Source: Geobacter sp. DSM 9736
Lineage (GTDB): Bacteria; Desulfobacterota; Desulfuromonadia; Geobacterales; Geobacteraceae
Direction: 5' to 3'
Assembly: GCF_900187405.1 (NCBI RefSeq)
Contig: NZ_LT896716.1
Coordinates: 1,674,001-1,738,000 of the forward strand
Length of the DNA: 64,000 nt
Positions 1 through 64,000 of this stretch are shown piece after piece (the stretch's first letter is position 1; each line of letters starts with the position of its first letter). The notes beneath the pieces are model-generated. The model worked only from the letters and a program-made list of their open reading frames with translations. It was not told the DNA's origin and ran no database searches. The translations under genes were made by a program, and so were the position numbers.

Positions 1-186
1 CATGTTCAGGAGAAATACGCCCCGGTCGATCAACTCCTGCCCGGACAGGCCGAGGGACTTGAGGCTTGGAACCCGCACGATGCTGAAAAGGACAAGGTCG
101 TAGATATCGACGAAGTACCCTAGGGCTGCGACGATGACCGGGAGCGAAAAGATAGCTCCTCTGGCGGAAACATTCCCCTCGTGCAT
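1..186 (-). CDS. MFS transporter, N-terminal part (runs off the window)
   Basis: The reading frame is open to the left edge, giving the first 62 residues of a larger protein. The sequence has a short polar N-terminus, then a hydrophobic helix ending in GYFVDIYD and continuing LVLFSIVR, which is the first transmembrane segment and the acidic motif typical of sugar/metabolite:proton symporters of the major facilitator superfamily. The ATG was chosen because a GAGGGG Shine-Dalgarno lies about 7 bases upstream. The substrate cannot be told from this fragment. The rest of the gene lies outside the window. Confidence 0.7.
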   Translation of the reverse strand, partial: MHEGNVSARGAIFSLPVIVAALGYFVDIYDLVLFSIVRVPSLKSLGLSGQELIDRGVFLLNM

Positions 187-306
187 GACTTACCCCTCAT
201 GAAGATGCAAAATCGAGTAAATCTACCACAGCAGAAAGGATGGGAACAGAATTTTCCGTTGTATGGAAGAAGTGGTTGCCGGAAGGAATCGTGAGGGTTG
301 GACGGA

Positions 307-332
307 TACGGCCCCCTCACACAGGGGCCGTA
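307..332 (-). terminator. Stem-loop downstream of the CsbD-like gene
   Basis: A perfect 9-bp inverted repeat, TACGGCCCC / GGGGCCGTA, with an 8-base loop. It lies 54 bases after the stop of the CsbD-like gene. No T-run follows on either strand, so it may be a processing or pause structure and not an intrinsic terminator. Confidence 0.35.
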
Positions 333-385
333 CCGCAAACATGTCCATTATTGATCTGTATCTACCGAAGGTGCGGGAGTGTGAC

Positions 386-565
386 TCAGTGATGAACTCG
401 TTTTTCCACTTTCCCTACCTTGTCCTGAGCTTTTCCCGCCACCTTCTCCGCCTTCCCCTTTGCTTCGAGTTTCGGGTTTCCCACAGCCTTACCGGCTGCT
501 TCCTTGGCCTTGCCCTTAGCCTGATGAAGCTTCCCTTCAGCCTGGTCCCTGGTGCCTGGTTTCAT
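386..565 (-). CDS. CsbD-like small stress protein
   Basis: This 59-residue gene encodes a very lysine-, alanine- and glycine-rich protein. It opens MKPGTRDQAEGKLHQAKGKA and continues with repeated KxxxxAGKA and KxEAKGKAEK units, the pattern of the CsbD family (general-stress-induced, probably intrinsically disordered or helical cytoplasmic proteins of unknown molecular function). Start: ATG preceded by AAAGGGGGT with 6 bases spacing. A sigma-70-type promoter lies 60-87 bases upstream of the start and a stem-loop follows the stop, so it looks monocistronic. Family length is usually 55-75 residues, so the gene appears complete. The family assignment is from composition and repeat pattern; the stress role is known for the family only. 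Confidence 0.8.
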   Translation of the reverse strand: MKPGTRDQAEGKLHQAKGKAKEAAGKAVGNPKLEAKGKAEKVAGKAQDKVGKVEKRVHH

Positions 566-624
566 GACTGTACCCCCTTTCCAGTGGAAGTTGACACTTC
601 AAGTACCGGATACGAATTAAGTGA

Positions 625-652
625 AGTATATCCTAAGCTAGTGGCGAGACAA
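625..652 (-). promoter_or_regulatory. Sigma-70 promoter of the CsbD-like gene
   Basis: On the minus strand TTGTCT, 16 bases, TATACT. The -10 hexamer lies 60 bases before the ATG. Spacing is slightly short but both hexamers match the consensus at five positions or nearly so. Confidence 0.5.
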
Positions 653-731
653 TCCGGAGAGACTGAAAACGGCTACACACCACAGGCGTCTGCCTTTAAA
701 TCTACCCTCGCCTGTTCAATTCGAGGATGCA

Positions 732-2354
732 TCAGATAATGATCCTGAATTCCGCGCCATCCGGAGTATTGCGCACGGTGAGGCGGCCGTTCATATTCTT
801 CTCGATAATTGTCTTTGACATGAAGAGGCCCACACCGGTCCCCTTCTCCGCCCCTTTCGTCGTAAAGTAGGGCTCGAAGATGCGGTCCATTATCTCGGGG
901 GGAACTCCTCCGGCATTGTCGACTATAGTCACCACGGCGCTCCCCTCTTCTTCGGCGACCGTCACCGATATCTGCGGGTTTTCGGGAGACCGCTCCACCA
1001 GCGCATCCCTGGCGTTGTTCAGGATGTTTATCAGCACCTGGGAAAATTCGTTGGGGAAACCTTGTATGCCGGGATTCCCCCGGCTCGAATACTCGATACG
1101 GATTCCTTGATTCCTGAGACTCTCATAGAGGAGTGAAATGGTCTTTTCAACCACCGGGCAGACGCTGAACTGCTGCATCTCTTTGTTGGGTTTGAAAAAG
1201 TTCCTGAAATCGTCGATGGTACGCGACATGTGATTGATGAGCTGCATCGACTTCTCCACCATGGCCTGGAGAGTGTCACGGGTCAACTCGCCGAACTCCA
1301 GGTGCATCGGCAGTCCCTGGACGAGAAGGCCCAGGGTGTTCAGCGGCTGCCGCCACTGGTGGGCGATATTTCCGATCATCTCACCCATGGCGGCTTGCCG
1401 GCTCTGCTGGAGAAGGAGACGCTCCTTTTCCCGCAGATCGTCAACTGCCTCCATACGCCGCTCCATCTCCGCTTTCAGGGCCTCTTCCGCCAGCTGCCGT
1501 TCCGCCACCTCCCCTTGAAGGGCATGGACCGTCTTTGCGAGCTCCGCTGTCCGCACGTTCACCTGCCGCTCAAGTTCAATCTCGGCCCGGCTTTTTTCAG
1601 TGATCTCATGGACGTATCCTGCGATCCCGATTACGCGCCCCTCTTTATTTCGCCACGGTGTGTAGGCAGCCTCGAATACTCGCTCCACCCCCAAAGTCAG
1701 GGTGATGTCTACGCCTACTTGCTCCTCACTTTGCAGAACCCTTCGCTTCAGCTCCGTAAGGTATTGCGCGTCATCGTGAGAGAGATAATCCCAGTCGGTT
1801 TTCCCGAGCAGTTCTTCACGACGAAGAGGGGGTATGGCTTTACCGACCCATATGTAGCGTAGTTCCAGGTCCTGGATAAAAATGGCGTCGGGAGAACTTT
1901 CCGCAACGAACCGCAGCAGTTGCTCGCTTTCCCGTAGAGAATCCTCAGCCCGTTTGCGCTCCGTGACTTCTACCCTGCGGCGGACCTCCTCCTCAGCCCG
2001 GACAAGCGCTTCGTTCCCGGCAGATGCCTCCTGCATGGCTTCCCGTATGGCGGGAGCGAGCCGGGCAAGATTGCGGTATGAAACTATGTCAGTGGCCCCT
2101 TTTTTTACAGCCGCGACCGCGTCTTCGACGCCGATTTCATCGCAAAGGAGAATGAGCGGGCAATTGACAGCTTTGGGCTGACCCACGGATGGATCAAAGT
2201 CAGCCAGCACGAGATCCGCGTCGGCTGACCGGAAGGATGCGGCATAATCTGCGACGCCCGCCACCTCCGCCTTCAGGTCCGCTACTTCCAGCTCATGCCG
2301 CACAAGCTCAGTAGCAGCCGGATTACGATGCAGATGCACTATTCTAAGAGTCAT
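732..2354 (-). CDS. PAS-containing sensor histidine kinase with receiver-like N-terminus
   Basis: A soluble 540-residue kinase. Residues 1-115 resemble a CheY-type receiver (candidate Asp52/Asp54 in LVLADFDPS, VKKGATDIV near 84) but the usual acidic pocket and KPF end are eroded. A coiled coil precedes a PAS domain (about 145-255), a second long coiled coil (255-320), then the kinase core: H-box GNIAHQWRQPLN with His332, N-box NILNNARDAL (442-452), DNAGGV and GTGVGLF (505-511). Start: ATG with GGAG five bases upstream. No transmembrane segment is present, so it senses a cytoplasmic signal. No partner response regulator is adjacent. The HQWRQPLN H-box is common in orphan kinases of Geobacter. 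Function in the cell is unknown. Confidence 0.85.
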   Translation of the reverse strand: MTLRIVHLHRNPAATELVRHELEVADLKAEVAGVADYAASFRSADADLVLADFDPSVGQPKAVNCPLILLCDEIGVEDAVAAVKKGATDIVSYRNLARLAPAIREAMQEASAGNEALVRAEEEVRRRVEVTERKRAEDSLRESEQLLRFVAESSPDAIFIQDLELRYIWVGKAIPPLRREELLGKTDWDYLSHDDAQYLTELKRRVLQSEEQVGVDITLTLGVERVFEAAYTPWRNKEGRVIGIAGYVHEITEKSRAEIELERQVNVRTAELAKTVHALQGEVAERQLAEEALKAEMERRMEAVDDLREKERLLLQQSRQAAMGEMIGNIAHQWRQPLNTLGLLVQGLPMHLEFGELTRDTLQAMVEKSMQLINHMSRTIDDFRNFFKPNKEMQQFSVCPVVEKTISLLYESLRNQGIRIEYSSRGNPGIQGFPNEFSQVLINILNNARDALVERSPENPQISVTVAEEEGSAVVTIVDNAGGVPPEIMDRIFEPYFTTKGAEKGTGVGLFMSKTIIEKNMNGRLTVRNTPDGAEFRIII

Positions 2355-2412
2355 CCCGGCTCCTTGCGCAGACCAATAAAAAGAAGAACACTAATTAATA
2401 TATTTAAACAAA

Positions 2413-2430
2413 AAAATCAATGTTGATTTT
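2413..2430. promoter_or_regulatory. AT-rich palindrome upstream of the sensor kinase
   Basis: Perfect inverted repeat AAAATCAA-TG-TTGATTTT, 59-76 bases upstream of the kinase start. Its location in the leader or promoter region suggests an operator. No known consensus fits it (it is the inside-out arrangement of an FNR site). Confidence 0.3.
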
Positions 2431-2492
2431 GTTCTGCTGACAGGGGAAAAAGCATTGGAAGAAGAGATGCGAACGGGGCGGGGAACGCGAGG

Positions 2493-2520
2493 TAAAAAGG
2501 CTGCCGGAGTTCCGGCAGCC
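2493..2520 (-). terminator. Intrinsic terminator of the MucR-like gene
   Basis: On the minus strand GGCTGCCGGA / TCCGGCAGCC with a tight loop, followed directly by TTTTT. It lies about 20 bases after the stop codon of the regulator. Confidence 0.8.
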
Positions 2521-2538
2521 TCCTATGCATGTAAAGGA

Positions 2539-2988
2539 TCAGCCTTTTGTGGAAGCCTTCCCCTTGCCCTTCTTAACCCGTGCATTTCTAGCCTGCACGA
2601 GCGCAGTGATAAGTCCTTTTTCCTCGGCGATGCGTCGTTTCGACTCGCTGAAGCTGGATGCAGTGAGGGATTGGGTACGGGGGATGCCGAACTGCTTCCG
2701 GTAGTCTCGCGGGGTGATGTCATGTGCTTTCTTGAGATGCCTGGTGAGAGCCTTCATCCCACCCTTGCCGCATATCATGCAGATAACCTCGTTTTTGCGG
2801 AAAGCCTGCTTGAGCGTAAGTGCGGGTTTGACTTCCGCCTTTTCCGTCGCGATAGTTCCGCCAGATTCGAGGACTTTCAGGGCACCATGGACTTTCTCGA
2901 TTTCCTGAATCAGCTCTTCCGTTGTCAAAGCGGTTGACGATGCGTGTGCACTGACGATTTCCGATACCATCTCCAGTAATGTAGCCAT
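2539..2988 (-). CDS. MucR/Ros-family zinc-finger transcriptional regulator
   Basis: A 149-residue protein. The N-terminal half is helical (LLEMVSEIVSAHAS...), as in MucR proteins that form higher oligomers. The C-terminal half holds a Ros/MucR-type finger, CMICGKGGMKALTRHLKKAH (two Cys, two His), followed by the family hallmark ITPRDYRKQFGIP and a basic tail. MucR/Ros proteins bind AT-rich promoters and in alphaproteobacteria control exopolysaccharide and virulence genes. Start: ATG at 2988 has AAGGAG 9 bases upstream; the ATG six bases earlier is too close to it. An in-frame upstream extension exists but lacks a ribosome site. Control of the exopolysaccharide locus in this window is a plausible inference only. 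Confidence 0.88.
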   Translation of the reverse strand: MATLLEMVSEIVSAHASSTALTTEELIQEIEKVHGALKVLESGGTIATEKAEVKPALTLKQAFRKNEVICMICGKGGMKALTRHLKKAHDITPRDYRKQFGIPRTQSLTASSFSESKRRIAEEKGLITALVQARNARVKKGKGKASTKG

Positions 2989-3086
2989 AGACATTCTCTC
3001 CTTTTTTATTGTAGTGCCTCGTCGGCCAAAGTCATTCCCATTCTGATATATCCTCGACCCGATGCCGAAGTAACTTGAGGCATAGT

Positions 3087-3124
3087 TGTAAAGTTTTTTT
3101 ACATAAATGTAAAATAAATTTACA
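3087..3124. promoter_or_regulatory. Two tandem TGTAAA-N5-TTTACA operator-like repeats
   Basis: TGTAAA-N5-TTTACA occurs at 3087-3103 and again at 3108-3124, so the two copies start 21 bp apart, two turns of B-DNA, on the same face. They lie about 100-135 bases upstream of the MucR-like start and 176 upstream of the divergent cation transporter. The arrangement suggests cooperative binding of a dimeric regulator. The regulator is unknown; autoregulation by the MucR-like protein, which would favour such AT-rich TpA-containing DNA, is an inference. Confidence 0.5.
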
Positions 3125-3299
3125 CCCGCGAACAAAAAAAATATTGAATAAGGCCCACGACTAAGACCTTTCCCCTTACCGTTCTCCTGTCACTGAACTC
3201 ACGGATATACACTCAGGACGGATTGGGTTATAGTGAGCCAAGAAAAGGCGCGGCTTTATGCACCAACCGACCATAGATAAACCACACCGGGAGATATGG

Positions 3300-3977
3300 A
3301 TGAGAAGCGAAGGGGAGCAGAAATTAAAGGCTGGTGGTGATGCAGATTGCCTTTGGAGACAGGCGAACCTTCTCGCCGTCATAACGATCGTCTATAACAT
3401 AGGCGAAGGGGCTGTCTCAGTATGGTTCGGAATTGCGGACGAAACCCTTTCACTCTTCGGCTTCGGGGTAGACTCATTCGTTGAAGTGATGTCAGGGATC
3501 GGGATCTGGCATATGATCCGCCGCATCAGGTCGAGCGGCGGGGAATCCCGCGACAGGTTCGAGCGCGGCGCGCTTACAGTCACAGGGTGGGCTTTCTTCA
3601 TCCTCGCCGGCGGTCTTGGCCTCTCGGCACTGCTCTCCCTGTTTCAGTACCACCACCCGGAATCGACACTCTGGGGCGTCGTCGTTTCCGCCGTCTCCAT
3701 TTCGTTCATGTGGCTGCTGATCCGGTTCAAAACGAAGGTAGGCAGAGCCCTGGGCTCGGACGCGATCCTCGCCGATGCCGCCTGTTCCCGTGCATGCCTC
3801 TACCTCTCGCTGGCTCTGCTTGCCGCGAGCCTGGGTTATACCCTTACGGGGATCGGCTGGTTCGACTCGGCAGGCGCGATCCTTATCGGGTCGCTGGCTG
3901 CGCGGGAAGGGGTGGAGTCCTTCAGAAAAAGAAAAGGCCTTGCATGCGGCTGCAGCGGAACATGCAGCAATGCGTGA
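3300..3977 (+). CDS. Cation-efflux-type membrane protein lacking the cytoplasmic domain
   Basis: A 225-residue integral membrane protein with about five to six hydrophobic helices. The segment LFGFGVDSFVEVMSGIG resembles helix II of cation diffusion facilitators with its acidic metal ligand, and SDAILADAACS resembles helix V with the spaced acidic residues. The usual C-terminal cytoplasmic dimerisation domain is missing; instead the protein ends in a short cysteine-rich tail, CGCSGTCSNA, that could bind metal. ATG at 3300 was preferred because GGGAG lies 6 bases upstream; an in-frame ATG at 3258 is possible. A role in divalent metal transport is inferred from the family. It stands alone, divergent from the MucR-like regulator. 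Confidence 0.7.
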   Translation: MRSEGEQKLKAGGDADCLWRQANLLAVITIVYNIGEGAVSVWFGIADETLSLFGFGVDSFVEVMSGIGIWHMIRRIRSSGGESRDRFERGALTVTGWAFFILAGGLGLSALLSLFQYHHPESTLWGVVVSAVSISFMWLLIRFKTKVGRALGSDAILADAACSRACLYLSLALLAASLGYTLTGIGWFDSAGAILIGSLAAREGVESFRKRKGLACGCSGTCSNA

Positions 3978-4363
3978 CCGTCAAACATTCCTGCATCGAA
4001 GAAAAAACCAGTAACATTCAAGACATGGAAACCAGGGGACCGTCAATATCATGTCGGATTGCAGAAATATTACAAAAAAGTGGATTATTCTTTGACGCTT
4101 CGGTTAAATGCTTGCTGCTGAGGGCTCTCTATCAACATCAGCTGTGGATATGATTGTTGAAAACTCCTCCTGCTCCTCTCCAGTGAATCAAAAAGACATG
4201 GAATGTAGCAAAATGCACAAAAAATAGTCATATTTTTTTGACTTATTTTGACCCGGTCGGAGACCTCATCCCGGCAGTACCGACGCCTCCGAATTGCCGG
4301 CAAAAAACGCCGGAATGCGGGGAAGGCGAGTCAAGCCTTCCCGACCCTCAGAAGGCCCACCTC
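3978..4363. other. Intergenic region without a recognisable gene
   Basis: This 386-bp stretch separates the cation transporter from a convergent small gene. It is AT-richer in its middle (a T-run around 4225-4240) and holds hairpins at its right end. I see no credible coding sequence or RNA gene in it. Confidence 0.5.
4297..4342 (-). terminator. Double hairpin downstream of the small zinc-ribbon gene
   Basis: Two adjacent inverted repeats: GGGAAGGC / GCCTTCCC (4320-4342, 7-base loop) and CCGGC / GCCGG enclosing a run of six T on the minus strand (4297-4313). They begin about 20 bases after the stop of the minus-strand gene, so they may end its transcript, although no clean T-tract follows the first stem. 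Confidence 0.45.
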
Positions 4364-4480
4364 CTACTCTTCATCCTTTTCCGGCAGGTCGCAGGAACAT
4401 TTATCGGGGGTATTGTGACAGCCTACACAGAGGCCGTTGGACAGATCCCGCCCGCATTTCACGCACGACATGACTCCCAT
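4364..4480 (-). CDS. 38-residue zinc-ribbon-like protein
   Basis: A small gene preceded by a strong ribosome site, AGGAGGT with 5 bases spacing to the ATG. The product has three closely spaced cysteine pairs, CVKCG, CVGCH and CSC, followed by an acidic tail. The pattern resembles half a zinc ribbon or a small metal-binding knuckle. No function can be assigned. It sits about 60 bases downstream of the methyltransferase gene on the same strand and may be its last cistron, or have its own promoter. Confidence 0.6.
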   Translation of the reverse strand: MGVMSCVKCGRDLSNGLCVGCHNTPDKCSCDLPEKDEE

Positions 4481-4542
4481 GGGGCACCTCCTCTCTCGCA
4501 AAGTCGCTATTACAACTTTACCAGAGGTATGGGGAATGGGAA

Positions 4543-5304
4543 TCAGGCTGCTCGCGTTGCCGCCATGATTATCCTGCGAAAGGTAAAGAAGACCGGAGTA
4601 GTGGCCCAGACTTGCCCGAGCTTCTCCCGGTAGCGAGCCATGAACGGGTCGTGGAGGTCGCGTGGGAGGCGCTCGTAATAGGGGATGAGGGTCGTTCCTG
4701 CAGTCCAATCCGCCACTGCGCCCGAATCGGGAAGAAGGTGCGGATACACCTTTTCCAGAACGGTAATATCGACCGCTCCGGCATCATGAAGGATTTCGGC
4801 ATAACGATCGATTTCCAACACGGGGGAGCGACGGACCCACCCGGAGAGAGCGGTTTTGAAAGGCTCTTCCTGTGCCGTCTCAACGATCAGCGTCTGTGAG
4901 GGATGCCTGTGATTGGCGGGAAGCTGAAGGGCTAGCTGCCCACCCGGCCCCAGGAGGTCCAGCAACGAGGGAATGAGGCTGGGATGGTCCTCGATCCAGT
5001 GGAGCACGGCATGGGAAAAGACCAGATCCCACCTGCCGGTGGTTTCGCCGACGGTCTGCCGGGCAAATGAAAGCCCTGGCCGCTCCCATTGCGATGCACG
5101 CTGGAGCATCTCGGCCGACGCGTCGATTCCGAGGACGGTGCTGCCGGGGAGCCTGTCCGCCAGGCGGCGCGTGAGTTCCCCCGTTCCGCATCCCAGGTCT
5201 ATCACCGAGAGCCCCTCCCGGACCCGTATCAGGGCTACTAGATCCTCGAAGGGGGCGAATCTTTCCTCCTCAAATTCAAGGTACTTCTCAGGGTTCCAGG
5301 CCAT
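4543..5304 (-). CDS. tam: Trans-aconitate 2-methyltransferase
   Basis: A 253-residue class I SAM-dependent methyltransferase. Motif I is VIDLGCGTGELTRRLA (about 34-49), then the motif II acidic residue in VLGIDAS, and FSHAVLHWIEDH (motif IV). The start MAWNPEKYLEFEEERFAPFEDL and the end with FTFRRIIMAATR are characteristic of Tam, which methylates trans-aconitate, a spontaneous isomer of cis-aconitate that inhibits aconitase. The length matches the family. The gene lies 22 bases downstream of the DUF2156 gene and is probably cotranscribed with it. The enzyme is cytoplasmic. Confidence 0.85.
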   Translation of the reverse strand: MAWNPEKYLEFEEERFAPFEDLVALIRVREGLSVIDLGCGTGELTRRLADRLPGSTVLGIDASAEMLQRASQWERPGLSFARQTVGETTGRWDLVFSHAVLHWIEDHPSLIPSLLDLLGPGGQLALQLPANHRHPSQTLIVETAQEEPFKTALSGWVRRSPVLEIDRYAEILHDAGAVDITVLEKVYPHLLPDSGAVADWTAGTTLIPYYERLPRDLHDPFMARYREKLGQVWATTPVFFTFRRIIMAATRAA

Positions 5305-5326
5305 TGCTCCTCCTCGATAGTGACGA

Positions 5327-6211
5327 CTACCGTCGCTTCCTCACCTTGTATTTCTTGACGAGCTCCACCGGATGGTACGACAGCTTGGCTTCGCGCAGGT
5401 TCTGCTCCCCCAGGTCCTGCTCCCGGTTGACGAAGGTGCAATGCGTGAAAAGGAGCCGGCAGAATTCCCGGTTGACGAGCTGATAGAGCCCTTCAAGAAA
5501 TGGATCGGCTTTTTCGAAGTGGCAGACGGAGGTATCCCGGCTAAGCTGTTCCCCCAGGGCGAACCCCTTTACCTCCCCCCCCACGAGGGCCACGACACCT
5601 TCGAGCCGCAGTCTCTCGGCCAGTTGAAGCGCTTCCATCGCCGCCTCCACCTCCATGATGAAGGAGGGGCTTTCGACCTCCTGCCTTACCCTGCGCCATT
5701 CCTGCAGAAGCCGGCCGCATCCTTCCGCAAAGGAAGCTGTGTAACGTTCGATCTTGCACTCGTGCCGGTTGAGGAAATAGTTGATGCGATTCTTCTTCTT
5801 GTGGAACCTGTTACCCGGCAGCTCCGCCAGATCGGACCGCAGGTATAGGTAATCGAAATCGTCGCGGTCCTCCACCGGTTCCAGACCTTCATAGACAAGT
5901 TCCTCAGCCAGCATCCTCTCGTCGACGCCGTACACCGCGACACCTTCATCCAGCAGTGCTTTCAGCCCCCCCCGCCGGTCTGCGCCGAGGGGAGGAAGCA
6001 CGTACTCATCCCCCCCATACCCCCTCCCCCGAACGATAACCGCTTCTCCCAGCCGGGAAACCGAGTAACTGTGGGCTTTGCGGAAGAGATACAGGTTGGC
6101 GAAGGTAAGCTCGGAAATTCGCGGCTGGAAATCGGCGAGGAGAGGGTCGAACAGTTCCTTGTCGCCGAGATCCAGTTCCCGCGAGTCGGGATACCGCGGT
6201 ATGCTGATCAT
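5327..6211 (-). CDS. DUF2156 protein (GNAT-like fold)
   Basis: A 294-residue protein of the family that shares the C-terminal acyltransferase-like domain of phosphatidylglycerol lysyltransferases. Visible landmarks are FANLYLFRKAHSYSV near residue 40, LPGNRFHKKKNRINYFLNRH mid-protein, a LRLEGVVALVGGEVKGFALGE strand-turn pair typical of a GNAT core, and the C-terminal VNREQDLGEQNLREAKLSYHPVEL. No membrane segments, so it lacks the flippase half of MprF. The exact reaction is unknown; aminoacyl or acyl transfer is a family-level guess. Start: ATG at 6211 with AGGGA 7 bases upstream; an extension of 18 residues upstream has no ribosome site. Confidence 0.8.
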   Translation of the reverse strand: MISIPRYPDSRELDLGDKELFDPLLADFQPRISELTFANLYLFRKAHSYSVSRLGEAVIVRGRGYGGDEYVLPPLGADRRGGLKALLDEGVAVYGVDERMLAEELVYEGLEPVEDRDDFDYLYLRSDLAELPGNRFHKKKNRINYFLNRHECKIERYTASFAEGCGRLLQEWRRVRQEVESPSFIMEVEAAMEALQLAERLRLEGVVALVGGEVKGFALGEQLSRDTSVCHFEKADPFLEGLYQLVNREFCRLLFTHCTFVNREQDLGEQNLREAKLSYHPVELVKKYKVRKRR

Positions 6212-6332
6212 GAGCTGTTCCCTGCGGGCCGAATTTGAAAACATGAATGAGCATACCCCGCGCAAACCTCAAAATCAACCGGCAATGGTTTAGCCGAAGA
6301 GGGAAACGGTGGGGAAAAGGACGTTTTCCCTG

Positions 6333-6360
6333 TTGACTTCCTGACAGAATATTCTAAAGT
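6333..6360 (+). promoter_or_regulatory. Sigma-70 promoter of the Crp/Fnr-family gene
   Basis: TTGACT, 16 bases, TAAAGT; the -10 lies 45 bases before the ATG. A 7-bp inverted repeat, GGGAAAA / TTTTCCC, sits immediately upstream (6312-6330). Confidence 0.5.
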
Positions 6361-6404
6361 TAATTAGATTTTTATCATGCAAATTGCTTTCCCCACAGGC
6401 GCCC

Positions 6405-7115
6405 ATGCCGACTAACAGGACACCAAACAGGCTGCAGGCCCGGGACATCATTCGAGCGATCCCTTTTTTTCGCGACCTTCCGGAAGCGGAATTCGATGAG
6501 ATCGAACGTGTGATTATCAGGAAGAGAATCGCACGCAACCAGATCGTCCTCTTCGAGGAGGACACCGGCAACTTCATGTATATCATCTTCTCCGGCCGGG
6601 TCCGCGTAGTCCATTTAAGCGACGACGGAAAGGAGCAGATCCTGGCAATCCACAAAAGGGGGGAATACTTCGGCGAGATGTCCCTCTTCGACGGCAAGAC
6701 CTCCCCCGCCACCGTCATCTCGATGGAGGAAACAGAGGTAGGGCTTCTTGCAAAACCTGACTTCCAGCGCATAGTCTACCGTAACGCGACCGCCCTCCAC
6801 CACTTCATCGGAATGCTCTGCGACCGGCTGCGGGAGTCGTGGCTCATGCTCAAGATAATGAGTTTCGCCGACGCCGAGCAGCGCGTAAGGGCGGTTCTCA
6901 AGAACATGGGCGCCCTCTACGGCACCAAGGAACAACAGGGGGTGATACTCGCCCTGAAACTCACCCACCGTGACATCGCAAATTACGCCTCCGTCTCCCG
7001 GGAAACCGCCAGCCGCCTCCTCAGCAAATTCGTAAAATCGGGAGAGATAGAAATCCTCCGCAACAAGTTCATCCTCCTCAAGTCCCGTTTCCTCGACAAT
7101 CTCCACGCATTGTGA
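6405..7115 (+). CDS. Crp/Fnr-family transcriptional regulator
   Basis: A 236-residue regulator: cyclic-nucleotide-binding fold (about 15-135, with GEYFGEMSLFDG), a dimerisation helix (NATALHHFIGMLCDRLRESW), and a winged-helix domain with LTHRDIANYASVSRETASRLL. In the ligand pocket the Arg-Ser pair that holds cAMP in E. coli CRP is replaced (KTSPAT), so another effector is likely. No cysteine cluster for an iron-sulphur centre as in FNR is seen. The recognition helix SRETASR keeps the Arg-Glu-x3-Arg contacts that read TGTGA, and two TGTGAC-N4-GTCACA sites lie at its 3' end and downstream. Starts: ATG at 6405; a TTG at 6384 is less likely. Confidence 0.88.
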   Translation: MPTNRTPNRLQARDIIRAIPFFRDLPEAEFDEIERVIIRKRIARNQIVLFEEDTGNFMYIIFSGRVRVVHLSDDGKEQILAIHKRGEYFGEMSLFDGKTSPATVISMEETEVGLLAKPDFQRIVYRNATALHHFIGMLCDRLRESWLMLKIMSFADAEQRVRAVLKNMGALYGTKEQQGVILALKLTHRDIANYASVSRETASRLLSKFVKSGEIEILRNKFILLKSRFLDNLHAL

Positions 7116-7126
7116 CGGCCGTCACA
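7111..7126. promoter_or_regulatory. Crp-type palindrome overlapping the regulator stop codon
   Basis: Perfect palindrome TGTGACGGCCGTCACA, fitting TGTGA-N6-TCACA. It spans the TGA stop of the Crp/Fnr-family gene, so it may act on downstream DNA or as a decoy or roadblock site. Confidence 0.55.
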
Positions 7127-7200
7127 CATTTCCCCTCCTGGTTGCATTATCATGCCACTGCCCATTAACCTCACCCACATGCCGTCAGACTGCCTTTTCA

Positions 7201-7221
7201 AAACAGATTGCACATCTGTTT
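7201..7221. terminator. Hairpin downstream of the Crp/Fnr-family gene
   Basis: AAACAGAT / ATCTGTTT with a 5-base loop, 85 bases after the stop. The T's are inside the stem only, so termination would be weak. Confidence 0.3.
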
Positions 7222-7313
7222 GAGCCGGCAATCCCTGTCCAGTCCGAAATAACAGATTCTGCCTTTGCAATTTAAAGTGGGTGCCCCAACGGAAACGACA
7301 AAAGCGACATCCG

Positions 7314-7329
7314 TGTGACAGGTGTCACA
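7314..7329. promoter_or_regulatory. Crp-type activator site of the riboswitch-controlled operon
   Basis: TGTGACAGGTGTCACA, the second TGTGAC-N4-GTCACA palindrome in 220 bp. Its centre (7321.5) is 41.5 bp upstream of the start site predicted from the TATTAC -10, the exact position of class II Crp-type activation. Confidence 0.6.
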
Positions 7330-7350
7330 CCGTTTTCGAGGTTTTTCCCG

Positions 7351-7363
7351 TATTACTGATGAA
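7351..7363 (+). promoter_or_regulatory. Predicted -10 element and transcription start of the riboswitch leader
   Basis: TATTAC at 7351-7356 followed by a start near A7363. No good -35 hexamer is present, as expected when a Crp-type protein occupies the -41.5 site. Confidence 0.4.
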
Positions 7364-7374
7364 AACAACGGAGC

Positions 7375-7413
7375 GGGACGCTTTTCGGAATGCCGAAAGG
7401 CGGGCGCCGTCCC
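7375..7413 (+). ncRNA. Leader stem-loop upstream of the first riboswitch
   Basis: An outer stem GGGACG / CGTCCC encloses a 10-bp hairpin, CGCTTTTCGG / CCGAAAGGCG (one G-T pair, AATG loop). It begins about 12 bases into the predicted transcript. It might protect the 5' end or help fold the aptamer; it matches no family I know. Confidence 0.4.
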
Positions 7414-7414
7414 A

Positions 7415-7503
7415 GTGATACACGACAATACTAAACCATCCGCGAGGATGGGGCGGAAAGCCTACAGGGTCTCACCGAGACAGCCGGGTTGCCGAAATAT
7501 CAT
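7415..7503 (+). ncRNA. GEMM-I riboswitch, A20 type (predicted 3',3'-cGAMP sensor)
   Basis: The aptamer shows the GEMM-I landmarks in order: ACTAAACC, a GCGA tetraloop hairpin (CCATCC / GGATGG), GCGGAAAGCC, ACAGGGTCT, GAGACAGCC and GGGTTGCCGAAA. P1 is GTGATA (7415-7420) with TATCAT (7498-7503). Aligned on the AAACC block to the Vibrio Vc2 aptamer, the base at position 20 is A and not G. That change marks the GEMM-Ib variants of Geobacter that respond to 3',3'-cGAMP. The aptamer identity is seen; the ligand is a prediction from one key base. Confidence 0.85.
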
Positions 7504-7531
7504 CTCATGATGTTACGGTCCCGGTTTTTTT
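7484..7531 (+). terminator. Intrinsic terminator overlapping the A20 riboswitch
   Basis: A stem of CCGGG / CCCGG, CCG / CGG and ATCAT / ATGAT (7484-7524) is followed by seven T. Its left strand is the conserved 3' segment of the aptamer and the P1 strand, so aptamer folding and terminator folding exclude each other. Ligand binding should therefore allow read-through (an ON switch). Confidence 0.75.
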
Positions 7532-7575
7532 ATGGGGCATGATGATCAGCTAACCGTCCGACAAGGACTTTTAGA

Positions 7576-7673
7576 TATTTGACGAAAAAGGCAAACCACT
7601 CCGAAAGGGTGGGACGCAAAGCCACTGGCCTGACTCCCGAAAACGGGAATGGCGGCAAGGCTGCCGGCAAATG
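7576..7673 (+). ncRNA. GEMM-I riboswitch, G20 type (predicted c-di-GMP sensor)
   Basis: A second aptamer 70 bases after the first terminator: AAGGCAAACC, a GAAA tetraloop hairpin (CCACTC / GGGTGG), GACGCAAAGCC, then the P2 hairpin and GGCTGCCGGCAAA. P1 is ATTTG (7577-7581) with CAAAT (7668-7672). Position 20 is G, as in canonical c-di-GMP aptamers such as Vc2. Tetraloop, receptor and the GCAAAGCC block are all intact. Confidence 0.88.
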
Positions 7674-7711
7674 CACTCCTTCTGTGCATTGCTCAGCCAA
7701 CAGGAAGGAGT
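7671..7711 (+). promoter_or_regulatory. Expression platform with anti-Shine-Dalgarno element
   Basis: A hairpin ATGCAC / GTGCAT (7671-7689) has loop TCCTTCT. The segment ACTCCTTC (7675-7682) is exactly complementary over 8 bases to GAAGGAGT (7704-7711), the ribosome site of the next gene. The hairpin base overlaps the P1 strand of the c-di-GMP aptamer, so ligand binding should change which pairing forms. The direction of control cannot be decided by eye. Confidence 0.55.
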
Positions 7712-7717
7712 ATGTCA

Positions 7718-8443
7718 ATGGATTCATTCAGCACACATCAGCAGCATCATCAGGTTACATCGACCCGGAGCAGCATCAATAGAAGCATGGCATTCCTGTG
7801 CGGATTGTCGCTGCTCTTCTCAGCAACACTTTCCCATGCCTCGCAGGTAACACTCTACTGGGACGCACCCGCAACGTATGCCGACGGCTCGCCGATAACC
7901 GATCTGGCAGGTTACAAGGTCTACGCGGGCAGCTCTTCGGGCAACTACGACCAGCCCGTGGACGTCGGCAATAAAACCTCGCATACCGTTACGAATCTTC
8001 CCGATGAGGGGACTCATTACTTTGCCGTAACGGCTTATGACACAAAAGGGAATGAAAGCGGTTTTTCCAGCGAACTGGCACAGACTTTAGAGCCGACACC
8101 CGAGCCGGCGCCGACGCCGACGCCGGAGCCTGCACCAACACCAGAGCCGACGCCGGCTCCGACACCCGCCCCCGAACCGACGCCGGTCCCTGACCCTACG
8201 CCAGCTCCAGTGGTTAAAGGCATTGCAAAAGGAGACGTCAATGGCGACGGAGTGGTCAACATGCCGGACGTTCTCGCGACATTGAATGCGATCACCGGTA
8301 CCCAGGGCTTAAGTGCAGAGCAGACAAGCAGAGCCGACGTATGGCCCCTGGACTCCAACGGCAAGCCGGCAGGAGACGGGACGGTCACCATGCAGGACCT
8401 TCTGGCAATACTGAAACGGGTCATTCAACCCTCCAGCTGGTAA
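7718..8443 (+). CDS. Secreted FN3-dockerin protein
   Basis: A 241-residue exported protein. After a charged N-terminus of about 24 residues comes a signal peptide (MAFLCGLSLLFSATLSHAS). Then follow a fibronectin type III domain (VTLYWDAPATYADG ... HYFAVTAYDTKGNES), a Pro-Thr-Glu-Ala linker of about 40 residues, and a type I dockerin-like pair of calcium loops (GDVNGDGVVNMPDVLATLN and WPLDSNGKPAGDGTVTMQDLL). Dockerins bind cohesins; none is encoded nearby. ATG at 7718 was chosen because AAGGAG lies 7 bases upstream; the ATG at 7712 is only one base from it. The gene is first in the operon controlled by the two riboswitches. A role in the extracellular matrix is inferred. Confidence 0.82.
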   Translation: MDSFSTHQQHHQVTSTRSSINRSMAFLCGLSLLFSATLSHASQVTLYWDAPATYADGSPITDLAGYKVYAGSSSGNYDQPVDVGNKTSHTVTNLPDEGTHYFAVTAYDTKGNESGFSSELAQTLEPTPEPAPTPTPEPAPTPEPTPAPTPAPEPTPVPDPTPAPVVKGIAKGDVNGDGVVNMPDVLATLNAITGTQGLSAEQTSRADVWPLDSNGKPAGDGTVTMQDLLAILKRVIQPSSW

Positions 8444-8477
8444 AAACGGTTGTCTCGATAAAAGGAGAGTTTTACAG

Positions 8478-10706
8478 ATGTCCGACGTACAGATCAGCAC
8501 TGTCCGCAACAAACAGACCAGGCGATTCGTCTCGCTGGCGCTTCTTTCAGTCCTTCTGCTGAACTCGGTGCTGCAGTATCCGGAAGCTCATGGCGCCCAG
8601 ACGACGCTCACATGGGACCACCCGGCTAATCCGGACGGGACCCCTGCGGCAAACGTAGGCGGCTACAAAGTGTATCAGGGAAGCATTCCTGGAAGGTATT
8701 CCCAGAACATCGATATCGGCAATCAGTCCACCTTCACGGTAGATCTTGCAGAGGGAACGACCTACCTTGCAGTTACGGCCTATGATGCCGCAGGAAATGA
8801 AAGTCCCTATTCCAACGAAGTCAGCCGGACCGTTTCACCCGGAAGCACCGGGAGCGCTCCCGGCATTTCCAAAACAGGCTGGCGCCTTCTCTATGCCGAC
8901 AGCCAGGAGCTGAGTGGGGACCCTGGAGCAGCCATCAACGCATTTGACGGCAAAACCGATACGTTCTGGCACACGCAATGGATGAACGGCAACCCGGCGC
9001 CCCCCCACGAAATCCAGATCGACCTGGGGCAGAGCTACAACCTTACGGGGTTCTCGTACCTCCCCCGCCAGAACAGCATCGAGAATGGCCGGATCGCCAG
9101 GTATGAATTCTATGTAACCGACGGGGCAGACTGGAGTACCCCTGTCGCTACAGGAAATTTTTCCAACGACCTCTCTCTGAAGATGGTGTCGTTCCCTGCC
9201 AAGACGGGGAGATACATCCGGCTGCGCGCCCTGTCGGAGGTCAACGGAAACCCCTGGACCAATGCAGCGGAAATCAGCGTCACAGGCACCCCAGGCACCG
9301 GCACTGTGACCTCCTACACCCTCACTGCAACAGCGGGGATCGGCGGATCGATAAGCGCGGTCGGCAACACCGCCATAAGCCAGGGCACCAACCAGACATC
9401 GACCATAACCAGTGTTTCGGTCAACCAGGGCAGCAGCCAGACCTTCTCGATTACACCCGACACAGGGTACCGCATCAGTGATGTAAAGGTTGACGGTGTA
9501 TCGGTGGGCGCGGTAAGCAGTTACACCTTCAACAGCGTGAACGCCGGCCATTCGATAGCCGCGACATTCTCGCAGGTCTCTTCACCTGCGGTCCCGCAAA
9601 CCAACTGGCGGCTCGTATATGCCGACAGTCAGGAACTGGTTGGTGATCCCGGGGCGGCGCTCAATGCCTTCGACGGAAAAAACGACACCTTCTGGCATAC
9701 GCAGTGGATGAACGGTAACCCCGTGCCACCGCATGAGATCCAGATAGACCTTGGTCAAACATACAACCTGGACGGGTTCTCGTATCTGCCGCGTCAGAAC
9801 AACATCCAGAACGGCCGTATCGCCAAATACGAATTCTACGTGAGCAGCAACGGCACAAACTGGGGAACTGCAGTGGCCGCAGGAACCTTTGCCAACGATC
9901 TGACACTGAAATCTATCGGGTTCCCCGCCACGACCGGAAGATACATCCGCCTGCGGGCACTCTCCGAGGTGAATGGTAATCCGTGGACCAACGCTGCCGA
10001 GATCAACGTGACCGGCACCCCTGCCGCCGCAGGCATCCAGAGCTACGCGCTGACTGCAAGCGCAGGAACCGGAGGCAGCATAACTCCTGCCGGGACCACG
10101 ACAGTAGCCGGCGGTAGTTCCAGGACCTATACGATCACACCAAGCGCCGGATACAAAGTGGCCGACGTAAAGGTGGATGGAATCTCGGTCGGCGCAGTCA
10201 CGAGTTATTCCTTCAGCAACGTGACCAAAGACCACTCCATTGCCGCATCCTTCAGCGCGACTTCCGGCAGGGTCGTCTTTGCCACCAACTGTGGAGGAAG
10301 GCAGTTCACCGACTCGAACGGAGTCGTCTACCAGGCGGATACACGCTTCACCGGAGGCGCCACCAACAGCACTGCAACCGCCATAAGCGGAACCGTAGAT
10401 GATCCGCTCTACCAGAGCTGGCGTTACGGAAACGCCACCTACAACGTGCCCGTGAGCAACGGCGACTACATGGTTACCCTGAAGTTTGCCGACTACCACA
10501 CCTCTGCAGGGAAGCGACTGTTCAACGTGGCGATGGAAGGAATCACCGCTATCTCCTCCCTCGACATCTATGGGAAGGCAGGAAGTTCTTACAAGGCATA
10601 CGACGTGACAATACCGGTCACTGTGAAAGATGGAGTGCTTACCATCAGGTTCACAAATCTCGTGGATCAGGCGAAGGTCAATGCCATCGTCGTCTCCACG
10701 AAATAA
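8478..10706 (+). CDS. Secreted FN3-discoidin-malectin multidomain protein
   Basis: 742 residues. Signal peptide (about 14-38, ending EAHG-A), an FN3 domain (about 39-116), then two near-identical modules. Each module is a discoidin/F5-8C-like sugar-binding domain (WRLLYADSQEL ... RYIRLRALSEVNGNPW) followed by a bacterial repeat domain (GGSI ... YTITPSAGYKVADVKVDG ... HSIAASFS). The C-terminus (about 595-742) is a malectin/CBM57-like fold starting VVFATNCGG and ending in IRFTNLVDQAKVNAIVV. No membrane anchor or sorting signal is seen, so it is probably released or matrix-bound. Ribosome site AAAGGAGAG precedes the ATG. It lies 34 bases after the dockerin gene. Binding of cell-surface polysaccharide is inferred from the domains. 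Confidence 0.85.
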   Translation: MSDVQISTVRNKQTRRFVSLALLSVLLLNSVLQYPEAHGAQTTLTWDHPANPDGTPAANVGGYKVYQGSIPGRYSQNIDIGNQSTFTVDLAEGTTYLAVTAYDAAGNESPYSNEVSRTVSPGSTGSAPGISKTGWRLLYADSQELSGDPGAAINAFDGKTDTFWHTQWMNGNPAPPHEIQIDLGQSYNLTGFSYLPRQNSIENGRIARYEFYVTDGADWSTPVATGNFSNDLSLKMVSFPAKTGRYIRLRALSEVNGNPWTNAAEISVTGTPGTGTVTSYTLTATAGIGGSISAVGNTAISQGTNQTSTITSVSVNQGSSQTFSITPDTGYRISDVKVDGVSVGAVSSYTFNSVNAGHSIAATFSQVSSPAVPQTNWRLVYADSQELVGDPGAALNAFDGKNDTFWHTQWMNGNPVPPHEIQIDLGQTYNLDGFSYLPRQNNIQNGRIAKYEFYVSSNGTNWGTAVAAGTFANDLTLKSIGFPATTGRYIRLRALSEVNGNPWTNAAEINVTGTPAAAGIQSYALTASAGTGGSITPAGTTTVAGGSSRTYTITPSAGYKVADVKVDGISVGAVTSYSFSNVTKDHSIAASFSATSGRVVFATNCGGRQFTDSNGVVYQADTRFTGGATNSTATAISGTVDDPLYQSWRYGNATYNVPVSNGDYMVTLKFADYHTSAGKRLFNVAMEGITAISSLDIYGKAGSSYKAYDVTIPVTVKDGVLTIRFTNLVDQAKVNAIVVSTK
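8880..10260 (+). repeat. Tandem duplication of a discoidin plus repeat-domain module
   Basis: The segment 8880-9570 and the segment 9605-10260 encode the same two-domain order with long identical stretches (for example AFDGKxDTFWHTQWMNGNP and RYIRLRALSEVNGNPWTNAAEI in both). The DNA has diverged at synonymous sites, so the duplication is not very recent. Confidence 0.8.
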
Positions 10707-10778
10707 GAAAGGATGGAAAAGGTAATGAATTTGTACTCGAAAACGACGGAAAAACCGATATACTCCGGGAGATCAATT

Positions 10779-12386
10779 ATGAAAACTTCGATGCGTATAT
10801 TCCCCCTGCTGATAGTTTCGCTCATGCTCAACGCCGTAATGGCTTCGGCAAGCTGGGGGGCCACCTTTTACCTCGCCCCCAACGGCAACGACACCACAGG
10901 TGACGGCAGCCAGAACAGACCGTGGCGCTCCCTCTCCTACGCCTGCTCACGGGTAACGACCCCCGGCGACACCATTTACATCGGCCCGGGTAACTATACC
11001 GACAACGGCCGCTGCAACCTTGCAGTTGGAGTAAGCATTGCCGGTGCAGGATCGGGAACCACAAAGATCACTTCCGCTTATAACGGCGGAATGGGTACGG
11101 GCTATATTTTCCGTGATACCCAACCGACGAATCCGCTCATGCTCGGCAACAACGAGATCAGCGGTTTCACCCTGGACGGCAGCAACAAAACCCTGATGAC
11201 AGGTGTCTTTATCCGCGGATCGAGCAACCTCAGCATACACGACATGAAGTTCCAGAGCATCAAGGTGAGCGCCATCTGGATCGAAGGATATTACAACTGG
11301 TCCAACCACGAGACGACTCAGCCTCCTGCTTACGCGAAAAACGTAGCAATATACAACGTAGAAACCTATGACACGACCTCAGAGGCTAACTACGGCTGGG
11401 GAGACAGGCTCGGCGCATTCTTCTTCGGCGCACTGGAAAACGCCCAGATATACAACATCACCATCAACGAGGCCATGGCTTCCCGCGGCACCGGGATCAA
11501 GGCAGTATCGGGCTGGCTCAAGAACTTCAAAGGGTATAACTGGAATATCAAGACCAACGTTGAAAACGGCGATGCTTTCGTATTCGAGATGTATAACTTC
11601 CTCGGTGACTCCGAGATCTACAACTGCGTCTTCAACCACGCGCTCTCCCTGAACAGCGGTCCGCAGACGCCTGTACAGGGAAGCACCTGGAACCTGAAGA
11701 TTCATGACACCAAAACCGACTTCTCCGGGTTCACCAGAGGGGCACTGGGTCACGAGCTGTCCCATAACCACCTTGACTTCTACAACAACTATATATACGG
11801 CAACAGGGGACGCGGCGCGGGCCTCTGGACCACCAACTACCTGACCGCCGGTTCCGTAACAGGATGGAGATTCCGCAACAACATCGTACAGAACTGCTCC
11901 GCAGGAGGCCTGACCATCGACCGCGGAAACCTCTACAACATTCAGGTGTACAACAACATCTTCGACACGATGTCCAGTTCGCCTTACGGCGGGTATGGCA
12001 TCAGCACTGACGGGTTTAACGGTCAGCTGTCAGGAATGAAAATCCAGAACAACGTGTTCATGAACTGTGCTGCCGCACCGATCTATCTCACTGCAAGTGT
12101 GACTAACGCGCTGATCGACCATAACATTTTCTACAACAACGGCAACGGCAACAACGTAAACGCAGCAAGTGCAAGTACTATTCAGTCCAACAACATCAAG
12201 GGCACGGTCCCCGGCCTCGTCTACTCCGGCAACAGGCCGGACCCTTACTACCAGTTGAGCAAGAGTTCCAACCTTCTTGACGCAGGCGTCGACGTAGGTC
12301 TGCCCTACTCAGGAAAGGCACCGGACATCGGAGCAATCGAGTACCAGGCCTTTCCTCCCCCGAGGAACCTGCGCTTGACTCCGTAA
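10779..12386 (+). CDS. Secreted right-handed beta-helix protein
   Basis: A 535-residue exported protein with a signal peptide (MKTSMRIFPLLIVSLMLNAV ... ASA). It then begins TFYLAPNGNDTTGDGSQNRPWRSLSYA, the DUF1565-type opening of parallel beta-helix polysaccharide-acting proteins. Repeating short strands with Asn ladders follow (FRNNIVQN, VYNNIFDT, IQNNVFMN, IDHNIFYNNG), and it closes with PDIGAIEYQ, typical of this class. It may be a polysaccharide lyase, epimerase or binding protein; no catalytic residues can be named. The start was chosen for GGGAG 7 bases upstream and for the signal peptide; an in-frame extension to 10713 exists. Last gene of the riboswitch operon, ending in a strong terminator. 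Confidence 0.82.
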   Translation: MKTSMRIFPLLIVSLMLNAVMASASWGATFYLAPNGNDTTGDGSQNRPWRSLSYACSRVTTPGDTIYIGPGNYTDNGRCNLAVGVSIAGAGSGTTKITSAYNGGMGTGYIFRDTQPTNPLMLGNNEISGFTLDGSNKTLMTGVFIRGSSNLSIHDMKFQSIKVSAIWIEGYYNWSNHETTQPPAYAKNVAIYNVETYDTTSEANYGWGDRLGAFFFGALENAQIYNITINEAMASRGTGIKAVSGWLKNFKGYNWNIKTNVENGDAFVFEMYNFLGDSEIYNCVFNHALSLNSGPQTPVQGSTWNLKIHDTKTDFSGFTRGALGHELSHNHLDFYNNYIYGNRGRGAGLWTTNYLTAGSVTGWRFRNNIVQNCSAGGLTIDRGNLYNIQVYNNIFDTMSSSPYGGYGISTDGFNGQLSGMKIQNNVFMNCAAAPIYLTASVTNALIDHNIFYNNGNGNNVNAASASTIQSNNIKGTVPGLVYSGNRPDPYYQLSKSSNLLDAGVDVGLPYSGKAPDIGAIEYQAFPPPRNLRLTP

Positions 12387-12400
12387 CAAGTTAAAACCGA

Positions 12401-12441
12401 AGAACCCCTCCATGGCACATGCCTGGAGGGGTTCTTTTTTT
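12401..12441. terminator. Bidirectional terminator between the secreted-protein operon and the exopolysaccharide operon
   Basis: GAACCCCTCC / GGAGGGGTTC stem followed by seven T on the plus strand; on the minus strand it is followed by TTCGGTTTT. It separates two converging operons. Confidence 0.9.
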
Positions 12442-12451
12442 CCCGCAATCT

Positions 12452-13249
12452 TCAGGGAAGGCTCCCTATCTGTTTCCTGTGTATCTCCATCAACGTGCGC
12501 TGTATACCCGCATCCCGAACGTTAGCCAGAAACTTCCTGCAACCCAGAGAAAGCCGGCGCAGTCTCTGCGGTTTCCCGTCAACCCCTCCCCCTTTCAGGC
12601 TCGCCCGGGCCCGCATCACCTCCCGCTCGTAGAGATCGACCCTTCTGCTTTTCTGCGCTTCATGAAACCTGAAGCACGAGAAGACCTCATCCATCCTGAC
12701 GGGGTTCCTGATTCTGGCCATCCGCAGCCACAGATCGTAATCCATGGCATAGTGGTACTCCGGATTTACACCTCCGCACTCTTCGTAAAGGCGCCTTGAA
12801 AAGAAGGTCGCCTCCTGGGGAAGGATGTAGATCCCGTAGTACAGGTCATTGAAGTCGACAGGTATAGTGACTCTTTTCCGAAGCACGTTATCCATCGCAT
12901 CGATGATGTTCACATTGCCGTAGACAAACTCGTGCCCTGCTTCATAAGCCGCAACTACCTTGCTCAGCGCACCTGGAACATACATGTCATCGGAATTCAG
13001 CCATGCCAGAATATCGCCCGTTGCCAATGCGAACCCCTTGGCTATGGCGTCGGCCTGCCCCTTGTCTTTCTCGATGATCACGCGTGCTCTCGACCTGTAC
13101 CGCTCCAGTATCTCGGCAGAGCCATCGGATGAACAGGCATCCATTATGATGTATTCCAGGTCCACAGGTTGACTGAGGACACTTCCGATGGTTCGTTCCA
13201 GGAACTGTGCCTGATTGTAAGATGGCGTTATCACACTGATCTTAGGCAT
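12452..13249 (-). CDS. Family 2 glycosyltransferase
   Basis: A 265-residue GT-A enzyme: MPKISVITPSYNQAQFLERT at the N-terminus, then MDACSSDGSAEIL, and the metal-binding NSDD in ILAWLNSDDMYVPGAL, with YAMDYDLWLRMA downstream as the acceptor-side acidic motif. It would transfer one sugar of the exopolysaccharide repeat unit onto the lipid-linked intermediate at the inner face of the membrane. It is the last gene of the long exopolysaccharide operon, 19 bases after the preceding glycosyltransferase. Donor and acceptor are unknown. Confidence 0.87.
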   Translation of the reverse strand: MPKISVITPSYNQAQFLERTIGSVLSQPVDLEYIIMDACSSDGSAEILERYRSRARVIIEKDKGQADAIAKGFALATGDILAWLNSDDMYVPGALSKVVAAYEAGHEFVYGNVNIIDAMDNVLRKRVTIPVDFNDLYYGIYILPQEATFFSRRLYEECGGVNPEYHYAMDYDLWLRMARIRNPVRMDEVFSCFRFHEAQKSRRVDLYEREVMRARASLKGGGVDGKPQRLRRLSLGCRKFLANVRDAGIQRTLMEIHRKQIGSLP

Positions 13250-13268
13250 TTTCTATTCCTTCCGGGGC

Positions 13269-14258
13269 TTATTCGGTGCTGTCTAGGCATGCATTACCCT
13301 GTACGACCGCCTTCTTCTCCGCAATCTTTTGCCGGAATGTCTTCAGCCCTTCCAGCCTGCCCCGCATGGCAGGCAGGAGATGATCTCTCAGGGTTAGCCC
13401 ACGCCCCAAGCACATCCCGAGAATGTATGTCGCAACCCCGGGACATCCCCAGGTCCCGCCGAGGAAAAAATAGATGAAAAAGCCGATTTTACCGTACCAG
13501 CCGAGATGCTTCATGCAGATGTACGTAAGGTTGTGTGCATACATGTAGCATTCGTCGGCGTTCCACCCACGCCTGACGTCAATGTGGCGGGGTGCGGGGT
13601 AATGGTCGATAACCACACGCGGGTCGTAGTATGTTTTGTAGCCCTTCTTCTTTACGTTCAGGGCGATATCGGTCTCGTACGAAATGGCCGATCCCCCGTT
13701 GAGAACCATGTCTATTGCTTGCTGCACCGCTTGCGTTCTATAAGCCATGTTCCCGCCAAGAGGGCAATCCGCTTCAAGCAAATGGGGGGTTCCAGGAGAA
13801 GGTCCACCATAAGCCCCCGACCGGCCAAACCAGGAGAACCTTCCCGGTTCCATAACTACCGGGGGAGCATTCGGCTCCACATGATTCAACACCTTCCCCG
13901 CGATACCGCCTATTTCAGGGTCCCGGAAGTCGTCCCCCAGATGCTTCAGCCAGCCCGCGACCGGAATTGCGTCATCATCAATGATGCACACCACATCGCA
14001 GGTGCATGCTTCTGCTCCGGCTATCAGCGGAGGGAGATGCCCTTTTTCATAGACCGCGGCCCTCGTAAGCCGAGCCGCAAGTGGCGATAACGAAGCCCAC
14101 AGATCAACAGCCCGTTTCGTAAGATCGTCGTCATGCCTCACGGCCACGATAACCTGATCCGGAAGCCGCTCCTGCCCCGATAACGCATGAAGAAGCTTGC
14201 TCACCTGTAAAGGGCGATTGTAGGTAGGTATAAGTACTGCAACCGTAGGTCTGTTCAT
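13269..14258 (-). CDS. Family 2 glycosyltransferase with C-terminal membrane segment
   Basis: 329 residues. GT2 core: VAVLIPTYNRPLQVSKLL at the start, CIIDDDAIP as the metal-binding motif (about residue 95), then LGGNMAYRTQAV and SYETDIALNVKKKGY. A hydrophobic stretch (KIGFFIYFFLGGTWGCPGVATYILGM) near residues 250-280 may anchor it to the inner membrane. The ATG overlaps the stop of the upstream gene (ATGA), indicating translational coupling in the exopolysaccharide operon. The sugar transferred is unknown. Confidence 0.86.
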   Translation of the reverse strand: MNRPTVAVLIPTYNRPLQVSKLLHALSGQERLPDQVIVAVRHDDDLTKRAVDLWASLSPLAARLTRAAVYEKGHLPPLIAGAEACTCDVVCIIDDDAIPVAGWLKHLGDDFRDPEIGGIAGKVLNHVEPNAPPVVMEPGRFSWFGRSGAYGGPSPGTPHLLEADCPLGGNMAYRTQAVQQAIDMVLNGGSAISYETDIALNVKKKGYKTYYDPRVVIDHYPAPRHIDVRRGWNADECYMYAHNLTYICMKHLGWYGKIGFFIYFFLGGTWGCPGVATYILGMCLGRGLTLRDHLLPAMRGRLEGLKTFRQKIAEKKAVVQGNACLDSTE

Positions 14259-15550
14259 GCTCCGTCCTCTCGTGTGTGGGCTACGGAAGATGCTGCCATA
14301 CCGCGTGGCTTCCTCACCAGATGAATGCCGCGATGAACCTGAATCTGCTGATCAACCAGGCTCCGGTATATCTCGTTCAGACGATCCCCGATCCCCTGCC
14401 AGCTATATCTGTCTTCAACAAATCTGCGAGCGTTGGCAGCCAGTTTTCGACGCAACTTCTCATCCGTCAGGAGTTCGATCGTCCACTGCGCAAACTCTTC
14501 AGGTTCGTCTGCTATCAAGATGTTGCTGCCATGACGGACGTCGATTCCCTCGGCCCCTATGGAAGTAGATACGACCGGGCATCCGACCGCCATCGCCTCC
14601 AGTATCTTTAGCCTCGTCCCGCCCCCCGCACGCAGCGGCACGGCGGCGACCGAAGTGTCGTGATAGTATGGAATCACGTCCGGAACATTTCCCGTCACCT
14701 CAACCCCCGGATCCCGGGCAAGGTCCATGAGCTCCCTGCTCGGGTTCCGCCCTATGATGCGGAACCTGACACCCGGCTTACGTTCCCGTATCAGGGGGAA
14801 TATCTCCCTGTAAAAATAGAGAGCAGCATCGTGATTCGGCATGTAATCCATTGTGCCGAAATAGGAAACGGTCTCCTGGGGTTTGTTTTTCTCCCTGAAG
14901 CTGATCAGTTCCGTGTCCACACCATTCGGCACCACCGCTATGTTGGTGCCGTTGGTTGCTTCGGTTAGAGTCAGACGGTCTACATCCGACATCACGATAT
15001 TCAGGTCGCTTCTCGACACCAGGTACCGTTCCCATCGTCTCAGCATGAAGAGATCGAACAGAAGCATCGCCTTTTTGTAGGGATTTTTTTCGATCGCAAA
15101 AAATCTCTGGTACTTCCTGGAATCAACATCATGGAAAGTAACTGTAATCTTTGCGCCGGTACTCCGGCTGAAGTCATGATTGCTTACGATGTAAGGGTCG
15201 TCAAAATGAACAAGGTCGAACTCTTTGGCAGCTAAAGCGTTTTGCAGAGCCTGCTGCATCTGTTTCGATTTTACGTACTTGACGCACATCGGTGGCTGTC
15301 CGGCCAAGAGGTTTCCCAAAATGAAAGGAATCTGCTGAAGCTTCGGACGGGACTGAAAGGAGACGAGCTGAACCCTCTCCAGAAAGCTTTCCAGAACCGA
15401 ACGCGCCTCCCTGCACTCGGTTTCCTGTCCGTAACATAGCAGGGAAACGGAATTGCTCCGCGCTAGCCGCTTCAGCAGGTTGAAGGTCCTTATCTTGTAA
15501 CCGGCATTCAGTGGGTACGGTATCTCACGGCAGACCGCCAGTATCTTCAT
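14255..15550 (-). CDS. Family 4 glycosyltransferase, exosortase-locus type
   Basis: 431 residues, GT-B fold. The opening MKILAVCREIPYPLNAGYKI and the continuation RTFNLLKRLARSNSVSLLCY match the glycosyltransferase subfamily found in PEP-CTERM/exosortase exopolysaccharide loci. The C-terminal donor domain has VSYFGTMDYMPNHDA, AAVPLRAGGGTRLKILEAMAVG (the acid-containing nucleotide-sugar motif) and a DRYSWQGIGDRLNEIYRSL end. ATG at 15550 is preferred because GGAGGT lies 10 bases upstream; the longer frame to 15595 has no ribosome site. It builds the polymer repeat unit in the cytoplasm; specificity is unknown. Confidence 0.87.
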   Translation of the reverse strand: MKILAVCREIPYPLNAGYKIRTFNLLKRLARSNSVSLLCYGQETECREARSVLESFLERVQLVSFQSRPKLQQIPFILGNLLAGQPPMCVKYVKSKQMQQALQNALAAKEFDLVHFDDPYIVSNHDFSRSTGAKITVTFHDVDSRKYQRFFAIEKNPYKKAMLLFDLFMLRRWERYLVSRSDLNIVMSDVDRLTLTEATNGTNIAVVPNGVDTELISFREKNKPQETVSYFGTMDYMPNHDAALYFYREIFPLIRERKPGVRFRIIGRNPSRELMDLARDPGVEVTGNVPDVIPYYHDTSVAAVPLRAGGGTRLKILEAMAVGCPVVSTSIGAEGIDVRHGSNILIADEPEEFAQWTIELLTDEKLRRKLAANARRFVEDRYSWQGIGDRLNEIYRSLVDQQIQVHRGIHLVRKPRGMAASSVAHTREDGA

Positions 15551-15599
15551 AAAAGGATTTACCTCCGTCGAAAAGTATCCCGACATATCTTGCAAGACG

Positions 15600-16805
15600 T
15601 CATTCCTTTACCGGCCGGAGCCCGGAAGCGGCATCGGCGCCCCTCGGCTCGGTAAGCCGTCTGTACAGGTTTTCTGTCTCCCGAAACATGGACTCCTGAG
15701 AGTATTGACGGACTACGAGTTCCCGAGCATTTCTGCCAATAGCTGCACGCCTTTCAGGAGCTTCCACCAGATTTCGCATCTCCTGCGCCAAATTGTCCGG
15801 ATCTCGCGGCCGTACCAACACTCCCGTTTCCCCGTCCACGACTATCTCCCGGTTGCCGTCCACTCCGGTTGCGATTATCGGCAGACCAGCAGCCATTGCT
15901 TCCAGAATGCTGAAGGGCAAACCTTCGAACAGCGAGCTGTTGACGTAGATATCCGATGCCGAGAGCAGCTCAGGAATGTCGGATCGGGCCCCGGCAAATA
16001 TCACCTGACCCTCTATGCCGAGCTGTAAAGCCAGGGTCTTCAGCTCCCGGAGAAGCGTTCCGTCGCCAATCAGCAGGAGTTTCACGTGCGGGTGCCTCGC
16101 GACCAGCTGCTGCATTGCCGAAAGCAGATATTCGTACCCCTTCTGTTGCTCCAAACGGCCTATACTGCAGAAAAGAACGGCATCATCCGCCACTCCGAAA
16201 TCCGAACGCACTCTCCGTGCCTGCCCGGTATCTCCGAAATTGAAACGCGCTATGTCGACCCCGTTGTAGATGCAGCATATCTTGTCCTTCTCGGCCGGGT
16301 AGTTGGACTCAAGCGATCGGGCACTCGCCTTCGAAACCACAATGGAGGTATCTACGATACCGAAGACGATGCGCCACACAAACCAGTCCCACATGCTTTT
16401 ACCGACGAGCTTGCCCCGCCATGAACGCGGATAGGTAAGGTTGGGAAGATGGTTCGTAACTGTCACTGCCGGAGTACCCGCGCAGAATGCTGCCGCCAAA
16501 GCCGTGCGGCAACTGGAAGGATCGGGAAGGTTGGCGTGGATCATATCCGGCCGCAGAGTGCGAAAGATCTTCAGATAATGCCGGAACAGCGCTGCCGGTC
16601 TTCGGTAGTGCTCCGGCCGGCAGGGTATGAATGCAGTCGGAAGCTCGGCGTAGAAACGGGAGTGTGCATCGTCATCCGGGTGAGACAGATAGGTGTCATG
16701 GAACCGGGAGAAGTACCCCAGAACCATCTTGAGATACTTTTCGGCCCCACCTACTGCGTTCGATTCATCTACATACAATATCCTCAGGCGTCTGCTCGTC
16801 ATCAC
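15600..16805 (-). CDS. Family 4 glycosyltransferase
   Basis: 401 residues, GT-B fold. Glycine-rich N-terminal motif in ESNAVGGAEKYL, interdomain IYNGVDIARFNF, then LFCSIGRLEQQKGYEYLL and the donor-binding NSSLFEGLPFSILEAMAAGLPIIAT with the paired acidic residues of GT4 enzymes. It lies 28 bases after the flippase gene and about 50 before the next glycosyltransferase, in the same operon. It should add one sugar to the growing undecaprenyl-linked repeat. Donor unknown. Confidence 0.87.
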   Translation of the reverse strand: MMTSRRLRILYVDESNAVGGAEKYLKMVLGYFSRFHDTYLSHPDDDAHSRFYAELPTAFIPCRPEHYRRPAALFRHYLKIFRTLRPDMIHANLPDPSSCRTALAAAFCAGTPAVTVTNHLPNLTYPRSWRGKLVGKSMWDWFVWRIVFGIVDTSIVVSKASARSLESNYPAEKDKICCIYNGVDIARFNFGDTGQARRVRSDFGVADDAVLFCSIGRLEQQKGYEYLLSAMQQLVARHPHVKLLLIGDGTLLRELKTLALQLGIEGQVIFAGARSDIPELLSASDIYVNSSLFEGLPFSILEAMAAGLPIIATGVDGNREIVVDGETGVLVRPRDPDNLAQEMRNLVEAPERRAAIGRNARELVVRQYSQESMFRETENLYRRLTEPRGADAASGLRPVKE

Positions 16806-16833
16806 GTTCCCTTCCCGATCAGATGCCGCAACG

Positions 16834-18288
16834 TTACCGTACGTTGGCAGGCTGCGTGTTCATGCGGATGATTCTTTTGAGGTTGAGCAGGTCCTCTCCT
16901 CTGATGACCGTTGTGCCGGCACAAAGAACGAGATAGAGCGAGAGCGCGGCCAGCCCCGGAAGCAGGGAATTGCCCAGGACCGAAAGAAGGGCGCAGCAGA
17001 TGCCGTAGGCTGCAATTGGTTTAATGTATTCCATCGCCTTGACGTCTATGCCCGCTCTCTTCAGAAACCAGAGGTTGACCGGATTCGAGACGGTCCGTGC
17101 GAGAACGGAGGCATACGCAGCCCCGATTATGCCGAAGCGCGGGATCATGATAAGGTTGGCCGTCAACGTTACCGCAGTATCAACGATATTGATGATTACC
17201 GGCAGCTTCGAATATCCCGCCGATACCAGGGAGGTCCCCAGCACATAGCCGATCAGCCCTATACTCATCGCAAGCATCAACACCGAGAGAACCGGCGCGC
17301 ACTCGATGTACTTTGCCGAAAAAAGCAGGGTCACAATCTCCTTCTGGAAGACCGTCGCGCCCAACGTCACAAAAAGGGTCGCAAAGGAGATGAGCCGCAA
17401 GGAGTTGTTGAGAACGCTTTCCGCCTCCGACATCCGTTTCTGATCGAAAAGCTCCGCCATGTTCGGAAAGAACACGGACCGGAAGGATTCGAACATCTGC
17501 CTGAACGCATCGGGCAGTTTCATGGCGGTACCATAAAGGGCGACACTGACCGGAGCGAGGAGTGCTCCTATGATGAGGGTATCGAAGCGCATGAAAATAA
17601 ATGACAGAACGTTATTCAGCCCCAGCGGCAATCCGAAGCCGAACAGCCCCTTAAGTAGTTTCCTGTCCCCCCTGAAGCTCAGCCCCATGCCGATTCCCCT
17701 GATCTGGTAAACAATGGAGAACACCAGTGCGACTGCACGGGCACAGACCAGACCAAGTATCCCGTTCCCGAGAAACACGATCAGAACAATAATCAGAATA
17801 ACGTTGGTGACACTGGCAAGCATCTGTGCATAGGCCATCTTCCTGTAGTGATGGAAGCCCTGCAGCATGGAACTGAACAGCAGGTTGTAACTCTCCAGAA
17901 GAAACAGCAGGGGGATGTAAACATAGAACTCTTCCAGTATCTCCGACTTGAAGAGGAAGGTTATCTGGTTCCTGCACAGGAGGATCAGCGCTACGGCTGC
18001 AATTGCGATAGCAGTCCTCATAACCATTATTGTATTTATTACTGTTTGCCGCTCCCCTTCCCGGCTCACTGCCAGAAATTTTGTAGCCGACAGATTAAGC
18101 CCCAGGTCCCCTACCATGATGAGGCTGTAGACAATCGTCTGCATGAGAAGGAATACGCCGAACTGCTCTTTGGGTATGTATCTGGCGGCAATCCCTATAT
18201 TCATGAAACCCAGAATCAGTGTAACAAGGGTTCCGAAGCCGGTCGTCAGTATTCCTTTTATGAATCGTGACAGATAGCCTTCTTCCAT
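16834..18288 (-). CDS. Wzx-type polysaccharide flippase
   Basis: A 484-residue polytopic protein with about 12-14 hydrophobic helices and the MATE/MVF-like features of lipid-linked oligosaccharide flippases (TGFGTLVTLILGFMNIGIAARYIPKEQFGVF at the start, AMKLPDAFRQMFESFRSVFFPNMAEL mid-protein). It would move the undecaprenyl-linked repeat to the periplasmic face for polymerisation by the Wzy-like protein encoded just upstream. The ATG at 18288 has GGGAG 5 bases before it; an alternative ATG at 18303 overlaps the upstream stop as TAATG. The two genes are translationally coupled either way. Confidence 0.85.
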   Translation of the reverse strand: MEEGYLSRFIKGILTTGFGTLVTLILGFMNIGIAARYIPKEQFGVFLLMQTIVYSLIMVGDLGLNLSATKFLAVSREGERQTVINTIMVMRTAIAIAAVALILLCRNQITFLFKSEILEEFYVYIPLLFLLESYNLLFSSMLQGFHHYRKMAYAQMLASVTNVILIIVLIVFLGNGILGLVCARAVALVFSIVYQIRGIGMGLSFRGDRKLLKGLFGFGLPLGLNNVLSFIFMRFDTLIIGALLAPVSVALYGTAMKLPDAFRQMFESFRSVFFPNMAELFDQKRMSEAESVLNNSLRLISFATLFVTLGATVFQKEIVTLLFSAKYIECAPVLSVLMLAMSIGLIGYVLGTSLVSAGYSKLPVIINIVDTAVTLTANLIMIPRFGIIGAAYASVLARTVSNPVNLWFLKRAGIDVKAMEYIKPIAAYGICCALLSVLGNSLLPGLAALSLYLVLCAGTTVIRGEDLLNLKRIIRMNTQPANVR

Positions 18289-18302
18289 CTGGTCTCCCGG
18301 CA

Positions 18303-19784
18303 TTACTTAAAAGTTGATTGTGCCGCTGCCCGCATCGGTCCCGCTTCATCGTCAGCGACAATCACTTCAGTAAGCCCCGCCGTTATCGCTATAGTTATTA
18401 TTGAAAACCACTGCATCAGGACCGGGTTAAAGAAAGTCATCGGGATCATGCCTATACCACCCAGAATGAATCCGGTAGCGGCACTTTTAAAAAACGGGTC
18501 CTGAATCCGCCTGACGTTCCGAAGCCCCCTGATGAGGAAGCCGAAAAAGAACCAGAGAAAGAAGGACAACCCTATGACCCCCATATCCTTCATGAACCAG
18601 AGATATCCGTTATGAACATAATGTGTAATCAGATCTTCGTCGCCATAGATCTGAGGACGGTAGCTGTTTCCGAGACCGATCCCAAGGAGCGGGTGTTGAG
18701 CGATGGCTTTGAGCGCATACTCGTTTTCAAGTCGCCGGTCCTCTATGGGTCCGCTCTGCGTCAGTTCGGACCCGGCAAAAAGAGAGGTGAATCGCTCGCT
18801 TATCGAGGCGGCAGTCTGGCCGTATCTCCCCCCCAGGCTGACAAAGAGAACTGAAGTGCCGACTAGAAAGACCACTGCCCCCACCAGAAGGGGAATCAGC
18901 CTTTTTCGCTCTTGCCTCGTAACCAGCTTCATCAGGATCAGCGCCGAAAGGATTATCGCTACCCAGTAGACACGGTTGTACGTCAGAAGCACGCCGGCTC
19001 CCAGCAACAGCGCCGCGTAGAAGTGCCGGTTACTGAGCAGCGGCTTCTGCCGTGCCATGACCAGCAGACAGCCGGTGACGATGAAAAATGAGTAAATCAT
19101 TGTCTGGCCCGGAGGGAGGATACGAAGCGCTTCGTACTGGGAATCGAATGTTCCTGCCTGTTCGACACGTCCCGGCATCAACTGCACTGCATCGCCGACG
19201 ACAGCCTGGACAACCATCGCGATAGCGACGAAGACCGCTATGGAAAGCAGTCCCTTGATCAGGAAGAGGGCCTGCTTTTTGGAGCGTATGTGGTTGGTGA
19301 TCACGAAAAAGGCAAGATAGTAGGTAACACTGCGCAAATTGCGAGTAACCGTGGCGAAATCGACGCCGAAACGTGTGAGGGCAAGTACGGCAGATACCAG
19401 TGCTGTGCCGAAAAATAGCAGAAGGGGAACATCCAGAGGAGTCCTGATGATTCTGAAAGTCCTGCCCGTGAGGCTCTGATAGGGGATCTTGCACAGTAGC
19501 GCAATGAGCAGCAGATCGGAAATGTGGAGGCTGCCGACCCCGATCGGTATGAGGGGCAGACTCTCTTCGAACAGGATGCTGGCAATAAGAACTACGATTG
19601 TAAGGATGCCTATTTCCGGCTTGGCCACCGAGTAATACACCAGGGCAAGCCCGGCTATCGCCAGGATGGAAGCAGGAAAAGGCAGCATCACGGCGTAAAG
19701 CCCTGCCAGAATACCGGCGAGCGCATACCCCACTACCGACAGATCCCACCAGGATCTATTTCGAGCACCGACAGTATTGTCCAT
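18303..19784 (-). CDS. O-antigen ligase/Wzy-type polymerase
   Basis: 493 residues with about 10-12 membrane helices and the large periplasmic loop of the O-antigen polymerase/ligase superfamily. That loop holds the conserved segment NEYALKAIAQHPLLGIGLGNSY and HYVHNGYLWFMKDMGVIGL, including the essential-type His and Arg neighbourhood. Most likely it polymerises repeat units in the Wzx/Wzy pathway. The start is the ATG at 19784, 11 bases after the WecG-like gene; the frame stays open upstream into that gene but only as an overlapping out-of-phase reading. Specificity unknown. Confidence 0.84.
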   Translation of the reverse strand: MDNTVGARNRSWWDLSVVGYALAGILAGLYAVMLPFPASILAIAGLALVYYSVAKPEIGILTIVVLIASILFEESLPLIPIGVGSLHISDLLLIALLCKIPYQSLTGRTFRIIRTPLDVPLLLFFGTALVSAVLALTRFGVDFATVTRNLRSVTYYLAFFVITNHIRSKKQALFLIKGLLSIAVFVAIAMVVQAVVGDAVQLMPGRVEQAGTFDSQYEALRILPPGQTMIYSFFIVTGCLLVMARQKPLLSNRHFYAALLLGAGVLLTYNRVYWVAIILSALILMKLVTRQERKRLIPLLVGAVVFLVGTSVLFVSLGGRYGQTAASISERFTSLFAGSELTQSGPIEDRRLENEYALKAIAQHPLLGIGLGNSYRPQIYGDEDLITHYVHNGYLWFMKDMGVIGLSFFLWFFFGFLIRGLRNVRRIQDPFFKSAATGFILGGIGMIPMTFFNPVLMQWFSIITIAITAGLTEVIVADDEAGPMRAAAQSTFK

Positions 19785-19795
19785 GATCTTACCTA

Positions 19796-20593
19796 CTACC
19801 CGTTGGGGTTGGATTGCTGGATTCTCCGTCTCTCCAGGAAGAGCTGAAAGGGGAAATGAGCGATGAACACCGGGAAGCGCCGCAGCGGCCTCTGACAGAT
19901 CCGGACGATGGCGCGTGCCGGATCGTTCCTTATCTCCGAACCCATCCGGTAGAGCCACTGCAGCCCCACCTTCTGAACGATGCGCGGCGGGACCTTGATG
20001 TCTCCGATAAACCACCTGAACCCTGCTCCGATTCCGACCATGATTCCTTTCCTTATCTTCGTGTGGTGCTCCATCATCCACTGCTCCTGTCTGCCGCCTC
20101 CGAAGCTGACCCAGATGATGTCCGCCCTCGAAGCGTTGATCCGGTCGATGATGTCCCGGTTGTCCTCCTGAGTGAACTCGCGGAACGGTGGGCTGTATCC
20201 GGTTATCTGGAGAGCGGGATTGAGCTGAAGGGCCTTTTCTATGACTCTGGAGATGGTCTGTTCAGTGTCCCCAAGCAGAAAGTGCCGGAAAGGCTGTTTC
20301 TCCCGGAACAGCCCAACCATCAGGTCCATACCCGACACCCGTTCGATGTTTCTGCATCCTACGAGACGCGCAAACCAGGCAAGGGGGGTGCCGTCGGCGA
20401 TGGAGAGAAGCGAGCCGTTTATCGCCTCCTTCAAGCTCCTGTCCTTGGTGGCAGCAATGACGTTACCCACATCCGTAACGCATACGTACCCTTTCCGCCC
20501 CTTGCGCAACGACCGGCTGATGGTCTGAAGAGCCGAACCGTAATTTACGCTGCTTATCTTTACGTTCTTGAACTCGACGTATTCAATACTCAT
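19796..20593 (-). CDS. WecG/TagA/CpsF-family glycosyltransferase
   Basis: 265 residues of the GT26 family, which transfers N-acetyl-mannosamine-type or other sugars onto lipid-linked acceptors. Landmarks: VCVTDVGNVIAATKD, SIADGTPLAWFARLVG (catalytic Asp in DG[TM]P), VSGMDLM, HFLLGDTEQT, and IIWVSFGGGRQEQWM...GIGAGFRWFIGDIKVPPRIVQKVGLQWLYRM, which is nearly diagnostic. The C-terminal basic-hydrophobic helix may seat it on the membrane. It belongs to the exopolysaccharide operon and is followed 11 bases later by the polymerase gene. Confidence 0.88.
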   Translation of the reverse strand: MSIEYVEFKNVKISSVNYGSALQTISRSLRKGRKGYVCVTDVGNVIAATKDRSLKEAINGSLLSIADGTPLAWFARLVGCRNIERVSGMDLMVGLFREKQPFRHFLLGDTEQTISRVIEKALQLNPALQITGYSPPFREFTQEDNRDIIDRINASRADIIWVSFGGGRQEQWMMEHHTKIRKGIMVGIGAGFRWFIGDIKVPPRIVQKVGLQWLYRMGSEIRNDPARAIVRICQRPLRRFPVFIAHFPFQLFLERRRIQQSNPNG

Positions 20594-20712
20594 TCTGTAG
20601 CCGCTCCTGTCGTGTTGGATGTACGAGAACGCTTAACGCGCTGCAGCAGTTTCGCTGCCGGCACCGGTAAAGCCGTTCCCGTAGCCGTTTGCAGATCGTG
20701 TGCAGCCGCTGC

Positions 20713-21921
20713 TTACTGGGTGCAGCTTACCGCGCTCCTGATGCAGTGCTGCCGGAGGAACTTTCCGGCTTTCTTCACCCGCTCCGTTATTACCGCCTCC
20801 GGAACCTTCGGCTCGATTTGCCGCGCCGGCGTGCCTTCCCTTTCCCGATAGCGGGAAATTGTGACGGCGTGAAGAGGTAGCCCCGCCATCTGCTCCAGAG
20901 TCTGTTCGAATTCACGCTCCGTCTCCGAAGGGAAACCGACCATGATCTGAGTGTCGATCTTCAGCCGCGGGTTGCCTGCCTTGAGCGCAGTGAGGGCGTT
21001 GCCGATGGTCGCGCTGTCATTGCCCCGGTTCATCAGGGAAAGTATCCGGTCACTCCCCGACTGGAGGGGGCAGAGAATAGTGGAAAAGTTGCGGTGCCGC
21101 AGCACTTGCTCCAGCTCCTTCCTGTACCGGATGACCCATGAAGGCTTTATCTCCCTGACATGTAGACGCAAGGTATTGCGAGCATTGTCCGCAGTCCCGC
21201 TACGCTTCTTCTGCGCCTCCGCGAGAAGAGCAGCGAAAAGGTCCGGCAGCCCGGTTCCTCTGTCCTGGCCGTATGCTCCGACATCATCCCCCAGTATCGA
21301 GAAATCACGGTATCCTGCCTCTATTCCGCGGGCGAAATCCTCCACGATCGCGCCGACCGGCTTGCTCTGCACAGGTCCGATGGCGAAGCGCAGCGCACAG
21401 TAGCTGCAACTGCCGAGGCACCCCCTGCTAGTTATGAGGTGATAGCGGGGGGGAGAGCCCAGGTACTTGTTCCGTACATATCGTGCCGACCCCTGCAGAA
21501 GCGCCGCGGCCCCACCCTTGCCCGCAGTCTCACTTGCGTAGATTTGCCTCTGATGCCGCAATAGATTGGGGTCGGCCACCTCTGCAAAGGGGTGAGCTAT
21601 CTTCGGAAAATGGCTGTCCACCTTCTCGAAATCCGCAGGCGCGATGAAGTCGTAGTCGAACTTTCTCATATACCTGCTGGGAGCTACCACCGGCAGACAA
21701 CCGTACACGACCACCTTGCCCCGGCAGCTCCGGTAAGAGTCGAGCAGCTTCAGCGACGCTTCCTCCTCCTCCTTGCGAAACGCGCAGGTGGTGACCAGGA
21801 TGTAGTCGGCCTGGTCGGGACCGGGAGCAAAGCCGTAACCGTTCTTCTCGAAGTACGATCTGAACTTGAGGGCATCGAGCTTCCTGCGGGTACAGCCTCC
21901 GCTTTCGATATAGACGTTCAT
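20713..21921 (-). CDS. MiaB/RimO-like radical SAM enzyme in the exopolysaccharide operon
   Basis: 402 residues. N-terminal methylthiotransferase-type domain: MNVYIESGGCTRRKLDALKF, VTTCAFRKEEEEAS and VVYGCLPV keep the three cysteines that would hold an auxiliary iron-sulphur cluster. Radical SAM motif CLGSCSYC (CX3CX2C) follows SRG, then PLQSGSDRILSLMNRG and IDTQIMVGFPSETEREFEQTL, all as in MiaB/RimO. The TRAM RNA-binding domain typical of MiaB is absent; the protein stops after a short helix. ATG at 21921 has GGGGA 7 bases upstream; a GTG at 21945 is possible. Its job in a polysaccharide locus is unknown; methylthiolation of a tRNA, protein or another substrate cannot be decided. Confidence 0.8.
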   Translation of the reverse strand: MNVYIESGGCTRRKLDALKFRSYFEKNGYGFAPGPDQADYILVTTCAFRKEEEEASLKLLDSYRSCRGKVVVYGCLPVVAPSRYMRKFDYDFIAPADFEKVDSHFPKIAHPFAEVADPNLLRHQRQIYASETAGKGGAAALLQGSARYVRNKYLGSPPRYHLITSRGCLGSCSYCALRFAIGPVQSKPVGAIVEDFARGIEAGYRDFSILGDDVGAYGQDRGTGLPDLFAALLAEAQKKRSGTADNARNTLRLHVREIKPSWVIRYRKELEQVLRHRNFSTILCPLQSGSDRILSLMNRGNDSATIGNALTALKAGNPRLKIDTQIMVGFPSETEREFEQTLEQMAGLPLHAVTISRYREREGTPARQIEPKVPEAVITERVKKAGKFLRQHCIRSAVSCTQ

Positions 21922-22017
21922 GGTCTCGTCCCCGCTCCCCGCCACCGCCCGGCAACCGGCGGCAATTTCGCTCCTCCGGGAGGTTTGCCGAAGAACCCCC
22001 TCGATTCCTGCGGCCAG

Positions 22018-23016
22018 CTATGCACAGGCACCGGCTATCCCGTGGTCCCCGCTCATCCCGATCATCTCCCGGTCCGCACTTCCATCCTCCCGATGCAGAC
22101 GCTCCCTGTACCATGCCGCGACCTCGCGCGGGAGCGGGTTCCAGAAACTGTCCCCGTACGAGCTTTTGACATGCTCGAGCAGGTCCCGGTACAGACGCGC
22201 CGGGTATTCCTCATAGGTATGCCTCTCGTCCCTGAAGTTCATGTAGTCGGGATGGGTATTGAGCAGCACCATCCCGCCTTTTTTCACGACCCAGTCGAGC
22301 TTGCGCTTCCATGTGTCGATATTCTTCTCCCGGAAAAGAACGAAGAGGGTGAAATCCTGTGGGAGCGTGTAGGGCAGCTCCACGTAGCCCCGCCCCTCTT
22401 CTTCCCCCTCGACGATGAAGGGAAAGATAGTCCCCATCCCGTCCGGCTGCGGTTCGAAGGGATCGGTATCGAAGGTGGAAGCGTCGTAACTGATGTCGAG
22501 TCCGCGGAGCCATTCCAGGTTGTGGTACATGCATGGGGAACGGAAACCTACCGACTCCCATTCGCGAAGGTACCTGTTGATACGGACCGCCTGCCGGTTG
22601 AACTTGACCCTGGACTCGTACATCTCGGCGTTGTGGTAAAGCCCGTGCACCCCCACCTCGAACCCGTTGTCCCTCAGACACCTCCGCAACTCGGGCAGGA
22701 CGACATACTCCCCCGCGACCAGGTTAAAGGATGAAACGAAACCGGACGCCTGTTCGAGTTTCATCAGATCGAGGCACCTGTCGTGCCCCCGCTGCGTATC
22801 CACATCATGGGTCAGGACGAAAGCGAACCGCTTTCCTCCCGGCCATCCGTTCCACTGCTCCGGAGGTGTAGCCGAATCAGGGTCGATGGGCCACACATGC
22901 CTGTTGAGCCGCCGCTTCGCGGTAGCGAATACCCTGCGGACCATCAGCTGCACTCGGCGCGGCATGTACCGCTTGATCGGGTAGTAGGCGTTTATGAACA
23001 ATCTGTTTCCCGTCAT
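22018..23016 (-). CDS. Polysaccharide deacetylase-like protein (NodB fold)
   Basis: 332 residues. A NodB-type core: FAFVLTHDVDTQRGHDR carries the metal and base aspartates, and EVGVHGLYHN the metal-binding His pair; GFRSPCMYHNLEWLRGL and DTDPFEPQPDGMGTIFPFIV follow, ending with MVLLNTHPDYMNF where the catalytic His of motif 5 is expected. No signal peptide is visible; a short basic N-terminus precedes the domain, so it may act on cytoplasmic or membrane intermediates. It lies 6 bases after the FemAB-like gene. It may remove N-acetyl groups from the polymer or its precursor. Confidence 0.82.
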   Translation of the reverse strand: MTGNRLFINAYYPIKRYMPRRVQLMVRRVFATAKRRLNRHVWPIDPDSATPPEQWNGWPGGKRFAFVLTHDVDTQRGHDRCLDLMKLEQASGFVSSFNLVAGEYVVLPELRRCLRDNGFEVGVHGLYHNAEMYESRVKFNRQAVRINRYLREWESVGFRSPCMYHNLEWLRGLDISYDASTFDTDPFEPQPDGMGTIFPFIVEGEEEGRGYVELPYTLPQDFTLFVLFREKNIDTWKRKLDWVVKKGGMVLLNTHPDYMNFRDERHTYEEYPARLYRDLLEHVKSSYGDSFWNPLPREVAAWYRERLHREDGSADREMIGMSGDHGIAGACA

Positions 23017-23022
23017 CCGATA

Positions 23023-24048
23023 TCACCCCACATGCCGGTACAGATACTTCCCGATGGTTTCGAGAACGGGAATGGGAAGGCGCGCCATGATCCTGGTGCA
23101 ACCTGCCCCTGCGCTGCCGCTGTCCGTTTCGAAAACCTCCCGCTGAAGATTGAACCGGTAGTAATTGACCGTCTCCTCCCTGCTCCCCCACCCGTTCTTG
23201 AACTGACGCAACCCCTCGTTGCCGGGCTCTGTCCTGCCGAAGGAGAATGAGGAAAAGCCCTCCTCGCTGTAGGAGCGCATGGCTTCCCACATGACGAGGT
23301 TGTTCCCCCGCAGGTGCTGGTAGCTCGGATCGGACGCACCGTACTTGTAAAGAGCGCGGTCTCCGAAGTGGACGAACACCGCACCCGCGATGCAGGTGCC
23401 GCCATGGTACGCCAGATACACCCTTCCCATCCCCTGGGCGATCACGTTCTCGTGCAGTCTTTCGAAGAAAGCCTGGGGCTGCGGCGGAATCCCGTGCTGC
23501 CTTCTGGTGATGCTGTTGAGCCGGCAGAATTCCGAGAGAGCCAGTGGCGAAGTGCCCCGTGTGACGGTGACTCCCTCCTTAACCGCCTTCTTTATGTTGC
23601 GTTTGGTGCTGTCGCGAAGCGCCGCATATGTCTTCTCAGGTCCCTCGGATATGTCGGTCGTGTGCAGGTAATGGAAGCAGAAGCAGGGATTCCCGGCGAA
23701 CATGGAACTGTCGCCCCGGAGTTCCACATATTTCCAACCGGCACTTTTCCCGTAGCCTATCGCCTCCTGCACCACCCCCCTTAGCGGCTCCCCGCGACCT
23801 ATGAGCTCGCAGTAATCGGAGAAGGGAAGGGACACGCCCCGGTTGCCGCTCAGGAAACTGCGTATCTCCATCACGGGCAGGAGCGCTGTAACCCGCTGCT
23901 TCTCCTGCGCCATGAAGTAGACCGGATTGAAGCCGTATGACTCATGCAGTGTCCTGGCCCAGTTCGCCGAATGAAAGAAGGAGTAGCACCCCGTCTCCAG
24001 GACCATGTCGTTCCAGTTTTTCGTTTCCAGCGGATTGATTGTTTTCAT
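23023..24048 (-). CDS. FemAB-like acyltransferase (exosortase-locus type)
   Basis: 341 residues with two GNAT folds. Landmarks are FFHSANWARTLHESYGFNPVYFMAQE at the start, LPFSDYCELIG, LRDSTKRNIKKAVKEGVTV (a FemAB hallmark), KYGASDPSYQHLRGNNLVMWEAM, and FGRTEPGNEGLRQFKNGWGS near the C-terminus. The family in PEP-CTERM/exosortase polysaccharide loci is thought to add an aminoacyl or acyl group to the polymer or lipid intermediate; the real donor is not known. It lies 149 bases after the aminotransferase and just before the deacetylase, in one operon. Cytoplasmic. Confidence 0.85.
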   Translation of the reverse strand: MKTINPLETKNWNDMVLETGCYSFFHSANWARTLHESYGFNPVYFMAQEKQRVTALLPVMEIRSFLSGNRGVSLPFSDYCELIGRGEPLRGVVQEAIGYGKSAGWKYVELRGDSSMFAGNPCFCFHYLHTTDISEGPEKTYAALRDSTKRNIKKAVKEGVTVTRGTSPLALSEFCRLNSITRRQHGIPPQPQAFFERLHENVIAQGMGRVYLAYHGGTCIAGAVFVHFGDRALYKYGASDPSYQHLRGNNLVMWEAMRSYSEEGFSSFSFGRTEPGNEGLRQFKNGWGSREETVNYYRFNLQREVFETDSGSAGAGCTRIMARLPIPVLETIGKYLYRHVG

Positions 24049-24197
24049 TGGATACCCGGCTTAAAAGCTGCGAGCAGGCAAGATGCGGCCCTGCCTAACG
24101 GATGCAGAGGAACGGAGGAAACGGAGAGTGAATCAGGTCGGCAGCAGTCGGTTTACCCTCTCCGTACCTCCGGGGTTTGAGTGTCACGCGTACTTGA

Positions 24198-25325
24198 TCA
24201 GGCTATCTTGCGGCAGTCGCGAGCGGCGAAGTAATCCTTGATAGTCTCAGCGACATATTCCACCTGGCTTGCCTCCATCTCCGGGAAGAGCGGAAGGGAT
24301 ACGAACTCCTCACCATGCCGCTCGGCGACGGGAAAGGAGCCTTTCCCGAGTTGCAGCGAGCTGTATGCCTCCTGCAGATGGACCGGAACCGGATAGTGGA
24401 TGCCGCAGCCGATCCCCTTGGCGGTGAGTGCCTGCATGAAGCTCTCGCGATCCTTCACCCGCACTGCGAAGATGTGGAATACATGGCGGACGTACTCCAT
24501 CTCCCGTGGCAGGACAACCTCCTCGACCCCCTGGAGAAGAGCGCAATATCGCTTGGCGTGGGCACGACGCTTCTCGTTCCAGGCATCCAGATACTTCAGC
24601 TTCACGCTCAGCACCGCCCCCTGAATGCCGTCCATCCTGCTGTTGACGCCCACCACATTGTGGTAGTACTTCTGGGACTGGCCATGATCGCGCAGCATCT
24701 TTATCCTGTCGGCCAGCTGCGGGTCGCCGGTCACCACACCGCCGGCTTCTCCGTAGGCACCCAGGTTCTTTCCGGGATAGAAACTGAAGCATCCGGCGTC
24801 ACCGATGGTACCGGCAACTTTACCTTTGTACGCCGCGCCATGAGCCTGGCAGGCATCCTCTATGACATAAAGGCCGTGTTTGCGGGCGATGGCCATGATC
24901 GGGTCCATATCGGCCGGCTGGCCGAAGAGGTGCACCGGGATGACCGCCTTGGTTCGGGGAGTTATGGCCGCTTCGATAAGCTGCGGGTTCATCGTGTAAC
25001 TCTGCTCGTCCACGTCGACGAACACCGGATCGGCGCCGCAGAGGCTGATAGCCTCCACCGTTGCGATAAAGGTGTTCGGCACGGTTATCACCTCGTCTCC
25101 CGGCCCTATCCCGAGACCCAGAAGCGCCAGCCAGAGTGCCTCGGTGCCGCTGCCGACACCGATGGAAGCACCGCAACCGCAGAAGGAAGCAAACTCGTCC
25201 TCGAACTGGGATACGTATTTGCCGCCGGAGAAAGCGCATGCCGTAATCACCTGCTGCATCGCATCGTTGATCTCACGCGAGATCGTCTGGTATTGAGCCT
25301 TGAGATCAAGGAATGGAATATTCAT
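24198..25325 (-). CDS. DegT/DnrJ/EryC1-family sugar aminotransferase
   Basis: 375 residues, PLP-dependent. IPFLDLKAQYQTI start, GSGTEALWLALLGLGIGPGDEVI, EDACQAHGA, and SFYPGKNLGAYGEAGGV with the PLP-binding lysine, which indicates an aminotransferase and not a dehydratase. With the Gfo/Idh oxidoreductase and the left-handed beta-helix acetyltransferase encoded upstream, it forms a WbpB-WbpD-WbpE-like set. That set turns UDP-GlcNAc-uronic acid into its 3-amino, then 3-acetamido derivative. Its ATG lies 20 bases inside the acetyltransferase gene, so the two are translationally coupled. Confidence 0.9.
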   Translation of the reverse strand: MNIPFLDLKAQYQTISREINDAMQQVITACAFSGGKYVSQFEDEFASFCGCGASIGVGSGTEALWLALLGLGIGPGDEVITVPNTFIATVEAISLCGADPVFVDVDEQSYTMNPQLIEAAITPRTKAVIPVHLFGQPADMDPIMAIARKHGLYVIEDACQAHGAAYKGKVAGTIGDAGCFSFYPGKNLGAYGEAGGVVTGDPQLADRIKMLRDHGQSQKYYHNVVGVNSRMDGIQGAVLSVKLKYLDAWNEKRRAHAKRYCALLQGVEEVVLPREMEYVRHVFHIFAVRVKDRESFMQALTAKGIGCGIHYPVPVHLQEAYSSLQLGKGSFPVAERHGEEFVSLPLFPEMEASQVEYVAETIKDYFAARDCRKIA

Positions 25326-25824
25326 ACGCTCTCTCCTTCTCGATGTTTTTTTCCTGCCTGTTGAGTATACGTGCCGGGTTTCCCGCTACCACGGCCCCCG
25401 CAGGCACATCCTTGGTTACTACGCTCCCCGCCCCGACAATGGCATTCTCACCGATGGTTATGCCGCACAGGAGAGTGGCGCTGGAACCCACGGAAGCCCC
25501 CTTCCTGATGTAGGTCATGCCGCATTGCCAGTCCGCCTCCGTCTGAAGACTTCCGTCGGTGTTGGTTGCACGGGGATAGAGGTCATTGATGAAGGTGACG
25601 TTGTGTCCGATGAAGACGTTGTCCTCGATGATCACCCCTTCGCAGATGAACGTGTGGCTTGAGATCTTGCAGTTGTTGCCGATCCTCGCGTTCTTCTGGA
25701 TTTCGACGAAAGCCCCTATCTTGGTGTTGTCGCCGACCTCACAGCCGTACATGTTGATGAACTTCGTCAATTTGACGTTTTCGCCGAGTTTTACGTCATC
25801 GGCAATGCACAGGAATTCGCCCAT
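25306..25824 (-). CDS. Left-handed beta-helix N-acetyltransferase (WbpD/WlbB-like)
   Basis: 172 residues made of hexapeptide repeats (for example VGDNTKIGAFVEIQKNARIG, NVFIGHNVTFINDLYPRA, GITIGENAIVGAGSVVTKDV) and closing with VVAGNPARIL, typical of sugar N-acetyltransferases. Position between the Gfo/Idh oxidoreductase and the aminotransferase points to acetylation of the 3-amino group of the UDP-uronic acid. It should be a cytoplasmic trimer using acetyl-CoA. Ribosome site AAAAGGAG stands 6 bases before the ATG. Confidence 0.88.
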   Translation of the reverse strand: MGEFLCIADDVKLGENVKLTKFINMYGCEVGDNTKIGAFVEIQKNARIGNNCKISSHTFICEGVIIEDNVFIGHNVTFINDLYPRATNTDGSLQTEADWQCGMTYIRKGASVGSSATLLCGITIGENAIVGAGSVVTKDVPAGAVVAGNPARILNRQEKNIEKERAYEYSIP

Positions 25825-25884
25825 CTGCTGCTCCTTTTCATTTCATGGATTTAACGGGTGCCTGGACAGCCTCTCCACGGACGC

Positions 25885-26889
25885 TTACAGGTAAACCACC
25901 TCGCCACCCCTCTTGAGGGATTTAATCGTAGATTGAAGCATGCGCACGATCCGCAGCCCCGCTTGGCCGTCGTTGATCGGCGTCTTTCCGTTGATGATGC
26001 AGTCGATGAAGTAATCGACCTCGACCTTCAGCGCTTCGTTCTGCTCCACCTTGGGAGCCCACATGTCGCCGGAACGGTAGCTGACGCGCATGTCGTAGGA
26101 AGCTTCCTGGCCGAATGTTTCCACTCCACGGTCATAGATCCTGATCTTCTCGTCCGGAGCCAGGTCGTTCCAGACAAGCATCTTCTTGTCCCCACCTATG
26201 AGAGTGGTTCTTATTTTCACCGGGGAGAGCCAGTTCACATTGATGTGGGCGATCAGGTTATCCGAGAAGTAGAGGGTGATGTATGCCACATCCTCCAGCT
26301 TGCTGTGAAAATGGGCGGTGCCGCTGGCCATGATCGCCACGGGCTTCTTGTTGATGAGATGGTCCATGATTGAGAGGTCGTGGGGCGCCAGATCCCAGAC
26401 CACATTGACATCTTTCTGGAATAGTCCGAGGTTTATGCGGATCGAGTCGAAGTAATAGAGGTCTCCCAGCACATTCTCTTCGATCAGCTGCTTGATCTTT
26501 CGCACCGATCCCGTGAAGAGAAAGGTGTGGTCGACCATGATCCTGAGGTTCTTTTTGTCCGCCAGTTCGATGAGTTCCTCGGCCTGGTTTATCGAAGCGG
26601 TGAAGGGCTTCTCTATGAAGATGTGCTTCCCGTTCTCCAGAGCGACCTTCGCCAACTCGTAGTGGGTCGAGACGGGAGTCACGATCACTACCGCATCGAT
26701 GTCCGGCGACCTGAGAATCTCGTTGCAGTCGGAAGTGGTATGAATCCCAGGATGTGCTCTTCTCGCCCTCTGCAGGGCGTTGTGCTCCAAATCGCATATG
26801 GCTGCTACCTGGGTTTCGCCGTGGCCGATGAAATTCCGAACCACATTGGGACCCCAGTAGCCGTAACCTATGATTCCCACGCGTATCAT
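25885..26889 (-). CDS. Gfo/Idh/MocA-family oxidoreductase (WbpB/WlbA-like)
   Basis: 334 residues. N-terminal Rossmann fold opens MIRVGIIGYGYWGPNVVRNF (GXGXXG); HIFIEKPFTASINQAEEL carries the catalytic Glu-Lys-Pro; the C-terminal alpha-beta domain has VWDLAPHDLSIMDHLI. It most resembles enzymes that oxidise C3 of UDP-GlcNAc-uronic acid. It starts the three-gene amino-uronic acid set. ATG at 26889 with GGGGGTG close upstream; an apparent 44-residue extension is non-coding in character. The 113 bp before it hold no gene. Confidence 0.87.
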   Translation of the reverse strand: MIRVGIIGYGYWGPNVVRNFIGHGETQVAAICDLEHNALQRARRAHPGIHTTSDCNEILRSPDIDAVVIVTPVSTHYELAKVALENGKHIFIEKPFTASINQAEELIELADKKNLRIMVDHTFLFTGSVRKIKQLIEENVLGDLYYFDSIRINLGLFQKDVNVVWDLAPHDLSIMDHLINKKPVAIMASGTAHFHSKLEDVAYITLYFSDNLIAHINVNWLSPVKIRTTLIGGDKKMLVWNDLAPDEKIRIYDRGVETFGQEASYDMRVSYRSGDMWAPKVEQNEALKVEVDYFIDCIINGKTPINDGQAGLRIVRMLQSTIKSLKRGGEVVYL

Positions 26890-27002
26890 ACACACCCCCT
26901 TTTTTATCGAAGAATTCAGGAGACGGAAGTCAGGAGTCAGGAGCCGGTCGTCGCTCCCGAACCTAAAGGGGTCATTCTGAATTCCGGTAGTTGTATTGGA
27001 TG

Positions 27003-28157
27003 TCAGTAAGCTCCCCGGCATTTAAGTACTGCCAGCGGCGTTTCGAGAAGTATCCGTATGTCGAGCCACAGCGACCATTCACGGATGTATTTCAGATCCA
27101 TCCGCACCATCCCGTCGAAGGTGGTAAGGCTTCGCCCCTTCACCTGCCAGAGCCCTGTGATCCCGGGCTTTCGTTTCATGAGCCGGTTGCGGTGCCACAC
27201 ATCGTAATCCTTGAACTCGTAGAGGATCGGCGGACGCGGCCCCACCAGCGACATCTGGCCTGCCAGCACGTTGAAGAACTGGGGGAGTTCATCGAGGCTC
27301 GTCTTGCGAAGGAACCTTCCGAGAGGTGTTATGCGGGGGTCGTTGGTTATCTTGAAGACCTTACCCTCCCCCTCCTTGCCGTAGCTCTTACCGGCCATGA
27401 GCTGGCTGATGTACTCACGGTGAATGCGATCGTCGCTGTTGACGTACATCGAACGGAACTTGAGGAAGGTGAATTTCCTGCCGAACTGGCCGATGCGCTC
27501 CTGCCTGAACAGGACCGGTCCGCGGGAGGTCAGTTTTATGAGAAGGGGAATGCCGAGGAAAAAGGGGAGAAACAGGATAATGCCGACAATGCTTCCGGTA
27601 ATGTCCATCAGCCGCTTCACCACATCGGAAAGGTCGACGGTTTCCTCTTTACCGGTTTCGGGATAGAAACGGGAGTTGATGAAATCTTCCGGCTTTTTCA
27701 CATCTAGTTCTTCCGGGAAGATGTGACAGGTGATCCTGATGGTCGCCATCATCTCGGGCGTGAGGGCCTGCAGGAGATTCTCGCGTATCTTCTTGTGGAT
27801 CGAATCTAGAGAGGATTGCAGTCCTCCTTCGTCAAGGGCGGTGAAAACGACGCCGATCTGACGTTCGTACCGGTACCACCCGCAGATGTCGATATCACGA
27901 ATTGAAGACGCCAGCGCCGGAATGATCCCGTACGGGCTCCTCTCCCCCCCGCTGCGGAATAGCTTCTCCACGTCGAACAGCATCAGACAGATCGGCCTTC
28001 CCGTCCGTTCGGTCCGCCTGCGCTCCAGAGAGAGCATTTCGTGGAAGCAGCACTCTGAGTAAAAGTTGCTGGCATGGCCAACAACCGGCACGTCCCTATG
28101 ACCGGCTTCGTATCCTTCGGGCACATCTCTTCCTGTCCGGAATTTCAGCAGTTTCAT
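27003..28157 (-). CDS. Priming sugar-phosphate transferase with a degenerate GGDEF-like N-terminal domain
   Basis: 384 residues. The C-terminal part (from about 185) is a bacterial sugar transferase: hydrophobic reentrant segment [21 protein letters not shown], then [46 protein letters not shown] and [12 protein letters not shown]. It would link sugar-1-phosphate to undecaprenyl phosphate and start the repeat unit. The N-terminal 180 residues are soluble and look like a cyclase/GGDEF fold ([41 protein letters not shown]). The GGDEF signature is gone, so catalysis is unlikely but nucleotide sensing is possible. The usual WbaP membrane helices are absent. ATG at 28157 follows AGGGTGA. Confidence 0.85.
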
Positions 28158-28252
28158 GGTTGTCACCCTGTGGAATCGGCTATTTGACACCCTGTAAAGC
28201 TTATTCAGCGGAAAAGAGACTTCAGGCTACGGTTGTGCCGCAACCGGCTATG

Positions 28253-29056
28253 CTACAGGTGCCGGTAGAACGACTTAGGAATGTAGTAGCGCCGCTTGTT
28301 GAGCACCATTCCTATGATGTTTCCTCCATTCTTTTCAATTTTGGCCTTCACGCTCTCCACGACCTGCCAGCGTGTTTTTTCAGCTGCGACCACAAGCACT
28401 ACACCATCGGCGCTCCGGGTAATGGCAAGGCAGTCGGGGGAACTGGTAGCGGCAGAAGAATCTATGAGAACGAAATCGAACTTCTGCTTCAGTTCAAGGA
28501 GAAACCGGTTCGCCACCGGAAGGTTGTAGATGTGTGACGGCAGGGTTGCATCCTGCGCTATAGGGGAGAGGAAGAGGTTGGGTACGCCGGCATAGCATAT
28601 CCCCTTGTCCACCGGCTGGCTCCCCTCGACCACATCCTTCCAGCCGTGCTCATGGGCGATCTCGCAGAACAGATGCTGGGTCGGACGACGGTGCGCCGCA
28701 TCCAGAATGAGAACCGTCTTGCCGAGCTTGGTGGCCAGCAGCTTTGCAAACTCCCGAACGATGGTCGAGACCCCCTCCCCATCCACCGACCCGATGAACT
28801 GGATGATCTTGCGCGGGTAATCGGCAAGGGAGTGAACAATACTCTGATAGAGGCTTACCATCTCCTTTTCGGCATCCAGCTCCACCGAATCGGCCAGGTA
28901 ATCCTCCGGCATGGGGATCTCGGGAATCCTCCGTTTCTGCAACGTCACCGGTTTCTGCTCTTCTACCCTTCCCTGCTCCTCACGGACCGGCTGGGTAGGC
29001 AGTGGCCTCTTCTTCTCCCGCTGTGCCTGCTGCAACGCTTCGTATATATTGCTCAT
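28253..29056 (-). CDS. CpsD/Wzc-like ATPase with altered Walker A motif
   Basis: 267 residues, soluble. MSNIYEALQQAQREKKRP is the usual opening of cytoplasmic CpsD-type partners of Wzz proteins. The P-loop position reads GSVDGEGVST: the essential lysine is valine. The Walker A' region is LILDAAHRRPT and Walker B FDFVLIDSSA. The C-terminus carries RRYYIPKSFY, with few tyrosines compared with true bacterial tyrosine kinases. It is likely to regulate chain length with the Wzz-like protein through protein contact, not necessarily by phosphorylation. It lies 30 bases after the ExeA-type ATPase gene. Confidence 0.83.
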   Translation of the reverse strand: MSNIYEALQQAQREKKRPLPTQPVREEQGRVEEQKPVTLQKRRIPEIPMPEDYLADSVELDAEKEMVSLYQSIVHSLADYPRKIIQFIGSVDGEGVSTIVREFAKLLATKLGKTVLILDAAHRRPTQHLFCEIAHEHGWKDVVEGSQPVDKGICYAGVPNLFLSPIAQDATLPSHIYNLPVANRFLLELKQKFDFVLIDSSAATSSPDCLAITRSADGVVLVVAAEKTRWQVVESVKAKIEKNGGNIIGMVLNKRRYYIPKSFYRHL

Positions 29057-29086
29057 TGTCGTGTACCTGATGCCTTTCTCATGGTG

Positions 29087-30001
29087 TCAGGGAAGAAGCC
29101 CCTCTACTGCGGCTTTCCAGATTCCCAGCGCTCCAACCGCAACAACAGATGAAACTATGAGAATTGTCATCCAGCGGGGGAAACCCGCTTCCTCCTTCTG
29201 CTCCAGGTCCGCCACGATCTCTTTTACCGTCTTCGCCTCGATCCGCTTCTGCTGATATCCGAACCCCGAGATCATGCAGTTGTCGCACAGGACGTTGATG
29301 AGACGCGGAATCCCCTCGGCGTGCCTGACGATCAGCTTGAGAGCGCCCCGGGTGAATACCTCCACCTCGCCCCCCGCGGCTTTGGTCAGCCTGTGGTTGA
29401 TGTAGTCCATGCTCTCGTTCTCGTTGAAGGGCTTGATGACAGCCTTGATCGCAATTCTTTGCTTCAGCTGGCGAAGCTCGTACGACTTGAGCTTCTGCTC
29501 GAACTCAGGCTGCCCGCTGAACACGATCTGGATCAGCTTGTCTGTGGAGGTCTCAAGGTTCGACAGCATCCGCAGGTTTTCCAGTGTCCGCAAGGGCATG
29601 TTCTGAGCCTCGTCGATGACGAGCACCACGTTCCGGCCACTCTTGTAGTAATCTATCAGTATCTGGTGAAGCCGGTTGACCATCTCCACCACATCGTCCG
29701 ATTCGGGTGGGTGCCCCAGATTCTGGTAGATGGTCTGCAGAAGCCCCTTGAATGATATGTTCGAGTTGAAGAGATAGATAATCTTCGTCTGATCGTTATC
29801 CACCTGATCCAGAAACGAACGGAGTATCGTCGTCTTTCCCAGCCCGACCTCGCCGATTACCGCTACGAATCCCTTCCGCTGCTCCACTCCGTATATGATC
29901 GAAGCCAGCGCTTCCTTGTGAGCGTTGCTCAGGAAGAGGAACTCAGGATCGGGAGTGATGTGAAACGGTTCCTTCACAAGGTTGTAAAAGTTCGTGTACA
30001 T
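29087..30001 (-). CDS. ExeA-type AAA ATPase of the exopolysaccharide locus
   Basis: 304 residues. MYTNFYNLVKEPFHITPDPEFLFLS is the family opening; Walker A is GEVGLGKTT, Walker B VLVIDEAQNM, followed by LSNLETSTDKLIQIVFSGQPE and RQLKQRIAIKAVIKPF. The C-terminus ends with one transmembrane helix (WMTILIVSSVVAVGALGIW). This is the ATPase found beside exosortase-type polysaccharide genes; it resembles GspA/ExeA, which helps assemble secretion machinery through the envelope. ATG at 30001 follows AAGGAAGAC. Its role is probably in export-complex assembly. Confidence 0.87.
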   Translation of the reverse strand: MYTNFYNLVKEPFHITPDPEFLFLSNAHKEALASIIYGVEQRKGFVAVIGEVGLGKTTILRSFLDQVDNDQTKIIYLFNSNISFKGLLQTIYQNLGHPPESDDVVEMVNRLHQILIDYYKSGRNVVLVIDEAQNMPLRTLENLRMLSNLETSTDKLIQIVFSGQPEFEQKLKSYELRQLKQRIAIKAVIKPFNENESMDYINHRLTKAAGGEVEVFTRGALKLIVRHAEGIPRLINVLCDNCMISGFGYQQKRIEAKTVKEIVADLEQKEEAGFPRWMTILIVSSVVAVGALGIWKAAVEGLLP

Positions 30002-30066
30002 GTCTTCCTTTTCGAGAGTCTGGAGACCGGTTCCAACCATCGGAAATCCTGGCTCCCGCTCCTTTC

Positions 30067-31539
30067 CTATTCCTTGTACGGAATAACCGCCAGCACGGGA
30101 AGCTCCAGGCGCTTCTCCGCACTTCCCGGAGTCGAGATGGTCTGCGAGACGTTCTCGGTGAGCAGCGCCAAGGCGAGTGCCGCTATCAATCCTATGACCA
30201 TTCCTATCATCAGGTTCATCATCTTCTTGGGCGAAACGGGCTGCAGAGGCGGAACGGCGGCTTGTATCACGCTTATGTTGGCGAGCTTCCGCTTGTTCAT
30301 GTCGTCGGAAATCCGCGCTTCCTCAGCCTTGTCCCTGTAGGTCAGGTAGTTCTTCTCGTTGCTCGCCACTTCCCGCTGAAGGGTCTGCAATTCCTTCTCT
30401 CTCAGGTCGAGTCTTTTTATCTCTCCGTCCACCTGTGCAAATTGCGACCGGATGGTCGACATTTTCGCCCGTTCGGCACTAAGATCCGCCTCGGTCCTCA
30501 GGAGCTCAGTCTCGACCCCCTGGTAAATCGGGCTGTTGGATCGGGATTTCACCCTGTTGTCCTGTTCCTGCTCCTGAAGAAATCTCTCTACCGTCCGTAT
30601 CTCTTCTCTATTGTTCTGGACCAGGGGGCTTTCATCCCGGTACCTGAGCATCAGTTGCTTTTCGTTGAGCTGCAACGCCAGAAGCCGCGCCTTTGCCTCA
30701 GTGATGACCCTGTCTCTTTCAGTCGTTGTAAAATGCTCATTGCTCTGAGCAACCGTCTTGAACTGGGTTCTCACCGTGGCAAGCTTCTTCTGAAGCTCGT
30801 CTGTACGGTGCCTGCTCGCCTTGTAAGCCATGTCCAGGTCGGTTCTTTGCCGAAGCAGCAGCGTTCGCTGCTCCTCTAGGGAGTACACGCCATTTTGCTG
30901 CTTGTAGGCCTGCAGCTTGTCTGCGGAGGTCCTTAGCCTCTGCTCGACCTCTGCAAGCTGCCCTTCGAAGAAGGAGGACCTGGGATCACTGAAGACCTGC
31001 AGATGCTTCTCCTTGAAGAGCTCCACGAGCAGGTTGACCGCTACCGCTGCGACTTTGGGATCTTTATGCCGGAACTTTACCTCCACCACATTTGACTTCC
31101 TGACCGGCTCAGCCTTCAGGCTCTCCTTGAAACGGGCCACAGCAGCGTCTATCGGTTTCATCTCCGCTGGAAGCTTCTTTTTCGCCAGGTCCGGATATAT
31201 CTTCTCGACCGTAAGCGTGTTGATCACTTTCGCCAGCAGATCCGGATTAGTGAGAATGGCGATTTCGGAGTTGATGATCTCCTCCTGACGGAGGTTGAAG
31301 TTCACGGGATTGTTGTCACCGAGGTCCGCCCTGTTAAGATGCTCGCGTCCGATCTTCATCATGACGCTGGTTTTGGCTTCGTACACCGGCGTTGCCAACA
31401 TCGTCGCAACCAGCACCGTCAGGACTACCGCCAGGAAAACCACTACGATCTTGACCTTGTGCTTGAACAGGATCGCAAAGAAGTCCCGTGCGCTGTTATT
31501 AGGCCGAATTTCAGGTTCCATCACTGGATAGTTGACCAT
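30067..31539 (-). CDS. Wzz/GumC-type chain-length determinant
   Basis: 490 residues. A transmembrane helix near the start (VKIVVVFLAVVLTVLVATML) and another near the end (KKMMNLMIGMVIGLIAALALALL) flank a long periplasmic coiled coil (about 170-400). The conserved proline-rich approach to the second helix reads AAVPPLQPVSPKK. It lacks a fused kinase domain; the CpsD-like protein downstream supplies that part. It sets polymer length together with the Wza-like lipoprotein. ATG at 31539 follows CAGGAG with 5 bases. Confidence 0.87.
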   Translation of the reverse strand: MVNYPVMEPEIRPNNSARDFFAILFKHKVKIVVVFLAVVLTVLVATMLATPVYEAKTSVMMKIGREHLNRADLGDNNPVNFNLRQEEIINSEIAILTNPDLLAKVINTLTVEKIYPDLAKKKLPAEMKPIDAAVARFKESLKAEPVRKSNVVEVKFRHKDPKVAAVAVNLLVELFKEKHLQVFSDPRSSFFEGQLAEVEQRLRTSADKLQAYKQQNGVYSLEEQRTLLLRQRTDLDMAYKASRHRTDELQKKLATVRTQFKTVAQSNEHFTTTERDRVITEAKARLLALQLNEKQLMLRYRDESPLVQNNREEIRTVERFLQEQEQDNRVKSRSNSPIYQGVETELLRTEADLSAERAKMSTIRSQFAQVDGEIKRLDLREKELQTLQREVASNEKNYLTYRDKAEEARISDDMNKRKLANISVIQAAVPPLQPVSPKKMMNLMIGMVIGLIAALALALLTENVSQTISTPGSAEKRLELPVLAVIPYKE

Positions 31540-31621
31540 AGATGCTCCTGTCACTGTTCTTTGGGCAATAGTTCACTGCTGCACCCGCTACATGCGACTA
31601 CCGCATGCGGCGGGGGCTTTT

Positions 31622-31661
31622 CAGCCATGGTGTCAGGTCGCTGCTCCTTCCACCATGGCTG
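31622..31661. repeat. 11-bp inverted repeat between the first two exopolysaccharide genes
   Basis: CAGCCATGGTG and CACCATGGCTG are perfect complements separated by 18 bases. It lies in the 136-bp gap between the Wza-like and Wzz-like genes and would form a hairpin in the operon mRNA. No T-run follows on the minus strand, so attenuation would need another factor. Confidence 0.5.
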
Positions 31662-31675
31662 CGCCTATGGAGCTC

Positions 31676-32371
31676 CTAGTTGATGCCCCAGCCGACACCG
31701 ATGGGGATCGGAATGTTCCTGCGAAGGTATTGGTCCACCCAAACGTTCACGTTGGCAATTTTCGAGCGGGGAACGACGACGATATCATGAGGCAGAAGAG
31801 TGATATCCTGGCCATGATCGGTACCTTCTATGGCATCTTCCAGGTTCACTATGATAGTCACAGGTTTCGACTGGCCGTTCTTCCTGATTACCAGCACTTC
31901 GTCAAGCCTCGCGGTTTCCTTCATGCCGCCCGCCTGGGAGATGGACTGGAGTACCGTCATAGGCCCCGGAAGCGGTACTACGCCGGGGCGGAAGACCTCT
32001 CCGTCCACATACACTCTCTGATCGTTGAAGGTGCGGACTATGACTGCTACTTCCGGTTGTTTCAGCTGCCCTGAGTAGGAAGTACGCAGCTTCTCCGTCA
32101 ACTGGCCCGGCGTCATCCCTGCAGCCATCAGCTCATTCACAAGCTGGAGGGAAATCCTTCCGTCCGGGCGAACGACAAGCTGCTCGTTCAGCTCAGGGTT
32201 ATAAAAGAATTTGATGTCCAGTTGGTCTCCCGGTTGAATCCGGTACTCCTCAGCAGGAGCGGCCGACCTGACCTTGGCTGCTCCTTCCGTCGAATAACGC
32301 ATGACGGAGGGTGAAGCACACGAAGTGACAAAAAACACGAGAAACAGCCAGATGAACCGTAGCCCTCTCAT
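31676..32371 (-). CDS. Wza-like polysaccharide export lipoprotein
   Basis: 231 residues. Lipoprotein signal peptide MRGLRFIWLFLVFFVTSC (lipobox VTSC), a polysaccharide export domain (YRIQPGDQLDIKFFYNPEL ... DGRISLQLVNEL) and one SLBB-type domain (VYVDGEVFRPGVVPLPGPM ... QAGG). It is short compared with E. coli Wza, like the versions in exosortase-type loci. It should form the outer-membrane exit pore or its periplasmic part. First gene of the 20-kb operon; ATG follows AGGGGAG and is about 90 bases from the predicted transcript start. Confidence 0.88.
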   Translation of the reverse strand: MRGLRFIWLFLVFFVTSCASPSVMRYSTEGAAKVRSAAPAEEYRIQPGDQLDIKFFYNPELNEQLVVRPDGRISLQLVNELMAAGMTPGQLTEKLRTSYSGQLKQPEVAVIVRTFNDQRVYVDGEVFRPGVVPLPGPMTVLQSISQAGGMKETARLDEVLVIRKNGQSKPVTIIVNLEDAIEGTDHGQDITLLPHDIVVVPRSKIANVNVWVDQYLRRNIPIPIGVGWGIN

Positions 32372-32418
32372 AAGCTCCCCTCTGCACCTGTTTTTAATAA
32401 ATGAAGCCAAAATGTCTC

Positions 32419-32442
32419 AAATAACATTCTAATTTGTTATTT
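32419..32442. promoter_or_regulatory. Inverted repeat in the AT-rich leader of the exopolysaccharide operon
   Basis: AAATAACA / TGTTATTT with 8 bases between, in a leader of very high AT content (about 32405-32465). It lies between the promoter and the first gene, so it could be an operator or an mRNA hairpin. Confidence 0.35.
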
Positions 32443-32468
32443 TTTATTAAAATATTTTATTCTTGAAA

Positions 32469-32496
32469 ATTATAGCAATGGTCAATGGGCTGTCAA
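32469..32496 (-). promoter_or_regulatory. Consensus sigma-70 promoter of the exopolysaccharide operon
   Basis: On the minus strand TTGACA, 16 bases, TATAAT: both hexamers are perfect. The start site would be near 32462, giving a leader of about 90 bases before the Wza-like gene. Confidence 0.75.
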
Positions 32497-32577
32497 GGAA
32501 GCTGGTTTTTTTTCAGGTGAATCCCCGGGGTCTATATATTTCAGGGGGGGCACAAGGTGGGATAAGAATGGTGGATT

Positions 32578-32612
32578 CAACAAAAATGCCCCTTTGCGGG
32601 GCATTTTTGTTG
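32578..32612. terminator. Bidirectional intrinsic terminator
   Basis: A 15-bp perfect stem, CAACAAAAATGCCCC / GGGGCATTTTTGTTG, with a 5-base loop and T-rich arms on both strands. It lies 20 bases beyond the stop of the lipoprotein gene and insulates the exopolysaccharide promoter. Confidence 0.9.
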
Positions 32613-32631
32613 CTGTTGCGAAATCTGCCAA

Positions 32632-34356
32632 TTAGCGCTTTGTCAGCCGTTTTGGAGCCTGAGTCAGGTTCCCCGGAACAAAGTTCTGCAAAATAGTGTC
32701 CATGGCCGTCTTGCTAAAATTATATCCACGTTCCGTGCGAGGCATGTTGGCGTATCTTACCTCCCCCTGTTTCAGCTGGCCATTGATAACGCCGAAAATC
32801 ATGTCCTCGCCCGGCTCGAGCCAATCCAATCCATATGCTTCAAGGCGCATTGACACGGGAATGCTCAGGATGAGGACGTTTTCGCTCCCTATCGTTTTCT
32901 TTGTCCACGAGCCGCTCTGCTGGAGCTTGGTCGGTCCTTGGTAGAAATCGAGAACTCCAGTCGTCCCTGTTCCAGCCAGAGCTGCACGCAGGTACCTGCC
33001 TACATATATACCCCGTTCCTGAGACGAAGCAATACCTATCAACTCATCGATGGATGCAGCAGCCCAGGGAGAAGAGTAGGTACTGCCAGACCATATCGAA
33101 TACTCGTCCTGATTAGCCGTGAAGGTCATCTTGTAGACAGCAGCACCGGGGCCGAACGTAGTGCCGGGGGTCACGGAAATCCCTTCGGGTTCGACAAATG
33201 GAGCTACCAGTTTCCCTGCGACATCTATTTTAGCAACCCGAATGATCTCTGACCGTCCGCTCTTGGTAAGGGTCCACGTTGCGGTGCCGTCAGTATTGAA
33301 CTTGAGGGTCCCGGCTGCTGCGCTGTCGTCTTCGAGAACCCAGCCGGCAGAAGTCAATGTATAGTCATCGCTTTCTTCAGTGCTCTCAACCCAGCTTCCT
33401 CCGGTGTACGTAAAAAACGATTCCGTAAGGGCGTAGCTGCCGTTTTGCTGAGCTCCTAGCTTGACAACGCCGTATTCATAGAAGGAGTTATCGTACTCTT
33501 TAAAGATCTCCATCCAGTAAAACCCTTCACCAGCAAGAGCGTCCTGGAAAGAACTGACCGTAGCTGTTGTGCTGGCCTGTGCAATCTGCTGCTGGAGTTG
33601 TGTGGCATCAGAGGTCAGCCGGGTCGTCGGAACCGCAGCAGCAGCAATGGTTGTTGCATTGAAGGTGCTATTTGTTTCTACTTCTTTGGTGATGGTCGGC
33701 AGTTGGGCCACCACTTCCTGGACAATCACTTTTATTATTGCATTCAGATCGGCTGATGGTGCCGCCACTCTTATCGCTTCTATATTGTTACCGACGGCAG
33801 TGGCCACAACTTCGGCTACCTTCTGGATCCTCGCGTACTCCTCGCTTGCGCCCTTTTTCTGCACGAAGTTATCGAACAGGCTGACGCTCGTCGAGGTTAT
33901 GCCAAGGTTGGTTTTTACCACGTTCTCCGCCTGTTCAGCTGTCATCGTGGGATTCGTCTCGATCTGGCTTTGAACGAGCGTAGTGATCGGGCTGACAAAT
34001 TCAGGTTTCCCCGCCGGAGCAGAGAGCACATACGGCTTTTCAACCGCCCCCCGCTCCTCGTCTACAGCCCCGACCGGCACCTCGACCACTATCGGATAAC
34101 TGGCAACATCGGCGCTGCTCACGGCAGTCAGAGTGTAAACCCCGCCGTCCCCCGTGGTCGCCTTAGGTTCCCCCTCGTCCCACGTCTTGTTGCCGTTCTT
34201 GTCGAGGAACACTACGGCACCTTTCAGGTAACCGTCAGCAACGACGCCGCTTACTGTCGAAGGGGAACCGGTCCCTCCCCCACATCCGGATAGCCCAAGT
34301 GCGCTAACAGCCGCTACACCCCACAACCATCTCCTCAATGCAATTCGGTGGATCAT
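32632..34356 (-). CDS. Large lipoprotein of unknown function
   Basis: 574 residues. Lipobox LSGC after a basic-hydrophobic signal (GVAAVSALGLSGCGGG). Residues about 33-80 form a surface-adhesin-like beta module with a calcium-type loop (VSGVVADGYLKGAVVFLDKN, then GNKTWDEGEPKA). A mostly helical, Thr/Ala-rich region follows (about 110-270), then a beta-rich C-terminal half with many aromatic residues. No catalytic motif is recognised. It sits alone between a terminator and a non-coding stretch; a surface or outer-membrane location is inferred. Confidence 0.75.
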   Translation of the reverse strand: MIHRIALRRWLWGVAAVSALGLSGCGGGTGSPSTVSGVVADGYLKGAVVFLDKNGNKTWDEGEPKATTGDGGVYTLTAVSSADVASYPIVVEVPVGAVDEERGAVEKPYVLSAPAGKPEFVSPITTLVQSQIETNPTMTAEQAENVVKTNLGITSTSVSLFDNFVQKKGASEEYARIQKVAEVVATAVGNNIEAIRVAAPSADLNAIIKVIVQEVVAQLPTITKEVETNSTFNATTIAAAAVPTTRLTSDATQLQQQIAQASTTATVSSFQDALAGEGFYWMEIFKEYDNSFYEYGVVKLGAQQNGSYALTESFFTYTGGSWVESTEESDDYTLTSAGWVLEDDSAAAGTLKFNTDGTATWTLTKSGRSEIIRVAKIDVAGKLVAPFVEPEGISVTPGTTFGPGAAVYKMTFTANQDEYSIWSGSTYSSPWAAASIDELIGIASSQERGIYVGRYLRAALAGTGTTGVLDFYQGPTKLQQSGSWTKKTIGSENVLILSIPVSMRLEAYGLDWLEPGEDMIFGVINGQLKQGEVRYANMPRTERGYNFSKTAMDTILQNFVPGNLTQAPKRLTKR

Positions 34357-34579
34357 CTATTCTCCCCCTTCGAGTTTTGTGACCGATATCCATCAGCATA
34401 GATAACGCGCCGAATAGGAATACAATCTTCGGTTATACGCTGGAGTATCGGCTTTATTTCTGCATGCCTTAAGCGTTTTCATGGAACCGGAGAGGATATC
34501 CGATGGGGTCAATGCTGAAGTTTCGTGGGGGAAGAGGCACGTAACAGAAAGCAGTTGAAGGGATTAAAAAGTAAATGCT

Positions 34580-35020
34580 TTAGAACCGCGCGATCAGCGC
34601 AACCCCTCCCGCGAGCACAGCAAGGTTGCATGCTGCCGAGATGCCGTGCAGCTTAGCAAACTCGCGGCGCAGCGGATGATCTTTCGATGTGGTTTCGAAG
34701 GAGGGAATGTCCTTTTTCAGCGCGGCAGCCCGGGGTTCGATGTAGAAGGCCTGGAACGCAGTGAGCGAAAGCATTACAAGGAGTAATGCCGCAGTGACGG
34801 TTAACATCCTGCCTCGTGCAATAATGGCACAGGCCAGAGCTACGACGCCGCATGCCAGACCCCAACGGAAATAGGTGGGAAACACCGCTCCGACGATCTG
34901 CCCGGCATGGTCTCGCCCGAAGGTCTTGAACAGCATTGGAGTTACCGCAAGCGTGAAGAGCGCGACACCCCCGGTCCAGAGGGCGACGGCAAGCCGGTAG
35001 ATTGTGGCAGCGACGGGCAT
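34580..35020 (-). CDS. DUF4149 membrane protein
   Basis: 146 residues with four membrane helices: IYRLAVALWTGGVALFTLAVTPMLFKTF at the start, then GLACGVVALACAII, AALLLVMLSLTAFQAFYIEPRA and a final AACNLAVLAGGVALI. The ... FYIEPRAAALKKD ... FAKLHGISAACN arrangement is that of DUF4149, related to eukaryotic TMEM205. Function unknown. ATG at 35020 follows AAGGAG with 6 bases. The 223 bp downstream of the lipoprotein gene hold nothing recognisable. Confidence 0.8.
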   Translation of the reverse strand: MPVAATIYRLAVALWTGGVALFTLAVTPMLFKTFGRDHAGQIVGAVFPTYFRWGLACGVVALACAIIARGRMLTVTAALLLVMLSLTAFQAFYIEPRAAALKKDIPSFETTSKDHPLRREFAKLHGISAACNLAVLAGGVALIARF

Positions 35021-35088
35021 ATTCGCTCCTTCCAGTAACTTGATCACTCATATTGTTGCAGCAATGTGAGGATACGCAACTCAAGTCC

Positions 35089-35919
35089 TCAATAAACGAG
35101 TGCGCCTGCCTCTTCAAGGGCGGTTTCCAGTCCTGCCAGCTTGCCTGCATCGAAGTTGAGGTAACTCATCTCCTTGAGCCGTGCTGTTTCAAGGCGTGGA
35201 TTGGGATGAAGGCTGAGGCCGATCCTGCTGGACACGGAATTGACGAGCCTTGCGATGATCAGGATGAGGTCATCCACCTCGCACTCGGCGTCATGGTGAC
35301 GCCCGACCACCTTGCAGAGGAGTGGGGGCATGCGCCAGTGCTCCATTAACTTTTCCCCTTCCTCCACATGCATCTCCTTGAAAACGTCGAGAAGAGTTTC
35401 TTCCTCCAACGCAGAACGGGCAACACCCGACCTGCTCAACTTTTCCAGAACTTTGAGCAGATAAAGCTTTCCGATATCGTGCAAAAGCCCGGCCATATAG
35501 GCCTGGTCGGCCATCCGGCTTAATCCCGCCGAGACAGCTGCCCAGCGGCAACCGACAGCACAGGCATGGCTGTGTTGCCACAGTTTGCGCATGTATCGAT
35601 TGATTGTTTCATTGTCGGAGACGTGGACGCTGGCCTGGGACGCGGTCATGGCTATGTTGGCCACCTGCTGCGCACCGAGCCGAACCACGGCTTCGTGCAT
35701 GGTTGACACCGGCTCATTTCCTCGGAATGCAGGCGAATTGGCCATACGGAGCACCTTGACGGCGATGGACTGGTCCTGATTGGCCAGATCTATAACCTCG
35801 TCAATGGTAAATTCGGTGCCGCTAAGCATGTACACGAGCTTAAGGGCGATAGGATGAAAGACCGGCAGATCTATCGGGTAGATCGACAGAATTCTGCGGA
35901 TGGCAAGTGAAACCGGCAT
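35089..35919 (-). CDS. HDOD-domain signalling protein
   Basis: 276 residues, a single HDOD domain. Landmarks: DLPVFHPIALKLVYMLSG, IDLANQDQSIAVKVLRMANSPAF, AVVRLGAQQVANIAM and AGLLHDIGKLYLLKVL, then HVEEGEKLMEHWRMP. HDOD proteins are non-enzymatic relatives of HD phosphohydrolases that act in signalling scaffolds; here an HD pair is still readable. No output domain is fused. ATG at 35919 follows AGGGGGAG. Confidence 0.85.
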   Translation of the reverse strand: MPVSLAIRRILSIYPIDLPVFHPIALKLVYMLSGTEFTIDEVIDLANQDQSIAVKVLRMANSPAFRGNEPVSTMHEAVVRLGAQQVANIAMTASQASVHVSDNETINRYMRKLWQHSHACAVGCRWAAVSAGLSRMADQAYMAGLLHDIGKLYLLKVLEKLSRSGVARSALEEETLLDVFKEMHVEEGEKLMEHWRMPPLLCKVVGRHHDAECEVDDLILIIARLVNSVSSRIGLSLHPNPRLETARLKEMSYLNFDAGKLAGLETALEEAGALVY

Positions 35920-36088
35920 ATCTCCCCCTGGGGACAACATTACATATATTCATGTGCACCGGACCTACAGGTCGGAGCATATCCATATTTTCATGAATCA
36001 TGCCACATAATAATAAAATAAAAGGTAGTAATAACAGTGGCTTGTATAGAACCAACCGGCGCCGGAGCCAAAATTTCGACTATTCATG

Positions 36089-36964
36089 TCAACTCTGCGT
36101 AACCGGAGCGAATGTATCTATAATCCAGCGGGCAATACTACGCCTCGCAGGAAGGGACTCGGGCATGTCCTCTGTACAGAACCACCGCGCCTCTTCAAGC
36201 TCCCCCGGATCGGCACGCAGATCCCCTCCGGCGTAATCGGCTACGAACCCCGCCATCAATTGGCTCGGAAAAGGCCAGCACTGGCTTCCGACATACCTGA
36301 TGTTTTCCACCTCTATCCCCGCTTCTTCCCGGACCTCGCGGCGGACACACTCCTCCAGTGATTCTCCGAAATCGACGAAGCCCGCGATGAGGCCGAACCT
36401 GCCCCTGCTCCACTCCGGCTTCCTGACGAGGAGGAACCGGCTACCGCGCCTGACGAGGACTATCACGCATGGATGAATATGCGGAAAATGCTCATGACCG
36501 CAATTTCCGCACTTGTTGCCCCAGCTTGCGCTGATTGCCTTCATGTCCGGCGAGCCGCAGCGGGAGCAATGCGCGCTGTGCCGTTGCCAGAATAGGATCT
36601 GATGAGCAAGTCCGCCTAAAGTGAGGAGCCGGTCGTCAAGCCGGTCGGCAACCGCATTGAAGGGCTCTGCAAGGTAAGGCGCAGGCACCTTGACCCGGCT
36701 CGGAAGCCTCATCACACGAACAGGTTTGCCTTCCCACTTTCCTATATAGATAGATTTCTTCTCCCCTGCGAACTCGGGAGGCAGATCGTTTTCCGGAAGC
36801 CGTAACTCCTTTCCTTCGGCCTCTACAATCAGCGCCCCACCCTGTATTACGACCCACACCCCGGGAGAGCCGGGATCAGCACTGCCGGGCAGCGCAGGAG
36901 AAAAACAATCAGTGATGACGGTGCTGTTGAAGGGCAGGTTGACTGCCGTCGGGTAGGTATTCAT
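36089..36964 (-). CDS. nudC: NAD+ diphosphatase NudC
   Basis: 291 residues. N-terminal NudC domain, then a zinc ribbon (CSRCG and CGNCG, about 132-156), then the Nudix box GFVDFGESLEECVRREVREE followed by AG, and the NADH-specific SQCWPFPSQLM (usual form SQPWPFPxS). It hydrolyses NAD(H) to NMN(H) and AMP and can remove NAD caps from RNA. All metal and substrate motifs are intact, with Cys replacing the Pro of SQPWPF. It is cytoplasmic and appears monocistronic. Confidence 0.92.
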   Translation of the reverse strand: MNTYPTAVNLPFNSTVITDCFSPALPGSADPGSPGVWVVIQGGALIVEAEGKELRLPENDLPPEFAGEKKSIYIGKWEGKPVRVMRLPSRVKVPAPYLAEPFNAVADRLDDRLLTLGGLAHQILFWQRHSAHCSRCGSPDMKAISASWGNKCGNCGHEHFPHIHPCVIVLVRRGSRFLLVRKPEWSRGRFGLIAGFVDFGESLEECVRREVREEAGIEVENIRYVGSQCWPFPSQLMAGFVADYAGGDLRADPGELEEARWFCTEDMPESLPARRSIARWIIDTFAPVTQS

Positions 36965-37023
36965 TTATTCCTCCTGTGATGTTCGAAGAATAGCCAGCTT
37001 CCTCCCCCGACGCAACAGCATCA

Positions 37024-37053
37024 AATAAAAAGGCGATCCGAAACTGGATCGCC
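37024..37053 (-). terminator. Intrinsic terminator after cheW
   Basis: GGCGATCC / GGATCGCC with 6-base loop, followed on the minus strand by TTTTTATT, 27 bases after the cheW stop. Confidence 0.88.
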
Positions 37054-37079
37054 CCTTGGTGCTAGCCCGCAGCAGCTTG

Positions 37080-37568
37080 TCAGGCTGCCATTTCCACCCC
37101 TTCAAGCATGTTCTGGGCGAAGAGTTTTTCCAGGTCGAGTATGATGAGCAGCTTATCGGTTAGCCTTCCCACCCCCTGGATGCAATCGGAATCGAATCCT
37201 TTCACAGCGTCGGGAGTCGGAGATATCTGCTCTTCTGATAGCTTGATGACCTGCGAAACCTTATCCACTATTATTCCGATGGTCACCCCATGCAGAGCAA
37301 CCACCACGATTCTTTTGCTCTGGCTGTCGATTTCGGCGCCTTCCATGAGGTGAAAGCGTTTCCTGAAATCGATTACGGGAATTACTTTTCCCCGCAGGTT
37401 GATCACTCCCTCCACGTAGTCCGGAGCGTTGGGCATAAGTGTTATCTCCACCATCCGGATGATCTCCTGCACCTTGAGAATGTCCACGCAGAATTCTTCA
37501 TTGCCGACGGTAAACCCTACCATGTGAAGAACCCCGTTCGTACCAGCTCCGATCTGTTGTACCGCCAT
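37080..37568 (-). CDS. cheW: Chemotaxis coupling protein CheW
   Basis: 162 residues. HMVGFTVGNEEFCVDILKVQEIIR and PNAPDYVEGVINLRGKVIPVIDFRKRF are the canonical CheW strands that dock to CheA and the receptor tip; DKVSQVIKLSEEQISPTPD follows. It links the methyl-accepting protein encoded just upstream to the CheA kinase, which is not in the window. The 89-bp gap to the receptor gene has no terminator, so they are probably cotranscribed. ATG at 37568 follows GGGGGT. Confidence 0.93.
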   Translation of the reverse strand: MAVQQIGAGTNGVLHMVGFTVGNEEFCVDILKVQEIIRMVEITLMPNAPDYVEGVINLRGKVIPVIDFRKRFHLMEGAEIDSQSKRIVVVALHGVTIGIIVDKVSQVIKLSEEQISPTPDAVKGFDSDCIQGVGRLTDKLLIILDLEKLFAQNMLEGVEMAA

Positions 37569-37657
37569 GTCAACCCCCTGAAAAACGTTGTTGGCTGTTT
37601 TGATAGTCACTCTTATCGGTGAACGAGACCGTGACTTTAATGTTCCAGCAAAAGACC

Positions 37658-39259
37658 CTATGCTGCAAGCTTGAACTGGTTCACCAGCTTCTGCAGGTCA
37701 TCTGCCAGATGAGCAAGCCGGGAAGCGGCATTAGCCGAGCCCTGAGCATCACGAGCCGTGTCGTTCACCACTTCGGTTATCTGCAGTATGTTGCCGCTGA
37801 TCTCACCTGCCGTGGCATTCTGCTGCTCGGCAGCCGTAGCAATCTGGTTCACCTGCATGGTTACTGAATCAATCTGGGTCAATATTTCCGAAAGAGCATC
37901 GCAGGATTTGGCTGCCTCCGATGACCCGGACTGAACCTCCGTCACCCCCTGTTCCATGGCTTCCACCGCACCCTTTGTTTCCGTCTGGATCGCCTTGATC
38001 ATTGTACTGATTTCCTTGGTTGCCCTGGTCGTCCTTTCAGCCAAGGCCCGCACCTCGTCCGCGACGACGGCGAATCCCCTGCCCTGCTCTCCTGCACGGG
38101 CTGCTTCGATTGCCGCATTGAGGGCAAGGAGATTGGTCTGGTCGGCAATGTCCTCGATGGTACCGACAATAGCGCCGATCTGATCCGATCTGCTTCCAAG
38201 TCCCTCGATGGACTTTGAGGACGTTTCCACCTGCTCCGCAATCCGTGACATCATCATCACGGTTTCCGACACGACCGCGGCTCCGGTCATGGCACATTCG
38301 TTCGCCTGTCGGGACCCTTCCGCGGCATCCGAACAGTTTCGCGCAATATCATTGCACGTTGCCGCCATCTCCTCGCTTGCCGTGGCAATGCTTCCAGCTT
38401 GCGCAGCCACGCGCTCGACCCCCGCCGCCATATGCTCTGCCGAGTGATTGAGCTCGACGGCGGCTACGGAAAGCTCACGGGCAGCGGCTATGACATTGGT
38501 CAGCGTCATGTTCATGTCGGAAAGCATCTTGTTGACAGAGTGCCCAACTTCCCCGATCTCGTCCGCCCCCTTGTCATCTACACGCACCGCTATGTTCCCC
38601 GCTGCGGCTTCCCCGATTATCATACTCATCTCTTTAAGCTTTTTGATTCTGCCGCCGAGAACCAGGCGAATCAGAAACATGGCGGCTAAGATAGCCACGA
38701 CGGCCACTACGCTTATCATCAGGACAAGATGGTTGAACGATGCCAGATAGTCACTTTTCTTTACGCCCACGAAAAGAACGCCTACGGTCCGTCCACCGGC
38801 ATCCTTTATCGGATCGTACGCAGTGAAATACGGGGTGCCAAGAATTGGAGCCTCTCCGCGATACTTCTTCCCATACTTGATCACGCTTTCGTATGCAGGC
38901 CCCTGCAGCTTCGTGCCGACAGCCCGTGTCCCGTCCGGCTTCAGAACATTCGTAGTAACGCGGGTATCCCCCATGAAGACAGTGGCAACCCCCCCAGAGA
39001 TCTCCTTTATCTTGTCGGGAAGCTCGTAATTGCCGTTCAGCACATAATCACCCGCCATCAACCTGTTATCTACGATCCGGAAATCCTTCCCCTTGTTCCT
39101 CAGCAGTTCCCAGAACATGCTCATCCGGGCTTCCTGGTCCTTGGCAGCCTCCTCCGCCACCTGTTGGCGAAATGCTGCCAGGGAAACGAACGCCGTGGCC
39201 GCGACCGTCAATACCAGCATCAGAGTGGTATAGATGGTGACCTTCATTCCGAGTTTCAT
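37658..39259 (-). CDS. Methyl-accepting chemotaxis protein with Cache sensor
   Basis: 533 residues. First transmembrane helix ([23 protein letters not shown]), a periplasmic single Cache domain (about 40-180, [17 protein letters not shown] ... [23 protein letters not shown]), second helix ([20 protein letters not shown]), HAMP, then the signalling domain with the hairpin tip [20 protein letters not shown] plus [17 protein letters not shown]. No haem motif is present in the sensor, unlike some Geobacter receptors. The ligand is unknown; this Cache type often binds small carboxylates. A sigma-28 promoter precedes it. ATG follows AAGGAGGG. Confidence 0.93.
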
Positions 39260-39314
39260 AATCCCTCCTTCGCGCAATGCGCTCCCGGGCCATCGGCATC
39301 CGGGCCGGTTACTT

Positions 39315-39341
39315 TTTTCGGTCACTCTGTTTATAACTTTA
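39315..39341 (-). promoter_or_regulatory. Sigma-28 (FliA) promoter of the chemoreceptor-cheW operon
   Basis: Minus strand TAAAGTTA, 11 bases, ACCGAAAA; the FliA consensus is TAAAGTTT-N11-GCCGATAA, so 13 of 16 positions match. It lies 56 bases before the receptor ATG, which is appropriate for a late flagellar-class gene. Confidence 0.65.
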
Positions 39342-39514
39342 GCTGGTTTGTGCTTCCGACTTCATGCAAATACCTGAATATTTGCTCCTATCTTCTCTTT
39401 TACCCATCATGCAAACGGGAATAGGTATCATCGCCAACGAACCAATCCAAATACCTGTTGATTTCAGACAGTCTGTTTTTGTATCGTGTGAAGTCCACAC
39501 GAGGAGCAACGGCT

Positions 39515-40543
39515 ATGAAAAACAGATTACCGGCGGAATGGGAAGTTCAGGACGGCGTGCTGCTGGCATGGCCCCACGAGGAGACGGATTGGGCCGGGAT
39601 CCTGCAGGAGGTCGAGCCGGTCTTTGTGGAGCTGGTGCGGCAGATTGCGCTCACCGAACAGGTTGTATTGGCAGTGGCGGATAAATCGTATGTCGACAGG
39701 AAGCTCAGAAAGGCTGATGTCGAAATGCAGAACGTCCGCATGTACCGGGTGGCGAGCAATGACACCTGGAGCCGGGACTTCGGACCAATAACGATACGCC
39801 AAGGTGACGGAAGCTTGCGGCTGCTGGATTTCGGCTTCAACGGCTGGGGTCTGAAGTTCGCCGCATGCCACGACAACCTGATCACGAAGCGCCTCAGCCT
39901 GCTGGGAGCCTTCGGAAAAGTCCCCGTGACAGTGCCGGGAGTGGTGCTGGAGGGGGGAAGCATCGAGAGTGACGGAGCAGGAACAATCCTTACCACGGCG
40001 CAATGCCTGCTCAACGAGAACCGCAACCCTCACATGTCGCGGCTCGACGTGGAAGAACTGTTCCGGAGGCTCCTTGGCGCCGAGCAGATCCTGTGGCTCG
40101 AACATGGATACCTGGCGGGTGACGACACCGACAGCCACATCGACACCCTCGCCCGGCTCTGCCCGGAAGACACTATACTTTACGTAAAATGCGACGATCC
40201 CTCGGACGAACATTACCCAGCTCTCACAGCAATGGAAAAGGAGTTGCGGGAGTTCCGCACGCGGGACGGGGAAAGCTGGCGCCTGATACCCCTCCCCTGG
40301 CCGAAAGCCGCGTTCGACAGCGCAGGAAACAGGCTTCCGGCTACTTATGCAAACTTTCTCATCATCAACGATGCGGTTCTAGTCCCGACATACCGGGACC
40401 CGAGAGATAACGAAGCGCTCCATGCGGTTGCAGCCGCCTTTCCCGGACGCCGCATCGTGGGGATTGACTGCCTTCCCCTGATCCAGCAGCATGGTTCGCT
40501 CCATTGCGTCACCATGCAGCTTCCGAAAGGAGTATTGCCGTGA
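39515..40543 (+). CDS. aguA: Agmatine deiminase
   Basis: 342 residues of the agmatine deiminase family. LPAEWEVQDGVLLAWPHEETDW at the N-terminus, NDTWSRDFGPI and LDFGFNGWGLKF, VVLEGGSIESDGAGTILTTAQCLL and the histidine in GDDTDSHIDTLARL match the guanidine-modifying fold. The catalytic Cys is expected in the C-terminal loop HGSLHCVTMQ. It makes N-carbamoylputrescine and ammonia from agmatine. Its stop overlaps the start of aguB, so the two steps to putrescine are translationally coupled. ATG follows AGGAG by 8 bases. Confidence 0.93.
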   Translation: MKNRLPAEWEVQDGVLLAWPHEETDWAGILQEVEPVFVELVRQIALTEQVVLAVADKSYVDRKLRKADVEMQNVRMYRVASNDTWSRDFGPITIRQGDGSLRLLDFGFNGWGLKFAACHDNLITKRLSLLGAFGKVPVTVPGVVLEGGSIESDGAGTILTTAQCLLNENRNPHMSRLDVEELFRRLLGAEQILWLEHGYLAGDDTDSHIDTLARLCPEDTILYVKCDDPSDEHYPALTAMEKELREFRTRDGESWRLIPLPWPKAAFDSAGNRLPATYANFLIINDAVLVPTYRDPRDNEALHAVAAAFPGRRIVGIDCLPLIQQHGSLHCVTMQLPKGVLP

Positions 40544-41421
40544 GCAAACTAGTGATAGGGCTCGTACAGCAGGCCTGTTCTGCCGATCGTGATGAAACGG
40601 TGTCACGCACCATCGGCGGCATCCGGAAAGCCGCAGCGGCCGGAGCATCTCTTGTCGTTCTCCAGGAACTGCACACCGGTCCCTATTTCTGCCAGACCGA
40701 AGAAAGCACGGTTTTCGACCTGGCTGAGAGCATCCCGGGCCCCAGCACCGAACTCTTCGGAAGCCTCGCCAGAGAGCTCGGGCTCGTCATAGTCACTTCC
40801 CTTTTCGAGCGCCGTGCGCCAGGCTTGTATCACAACACTGCGGTCGTCCTGGAAAAGGATGGAAGCATAGCCGGCAAATACCGCAAGATGCACATACCAG
40901 ACGACCCTGGATACTATGAGAAGTTCTATTTTACACCCGGTGACCTGGGCTTTGAGCCGATCCGGACATCTGTGGGTGCTCTGGGAGTGCTCGTCTGCTG
41001 GGACCAGTGGTACCCGGAAGCTGCACGCCTCATGACTCTGGCCGGAGCGGAGATGCTGATTTACCCCACCGCTATCGGGTGGGATCCCTCCGACGACCGG
41101 GAAGAACAGACCCGCCAGCTGGAGGCCTGGGTAACCATCCAGAGAAGCCACGCCGTCGCCAACGGCACGCCGGTCGTAAGCGTCAACAGGGTCGGATACG
41201 AAGCTTCTCCCGGCGGTTGCGGCATGGGGCAGAAATTCTGGGGGAACAGTTTCGTGGCGGGGCCTCAAGGGGAGATGATCTCCCGAGGAGGAGAAGAAGA
41301 AGAGGTCGTCATTGCAGAAATCGACCGGCACCGCACGGAAAAGGTCCGGAGGATATGGCCGTTTCTCCGGGACCGGCGGATCGACGCCTATGGCGACATA
41401 GTGAAACGGTACAGGGATTAA
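40540..41421 (+). CDS. aguB: N-carbamoylputrescine amidase
   Basis: 293 residues of the nitrilase superfamily. Glu in VVLQELHTG, Lys in KYRKMHIPDD and Cys in GVLVCWDQWYPEAARL form the catalytic triad; MGQKFWGNSFVAGP is typical of the AguB subgroup. It releases putrescine, CO2 and ammonia from N-carbamoylputrescine. The start is GTG overlapping the aguA stop (GTGA), with AAGGAG 7 bases upstream. Cytoplasmic enzyme of polyamine synthesis. Confidence 0.94.
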   Translation: MSKLVIGLVQQACSADRDETVSRTIGGIRKAAAAGASLVVLQELHTGPYFCQTEESTVFDLAESIPGPSTELFGSLARELGLVIVTSLFERRAPGLYHNTAVVLEKDGSIAGKYRKMHIPDDPGYYEKFYFTPGDLGFEPIRTSVGALGVLVCWDQWYPEAARLMTLAGAEMLIYPTAIGWDPSDDREEQTRQLEAWVTIQRSHAVANGTPVVSVNRVGYEASPGGCGMGQKFWGNSFVAGPQGEMISRGGEEEEVVIAEIDRHRTEKVRRIWPFLRDRRIDAYGDIVKRYRD

Positions 41422-41498
41422 TAAACAGGGAAAGTAAAGGGAGAAGTAGAGAAAATCGCTTTCCTTACCTCCACCTTTACCTCACCAGAGGCACTGTC

Positions 41499-42071
41499 AT
41501 GGCCCTCCAAGAAAAGGAGCTTCTCGAAGCTCTCTCCAGTTCGCGCATTCTCGCGTCCATGATCACACCGGCGGTGCTGATTTCCGCCTGTGGAACTCTT
41601 ATTTTTTCCACATCCGCCCGGCTCGGACGCATCTTCGACAGGGTAAACTCTATGAAGACCGAGGTGGAAGGTGTCCTGGCGGGGAAACTGTCACATGCGG
41701 CAGAGCGTATGGAGTTTCTGAAATCACAGCTGGAGAAGCAGCGGGTACGCGCCGGGCTTATCCAGAAAGCTCTTGCCGCGCTCTATACCGCCACGGCACT
41801 CTTCGTCGCCACAAGCCTGGCCATTGCTTTCAACACCGCCTACGGAAGCCCCGACACGAGCTGGGTCGCCACAGCCATCGCTCTGTCCGGAGGCCTATTC
41901 CTTTTCGCCGCCAGCGCGATCCTCCTGTATGAAAGCAGGCACAACCTGACGTTCATCAATCGGCACCTGGACTTCATCGATTACCTGCAGAAAAACTACT
42001 CTTCGAAATCGGCGGGCGATACAAGTCCTCTCAGTAGTGAGGGGGAGGTTCCTCCTCGTCCGGCGCCCTGA
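41499..42071 (+). CDS. DUF2721 membrane protein
   Basis: 190 residues with three hydrophobic helices: ASMITPAVLISACGTLIFSTSARLGRIFDRV at the start, a central charged stretch (MKTEVEGVLAGK ... KSQLEKQRVRAG), then LAALYTATALFVATSLAIAFN and ATAIALSGGLFLFAASAILLYES. The order SARLGRIxDRVR and ER...L matches DUF2721. Function unknown. Its last 41 bases overlap, tail to tail, the end of the glycogen synthase gene. Confidence 0.8.
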   Translation: MALQEKELLEALSSSRILASMITPAVLISACGTLIFSTSARLGRIFDRVNSMKTEVEGVLAGKLSHAAERMEFLKSQLEKQRVRAGLIQKALAALYTATALFVATSLAIAFNTAYGSPDTSWVATAIALSGGLFLFAASAILLYESRHNLTFINRHLDFIDYLQKNYSSKSAGDTSPLSSEGEVPPRPAP

Positions 42072-43740
42072 CCAGGGACGGAAACATCAGCACCATCTGC
42101 CCCTTCAAAAGGCCGATCTCATTCTGAAGTGCCTCCAGTTGCTGTTGCTGGCGCACCACCACCTCGTTCAACTCCTCAACTGTCCGCTCCTGATGAGTCA
42201 GCTGAATCTCCAGTTCCGTCACACGCTCAGCTACATCTCCGTCGCTTCCCTCCGGAATCGAAGCTCCTCCCCCGCCCTGCTTTCTTCGCACCGCCAGTTC
42301 GTAAAGCTCCCCATACTTCCGGGCCGCCTCCTCCCAGGTGAATCGCTCCGCCATGGCATTGTCGACGAGACGGTCGAACGCGCCACGGCGGTTGTACCAG
42401 GTATCGACAGCCCAACCGATGGTATCGAACAGCGCCCCGGCGTTCAGGTGGTGGAACTTGAATCCGTTACCGGAAAGACTCTGTTCATCGAAATTCTCTA
42501 CGCTGTCATCTAGCCCGCCCGTAGCTCGTACGATGGGGAGCGTTCCGTACCCCATGCTGTACATCTGGCTGAGCCCGCACGGCTCGAACGCTGACGGCAT
42601 TAGGAACAGGTCGCACCCGGCTTCGATCCGATGTGCAAGTGCGTTGTCGTAGCCAATGCGGCACGCAAACTTGTGAGGATAACGCGCTGCGACATCGCCG
42701 AAGAAGAAATGCGCCCACGGCTCCCCTCCCCCCTGCATGACGAACTGCACATCGAGGTCAAGAATCCGATGGATCGCCTCTGCGAGAACATCGATTCCTT
42801 TCTGCTTAACCAACCGCGAAACCATGCCTATCAATGGAACGTCACGCTGCGGCAGCCCCAGTTCCCTCTGCAATTCCAGCTTGCAGACCTTCTTGCCGCT
42901 CAGGTCCTCCCTGGAGTACCTTGCCGGGATGTGTACATCCACCTCAGGGTTCCACTCGCCGTAATCAACTCCGTTGAGGATGCCATGCAGATCGGAACTG
43001 CGTTCTTTCACGACCTCTCCCAGCCCCCAGCCGAACTCCGGGCTCTGGATCTCGCGGGCATATCCGCGGCTCACGGTGTTGAGGAGGGTCGCGTGATAGA
43101 TGCCACCCTTGAGAAGGTTCACCTGACCATCCTTCTCCAGGCCTAGAAAGGTGAAATGTTCCCACCCCACGCCCAGCACATCCATGGCACCTTCATAAAA
43201 AGTCCCCTGGTGCTGCATGTTATGGATCGTAAGTAAGCTCGCTGCGGCGCCGACGTACGGATTCCGGCGGTACGATGTATTGAGGAGCACAGGGATCGCG
43301 GCGGTGTGCCAGTCATGGGCATGGATTACGTCGGGGATGAAATTGATCATCCGGCACAGCTCCAAGGCGCCTTTGCTCAGGAAGATGAAGCGGTTGTCAT
43401 TGTCAAGGTAAGCTTCGTTATTGACTTCGTAAAGGCCGCTGCGGCCGTAGAACCCTTCATGATCCAGAAAGTAAACAGGCACGTCGGTACCCGGTATTCT
43501 CCCTTCATATACCGAGCAGTACATGTCGCCGATTACTCCCATCGGCACAGTCAACACCCCAGGAAGTTGCCTCAGCCCGAACCGATCCCGGTCGACGCAA
43601 TAGTAGCGGGGCATCACCACCCGCACATCGCAGCCCAGGCCTGGAAGATATTTCGGAAGTGCTCCTACAACGTCCGCAAGCCCCCCCTCTTTCGCAAAGG
43701 GAACCGCTTCGGATGCAGCCAGCAGAATATTTAGACCCAT
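42031..43740 (-). CDS. glgA: Glycogen/starch synthase with C-terminal coiled-coil extension
   Basis: 569 residues, family 5 GT-B. LNILLAASEAVPFAKEGGLADV is the ADP-glucose-binding start (Glu replaces the usual Thr/Val of KTGGLADV), HAHDWHTAAIP, TIHNMQHQGTF, NGVDYGEWNP, VSRLVKQKGIDVL and MPSAFEPCGLSQMYSMGYGTLPIVRATGGL all fit. The core ends near residue 485. The remaining 80 residues are an unusual tail: a Gly/Pro linker then a coiled coil (ERVTELEIQLTHQERTVEEL ...). It elongates alpha-1,4-glucan. The tail may drive oligomerisation or granule attachment. ATG at 43740 follows GAGAGGTG. Confidence 0.92.
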   Translation of the reverse strand: MGLNILLAASEAVPFAKEGGLADVVGALPKYLPGLGCDVRVVMPRYYCVDRDRFGLRQLPGVLTVPMGVIGDMYCSVYEGRIPGTDVPVYFLDHEGFYGRSGLYEVNNEAYLDNDNRFIFLSKGALELCRMINFIPDVIHAHDWHTAAIPVLLNTSYRRNPYVGAAASLLTIHNMQHQGTFYEGAMDVLGVGWEHFTFLGLEKDGQVNLLKGGIYHATLLNTVSRGYAREIQSPEFGWGLGEVVKERSSDLHGILNGVDYGEWNPEVDVHIPARYSREDLSGKKVCKLELQRELGLPQRDVPLIGMVSRLVKQKGIDVLAEAIHRILDLDVQFVMQGGGEPWAHFFFGDVAARYPHKFACRIGYDNALAHRIEAGCDLFLMPSAFEPCGLSQMYSMGYGTLPIVRATGGLDDSVENFDEQSLSGNGFKFHHLNAGALFDTIGWAVDTWYNRRGAFDRLVDNAMAERFTWEEAARKYGELYELAVRRKQGGGGASIPEGSDGDVAERVTELEIQLTHQERTVEELNEVVVRQQQQLEALQNEIGLLKGQMVLMFPSLVRAPDEEEPPPHY

Positions 43741-43799
43741 TGCCACCTCTCAACCGAGTGATATTTTCCCAACTCCAGCCCCGAGAACGGGATGAGCGG

Positions 43800-44750
43800 T
43801 CAGACGACCCTGATCATGAACTCGGGACAGGAAGCGGCACAGTATCCGCACAGGATGCAGTCATCCTCATTCACCTTTGCCTTACCCTCAGTGACTTCAA
43901 GAGCATTGTTGGTGCATGCGGGAACGCAGAAACCACAACCCTTGCAGAAACGTTCCATGATGACCAGGCGGCGGCGCCGGCTTTCGAGCTCCTGCCATAC
44001 GGATTCGTCGAGTGACTGCCCCGAGAACAGTGCAACGTTCCCATCGATCTCCTCCTCCGACAGCATCCCGACTGCTACAGCCCGGACCCCCTCAAGTCCC
44101 AGTACATAGCGGAAACTTGCCCTCGCTTCTCCGATCAGATTACCGCCTGCCAACGCCTTCATGGCATAAACACCCTTGCCGGCCAGTGAACACTCGGCAA
44201 TCGCCACGGCCATTTCCTTCGCGCTTCCGTCCAGGATGCCCATTCCGGTGCGGTTTATAAGGGGGTGAATCAGCTCTATCTCCGGAAAACCGGCTGCCTT
44301 TTTGACGGCACAGATGTAATGGGACGAGAGCCCCACATGCCGGATAAGCCCTTGTTCCTTCATGTGCAGAAGCGTTTCCAGCACCTCCGCCCGTTCTGTA
44401 AACGGGTCGGCGATTCGTGCACCATGCAGGAGAACTATGTCCATGCAATCCCGGCCAAGTTCACGCAACGCCTTTTCAACATGAAGCCGTGCGGTCTTCC
44501 CGTCATTTGCGTGTGTCTTGGTCGCGATGCATACGTCGCCCCGGTACCCATTGAGACCGGCCTTGATGTGACCATAGGTATCATACAGCTCGGCGGTGTC
44601 CAGCATGCTGACGCCCGCTTCCAGCGCGTGGCGGATGAGCCTGCCCCCCGCCTCTGGCGCCAGTTGCGCCTGAAGGGGGCCAAGAGGGAGGGTGCCGTAA
44701 ACGAGAGGTGAAATGCGGAGTCCCGTAGCCCCAAGAGTAACCTGCTTCAT
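43800..44750 (-). CDS. Aldo-keto reductase with C-terminal 4Fe-4S ferredoxin domain
   Basis: 316 residues. Aldo-keto reductase barrel with the catalytic set Asp, Tyr, Lys, His in LDTAELYDTYG, ATKTHA and DIVLLHG; the NADPH-binding end is near VRAVAVGMLSEEE. The last 50 residues carry two 4Fe-4S motifs, CKGCGFCVPAC and CILCGYCAASCP. This fusion is common in anaerobes and suggests electron exchange with ferredoxin. The substrate is unknown. It stands alone between convergent and co-oriented neighbours. Confidence 0.88.
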   Translation of the reverse strand: MKQVTLGATGLRISPLVYGTLPLGPLQAQLAPEAGGRLIRHALEAGVSMLDTAELYDTYGHIKAGLNGYRGDVCIATKTHANDGKTARLHVEKALRELGRDCMDIVLLHGARIADPFTERAEVLETLLHMKEQGLIRHVGLSSHYICAVKKAAGFPEIELIHPLINRTGMGILDGSAKEMAVAIAECSLAGKGVYAMKALAGGNLIGEARASFRYVLGLEGVRAVAVGMLSEEEIDGNVALFSGQSLDESVWQELESRRRRLVIMERFCKGCGFCVPACTNNALEVTEGKAKVNEDDCILCGYCAASCPEFMIRVV

Positions 44751-44854
44751 GGTTCTCGCTCCTTATCAGGAAAATGCAGAGCAAGTCTACGGTAACCATT
44801 GGAGTAAATCAAGGAGGGCGTTGGTAACAGGAAGAGGAAATTGCGGGGCCGAAG

Positions 44855-44884
44855 AGAAAAGAGGGGGCAGTATTGCTGCCCCCG
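44855..44884 (-). terminator. Terminator of the small-membrane-protein operon
   Basis: GGGGGCAG / CTGCCCCC, 5-base loop, followed on the minus strand by TCTTTTCTCTTC. It lies about 22 bases after the stop of the 346-residue membrane protein. Confidence 0.7.
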
Positions 44885-44905
44885 TCGGAGTGACCTACAT
44901 GTTTA

Positions 44906-45946
44906 CTATCGCCTCTGGTTTGCTGTCTTTACCGGACCGTTCATCCGTATTGCTGCCGCAAACTCCATCCAGAAAATAAGGTATATGGAAATCATCAGGG
45001 AGAGACCTATGTTGGAATTTTCAGGCCCCATGGCCTTCGCCAGAATCGGGGATGCGAATCCAGCACCTAGGGTTCCGGTAGCACGTTCGAGCAGGTAGAA
45101 GACAGGAAGTGTGAGGGCTGTGCCCGCAATCATAATCGCAATGCCGCGCCCCCTCTTCACCCAGTACTTGGGGGAGAACCCGAACATCCGCATGAAGATC
45201 ACGACGAAGATTATCCATACCGAGTAATCTACCGCGGCATCAGGAAGAGCCAGTTTGTTCTTTACTAGAATGACTTCAAGTACCGTTACTGCCGCCAGTA
45301 GTGTGAACATCCAGGAAAACTTCTCGTTGGCTTGCGTCTGCCAGTTACGGCTGTCGGGTGCTATAGATTCCTGTGCGGAATGGGTATGAGTTCCCAGCGC
45401 CGAAAATAGTATTGCGAACCAGATCCCGGCATTGTGGAACAGCAGCGAAGCATGATTGCCTGCAACGTTGGCAATCCTGGCCATAGGATCCCTGGCAAAG
45501 TCTGCCGCTATGCGCATGAGGAAGAGGTTGACGATGATGGAGCAGGTCATGATTACGGTAATGGTGAAAATACGGCGAGGAAGCAGATAAGGATCAACCC
45601 GGTCCGGGAATCCGAGTATGAAGGCAAACCAGATCAGAAACATTATGAGCGGGATCCCGAAACAGATGCCGTAGACCGAATTCCCGGCAAAGTCACCGTT
45701 CTGGGCATAGATGAGGTAGTTGTTGCTGGGATCGGCATCGGTGTTGGCAGCTTTCACCACGTCCTTAGCCGCCTTCTTCACATGAGGAAGCAGCCCCATG
45801 AAGTACCACCCGTGGTCCCCCTGGGTTGTATCGACAACCCAATACTGGTCCCCCATCATCTCGTCAAGCCCTTGGAAAATGCGCATGGAGAACGTGGCAC
45901 ATAGTGTCACAACTACCAGCAGCAATATGATATTCGAAATTTTCAT
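44906..45946 (-). CDS. Uncharacterised polytopic membrane protein
   Basis: 346 residues with about eight membrane helices. The first (IILLLVVVTLCATFSMRIF) is followed by a soluble loop of about 70 residues (DQYWVVDTTQGDHGWYFMGLL ... NYLIYAQNGDFAGNS) that should be periplasmic, then helices spaced to the C-terminus (for example YGICFGIPLIMFLIWFAFILGF and SLLFHNAGIWFAILFSALGTHTH). Several His residues near helices (HNAGIW, GTHTHSA) could bind haem or metal, but no known motif is recognised. Last gene of a four-gene operon with a sigma-54 promoter. Confidence 0.7.
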   Translation of the reverse strand: MKISNIILLLVVVTLCATFSMRIFQGLDEMMGDQYWVVDTTQGDHGWYFMGLLPHVKKAAKDVVKAANTDADPSNNYLIYAQNGDFAGNSVYGICFGIPLIMFLIWFAFILGFPDRVDPYLLPRRIFTITVIMTCSIIVNLFLMRIAADFARDPMARIANVAGNHASLLFHNAGIWFAILFSALGTHTHSAQESIAPDSRNWQTQANEKFSWMFTLLAAVTVLEVILVKNKLALPDAAVDYSVWIIFVVIFMRMFGFSPKYWVKRGRGIAIMIAGTALTLPVFYLLERATGTLGAGFASPILAKAMGPENSNIGLSLMISIYLIFWMEFAAAIRMNGPVKTANQRR

Positions 45947-46040
45947 CGGCATGGCTCTACCCTCCGTAGACAGGTTGGGGTACTACAGTAGCAAAGGCAA
46001 CTGACCGCCTCTAGCTTTGTGCACAGGGATTAATACCGCT

Positions 46041-46292
46041 CTACTCCTTATGCGTTGTCCAGAACATGGAGACTGCATTGGCAGCAAAAAGACCATACAG
46101 CCACATGGTGTTCCAGGCGGGACCCGACCAGTGACTTCCCCTTCCACCTCCCACAACTCCCGATGCGACGACAATTCCTATCATGGCAGTAAAGGCGACC
46201 ATCGCCACTGCACGGAGAATTGCACTGTTGCGCCAGGTATGCCGCTCCAGCTCCTCTATCCTCGACAGTAGTTCAAGCTCTTTTTCGCTCAT
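46041..46292 (-). CDS. Uncharacterised 83-residue membrane protein
   Basis: An N-terminal amphipathic/coiled segment (MSEKELELLSRIEELERHTW) and two hydrophobic helices (ILRAVAMVAFTAMIGIVVASGVV and NTMWLYGLFAANAVSMFW). The start overlaps the end of the 41-residue gene by 20 bases, which indicates coupling. No family is recognised. It lies about 95 bases before the large membrane protein gene of the same operon. Confidence 0.65.
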   Translation of the reverse strand: MSEKELELLSRIEELERHTWRNSAILRAVAMVAFTAMIGIVVASGVVGGGRGSHWSGPAWNTMWLYGLFAANAVSMFWTTHKE

Positions 46293-46398
46293 CTCTCTTC
46301 TCCTTTACCAATGAAATAAAAACGAAAACGGTTGCGGTAACCAGTGCAGACGAAACAAACAAGGTATCGTTGAGATGCAGAGTCAAGTTGTAGATCAT
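46273..46398 (-). CDS. 41-residue single-pass membrane protein
   Basis: Too short for routine calling but supported by GGAGG 5 bases before the ATG and by its place, 11 bases after the cysteine-rich gene and overlapping the next gene. The product has one helix (LFVSSALVTATVFVFISLV) and a basic tail KEKRDERKRA, so it would sit with its C-terminus in the cytoplasm. Function unknown; it may be a small subunit of a complex with the two other membrane proteins. Confidence 0.6.
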   Translation of the reverse strand: MIYNLTLHLNDTLFVSSALVTATVFVFISLVKEKRDERKRA

Positions 46399-46409
46399 GA
46401 CGGCCTCCG

Positions 46410-46604
46410 TTAGATTTTCACCATATCGAGCAACCCGGCAGGGAACCGGTCCGACAATTCCTGGTATTTGAGACATTCCTTGTAGCGGCAGCTGCAGTAG
46501 CGGATGATCATGTTAACATCATGAGGAGAGATGTATCCGCAGCCGACATCGCAGTAGTCGTCGTCTTTCCCGTAGAAGGGGCAAACTTTTTTATCTGCTG
46601 CCAT
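46410..46604 (-). CDS. 64-residue cysteine-rich protein
   Basis: MAADKKVCPFYGKDDDYCDV then GCGYISPHD and YCSCRYKECLKYQEL: seven cysteines in a compact order that could hold a metal or an iron-sulphur cluster. No family name is known to me. ATG at 46604 follows GAGGT; an in-frame ATG six codons earlier has no ribosome site. It is the first gene of the operon and lies about 70 bases from the predicted sigma-54 start site. Confidence 0.65.
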   Translation of the reverse strand: MAADKKVCPFYGKDDDYCDVGCGYISPHDVNMIIRYCSCRYKECLKYQELSDRFPAGLLDMVKI

Positions 46605-46682
46605 AAAGACCTCACACCCCATCAAGCCGCGTCGAAGTTTCTTTTCCTTTTCTTCCTCACCTAAGCGGTTGTTTACAGTAAA

Positions 46683-46699
46683 AGCAACCACCATACCAA
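46683..46699 (-). promoter_or_regulatory. Sigma-54 promoter of the small-membrane-protein operon
   Basis: Minus strand TTGGTATGGTGGTTGCT: GG and GC are ten bases apart and 15 of 17 positions fit YTGGCACGRNNNTTGCW. It sits 79-95 bases before the first ATG. Confidence 0.75.
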
Positions 46700-46782
46700 C
46701 AGAAAACTTTCAGAGAAAATATAACGATTTCGGTGGCTTGCAAAAGCAGGTTTTGTATAAAGACTGCATTTGAGGCGGGTTG

Positions 46783-46802
46783 GTTTTGCAGTTATGCAAA
46801 AC
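46783..46802. promoter_or_regulatory. Upstream activator-type palindrome, copy 1
   Basis: GTTTTGCA-N4-TGCAAAAC, a perfect 8-bp-arm inverted repeat about 120 bp upstream of the sigma-54 start site, the usual distance for an enhancer-binding protein. An imperfect half-related copy, TTGCAAAA-N5-TTTTGTA, lies at 46739-46758. Confidence 0.65.
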
Positions 46803-46910
46803 TGGACCTCCTTTAACCCAGCCACTTTCCAATTAACGGGGCGCGCATCGGCAGTTAAAGCAAAAAAGAAGTGATTTCGAGATATTACGTGCAGGAGAAC
46901 AATAAGAAGA

Positions 46911-46936
46911 CCCCCCTCGCAAGGATGCGAGGGGAA
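46911..46936 (-). terminator. Terminator of the sigma-54 regulator gene
   Basis: CCCCTCGC / GCGAGGGG, 6-base loop, followed on the minus strand by GGTCTTCTTATT, about 47 bases after the regulator stop. Confidence 0.65.
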
Positions 46937-46946
46937 AAGAAGGGCA

Positions 46947-46962
46947 TTTGCAAGAATGCAAA
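46947..46962. promoter_or_regulatory. Upstream activator-type palindrome, copy 2
   Basis: TTTGCA-N4-TGCAAA between the regulator stop and its terminator, 155 bp further upstream of the sigma-54 promoter than copy 1. Confidence 0.5.
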
Positions 46963-46982
46963 ATGTGAATAGCTTCAGAAGA

Positions 46983-48368
46983 TCAGGAAAAATCCTCCCG
47001 GCGGATGTTATATTTCTTCATCTTGCGGTATATGGTAGCCATATTCATTCCAGCTTCGCGGGCGGCCGCATCGATGTTGCCTCGATTCTTCCGCAGGAGC
47101 CCTTTGAGGTAATCAACCTCGAAACGGGAAAGTGCACGGGCATACTCCCCCTCTTCACCCTCCGCATCGTGTAGCGGAACGTTGTCGGCCTGAACTTCTA
47201 TGAACTGGGAAAGGACCGGAAGCGTTATGTAATCGCTCCCTTCCATGGCCACCGAAGCCTCCACAACGTTCCTCAGCTGCCTGATGTTGCCGGGCCAGGG
47301 ATAGCAGCATGCTGCATCCATGGCCTCCGGCGCCAGGCCTTTTATCGCAGTTCCGAACTTCTTGTTCTGCAACGTTATGAAGTGGGCCGCGAGTAAAGGA
47401 ATGTCAGCTTGGCGTTCCCGCAGCGGAGGAAGGTGTATGTTGACGACGTTGAGCCTGTAATAGAGGTCTTCCCTGAAGGTGCCCGTCTTCACCGTTGCCT
47501 TCAGGTCGGAGTTGGTGGCAGAAAGGATGCGGACATCGACGCGGGTGGGGGTTGTTTCACCGATGCGGAGAAATTCCTGCTCCTGCAGAAAACGGAGAAG
47601 GGTCTTCTGGACATTCATGGGGAGGTTGCCGACCTCGTCGAGAAAGAGTGTCCCGCCATCGGCAGCCTCCAGAAGGCCCTGGCGGTTTTCCAGTGCACCG
47701 GTAAAAGCCCCTTTCTTGTAGCCGAAAAGCTCACTCTCAAGAATCGATTCAGGGAGGGCTCCGCAATTGATCGCAATGAATTTCTTGTCTCTGCGAAGCG
47801 AGTTGTAGTGAATGGCCTGAGCTATAAGCTCCTTTCCCGTCCCCGACTCCCCGGTGATAAGTACCGACGTATCACGAATCGCTATCTTCTCCACACGCTC
47901 CAGTACCGACTTGAGCCCTTCGGATGCACCGATGATATTCTCGAACCTGAATTTACCGACTAGCTCCTCCCGCAGTTCGCGGTTCTCCTCGAGAAGCTGC
48001 GTGTGCTGCAGCGCGTTCTTAACCCTGTAGAGGAGCTCTTCCGGCTCGAAGGGCTTTGTAAGCATATCGTAGGCGCCTTTGCGCAGCGCCTGAATCGACA
48101 TTTCCACCGTTGCATAGGCGGTAATCATAATGACGGGAATATTGGGGTCCTTCATCTTGACCCTCTGGAGTACTTCCAGTCCGTCCATCCCCGGCATCTT
48201 GATGTCGGTCACCACGAGATCCCACTGCCCCGGAGTGAATTCCTCCACTGCTTCAAACGATCTGATAAAGGCTTTGACGGCGTAGCCGTGGTCGAGAAGG
48301 ACCGCCTCCATCATACGGCAGAGGCCTTCCTCGTTGTCGATCAGCATTATCCGTTTCTTGTTGCTCAT
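46983..48368 (-). CDS. NtrC-family sigma-54-dependent response regulator
   Basis: 461 residues. Receiver domain (1-120) with Asp55 in LVVTDIKMPG, Thr83 and Lys105; AAA+ domain with Walker A GESGTGKE (173-180), the sigma-54 contact loop GAFTGA (220-225), Walker B GGTLFLDEVG and the sensor-II region YPWPGNIRQLRN; a C-terminal Fis-type helix-turn-helix (GNIDAAAREAGMNMATIYRKMKKY). All motifs for phosphorylation-controlled activation of sigma-54 promoters are intact. The start overlaps the stop of the kinase gene by 4 bases, so they are a pair. Predicted targets are the TTTGCA-N4-TGCAAA palindromes beside it. Confidence 0.94.
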   Translation of the reverse strand: MSNKKRIMLIDNEEGLCRMMEAVLLDHGYAVKAFIRSFEAVEEFTPGQWDLVVTDIKMPGMDGLEVLQRVKMKDPNIPVIMITAYATVEMSIQALRKGAYDMLTKPFEPEELLYRVKNALQHTQLLEENRELREELVGKFRFENIIGASEGLKSVLERVEKIAIRDTSVLITGESGTGKELIAQAIHYNSLRRDKKFIAINCGALPESILESELFGYKKGAFTGALENRQGLLEAADGGTLFLDEVGNLPMNVQKTLLRFLQEQEFLRIGETTPTRVDVRILSATNSDLKATVKTGTFREDLYYRLNVVNIHLPPLRERQADIPLLAAHFITLQNKKFGTAIKGLAPEAMDAACCYPWPGNIRQLRNVVEASVAMEGSDYITLPVLSQFIEVQADNVPLHDAEGEEGEYARALSRFEVDYLKGLLRKNRGNIDAAAREAGMNMATIYRKMKKYNIRREDFS

Positions 48369-50356
48369 TCGCTGCTCCCGGTATCGGCGTAATATCTCTC
48401 CGCTGCATTCACCGGCAACCTTACGGTGACGGTAGTTCCCTTTCCGACAAGGCTTTCGATCTCGATCTTGCCTTGATGTTGCTCGACAATCTGTTTCGTT
48501 ATGGCCAGTCCAAGGCCCGTGCCCTTTGGCTTAGTCGTGAAGAAAGGTTCGAAGATGCTTTCAAGATTCTCCGGAGGTATTCCCGCGCCATTGTCGCTGA
48601 ATACCATCTTCACGTACCCCTCCATTAGGTCCGTCTTCACGACCAGCCGCCCGCCCGATTGCATCGCAGCTCCGGCATTGAGGATGATGTTGATGGCGAC
48701 CTGACGCATCTGATCACCGTCAACCGATATCAGCGGAATGTCAGGCCTAAACTCCTTCACAACCGACACGTGATGCATGTCGGTATGGTTCGCGGCAAAA
48801 TCCACGATCTGTTCCAGCAGGGTATTCATGTCCGTCGGCTCGAGGGTCGGCTTCGGCATTCGCGCATAGCTCAGGAGATCCTGAACGATCTTGCGGCAGC
48901 GCTTGCTCTCCCGCTTGATTTCGTGGACGTACTTGTAGTTCGGGTCCTGTTCGTCCAGCTTTCCCTCCAGGTAGCTCGCGTACCCGAGAATTACCCCCAG
49001 GGGGTTGTTTATCTCGTGGGCGACACCCGACGAGAGAATGCCCAGCGACGCCATTTTTCCCTGCTGCGCCAGGTTCGCCTCCATCTCCTTATTGTGTTTT
49101 ATGATAGAGGTCATCCGGTTGAATGCAGAGGCAAGTTCCCCCAGTTCATCGTTTGTATCCACCACCATCCGCTCGTCCAGATATCCCCGCTTAACCTTCC
49201 GGATAACTTCCATCATGTGGCTGATCGGGTCGGTCAACACCTTGGAAGCGAGAATAACGAGGGCTATCGCAGCAATGCCGATTACCGCAGAGAGCAAAAT
49301 GATGCTTGCAGTGATGCGCCCTTTGATCTTGTTGGCTTCCCGGTAAAATTCATCCTCGTAGGAACCGACGGCAACGATCCAGTCCCAGGGCTTGAAATAC
49401 TCGTATCTGACGATCTTCATCCGTGGCCGCGGATCACTTACGTTCTTCCATGGGTAATGAATCCACCCCCGCTTGTTGCGGCACATCTCCCTGATGAAAT
49501 AATTTCCGCTGAAGTCGCGGGCATTGAAGATGTTGGTTCCCTCCTGATCGGGATGAATGACCAGGTTCCCCTTGCTGTCCATGCAGAAAATATAGCCGGT
49601 GTCCCCTACCATCTTTCCCTTGATCTTCGCCTTCAGCTCCGCAAATGACCTCTGCTCGAAGTTAAGGTCCTCGTAGGTTTCGTCGACATACCCCCCTGCT
49701 GCTATGATCCAGTCCCATTCCCTGAAATAGCGGTAGGCGACGATTTTTTTCCTCGGGAATCTGTCGCCAAGGACGGCGTTGCGCCACGGATAGATGATAT
49801 AGAGAACCTGCCCCGGCTGGGACTTGAGGGCGTTCTCGCACATCTGCCGGATGAAGTAACGGCCGTTCTCATCCTTTTCATCAAAAACATTCTCTCCTTC
49901 ACGAGCGATATGGACTTGAAGGTCTCCCTTCGTCGTCATGGCATAAATGTAGCCTGTCTCTCCGACATTTACCTTCTTGAGCGCTTTCCGTGCCTCCCGC
50001 TTTGCCGTCTCAGGATCGATGCGGCCGGTACGCAGTTGGTTCTGCTCGGCCTGTACGAGGTTATAAGAGAGATTCACGAGGGTGGCCAGTTCCATCGTGA
50101 AGCTTCTCTGCTTGTCCTGCTTGTACACCTGAAACTGCTGATAGTGGGAATTGAGAAGGTCGATGGTAAAATCGGCCATGTGTTGAAGGTCGTTCTTACT
50201 GGTAAGAGTGATGCCGCGATATGCCTGGCGGGTGGAGATACCTCCGACCACTATCCCCACGACCAGGATGGGGACTATCACCAGTGGCAAAACCAGCACC
50301 AGCATTTTCCACCGGAGTCGCAGGTTGTTGATGAAGCTGAAAAGATATCGGTGCAT
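48365..50356 (-). CDS. Membrane histidine kinase with two tandem Cache domains
   Basis: 663 residues. First transmembrane helix (about 17-40), then two similar periplasmic Cache modules: GETGYIYAMTTKGDLQVHI ... FREWDWIIAAGGYVDE (132-227) and GDTGYIFCMDSKGNLVIHP ... FKPWDWIVAVGSYEDE (251-336). A second helix (about 350-372), HAMP, HisKA with SSGVAHEINNPLG (His447), and an ATPase domain with NIILNAGAAM, DNGAGIPPENL and GTGLGLAI follow. It should sense a periplasmic small molecule and phosphorylate the NtrC-type regulator encoded next to it. A TTTTGCA-N4-TGCAAAA palindrome lies 63 bases upstream, suggesting feedback. Confidence 0.93.
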   Translation of the reverse strand: MHRYLFSFINNLRLRWKMLVLVLPLVIVPILVVGIVVGGISTRQAYRGITLTSKNDLQHMADFTIDLLNSHYQQFQVYKQDKQRSFTMELATLVNLSYNLVQAEQNQLRTGRIDPETAKREARKALKKVNVGETGYIYAMTTKGDLQVHIAREGENVFDEKDENGRYFIRQMCENALKSQPGQVLYIIYPWRNAVLGDRFPRKKIVAYRYFREWDWIIAAGGYVDETYEDLNFEQRSFAELKAKIKGKMVGDTGYIFCMDSKGNLVIHPDQEGTNIFNARDFSGNYFIREMCRNKRGWIHYPWKNVSDPRPRMKIVRYEYFKPWDWIVAVGSYEDEFYREANKIKGRITASIILLSAVIGIAAIALVILASKVLTDPISHMMEVIRKVKRGYLDERMVVDTNDELGELASAFNRMTSIIKHNKEMEANLAQQGKMASLGILSSGVAHEINNPLGVILGYASYLEGKLDEQDPNYKYVHEIKRESKRCRKIVQDLLSYARMPKPTLEPTDMNTLLEQIVDFAANHTDMHHVSVVKEFRPDIPLISVDGDQMRQVAINIILNAGAAMQSGGRLVVKTDLMEGYVKMVFSDNGAGIPPENLESIFEPFFTTKPKGTGLGLAITKQIVEQHQGKIEIESLVGKGTTVTVRLPVNAAERYYADTGSSE

Positions 50357-50418
50357 GTTTGGTCCGAACTATAGGAAATGCGTGATTTTATGGAATATTA
50401 CTCGAAAAATCCAGAGAA

Positions 50419-50436
50419 TTTTGCAGATATGCAAAA
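50419..50436. promoter_or_regulatory. Upstream activator-type palindrome, copy 3
   Basis: TTTTGCA-N4-TGCAAAA upstream of the kinase gene on one side and of the BON lipoprotein gene on the other. It matches the copies near the sigma-54 promoter. Confidence 0.55.
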
Positions 50437-50470
50437 GATACGCAAATGGGCAGACGGGAAGCCCGCTCCG

Positions 50471-50498
50471 TTGACTTGAGGGGGTGCTTGGCTATACT
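50471..50498 (+). promoter_or_regulatory. Sigma-70 promoter of the BON lipoprotein gene
   Basis: TTGACT, 16 bases, TATACT, with the -10 ending 43 bases before the ATG. Confidence 0.65.
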
Positions 50499-50540
50499 GG
50501 ACCTGACCGTTGCCGAGCCCCCTTGAAAGGAGAGTGTGCA

Positions 50541-50867
50541 ATGAAAAGGCTACGATCGACTCTTCCAGTATTACTACTCGCCGCCGGTTTAACGGCTTTT
50601 GCCGGCTGCGCGTCTACCCCGCAACGGGAAAGCACCGGAGAATATGTGGATGACGCCGGAACCACCGCAAAAGTGAAAGCAGCCATCGTGCAGGAAACGG
50701 GTATGAAATCCATGTCGATAAATGTGGAGACATATCGAGGAGTAGTTCAGTTAAGCGGTTTCGTCGATACCGAAGGGGACATCAGGAAGGCCGGTGAAAT
50801 TGCCAGTCGGACCACTGGTGTAAAGTCCGTCATAAACAACCTGGTTATAAAGCCAACGGACAAGTAG
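50541..50867 (+). CDS. BON-domain lipoprotein
   Basis: 108 residues. Lipoprotein signal MKRLRSTLPVLLLAAGLTAF with lipobox FAGC, then one BON domain: DDAGTTAKVKAAIVQETGMKSMSINVETYRGVVQLSGFVDTEGD ending IASRTTGVKSVINNLVI. BON proteins (OsmY relatives) bind membranes or peptidoglycan and are often stress-induced. Outer-membrane or periplasmic location. Ribosome site AAAGGAG precedes the ATG; a strong terminator follows, so it is monocistronic. Confidence 0.9.
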   Translation: MKRLRSTLPVLLLAAGLTAFAGCASTPQRESTGEYVDDAGTTAKVKAAIVQETGMKSMSINVETYRGVVQLSGFVDTEGDIRKAGEIASRTTGVKSVINNLVIKPTDK

Positions 50868-50883
50868 ATCTTCAGAAGATGTC

Positions 50884-50916
50884 AGAGCCCCTCCGGAAAA
50901 CCGGAGGGGCTCTTTG
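50884..50916. terminator. Terminator between the BON and OmpA-type genes
   Basis: AGAGCCCCTCCGG / CCGGAGGGGCTCT with a 4-base loop, followed by TTT on the plus strand. It serves two converging genes. Confidence 0.85.
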
Positions 50917-50932
50917 GCAAATAAATGCTATG

Positions 50933-52417
50933 CTACTTCCGCACTACGCAGTCTATCACGGCGTTGATGCGACGATTTTTCTGCCGCCCTTCGGGGGTGT
51001 TGTTGTATGCGATGCGCCGGGTGTATCCGTACCCTTTTGCGGAAAGCCGCGAACGTTCGATCCCGAATTCCTCCGCAAGATATTTGACCACGCTTTCAGC
51101 ACGCTCCCGGGAAAGCTTCATGTTGAAGTCGTGACCTCCTGCATTGTCGGTGTGACCTTCGACAACGGCTGTTGTTGTGGGGTACTTCTTCATGTAGTCG
51201 GCAACGCGGGCGATCTCCTCCCGGCCTTCGGGCCTTACCTTAGCGCTGCCGGTATCGAATTCGAGCTTCAACTGCGTACATAAGCGGTCAGGTGGTTTGA
51301 TCTCACGGACATCGAAGGCACAATCGATAATCGCCTCTACCCGCCTGTTCCTCTGACGGTCCTCTTCAGTGGCGTTTTCGGCCACGGGACGGCTGGAACC
51401 AAGCCCTTTAGCTGTGAGGCGAGAACGGTCGATTCCGAATTTTTCGACCAGATAATCGACTACACTCTCCGCACGGCGCTGCGACAACTCCAGATTGTGC
51501 CCGGCAGCTCCAACATCGTCTGCGTGCCCTTCTATCACGGCAGTAGTGGTTGGGTACTGCTTCATAAACTCTCCAACCTTCGCCATCTCATCATGATACT
51601 CGGGACGCACAGACGCCCGATCGATGTCCGATTCAATATTGAGTGAAATGCAGTATTTATAGCGGCCGGGTGCCGGCTCCGCCGAAGGGGGGGGCTGTAA
51701 GGGCTCCTCACCTGCAGGAGGCTGCTCCATCCGAGCTTGAGGAGCAGGCGCACCTGAAGCCATCGGCTGCTTCGGCGGCGCTACGGTACCGGCAGCCGGC
51801 TTCTCGCCGGAAGGCATCGCAGTGGTGGGCCCGCCGGCTCCGGTGCGTTCCGCGCTGGAAGGCTTTTGCGCAACGCCCGCCCCTGCCCCGCCGAACTGCC
51901 AGCTCAGGCCGGCGGTGTACTCAAAGTTGTGGAATGTCCTGTCCTCACGCATGACAAGGTGGCGCAAGTCTCCGCGAAAAGCCATACTATCGCTTATAAA
52001 CCACTTCACCCCGCCTCCATACGAAAACTGCTCATCAGTGAACGTCGGCTGCCTGTTGTAGTCAACGGAAGTTGCACCGTACCCGGCAGCGACATAGGGC
52101 ACCATGCGTGCGTCAGGCAGAAGATGCAGGAGAAGTTCTCCCCCGTATCTGAACGCGTTGGCGTCTCCAGCGGCTCTGGTGCTTTCAGTGCGTGCGTAGT
52201 CGAAGAGAACCTCCGCCCCCAGATAACGATTGAAGTTGTAACCTCCCCGCACTCCCACCACCGGCCTTGTTTCAAGGTGCTGTTCACCATCGAAACTATA
52301 ACCGCCGACCATGCCGGAGAAGGTGAAGCAGTCGGAGCAGATTCCCGCCGCCCCGGCTTGCGCTCCCCCGGATATGGCAAGTGCTAAACCGATCAAAAGG
52401 CCGGTCGATCTCTTCAT
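50933..52417 (-). CDS. OmpA-type outer-membrane protein with two peptidoglycan-binding domains
   Basis: 494 residues. Signal peptide (STGLLIGLALAISGGAQAGA), an eight-strand OmpA-like barrel (about 28-176, ending with Trp-Gln-Phe), a Pro/Ala-rich linker (180-255), and two OmpA C-terminal domains in tandem. Both carry TTTAVxEGHxD, then LSxxRAESVV and the Arg of RNRRVEA / KNRRINA, so both should bind diaminopimelate. It ties the outer membrane to the cell wall. Two domains where one is usual suggest an internal duplication. It follows a CAGGATCGATCCTG palindrome in its upstream region (52456-52469). Confidence 0.88.
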   Translation of the reverse strand: MKRSTGLLIGLALAISGGAQAGAAGICSDCFTFSGMVGGYSFDGEQHLETRPVVGVRGGYNFNRYLGAEVLFDYARTESTRAAGDANAFRYGGELLLHLLPDARMVPYVAAGYGATSVDYNRQPTFTDEQFSYGGGVKWFISDSMAFRGDLRHLVMREDRTFHNFEYTAGLSWQFGGAGAGVAQKPSSAERTGAGGPTTAMPSGEKPAAGTVAPPKQPMASGAPAPQARMEQPPAGEEPLQPPPSAEPAPGRYKYCISLNIESDIDRASVRPEYHDEMAKVGEFMKQYPTTTAVIEGHADDVGAAGHNLELSQRRAESVVDYLVEKFGIDRSRLTAKGLGSSRPVAENATEEDRQRNRRVEAIIDCAFDVREIKPPDRLCTQLKLEFDTGSAKVRPEGREEIARVADYMKKYPTTTAVVEGHTDNAGGHDFNMKLSRERAESVVKYLAEEFGIERSRLSAKGYGYTRRIAYNNTPEGRQKNRRINAVIDCVVRK

Positions 52418-52567
52418 TGGGCAAGCCTCCTTAGGGAAATTAGTATTACAGGGTGCAGGATCGATCCTGTAACGCCTGATAATTATATTTTCCTAATTTT
52501 GCCTGTCAAGTCGAAGCCTAATGTGAGGCAGGACTAAATTTAAAAAGATAGCGAGGAAGGAAGAAGA

Positions 52568-52587
52568 AAGCCCTTCGGAAAGGGCTT
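52568..52587 (-). terminator. Terminator of the orphan winged-helix gene
   Basis: AAGCCCTT / AAGGGCTT with a 4-base loop, followed on the minus strand by TCTTCTTCC, 28 bases after the stop. Confidence 0.6.
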
Positions 52588-52614
52588 GTCGGCAGGCTTT
52601 CAGTGCATGTGTGC

Positions 52615-53001
52615 CTACAGCTCATTTTTCATGATGTAGCCCTGACGGAAGACGGTGTGTATAAGCTTGGAGTCAGCTCCGTAATCAATCTTTTTTCGAA
52701 GATAATTGATATAGACATCAACGATATTCGTGTTTTTCTTCAGTTCAGCACCCCATACATAGTCGGCGATCATGTCACGGCTCAAGATCTCATTGGGGTG
52801 AAGCATAAAATACTCAAGCATACGTGCTTCTTTTTCCGAGAGCTTGATCTCCTTTTCGCTCCGCCACGCTTTACATGTCACCGGGTCGACGCACAGATCA
52901 TGGAAGGTAACCTCGGAAATCCTGTCCTTGTTCCCTCCCCTCCTCGTATAGTCCTTCACGAGATAGGTAGCGTCGTCCTCCTCCCATACCGAAATCTTCA
53001 T
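52615..53001 (-). CDS. Orphan OmpR/PhoB-type DNA-binding domain without receiver
   Basis: 128 residues. Only the output half of an OmpR/PhoB regulator is present: FHDLCVDPVTCKAWRSEKEIKLSEKEARMLEYFMLHPNEILSRDMI, then the recognition helix NTNIVDVYINYLRKKID and the wing LIHTVFRQGYIM. No receiver domain lies before it in any frame, so it is a stand-alone DNA-binding protein or a relic. The 31-residue N-terminus before the domain is charged. No kinase is adjacent. The target is unknown. Confidence 0.8.
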   Translation of the reverse strand: MKISVWEEDDATYLVKDYTRRGGNKDRISEVTFHDLCVDPVTCKAWRSEKEIKLSEKEARMLEYFMLHPNEILSRDMIADYVWGAELKKNTNIVDVYINYLRKKIDYGADSKLIHTVFRQGYIMKNEL

Positions 53002-53404
53002 CGATGGCCCTCTCTATCTAAATTTCATAGCATATGCGACGGATGCAGCTGATACCGGCTGTGAATCTCGATCCCAACGGATCGGTACGCGAAAAGACCG
53101 GAATTTGACAGGAACAATTGCACCACCTCGGGAGACAAAGGGAGATGTTTTTAATTTTATGCAAATCAGAAAGGAAAGACAATCTCCTACAACCCCCCGG
53201 TATTCCCACGCCGATAACAGCAAACAAAAGCTTTATTCCATAATTAATTTAAGGGAACTAACAACACAAGACTTGGCTAGCATGCGATACATTTCTGAAA
53301 ATGCCTGATTAGCAAGAGGCATACCGGAGAAAGTTCTGTGAGGATGAGAGACGAAGAAGGGGAGCTGACTGGCGTTATGACATAAGCCGACGCGCAGTAG
53401 CGAT
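53002..53404. other. Intergenic region without a recognisable gene
   Basis: 403 bp between the orphan regulator and the UbiD gene. It contains AT-rich patches near 53145-53165 and 53225-53255 and a weak inverted repeat ATGCCT / AGGCAT (53300-53321). A 67-codon plus-strand frame here has neither a ribosome site nor a recognisable product. I see no RNA gene. Confidence 0.5.
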
Positions 53405-55240
53405 TCAGATAATGCCGTGAAGGGGGCCACCGGGAGCACCAAGGGCGTCAACCCGGCGCTCCACGCCTGCATCCTCTACAAGGGGAGGGGCATGATGAGG
53501 TTTTATTCGGGCGTCTATGACGAGTGATCCGAGGCAGCCCCAGTGTTTGCAATGAACAAATGGATGGATTCCGTAGATGTCAGCAGCCGGATTTGAGCGG
53601 GTGAACACTGTCCAGAGGAAATTGTTGAGGGTTCGTGCCGCAAACTCACTATCATCCACAATCACTATCAGAGGGAAAGCGGATATGGGATCATCGGCAC
53701 CGTATGCCGCACAGAATGCGGCCATATCCATCGTAAGGCATTCCCTGTATTCGCGGCATGACGGCCCTGTGACTCCGAGTACCCCCGGAAGACATACACG
53801 AGGATCCTTGAACCCCTCCGGAAGCCGCAGATCCGCAGGAATGGTGAGAGGAAGATCGCGCCGCTTCTCCCCCGCTGCAGCTATCACTACCTTGGATCCC
53901 TGATTCAAACCACTCCCGGAATAATCAAGTGTATCGATGGTTGTGCATGTCTGAAAATGAAGATCGCGCCGCCAGTCGACCCGTTCCAGCACGTGACGGA
54001 GAAAGGCCGGTATATCGTGAATATCGAGTTCCGGATTGTCTTCGTGGGCGGCGATCCACAGGTACTTGGCCAGAGAAAGCTGTCCCTGCCCCAGAATGGC
54101 ATTTGCAAGGGTCAGCAACTCGCGCGGCTCGCGCTTCGCATACGGCACATACCGCTCTCTTCCTATGGCCAGGAGGAGCGGATGCACTCCCGCCGCATCC
54201 ACGGCATGTACCGCATCGACTCCAGGAAGTACAGTCGGGATCAGGGGGCCGGTAAGCTCGTGGATGAAAGCACCGAATGTAGTGTCCTCCTGCGGAGGAC
54301 GTCCCACCGAGGTAAATGGCCAGATAGCATCGCGACGATGATAGACCTGCTCCACCCGCAATACTGGGAAATCGTGCGCAAGACTGTAGTAGCCGAGATG
54401 GTCTCCGAAGGGTCCTTCGGGAAGAGTCCTCTCAGGATCGATAATACCGGTGATGCAGAAGTCCGCCTCGGCTGGTACCGGAAGACCAGGAAGCGATACC
54501 ATAGGCAGCCTGTGCCCCCCTAGGAGTCCGGCGAACGAGAGCTCCGGCATCCCTTCCGGCAGCGGCATCACCGCAGCAACCGTCATGGACGGCGGCCCTC
54601 CGACGAAGATATTGACACGAAAGGGGATACCACGCTCAAGCGCTTCTGCATGATGGACTCCCATTCCTCTATGGATCTGGTAATGGACCCCCACCTCCCT
54701 GTCCTGCCGGTACTCTCCACCGGAAAGCTGTACCCGATACATCCCCAGGTTGGAGCCCCGCATCCCCGGCCTAAGAGCACTTTCGGTGTATACCTGCGGC
54801 AGGGTTATGAACGCTCCTCCGTCGTCCGGCCATGACTTCAACTGGGGGAGGTCACTGATGTTAGCGCGGTGAGCGAGAACGGCTCCCCGCTTTCCCAGTT
54901 TCGGCAACAGGTGAACGGCAGCAGGAACAGCCTTGAGATACGCGAAGGGAGCTTTGAAAAAAGCTGCCGGATTCACCTTCAGTTCAACCAGCCGGGCGAT
55001 ATCTTCGAGCGTATCCCGGAACAGATATCTCGCACGGGGGAGAGTTCCGAAAAGATTGCCGAGCATGGGGAAGCGACAGCCTTTCACTGCCGTGAAAAGA
55101 AGCGCCGGCCCACCTGCCTGATAGACACGCCGCTGGATCGCAGCAACCTCTAAATCCGGATCAACCTCGCGATTGATGCGAAGCAGGTCTCCACGCGCCT
55201 CCAGATCCTTGACGCACTCCTGTAGATTTCGATATCCCAT
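53405..55240 (-). CDS. ubiD: UbiD-family decarboxylase
   Basis: 611 residues. YRNLQECVKDLEARGDLLRINREVDPDLEVAAI at the start, FITLPQVYTESALRPGMRGSNLGMYRVQL (prenylated-FMN and metal site), DPERTLPEGPFGDHLGYYS with the catalytic Glu-Arg-Glu neighbourhood, and the C-terminal helical segment. UbiD enzymes use prenylated FMN to decarboxylate aromatic or unsaturated acids. In quinone-respiring anaerobes this size class can act in menaquinone synthesis by the futalosine route; mqnA lies 8 kb away. The exact substrate is not shown by sequence alone. No ubiX is in the window. Confidence 0.88.
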   Translation of the reverse strand: MGYRNLQECVKDLEARGDLLRINREVDPDLEVAAIQRRVYQAGGPALLFTAVKGCRFPMLGNLFGTLPRARYLFRDTLEDIARLVELKVNPAAFFKAPFAYLKAVPAAVHLLPKLGKRGAVLAHRANISDLPQLKSWPDDGGAFITLPQVYTESALRPGMRGSNLGMYRVQLSGGEYRQDREVGVHYQIHRGMGVHHAEALERGIPFRVNIFVGGPPSMTVAAVMPLPEGMPELSFAGLLGGHRLPMVSLPGLPVPAEADFCITGIIDPERTLPEGPFGDHLGYYSLAHDFPVLRVEQVYHRRDAIWPFTSVGRPPQEDTTFGAFIHELTGPLIPTVLPGVDAVHAVDAAGVHPLLLAIGRERYVPYAKREPRELLTLANAILGQGQLSLAKYLWIAAHEDNPELDIHDIPAFLRHVLERVDWRRDLHFQTCTTIDTLDYSGSGLNQGSKVVIAAAGEKRRDLPLTIPADLRLPEGFKDPRVCLPGVLGVTGPSCREYRECLTMDMAAFCAAYGADDPISAFPLIVIVDDSEFAARTLNNFLWTVFTRSNPAADIYGIHPFVHCKHWGCLGSLVIDARIKPHHAPPLVEDAGVERRVDALGAPGGPLHGII

Positions 55241-55401
55241 TAGCCCACTTATTACGCTTGATGTCGTGCAGACACAGACGGCACATTAATACCACCCGAA
55301 GACTCAGTCAATAGGAAAACCATATAAGCAGGCATTAAGAAACAGGCAGCGCCTGCCGATACGAGAAGGCATATGCCTGATTCAGCGCCTGGAGTCTCTC
55401 C

Positions 55402-56712
55402 ATGAGGTACATAGCCGGAATTTACGCTATTATGCTCGTCTTGCTGCCTTTCGACCTCTTTGCGGCAGACATAGGTGTAGATGCGATGTCTCTGTTCCGG
55501 CTGGAAGAACGAAACGCTCCCGCAGTCGACTCGCGACGAATCGCCCCTGCCACTCAATATTTCACGGTCAATCTCGGAAAGCTTGCGGACGGTAACCTGT
55601 CCCTGCATATCCATGGGTGGGGAAGGATCGACCTTGCTGACCAAAGCCGCAACGGCGGGAACACCGACGGGAACGTCACGTATGGCTACCTGAGCTATCG
55701 GCTGCCGCAAGGGGATGGACAATTGAAAGCAGGCCGTTTCTTCGTCTACGATCTCGGGCACGTTGAGCAGGTCGACGGGGCAGGCGCTCGGGTCGACCTG
55801 CTTCACGGATTCGTCCTCTCCGGATTCGCAGGGAAACCGGTGGGGCCCGGCGGTCCGACGGACAACAGGGGAGATTTCCTCTACGGCGGCCGGCTCGGCT
55901 ACCGGTATGGTGGCTTTCTGGAGCTCGGTATCGCGGCTCTTCATGAACAGGGTACCGAAAGCAGACAGTACGTTGCAGCATTAAACGATCTGCGAAACGA
56001 AAAGAACTTTCACGAACTTATAGCTGGAGATATCTGGATTGCCCCAAACGGAATCGCCGACTACTCGGGGCGCATATTCTATGATCCAGGCGTTCGAGAA
56101 CTGGCGGAACAGAACCATTTTGTGACGATCCGCCCTCGGACCGATTTGTCACTGGCCTTTGAGTACAATCAACAGCGTCTCGAAGGTTTTTTTGCCGTGA
56201 CCGCTCTTCCCTCCACCGTATTTCGTCCCGCTCCCGGCACTGAAGTCGTCTCCTACAGCGCCGTAGCCAGTTACACGGCGACCAGCAGAATCGAGGTGTC
56301 GGCAGATGCAAAGCAAACGAAATATGATGCTGCAGAGCGGGGAAAAAGCAGAAAGTTCGGGCTGAACATAGATGTCTCGTTTCTGGATGGGAAAATCCGA
56401 ACCGGGGGGGGGCTTCACCGGGTCGATTCTCAGGTGCCCCGAGTCACCTCCTACAATGAAGTCCACGGCTATGGGCTCTACACAGCGTCGAGATATTTCG
56501 GCTCGGCAGACATCATCACGCATCTTTTCGATGAAGCAATCTATGGAAAAACAAGCTCCGTCACCGGAACCATCACAACCGGATACCGCGTCACGCCCGA
56601 ACTCGCCCTCTCCGGGGATATCAGCTATGGCTGGAGCCCGCAACTGGTCAACGATCTGCGCGGATTACTTAAGCTTACATATCATTACGAGAGCAGCAAA
56701 GGAGCACGGTAA
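55402..56712 (+). CDS. Outer-membrane beta-barrel of a porin-cytochrome conduit
   Basis: 436 residues. Signal peptide (YIAGIYAIMLVLLPFDLFAAD), then alternating hydrophobic/polar strands with aromatic girdles (LHIHGWGRIDLADQS, TYGYLSYRLPQG, GGRLGYRYGGFLELGIA, ITTGYRVTPELALSGDISYG) and a C-terminal strand LKLTYHYE, about 16-20 strands in all. Two lipoprotein c-type cytochromes follow immediately (1-base gap and 46-base gap), the gene arrangement of Geobacter electron conduits (Ext/Omb type). It would form the channel through which haem proteins carry electrons over the outer membrane. TGGAG precedes the ATG by 7 bases. Confidence 0.8.
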   Translation: MRYIAGIYAIMLVLLPFDLFAADIGVDAMSLFRLEERNAPAVDSRRIAPATQYFTVNLGKLADGNLSLHIHGWGRIDLADQSRNGGNTDGNVTYGYLSYRLPQGDGQLKAGRFFVYDLGHVEQVDGAGARVDLLHGFVLSGFAGKPVGPGGPTDNRGDFLYGGRLGYRYGGFLELGIAALHEQGTESRQYVAALNDLRNEKNFHELIAGDIWIAPNGIADYSGRIFYDPGVRELAEQNHFVTIRPRTDLSLAFEYNQQRLEGFFAVTALPSTVFRPAPGTEVVSYSAVASYTATSRIEVSADAKQTKYDAAERGKSRKFGLNIDVSFLDGKIRTGGGLHRVDSQVPRVTSYNEVHGYGLYTASRYFGSADIITHLFDEAIYGKTSSVTGTITTGYRVTPELALSGDISYGWSPQLVNDLRGLLKLTYHYESSKGAR

Positions 56713-56713
56713 C

Positions 56714-57175
56714 ATGAAGGGACGTCGTCTCTTGGCGATAATCGCAGTATTCAGCGGAATGATCATTTCGGCGGCCTGCAGCAGAATCGCCTCTCTTCCC
56801 GCAGGGCATCCGGAGCCGCTTGCGGAAGGGAAGGTTGCTTGCAGCGAGTGCCATGAGGATGCGGTTAGAGGCGTTCTCAAGCCCTATGCTTCCTTCGATC
56901 ACTCCGTTTCCTTCATCAGAAGCCACCGGCTCTATGCCCAGCGCGACGACAGGCTATGCGCAACGTGCCACCAGAGCTCATTCTGCAATGACTGTCACGT
57001 GAACCGTGTGGAGATAAAGCCTTCGCTCAAGTATGGGGAACGCCCTGACCGGGAATTCATGCACCGAGGGGACTATCTCACGCGCCACAAGATCGACGGC
57101 AAGCTCGATCCGACAGGCTGTTACCGCTGCCACGGCAGGATGAACAACAAACAGTGCGTTGCCTGCCACCGATGA
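56714..57175 (+). CDS. Five-haem c-type cytochrome lipoprotein
   Basis: 153 residues. Lipoprotein signal peptide (LLAIIAVFSGMIISAACS) and five CXXCH haem sites: CSECH, CATCH, CNDCH, CYRCH and CVACH. Extra histidines (DHSVSFIRSH, FMHRGDY, RHKID) can supply the distal ligands for bis-His haems. It starts one base after the stop of the barrel gene. Likely the periplasmic or inner-side haem chain of the conduit. No close named homologue can be given from sequence alone. Confidence 0.87.
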   Translation: MKGRRLLAIIAVFSGMIISAACSRIASLPAGHPEPLAEGKVACSECHEDAVRGVLKPYASFDHSVSFIRSHRLYAQRDDRLCATCHQSSFCNDCHVNRVEIKPSLKYGERPDREFMHRGDYLTRHKIDGKLDPTGCYRCHGRMNNKQCVACHR

Positions 57176-57221
57176 CGGGCCGTCCATTTTCATAGTTACT
57201 TTTGGAACTGATGTGAGAGTG

Positions 57222-58463
57222 ATGTTATCTTACATAGCTGCCATAGTGGCTGCAGTATCCCTCGCCGCGCTGTGGGGATGCGGTACCGCCAATGATACGG
57301 CACCCGCCGTCGACTCCACCGGCAAACATCCCACAAACTGGGTCGTCGGCCACAGGAGCGCCTTTCACCGCACGCCCGAGCAATGCAGGGAATGTCATGG
57401 ACCGGATCTTGCGGTAAGAGGATCAACAGGAGGTATAACCAGAATAGGTTGTTTCGCCGCAACGTGGAACGGAATGAGCTGCCACGCCTTGGTGAACGGG
57501 CAGCCTCACGGGCCACGCAACCTCCCCCATGCAATCCCCTTCACCTCTCCCGGAACCCATGGCCCTGAGGCGAAGAGAGACCTGGTTGGTTGCCAGGAAT
57601 GTCACGGTGAGCCAGGGATCTCCGGCAGCAATCCACGATTCAATGCAACGATCGGCTCCCTTAGCGCCGGATGCGAAGCCTCCGGCTGCCACATAACCAA
57701 TGCGGCGCACCCGGTACCTTGGCTGACCCACGGCTCCGCCGGAAACCTCATGAGGGCATGCTCTCTCTGCCATGGGACTACCCTCCGGGGTGGAGTCGCT
57801 CGCTCCTGCTTCAGCGCGACCTGTCATCCTAACAGCGCGCCGGGCACCGTGCCCGTTGCCGGCCAATGCACCTCGTGCCACGGCAAGCCCCCCAACGGCC
57901 TCCCCGGCGCAAGCTCCCCCAACATTGCAGGAGCACACGCCAAACACGGCAACGTTCCGGGTATCGGCAGCATTTGCGAGACCTGTCACACGGGAGCAGG
58001 CACCGGAACCGCCAACCATGCCAACGGCCGAGCTGATGTCGCCTTTACCTCCACATATAATGCTAAATCGGGGCCCTCTGCATTTGATGGCGGAACCCAG
58101 ACCTGCACAAACGTCAGTTGTCATGGGGGTGAGGCAATAAGCTGGACGCAGGCATTCGAGAGCGAGGTCCACGACGGGTGCATACGGTGCCACGCCTTCG
58201 GAACAAACCAGTACAACAGCTACCACTCGGGAAAGCATCCGGAGCACGAGCGTTCTGGCCCCAACGGCCTTCTCTGTACCGATTGCCATGACATCGAAAA
58301 GCTGCGGCAGAAACATTTCAGCGGACTGTCAACACCTCAGTTTGAGGGGACACCTAGGGACACCCTCCGGGATGAAGTTCGGTATAACGGCACTACCTGT
58401 TCCCCACCAGGACTCAGCCCTCTGGGAGCCTGCCATTTCGATCCTGTCGAACGGGCCTGGTAA
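57222..58463 (+). CDS. Multihaem cytochrome lipoprotein with CX2CH, CX4CH and longer haem-like motifs
   Basis: 413 residues. Lipobox LWGC after MLSYIAAIVAAVSLAA. Seven CX2CH sites (CRECH, CQECH, CSLCH, CTSCH, CETCH, CIRCH, CTDCH) alternate with three CX4CH sites (CEASGCH, CFSATCH, CTNVSCH) and two wider ones (CX9CH near residue 85, CX10CH near 400). This is the Geobacter CX4CH/CX2CH repeat family. The wider sites may be real haem sites or structural cysteine pairs. It is probably the outer-surface partner of the barrel. ATG at 57222 is preceded by GAGAGTG; a longer frame begins at 57159 inside the upstream gene. Confidence 0.86.
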   Translation: MLSYIAAIVAAVSLAALWGCGTANDTAPAVDSTGKHPTNWVVGHRSAFHRTPEQCRECHGPDLAVRGSTGGITRIGCFAATWNGMSCHALVNGQPHGPRNLPHAIPFTSPGTHGPEAKRDLVGCQECHGEPGISGSNPRFNATIGSLSAGCEASGCHITNAAHPVPWLTHGSAGNLMRACSLCHGTTLRGGVARSCFSATCHPNSAPGTVPVAGQCTSCHGKPPNGLPGASSPNIAGAHAKHGNVPGIGSICETCHTGAGTGTANHANGRADVAFTSTYNAKSGPSAFDGGTQTCTNVSCHGGEAISWTQAFESEVHDGCIRCHAFGTNQYNSYHSGKHPEHERSGPNGLLCTDCHDIEKLRQKHFSGLSTPQFEGTPRDTLRDEVRYNGTTCSPPGLSPLGACHFDPVERAW

Positions 58464-58510
58464 ATTCCGGCGTGCTGTTTCAAGCTTCAGATATCCTCGA
58501 CGCCACTCCC

Positions 58511-58551
58511 AAAACAAAACAGGCCCATGCTTGATCCAGCATGGGCCTGTT
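58511..58551. terminator. Bidirectional terminator between the cytochrome operon and nifS
   Basis: AACAGGCCCATGCT / AGCATGGGCCTGTT, 14-bp stem and 6-base loop; on the minus strand it runs into TTTTGTTTT. Confidence 0.88.
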
Positions 58552-58575
58552 CCTGCTACTGATACTGTATGGCCG

Positions 58576-59742
58576 TTACTTTGTATATTCCCGCCCGAAC
58601 GGCGATATCTCCCGCAGTCGCTGAATGATAGGAGGCACTTCTCGAATGATGAGGTCGATCTCCTGGTCGGTGTTGAATCGCGATAGCGAGAAGCGGATGG
58701 AGCCGTGAGCGCAGGTGAACGGAACCCCCATCGCCCGCAGTACGTGGGATGGTTCGAGCGACCCGGAGGTACAGGCACTGCCGGAGGACGCGCAGATTCC
58801 TTTTTCGCTCAGCAGGAGCAGGATAGCTTCCCCTTCCACAAATTCGAATGCAATTGAAAGGGTGTTGGGCAGCCTTTCGGCACCATCGCCATTGATCCTT
58901 GCCTTCGGAACAAGCTTCATCAGCTCCCGCTCCAACCGGTCCCGCATACCCCGTACTCGGGTATCCTCGTCCTTCAGGTGCATTCCAGCCAGTTCACACG
59001 CCTTGCCGAGCGCGATGATGGAAGCCGTATTTTCAGTGCCCGCCCGACGGCTCTTCTCCTGGTGCCCGCCTATCATGAACGGCCGGAACGGCACTCCCTT
59101 GCGGAGGTACATGGCGCCGCACCCTTTCGGTGCATGGAGTTTGTGACCCGAAAGGGCAAGCATGTCTATGGTCGAAGTTGCCATATTCAGCGGTATCTTC
59201 CCCACAGCCTGGACAGCGTCGGTGTGAAAAATCGCCCCCTTTTCCTTTACTATGGCACCGACTTCCTCGACAGGAAAGACGACCCCTGTTTCATTGTTTG
59301 CATACATGACAGATACAATGGCGGTGTCATCATCGACAGCCCGCTTCAGTTCGTCGAGATCAAGCCTCCCCGATGAATCTACGTTCAGCTCCGTCACCCG
59401 GTAGCCCCGTTTGGAGAGGTTCCGACAGAGGGTAAGGACAGCAGGATGCTCGACGCGGGTAGTTATGATGTGCCTGCGTTCAGGAAAAACTTCAAGGGCT
59501 GAACGAATCGCCGCATTGTCGCTCTCAGTTCCGCAGGAAGTGAAAATAATCTCGTCTGGCGATGCTCCAAGCAGCGCTGCAACGCGGCTTCGTGCTTCAT
59601 CCACTTTTTTCTGGACCTGCCCGCCAAAGAAGTGCATCGAACTGGGGTTGCCGTACAGTTCGCAGAAATAGGGGCGCATCTCCTCGAATACGGCCTCATC
59701 GACTTTGGTGGTGGCGTTATTGTCTACATATACCTCCTTCAT
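58576..59742 (-). CDS. nifS: Cysteine desulfurase NifS
   Basis: 388 residues, PLP enzyme of the NifS/IscS class. VYVDNNATTKVDEAVFEEMRP start, SCGTESDNAAIRS, the PLP lysine in LSGHKLHAPKG and the catalytic cysteine in SSGSACTSGSLEPSHVLRAMG. It supplies persulphide sulphur to NifU for iron-sulphur clusters; the many 4Fe-4S and related proteins of an anaerobe need this. The start overlaps the nifU stop by 4 bases, so the genes are coupled. No nitrogenase genes are in the window, so the pair may serve general cluster assembly. Confidence 0.92.
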   Translation of the reverse strand: MKEVYVDNNATTKVDEAVFEEMRPYFCELYGNPSSMHFFGGQVQKKVDEARSRVAALLGASPDEIIFTSCGTESDNAAIRSALEVFPERRHIITTRVEHPAVLTLCRNLSKRGYRVTELNVDSSGRLDLDELKRAVDDDTAIVSVMYANNETGVVFPVEEVGAIVKEKGAIFHTDAVQAVGKIPLNMATSTIDMLALSGHKLHAPKGCGAMYLRKGVPFRPFMIGGHQEKSRRAGTENTASIIALGKACELAGMHLKDEDTRVRGMRDRLERELMKLVPKARINGDGAERLPNTLSIAFEFVEGEAILLLLSEKGICASSGSACTSGSLEPSHVLRAMGVPFTCAHGSIRFSLSRFNTDQEIDLIIREVPPIIQRLREISPFGREYTK

Positions 59743-60596
59743 CCCTCCACCTCCTCGATTACTATGTCGTCCGCAACCAGCTCCCGCAGCCGCATCTCGA
59801 CGAACTTAGCGGTGTTGCCGGAAGACACGCACCCTGCACATGCCTTGCGGAAGGCGATCTGAACCCGGCTACCGTCGATGTCGATCAACTCAAGGTCCCC
59901 ACCGTCAGCCCACAGCTGCGGACGCACCTCTTTCTCCAGAGTTTCCTGGATCAGCTGCATCTTACGCAGGTTAGTGAGCCGCTCCGGTTTCTTCGGAGCT
60001 TCTTTGGCCTGTCCACCCACCACTTCGGCAATCAGCTCCTTGATGCGCGGGATACAGCCGCCGCAGGCACCCCCTGCCTTGGTAAAGTGGGTCACCTGCT
60101 CTGCCGTGTGGAGCTTGTTGGAGGCAATTACCTTCTTGAGGAACTGATCGGTAAGCCCGAAGCACTTGCAGACGATCTCTCCTTCCATCGCTGCATGATC
60201 ATGGTCCTGATGAGTAGGAAGCGGTCCTCCCCTGTACTTGGCAATGGCCACTTCCAGGGCTTCCTGCCCCATGACGGAACAGTGCATCTTTTCTTCGGGC
60301 AGCCCACCTAGGAAATCTGCTATTTCCTGGTTGGATATCTTCAGCGCCTCGTCGAGGGTCTTTCCCTTAACCATCTCGGTAAGGGCCGACGAAGAGGCGA
60401 TTGCGCTTCCACAGCCGAAGGTCTGGAACCGGGCGTCGACAATCCGCTCCTTCTTCTCGTCAAGCTTGATAAACAGCTTGAGTGCATCACCACATGCAAG
60501 GCTGCCAACTTCTCCGACTGCATCCGCATCCTCTATTTCACCAACATTTCTCGGATTCAAGAAATGATCTTTAACTTTTTCAGTGTAATCCCACAT
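59739..60596 (-). CDS. nifU: NifU iron-sulphur cluster scaffold
   Basis: 285 residues with the three NifU parts. The IscU-like N-terminus has Cys in SLACGDAL, FGCGSAIASSS and MHCSVMG (about 1-125). A central BFD-type [2Fe-2S] domain has CKCFGLTD and GGACGGCIP (about 143-185). The C-terminal Nfu domain carries CAGCVSS (about 258). It builds and delivers clusters together with NifS. The family length matches. A phosphohexomutase terminator lies upstream on the same strand, so the gene has its own promoter in the gap 60597-60680. Confidence 0.92.
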   Translation of the reverse strand: MWDYTEKVKDHFLNPRNVGEIEDADAVGEVGSLACGDALKLFIKLDEKKERIVDARFQTFGCGSAIASSSALTEMVKGKTLDEALKISNQEIADFLGGLPEEKMHCSVMGQEALEVAIAKYRGGPLPTHQDHDHAAMEGEIVCKCFGLTDQFLKKVIASNKLHTAEQVTHFTKAGGACGGCIPRIKELIAEVVGGQAKEAPKKPERLTNLRKMQLIQETLEKEVRPQLWADGGDLELIDIDGSRVQIAFRKACAGCVSSGNTAKFVEMRLRELVADDIVIEEVEG

Positions 60597-60682
60597 GTTT
60601 CCTCCAATAAAGATGTATAGTCACGGACTGGTGATTATAACCCGAACGGCTTATTTTTCTCAACGAAAAGCCCGGATGGGAT

Positions 60683-60713
60683 AAAAAAACGCCACGGACC
60701 TGCGTCCGTGGCG
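60683..60713 (-). terminator. Intrinsic terminator of the phosphohexomutase gene
   Basis: CGCCACGGA / TCCGTGGCG with 6-base loop, then TTTTTTTAT on the minus strand, 26 bases after the stop. Confidence 0.9.
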
Positions 60714-60738
60714 TCCGTCTTTCATGTTCGTACTCGCG

Positions 60739-62157
60739 CTACGAAAGGATAAAGTCACGGCCAGCTGTCATAATTGCCTGCAGACGCTCGAACGAAGATG
60801 CCTCACCGTAAAGCCTGACTACAGGTTCCGTTCCCGATTTGCGAAACAGAAGCCAACTGCCGTCGTCCAGAATGAACTTGTTTCCGTCTATGGTTACAAC
60901 GTCCCTCACCTTTACCCCTGCGAAGGCTGCCGGAATCTCTTTTATTTTGGTCGGAAAGGCTGCTTCAAGCTCCGGCGAGAGGTTCAGGTTTTCCCGCTTC
61001 GTCACGTATCGACCTACCCGTTGATACAACCGCTCCAGTAGCGCCTTCACCGACATTCCTTCACGGGCGACCATCTCTGCAACTAGAAAGCAGGCCAGTA
61101 TCCCATCCTTCTCCGGGACATGCCCCATTATCGATAGGCCGGCGCTCTCCTCCCCACCGATAATGATTTTGTTCTGACTGATCAGTTCGCCGATATACTT
61201 GAAGCCAACAGGTGTCTCGTGGATCTCTATCCCGTGGTGATGAGCGACAGCATCGACAAGATGAGATGTTGCGACGCTGCGTGCTACTCCCCCCTTCATC
61301 CCACGCACACGAACAAGGTAGTCGAAGAGCAGGGCTATGATGTAGTTCGGCTCAATGTAGGTTCCATCTTCATCTACGATACCGAAACGGTCGGCATCTC
61401 CGTCCGTTGCGATACCGAGCTTAACATCAGGATCTCCCTTCACGAGTCGGATGAAATCCTGGATGTATTTCTCCGCCGGCTCTGGTGGAAACCCTCCGAA
61501 GTAAGGGTCTCTATGGGAGTTGATGATCTTGAACGGCACCCTCCGCTCGACTAGAGGCTTCTCTAGATAGCCACGGGCAGTTCCGTAGAGGGGATTGAGT
61601 GCGAGAGTGCCGAGACGGGCGAGGGACTCGAAGTCGACCTTCTCCTTGAGAGCGTCAAGGTACGGCTGCTGCGGGTCTATTTCCTCTATCAGTCCGTCAC
61701 GGGATGCCTGCTCGAATTCAGGTCTCTCCGGGCATATCTTCCCGACCATCTCATTCGCTCGACGCTCAATATCCCTGGTGGTGTCAGGAAGAGCCGGCCC
61801 TCCCCAGGCAGGAGAGAACTTGATCCCGTTATAACGGGGCGGGTTGTGACTCGCTGTAAAGTTGATGCCTCCCGCTGCCTTTCGTCTTAGAATCTCGTAC
61901 GAAATCACCGGCGTCGGCGTATCCCGATCGCACAGAAAAGTCTTAATATTCGCTCCCGCCAGAATACGTGCCGCCTCACGTGCAAATTCATCCCCCATGA
62001 ACCGGGAGTCGCAGCCAACGATGAGCCCCTTGTCTTTGTCCGGTCCTGCCGCCACATGGTCGGCGATGGCACGTGTAACGACCCTCACGTTGTCGAACAC
62101 AAAATCATCGCATAAAATGCCGCGCCACCCCGATGTGCCGAAAGCGATACCCCCCAT
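60739..62157 (-). CDS. Phosphoglucomutase/phosphomannomutase
   Basis: 472 residues. AFGTSGWRG start, phosphoserine loop GINFTASHNPPRYNGIKF, metal loop ATDGDADRFGIV, sugar-binding GGEESAG and the phosphate-binding RKSGTEPVVRLYGE, all in the usual four-domain order. It interconverts hexose 1- and 6-phosphates for polysaccharide and glycogen synthesis. ATG at 62157 sits immediately after AAGGAGGG, a short spacing; a 41-codon upstream frame is not convincing. Specificity (glucose or mannose) cannot be fixed by eye. Confidence 0.9.
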   Translation of the reverse strand: MGGIAFGTSGWRGILCDDFVFDNVRVVTRAIADHVAAGPDKDKGLIVGCDSRFMGDEFAREAARILAGANIKTFLCDRDTPTPVISYEILRRKAAGGINFTASHNPPRYNGIKFSPAWGGPALPDTTRDIERRANEMVGKICPERPEFEQASRDGLIEEIDPQQPYLDALKEKVDFESLARLGTLALNPLYGTARGYLEKPLVERRVPFKIINSHRDPYFGGFPPEPAEKYIQDFIRLVKGDPDVKLGIATDGDADRFGIVDEDGTYIEPNYIIALLFDYLVRVRGMKGGVARSVATSHLVDAVAHHHGIEIHETPVGFKYIGELISQNKIIIGGEESAGLSIMGHVPEKDGILACFLVAEMVAREGMSVKALLERLYQRVGRYVTKRENLNLSPELEAAFPTKIKEIPAAFAGVKVRDVVTIDGNKFILDDGSWLLFRKSGTEPVVRLYGEASSFERLQAIMTAGRDFILS

Positions 62158-62312
62158 CCCTCCTCCTTTTCTGTCAGGCAGGAAACTACTGCTCCCAAGT
62201 GCGAGACGCCCTGCAAATGTGATAATGAATGGCTTGAAAAAACCTTTGACAAGGTTAATATAGAGGCATCCGTGAGTCAAGGGAAAGGGCCGGAAGCAGG
62301 GGGTTTTTCCTG

Positions 62313-62342
62313 TTGACTTTTTTCTTTCCTAATTGGTAGAGT
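62313..62342 (+). promoter_or_regulatory. Sigma-70 promoter of the PxxKW gene
   Basis: TTGACT, 18 bases, TAGAGT; the -10 ends 47 bases before the ATG. Confidence 0.55.
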
Positions 62343-62389
62343 AGCTCTTGCCAACGATTTCGCAGCAGCAACAAGAGGAGGATTAACTC

Positions 62390-62686
62390 ATGCAGTGTCA
62401 AACGGTTCTTCCTGGTACCGAGTGTACTTTCTGGGGGAAACAAGGGTGTGCATTTTCTGACGGAGCTTGTCAGGTTGTGGTCGAGAATTGTGAGGGATGC
62501 GAGCGGGTAGTCGAAAGTTCGATAGGCAAGGTCTGTAGTGCCTATCCTGCTCCCCAGAAAAAATGGCAGACCGGTCTCTGCAACTTCGCAACACACGTAA
62601 AAGTGGAAATCAAGAGCGAAGAGACTAAAGTCAATCCTCTCAAAGCTTCCAAAAAAGCTTCCGGGGGCGGGGGCAAGAAGAAGTAA
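62390..62686 (+). CDS. PxxKW-family cysteine-rich protein
   Basis: 98 residues. Nine cysteines in pairs (CQTVLPGTEC, GCAFSDGAC, CEGC, VCSAY and LCNF) and the segment YPAPQKKWQTGLCNFATH that names the PxxKW family, found in Geobacter and relatives. The C-terminus is a Lys/Gly tail. A metal-binding role is likely but not proven. Strong ribosome site (GAGGAGG) and its own promoter and terminator show an independently expressed gene, possibly abundant. Confidence 0.85.
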   Translation: MQCQTVLPGTECTFWGKQGCAFSDGACQVVVENCEGCERVVESSIGKVCSAYPAPQKKWQTGLCNFATHVKVEIKSEETKVNPLKASKKASGGGGKKK

Positions 62687-62706
62687 CAGCTCCTGGACCG
62701 ACACGG

Positions 62707-62736
62707 AAAAGGGAGGGGTTTCCCCCTCCCTTTTTT
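62707..62736 (+). terminator. Intrinsic terminator of the PxxKW gene
   Basis: AAAAGGGAGGGG / CCCCTCCCTTTT with a 4-base loop and a T-run (62731-62736). Confidence 0.9.
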
Positions 62737-62809
62737 ATTGCTTCCGATCCGCGCGTCCTCTGGTAAACTTTCCTCCAGCGATTTTAGACCCTTCTCTCCT
62801 GAGGACATC

Positions 62810-63280
62810 ATGGCTTATGAATTTTTAAGCTGCCCGACATGCGGCGCGAAGCTTAAGGAGTACCGTAACCCGCTGCCGACCGTTGACATCATCATAGAAG
62901 TCGACGAGGGCATTGTCCTCATCGAACGGAAGAATTCTCCTCTAGGTTGGGCACTGCCCGGCGGATTTGTAGACTATGGGGAACCTCTGGAAAAAGCCGC
63001 CATCCGGGAAGCTTTGGAAGAGACATCGCTGCGGATCTGCAACCTGAGGCTTCTCGGCTGCTACTCGGACCCCGCACGAGATGTTCGTCATCACACCATC
63101 TCCGTCGTCTATGTGGCGAGCGGACACGGCATCCCTTGTGCGGCTGATGACGCCGCAAATCTACAAGTCTTTCCTCTTGATTCAATTCCGGCAAAACTTT
63201 GCTTCGACCATCGGCTGATCTTGGACGACTACCTGCGCCGCAGAAGCGAGGGGATGCTTATTCCGATAAATTCGGACTAA
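62810..63280 (+). CDS. Nudix hydrolase with N-terminal zinc-knuckle
   Basis: 156 residues. A short CPTCGAKL knuckle, then a Nudix fold with [49 protein letters not shown] split over strands; the box GX5EX7REXXEEXX is intact ([20 protein letters not shown] and EETS). Probably an ADP-ribose or nucleoside-diphosphate hydrolase; substrate not known. Its end overlaps the converging mqnA by 23 bases. GAGG precedes the ATG by 5 bases. Confidence 0.85.
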
Positions 63281-64000
63281 AGAGGCGGATCTGCGGTCTT
63301 TCTGCTATGATCCCCAGCTCAGATGCATAGCCGAAAAAGGTATCGACCCCTTTCAGGTGTTCAGGCGTCAGCTCATATGAAATAATCCGCCAGTAGTCGG
63401 CAAGATCCTCCTCACTCATCCAGCTCCGTTCTGCACACCTTGATGCTATGCGGGCATAGGTGCCGTAAGCGCGTTCCTTTGCCTGAACAAGCTCTCTCCA
63501 TAAAGCAGCAACCTCATTAGGCTTCCCCAACGCAGTTTTCTCCGTAACAAGCCAGAGGGCAAAAACGAAGGGAAGTCCGGTGAATCGCCACCACAGCTCG
63601 CCCAGATCATAAACATGCAGCCCATGAAACTTCATGCTTTCCCGAAGCGCGGCATCCCCTATCAGGAGCAGAGCGCTGAAATCCCTCAACGCTTCTGCGA
63701 GCGGCAGGCCGGTGCGCTCCATATCGTTGAGGAAGCCGAATTGCTTTCGAAGGATGATCTTCAACAGGTTAACGGACGTGTCGGAGTCGGTGGTAAGACC
63801 GATGCGGGCGCCGTCAAGCTGCTCCATCGGAAGTCGCGAAAAGAGCAGCACGCTTTTTACGGGACCTACGGAGCTTATGGACAATTCAGGAAGAAGCAGG
63901 TATTTCCCTGGTGATTTCCCATACTCTATGGAAGATGAGGGACAGACATCAATTTCCCCACTGCGGAGTAGGGCGTTGAGAACGGACGGAACGCCTCCTA
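63258..64000 (-). CDS. mqnA: Chorismate dehydratase MqnA (5' part beyond the window)
   Basis: The frame is open to the right edge, giving 246 residues of the C-terminal part. It reads [68 protein letters not shown] and [20 protein letters not shown], which is characteristic of MqnA. The enzyme removes water from chorismate in the first step of the futalosine menaquinone pathway. It is a periplasmic-binding-protein-like fold acting in the cytoplasm. A TTG at 63884 is inside the conserved domain and is not the start. Confidence 0.9.

Follow-up and report, generated by a model that had tools for sequence, protein, structure and literature searches.

The window, the 64 kb stretch of the Geobacter sp. 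DSM 9736 genome (3,957,683 bases in one contig) analyzed here, contains a leader with two GEMM-I riboswitch aptamers, located between a regulator gene and three genes for secreted proteins, all on the + strand. The gene directly 5' of the leader (6384..7115) encodes a CRP/FNR-family regulator with a cNMP-binding domain and a Crp helix-turn-helix domain (Pfam PF00027, 2.5e-23; PF13545, 2.7e-11). Downstream of the leader, gene 1 (7718..8443, with a second in-frame ATG at 7712) encodes a secreted protein in which a dockerin I domain (PF00404, 1.1e-07) is combined with a fibronectin III-like domain, the fibronectin III match scoring 20.4 bits, under the Pfam cut-off of 25. Gene 2 (8478..10706) encodes a secreted protein that carries a malectin domain (PF11721, 4.8e-29) besides two discoidin (F5/8 type C) domains (PF00754, 5.9e-52, in two stretches), and gene 3 (10713..12386) a secreted right-handed beta-helix protein (PF13229, 4.2e-08).

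Two CRP/FNR-like palindromes of putative regulatory function accompany the regulator gene, neither assigned to a strand: TGTGAC-N4-GTCACA at 7111..7126, overlapping the end of the gene, and a second one at 7314..7329, 86 bases 5' of aptamer 1. A homologue of the CRP-family gene was found upstream in two of 16 other loci by tblastn, in genomes G030 (locus L118, 65% identity) and G003 (L117, 60%). A palindrome of the TGTGAC-N4-GTCACA type and a looser one (positions 956 and 1199 of L118) lie between the CRP-family gene and aptamer 1 in G030. A protein regulator of the CRP/FNR family may be a third input to the secreted-protein operon. A simple scan for sigma-70 promoter-like sites, other promoter types being outside its scope, returned none at 7100-7760; on this result a sigma-70 promoter between the aptamers, by which aptamer 1 would be bypassed, was rejected, the scan being equally blank 5' of aptamer 1.

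Two GEMM-I aptamers of different subclass

Exactly two Rfam 15 matches were found in the window using cmscan with curated cut-offs, both to RF01051 and on the + strand, namely aptamer 1 at 7420-7496 (46.2 bits, E 7.4e-06) and aptamer 2 at 7580-7668 (71.0 bits, E 6.3e-12), each covering positions 1-87 of the 87 in the model. The curated cut-off of RF01051 is 35 bits; the original prediction of two complete GEMM-I aptamers thus held in the Infernal covariance-model search that it had proposed as a check, and a chance match was rejected. Position 20, where we equate the aligned site with nucleotide 20 of the literature by our own reading of the Rfam alignment, is A (7430) in aptamer 1 and G (7590) in aptamer 2. 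Beside this position aptamer 1 has the C-U / G-G pairing common to all 14 aligned A20 sequences, and aptamer 2 has G-C / G-C.

Covariance models of the two subclasses, R2 from 14 A20 aptamers (89% mean column identity, A20 invariant) and R1 from 10 G20 aptamers of the type of aptamer 2, were run over 73 sources and separated the two aptamers sharply, each of which is in the training set of its own subclass model: aptamer 1 (7416..7504) scored 113.0 bits with R2 and 35.2 bits with R1, and aptamer 2 (7576..7673) scored 88.5 bits with R1 and 36.2 bits with R2. Among aptamers outside the training sets, R2 scored the first aptamers of G004 at 106, G006 at 105, G034 at 102 and 96, G037 at 98 and 100, and G003 at 98, and R1 scored the G20 aptamers of G040 and G122 at 102 each. 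These scores led us to reject a same-class tandem and bear out the A20-then-G20 assignment made originally. The proposed span (7415-7673) also agrees with the model spans, as does the proposed distance of about 70 bases, there being 71 nt between the model spans and 83 nt between the Rfam matches.

Compensatory changes in related genera support the helices of aptamer 2. Across the R1 set, 94.6% of the helix cells, P1 included, are paired, and 10 of 28 pairs have changed on both sides, a count that none of 500 shuffles reached; the count of further pair types was reached by 30 of 500. P1 itself (7577-7584 with 7665-7672 in the window, with one A-G mismatch) has 88.3% of its cells paired and four of six counted pairs changed on both sides, the outer pair being the weakest counted and unpaired in five of the 10 sequences. 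Aptamer 2 also has the top score (71 bits) of the 13 GEMM-I matches in its own genome, 12 of which exceed the cut-off and nine of which have A20 by inspection, and the window pair is the sole mixed A20/G20 pair among them. The compensatory changes and the top score argue against aptamer 2 being decayed or a mere structural spacer that leaves aptamer 1 alone in control. That a GEMM-I pocket can drift is indicated by two aptamers with C at position 20, one in the same genome (G000:C1:2815505-2815591, - strand) and one the second aptamer of locus L179 in G038, yet we regard decay of aptamer 2 as very improbable.

Two other tandems are present in the same genome (G000:C1:232085-232353 and 986948-987233), both A20-A20; every aptamer in them is followed, by eye, by a stem end resembling that of a terminator and by a T run. 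Such A20-A20 tandems are common and, together with the several tandems of G. sulfurreducens and an omcST riboswitch reported to sense both ligands in the available text of PMC6456294, they give some weight to the possibility that both window aptamers respond in vivo to the same dinucleotide, e.g., cGAMP at different affinities, like the pseudo-cooperative tandem GEMM-Ib riboswitches. This is nonetheless quite unlikely given the subclass scores (113/35 against 36/88.5 bits), the different expression platforms described below (a terminator and a Shine-Dalgarno (SD) sequence), and the report, in the same available text, that an A-to-G change at nucleotide 20 made a GEMM-Ib aptamer recognize c-di-GMP in place of cGAMP (PMC6456294).

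Conservation of the A20-then-G20 order

A search with R1 over 138 genomes of the order yielded 115 hits with E no higher than 1e-9. Twelve of them, in 11 genomes, score at least 88 bits and constitute the G20 subfamily, the next hit scoring 71 bits. Kept outside the subfamily counts are G084 (70.9 bits), which is cited where it disagrees, and G243 (81.3 bits), the one additional hit from a class search over 277 genomes, which is followed by a different type of protein (by eye) and lacks an A20 aptamer in the 2101 bases covered. Searches of more than 40 genomes were run with stricter filters, with loss of weak matches. An A20 aptamer (R2 at least 85 bits) lies less than 500 nt upstream on the same strand in 10 of the 12 subfamily members, those of G000 (the window), G003, G004, G005, G006, G030 contig 26, G034, G037, G118 and G122; two A20 aptamers stand in front of the G20 aptamer in G030, G034 and G037. 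It is absent in G040 (1500 nt available) and in G030 contig 70 (hereafter G030b, with 497 nt of contig).

The check for an upstream A20 aptamer covered 74 of the 115 hits, i.e., the 12 subfamily members and 62 others, one of which (L169) is itself an A20 aptamer and a few of which (L142, L144) have short upstream flanks. Only four of the 62 (L082, L136, L176 and L179) have an upstream A20 aptamer (Fisher 9e-08 for the subfamily against the other hits, computed with 61 others in place of 62). In the course of this upstream check, no A20 aptamer was noticed within 500 nt downstream of the G20 aptamer in the 74 surroundings. A single DNA pattern for the A20-then-G20 arrangement found only three of the 138 genomes because it requires the exact motif and spacing. 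A model from three sequences (R3) retrieved mostly ordinary GEMM-I, none of the 27 R3 loci outside the training loci having an A20 match of at least 70 bits; A20/G20 counts from RF01051 and R3 are counts among the matches listed and not a census. The mixed tandem is real and conserved.

At its start, as in the window, the gene downstream of each G20 subfamily member encodes a signal-like stretch followed by a module resembling fibronectin III (by eye). The frame of the secreted protein extends without a stop upstream into aptamer 2 at L043 (G030 contig 26) and L124 (G122), probably by chance. A scan of the named genomes with the gene 1 protein led to 19 loci encoding distantly similar dockerin or repeat proteins; none of these loci contains an R1 or R2 match at E up to 0.01.

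The Geobacter sp. DSM 9736 genome has 20 GGDEF matches, and the 18 that could be read at the base-selecting site comprise 16 with Asp and two with Ser, the site being unreadable by motif in the remaining two (L108 and L111). One Ser protein is GacA-like, with a REC-GAF-GGDEF layout (by eye) that, together with its signature, we take to be that of the Hypr enzyme GacA. The other carries GGDDF, as does GSU1937, an active Hypr enzyme according to the accessible part of PMC8835794. The original reading of two predicted specificities in one leader is therefore supported by the A20/G20 marker, by the subclass models and by conservation of the order in other genera, and it also fits a genome with a GacA-like Hypr GGDEF protein and canonical GGDEF proteins. 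It is the best reading of these sequences, with 3',3'-cGAMP as the predicted ligand of aptamer 1 and c-di-GMP as that of aptamer 2.

Expression platform of aptamer 1

Aptamer 1 shares its 3' strand with an intrinsic terminator (7482..7531, + strand) composed of a stem at 7482-7526 and a U7 tract at 7525-7531, with a folding energy of -23.3 kcal/mol that none of 200 shuffles equaled. A simple terminator scan left this element unflagged, its one hit at 7100-7760 being on the other strand. In the ten mixed pairs, the A20 aptamer that precedes aptamer 2 is followed, by eye, by a stem end of the CCCGG type and then by a T run, which is interrupted in G005. The GEMM-Ib riboswitches of pgcA (GSU1761) and pilM in Geobacter, as described in the available text of PMC6456294 and PMC9262584, are like aptamer 1 in having A20 and a 3' strand that is part of an intrinsic terminator, and are cGAMP ON switches in which the ligand prevents termination. 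Since the terminator overlapping aptamer 1 has this known design, an ON sign is predicted for it. In the same descriptions the pgcA and pilM leaders contain single aptamers or a GEMM-Ib tandem, whereas the window leader adds a G20 aptamer with another platform.

Predicted expression platform of aptamer 2

A terminator behind aptamer 2 was rejected because no T run longer than four lies between the aptamer and the SD sequence in any of the 12 subfamily members. Within 120 nt past the aptamer end, a run of at least five T occurs in only two of the 12, both times beyond the SD sequence, versus 38 of 58 other R1 hits (the 62 minus the four with upstream A20). In the window, the SD sequence AGGAAGGAG (7702..7710, + strand; assigned from sequence) is preceded by an anti-SD strand (7675-7687) with two alternative partners. 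In the predicted ligand-bound state it pairs with the SD strand (7696-7711) to give a sequestor hairpin (7675..7711), which appears in the fold and in the complementarity of homologues. In the predicted ligand-free state the P1 3' strand is taken up by a P4 hairpin (7659..7698), seen in the minimum-energy fold up to the SD sequence, whose loop and upper stem contain the anti-SD strand.

All 12 members have a strand that is complementary to the SD region of the same leader. These anti-SD strands form duplexes of -17.0 kcal/mol on average with their own SD strands and of -13.5 kcal/mol when partners are exchanged between groups, the own pair being better than every between-group swap in only six of the 12. 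Compared with shuffled sequences, at most seven of 500 were as good in nine of the 12 members, while the pairing is non-significant when taken alone in the window (56 of 500), G030b (28) and G040 (115). Pairing of the anti-SD with an upstream strand was considered and rejected, the shuffle count among the 12 members being low only in G122 (10 of 300) and, weakly, in G006 (29 of 300).

When the leaders were folded up to but excluding the SD sequence, P1 was excluded in all 12 members, and P4 took four or five bases of the P1 3' strand in 10 of them; the locked pairs of the other two, G034 and G037, leave the P1 strand untouched. The cost of forming P1 is 0.5 to 4.8 kcal/mol at the aptamer end, before the downstream sequence, and 5.9 to 11.6 kcal/mol at the SD sequence. 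The part of this cost that is added by the downstream sequence lies above the average of the shuffles at 11 of 12 loci, but the excess is modest and rarely extreme at a single locus, with two to 30 of 60 shuffles as high.

A different G20 aptamer follows an A20 aptamer with a terminator-like stem at three of the four loci outside the subfamily, L082 (G034 contig 63), L136 (G124) and L176 (G131). At these loci, which form a second lineage, the sequence CUGUUUC occurs twice, once as the 5' strand of P1 and again, as an identical copy, within the P4 3' strand, the anti-SD strand lying in between; the P1 3' strand is therefore able to pair with either copy. Folding with P1 or P4 locked gave SD openness of 0.01 and 0.50 for L136, 0.05 and 0.53 for L176, and 0.04 and 0.37 for L082, respectively. 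The fourth locus, L179 (G038), has three A20 aptamers followed by the divergent C20 aptamer and an anti-SD strand (by eye).

The SD sequence is more open with P4 locked than with P1 locked in 11 of the 12 subfamily members and in all three second-lineage loci, 14 of 15 in total, in a comparison that is biased toward P4 because the locked pairs were drawn from each prefix fold. Openness in the window is 0.79 with P4 locked and 0.14 with P1 locked. G006, counted as agreeing, is a near tie (0.42 with P4 locked, 0.40 with P1 locked); the opposite result was obtained for G030b (0.09 with P4 locked, 0.34 with P1 locked) and for the weaker hit G084 outside the subfamily (0.21 and 0.37). Since P1 locking closes the SD sequence more in 14 of the 15 loci, c-di-GMP is predicted to switch translation off. 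At equilibrium the full window leader is closed both ways, with an unpaired SD fraction of 0.22 without ligand and 0.14 with P1 locked, and the switch would therefore have to be kinetic or rely on competition by the ribosome.

That equilibrium result can also be read in favor of a two-ligand AND gate, in which both aptamers would be ON switches, c-di-GMP would open the SD sequence, and the operon would need both dinucleotides: a leader whose full-length fold is closed without ligand would benefit from ligand-driven opening, and G030b and G084 behave as such a gate would require. Against it are the greater closure upon P1 locking in 14 of 15 loci and the strand common to P1 and P4 in 10 of the 12 members, and the gate would rarely be open if cGAMP and c-di-GMP move oppositely, as the available portions of PMC12285248 and PMC6456294 indicate. 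We therefore consider the AND gate unlikely.

Thirteen of 16 related loci, among them L136 and L176 (both AAGGAGGUGA), L053 and L124, carry an SD-like box (GGAGG or GAGGU) 23-44 nt 5' of aptamer 2; it is absent in the window, G118 and L082. Shuffled sequences gave a mean of 2.4 and a maximum of 8 in 16, and three of the 58 other R1 hits carry the box. Most loci inspected have no well-placed start codon for it, and it could be a ribosome standby site.

Proposed gate logic

A terminator behind aptamer 1 and SD sequestration behind aptamer 2 imply opposite signs. Our favored reading, which we hold to be reasonably probable, is a serial gate in which transcription is switched on by cGAMP and translation is then switched off by c-di-GMP. 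Transcription would proceed past aptamer 1 only with 3',3'-cGAMP bound; without it, the 3' strand of aptamer 1 would be released into the terminator at 7482-7531. In transcripts that pass this point and are free of c-di-GMP, P4 would capture the P1 3' strand and hold the anti-SD strand, leaving the SD sequence free, and it would fold first, ahead of SD synthesis, unless ligand had already fixed P1. With c-di-GMP bound, P1 would form and P4 would be barred, so that the freed anti-SD strand could pair with the SD sequence and block translation. Under this scheme the secreted-protein operon would be on in the presence of cGAMP and at low c-di-GMP, i.e., cGAMP AND NOT c-di-GMP.

The physiology of the two dinucleotides in Geobacter is compatible with such a gate. 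In the available text of PMC12285248, the levels of c-di-GMP and cGAMP in G. metallireducens are inverse, and in that of PMC6456294 the two are described as opposing in G. sulfurreducens; reportedly they also favor distinct types of contact with surfaces. Inverse levels would suit a gate that requires one dinucleotide and is shut by the other. We give about even chances to the wider proposal that the leader is a natural RNA comparator of sibling messengers, with opposite signs and two G20 lineages, through which the secreted proteins would be made only while cGAMP prevails. As there are distinct G20 lineages, one being the subfamily of the window and the other that with CUGUUUC, such a comparator was perhaps built twice.

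Relation to known riboswitch systems

The mixed tandem is made of known parts, and the predicted sign is the main addition to the earlier reading. Aptamer 2 matches the full c-di-GMP-I model (RF01051) and has G20; it differs from that class in being predicted to act on the SD sequence through exchange of P1, P4 and anti-SD strands, behind a cGAMP switch. Tandem c-di-GMP-I and GEMM-Ib leaders likewise have two GEMM-I aptamers in one 5' UTR, but for the window pair different ligands and opposite signs are predicted, and its two aptamers of different subclass with separate platforms constitute a predicted two-input gate architecture. In the bi-mechanism SAM-II/SAM-V tandem, two mechanisms stand in series in one leader and respond to one ligand. 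The window leader also has two mechanisms in series, but with two predicted ligands.

The SAM-II/SAM-V tandem is named in the accessible part of a tandem-riboswitch survey from 2022 (PMC9481103), which also describes A AND NOT B gates (ZTP/THF-I, ZTP/glycine and Na+/c-di-AMP). As in the window leader, an independent ON switch is followed in these gates by an independent OFF switch; unlike them, the window leader has sensors from one aptamer family that would act at two levels, transcription and then translation. The survey further lists AdoCbl / c-AMP-GMP and AdoCbl / c-di-GMP-I clusters in Desulfobacca acetoxidans, which resemble the present case in that A- or G-type GEMM-I aptamers are used in logic devices of one genome, but which pair a dinucleotide with AdoCbl where the window leader joins two dinucleotides (PMC9481103).

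The cGAMP/c-di-GMP pair is absent from the two-input gate table in the accessible part of the same survey, which counts 347 doublets and 12 triplets of c-di-GMP-I (PMC9481103); mixed pairs could hide among these doublets, given that the c-di-GMP-I family also captures cGAMP aptamers. A contiguous-riboswitch survey from 2025 treated the Rfam c-di-GMP classes as a single family, and its main text, in the form available to us, mentions neither cGAMP nor Geobacter. In the accessible portions of the open literature, a scope outside which the founding 2015 papers (Kellenberger, Nelson) lie, we found no report of a mixed A20/G20 pair.

If the proposal is true, the leader would be a hard-wired decision element between the cGAMP and c-di-GMP programmes. 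It would add a new input pair to natural riboswitch logic and provide a ready two-input sensor, and it would illustrate how, once an aptamer has been duplicated, a minor alteration can supply a single gene with inputs of opposite sign.
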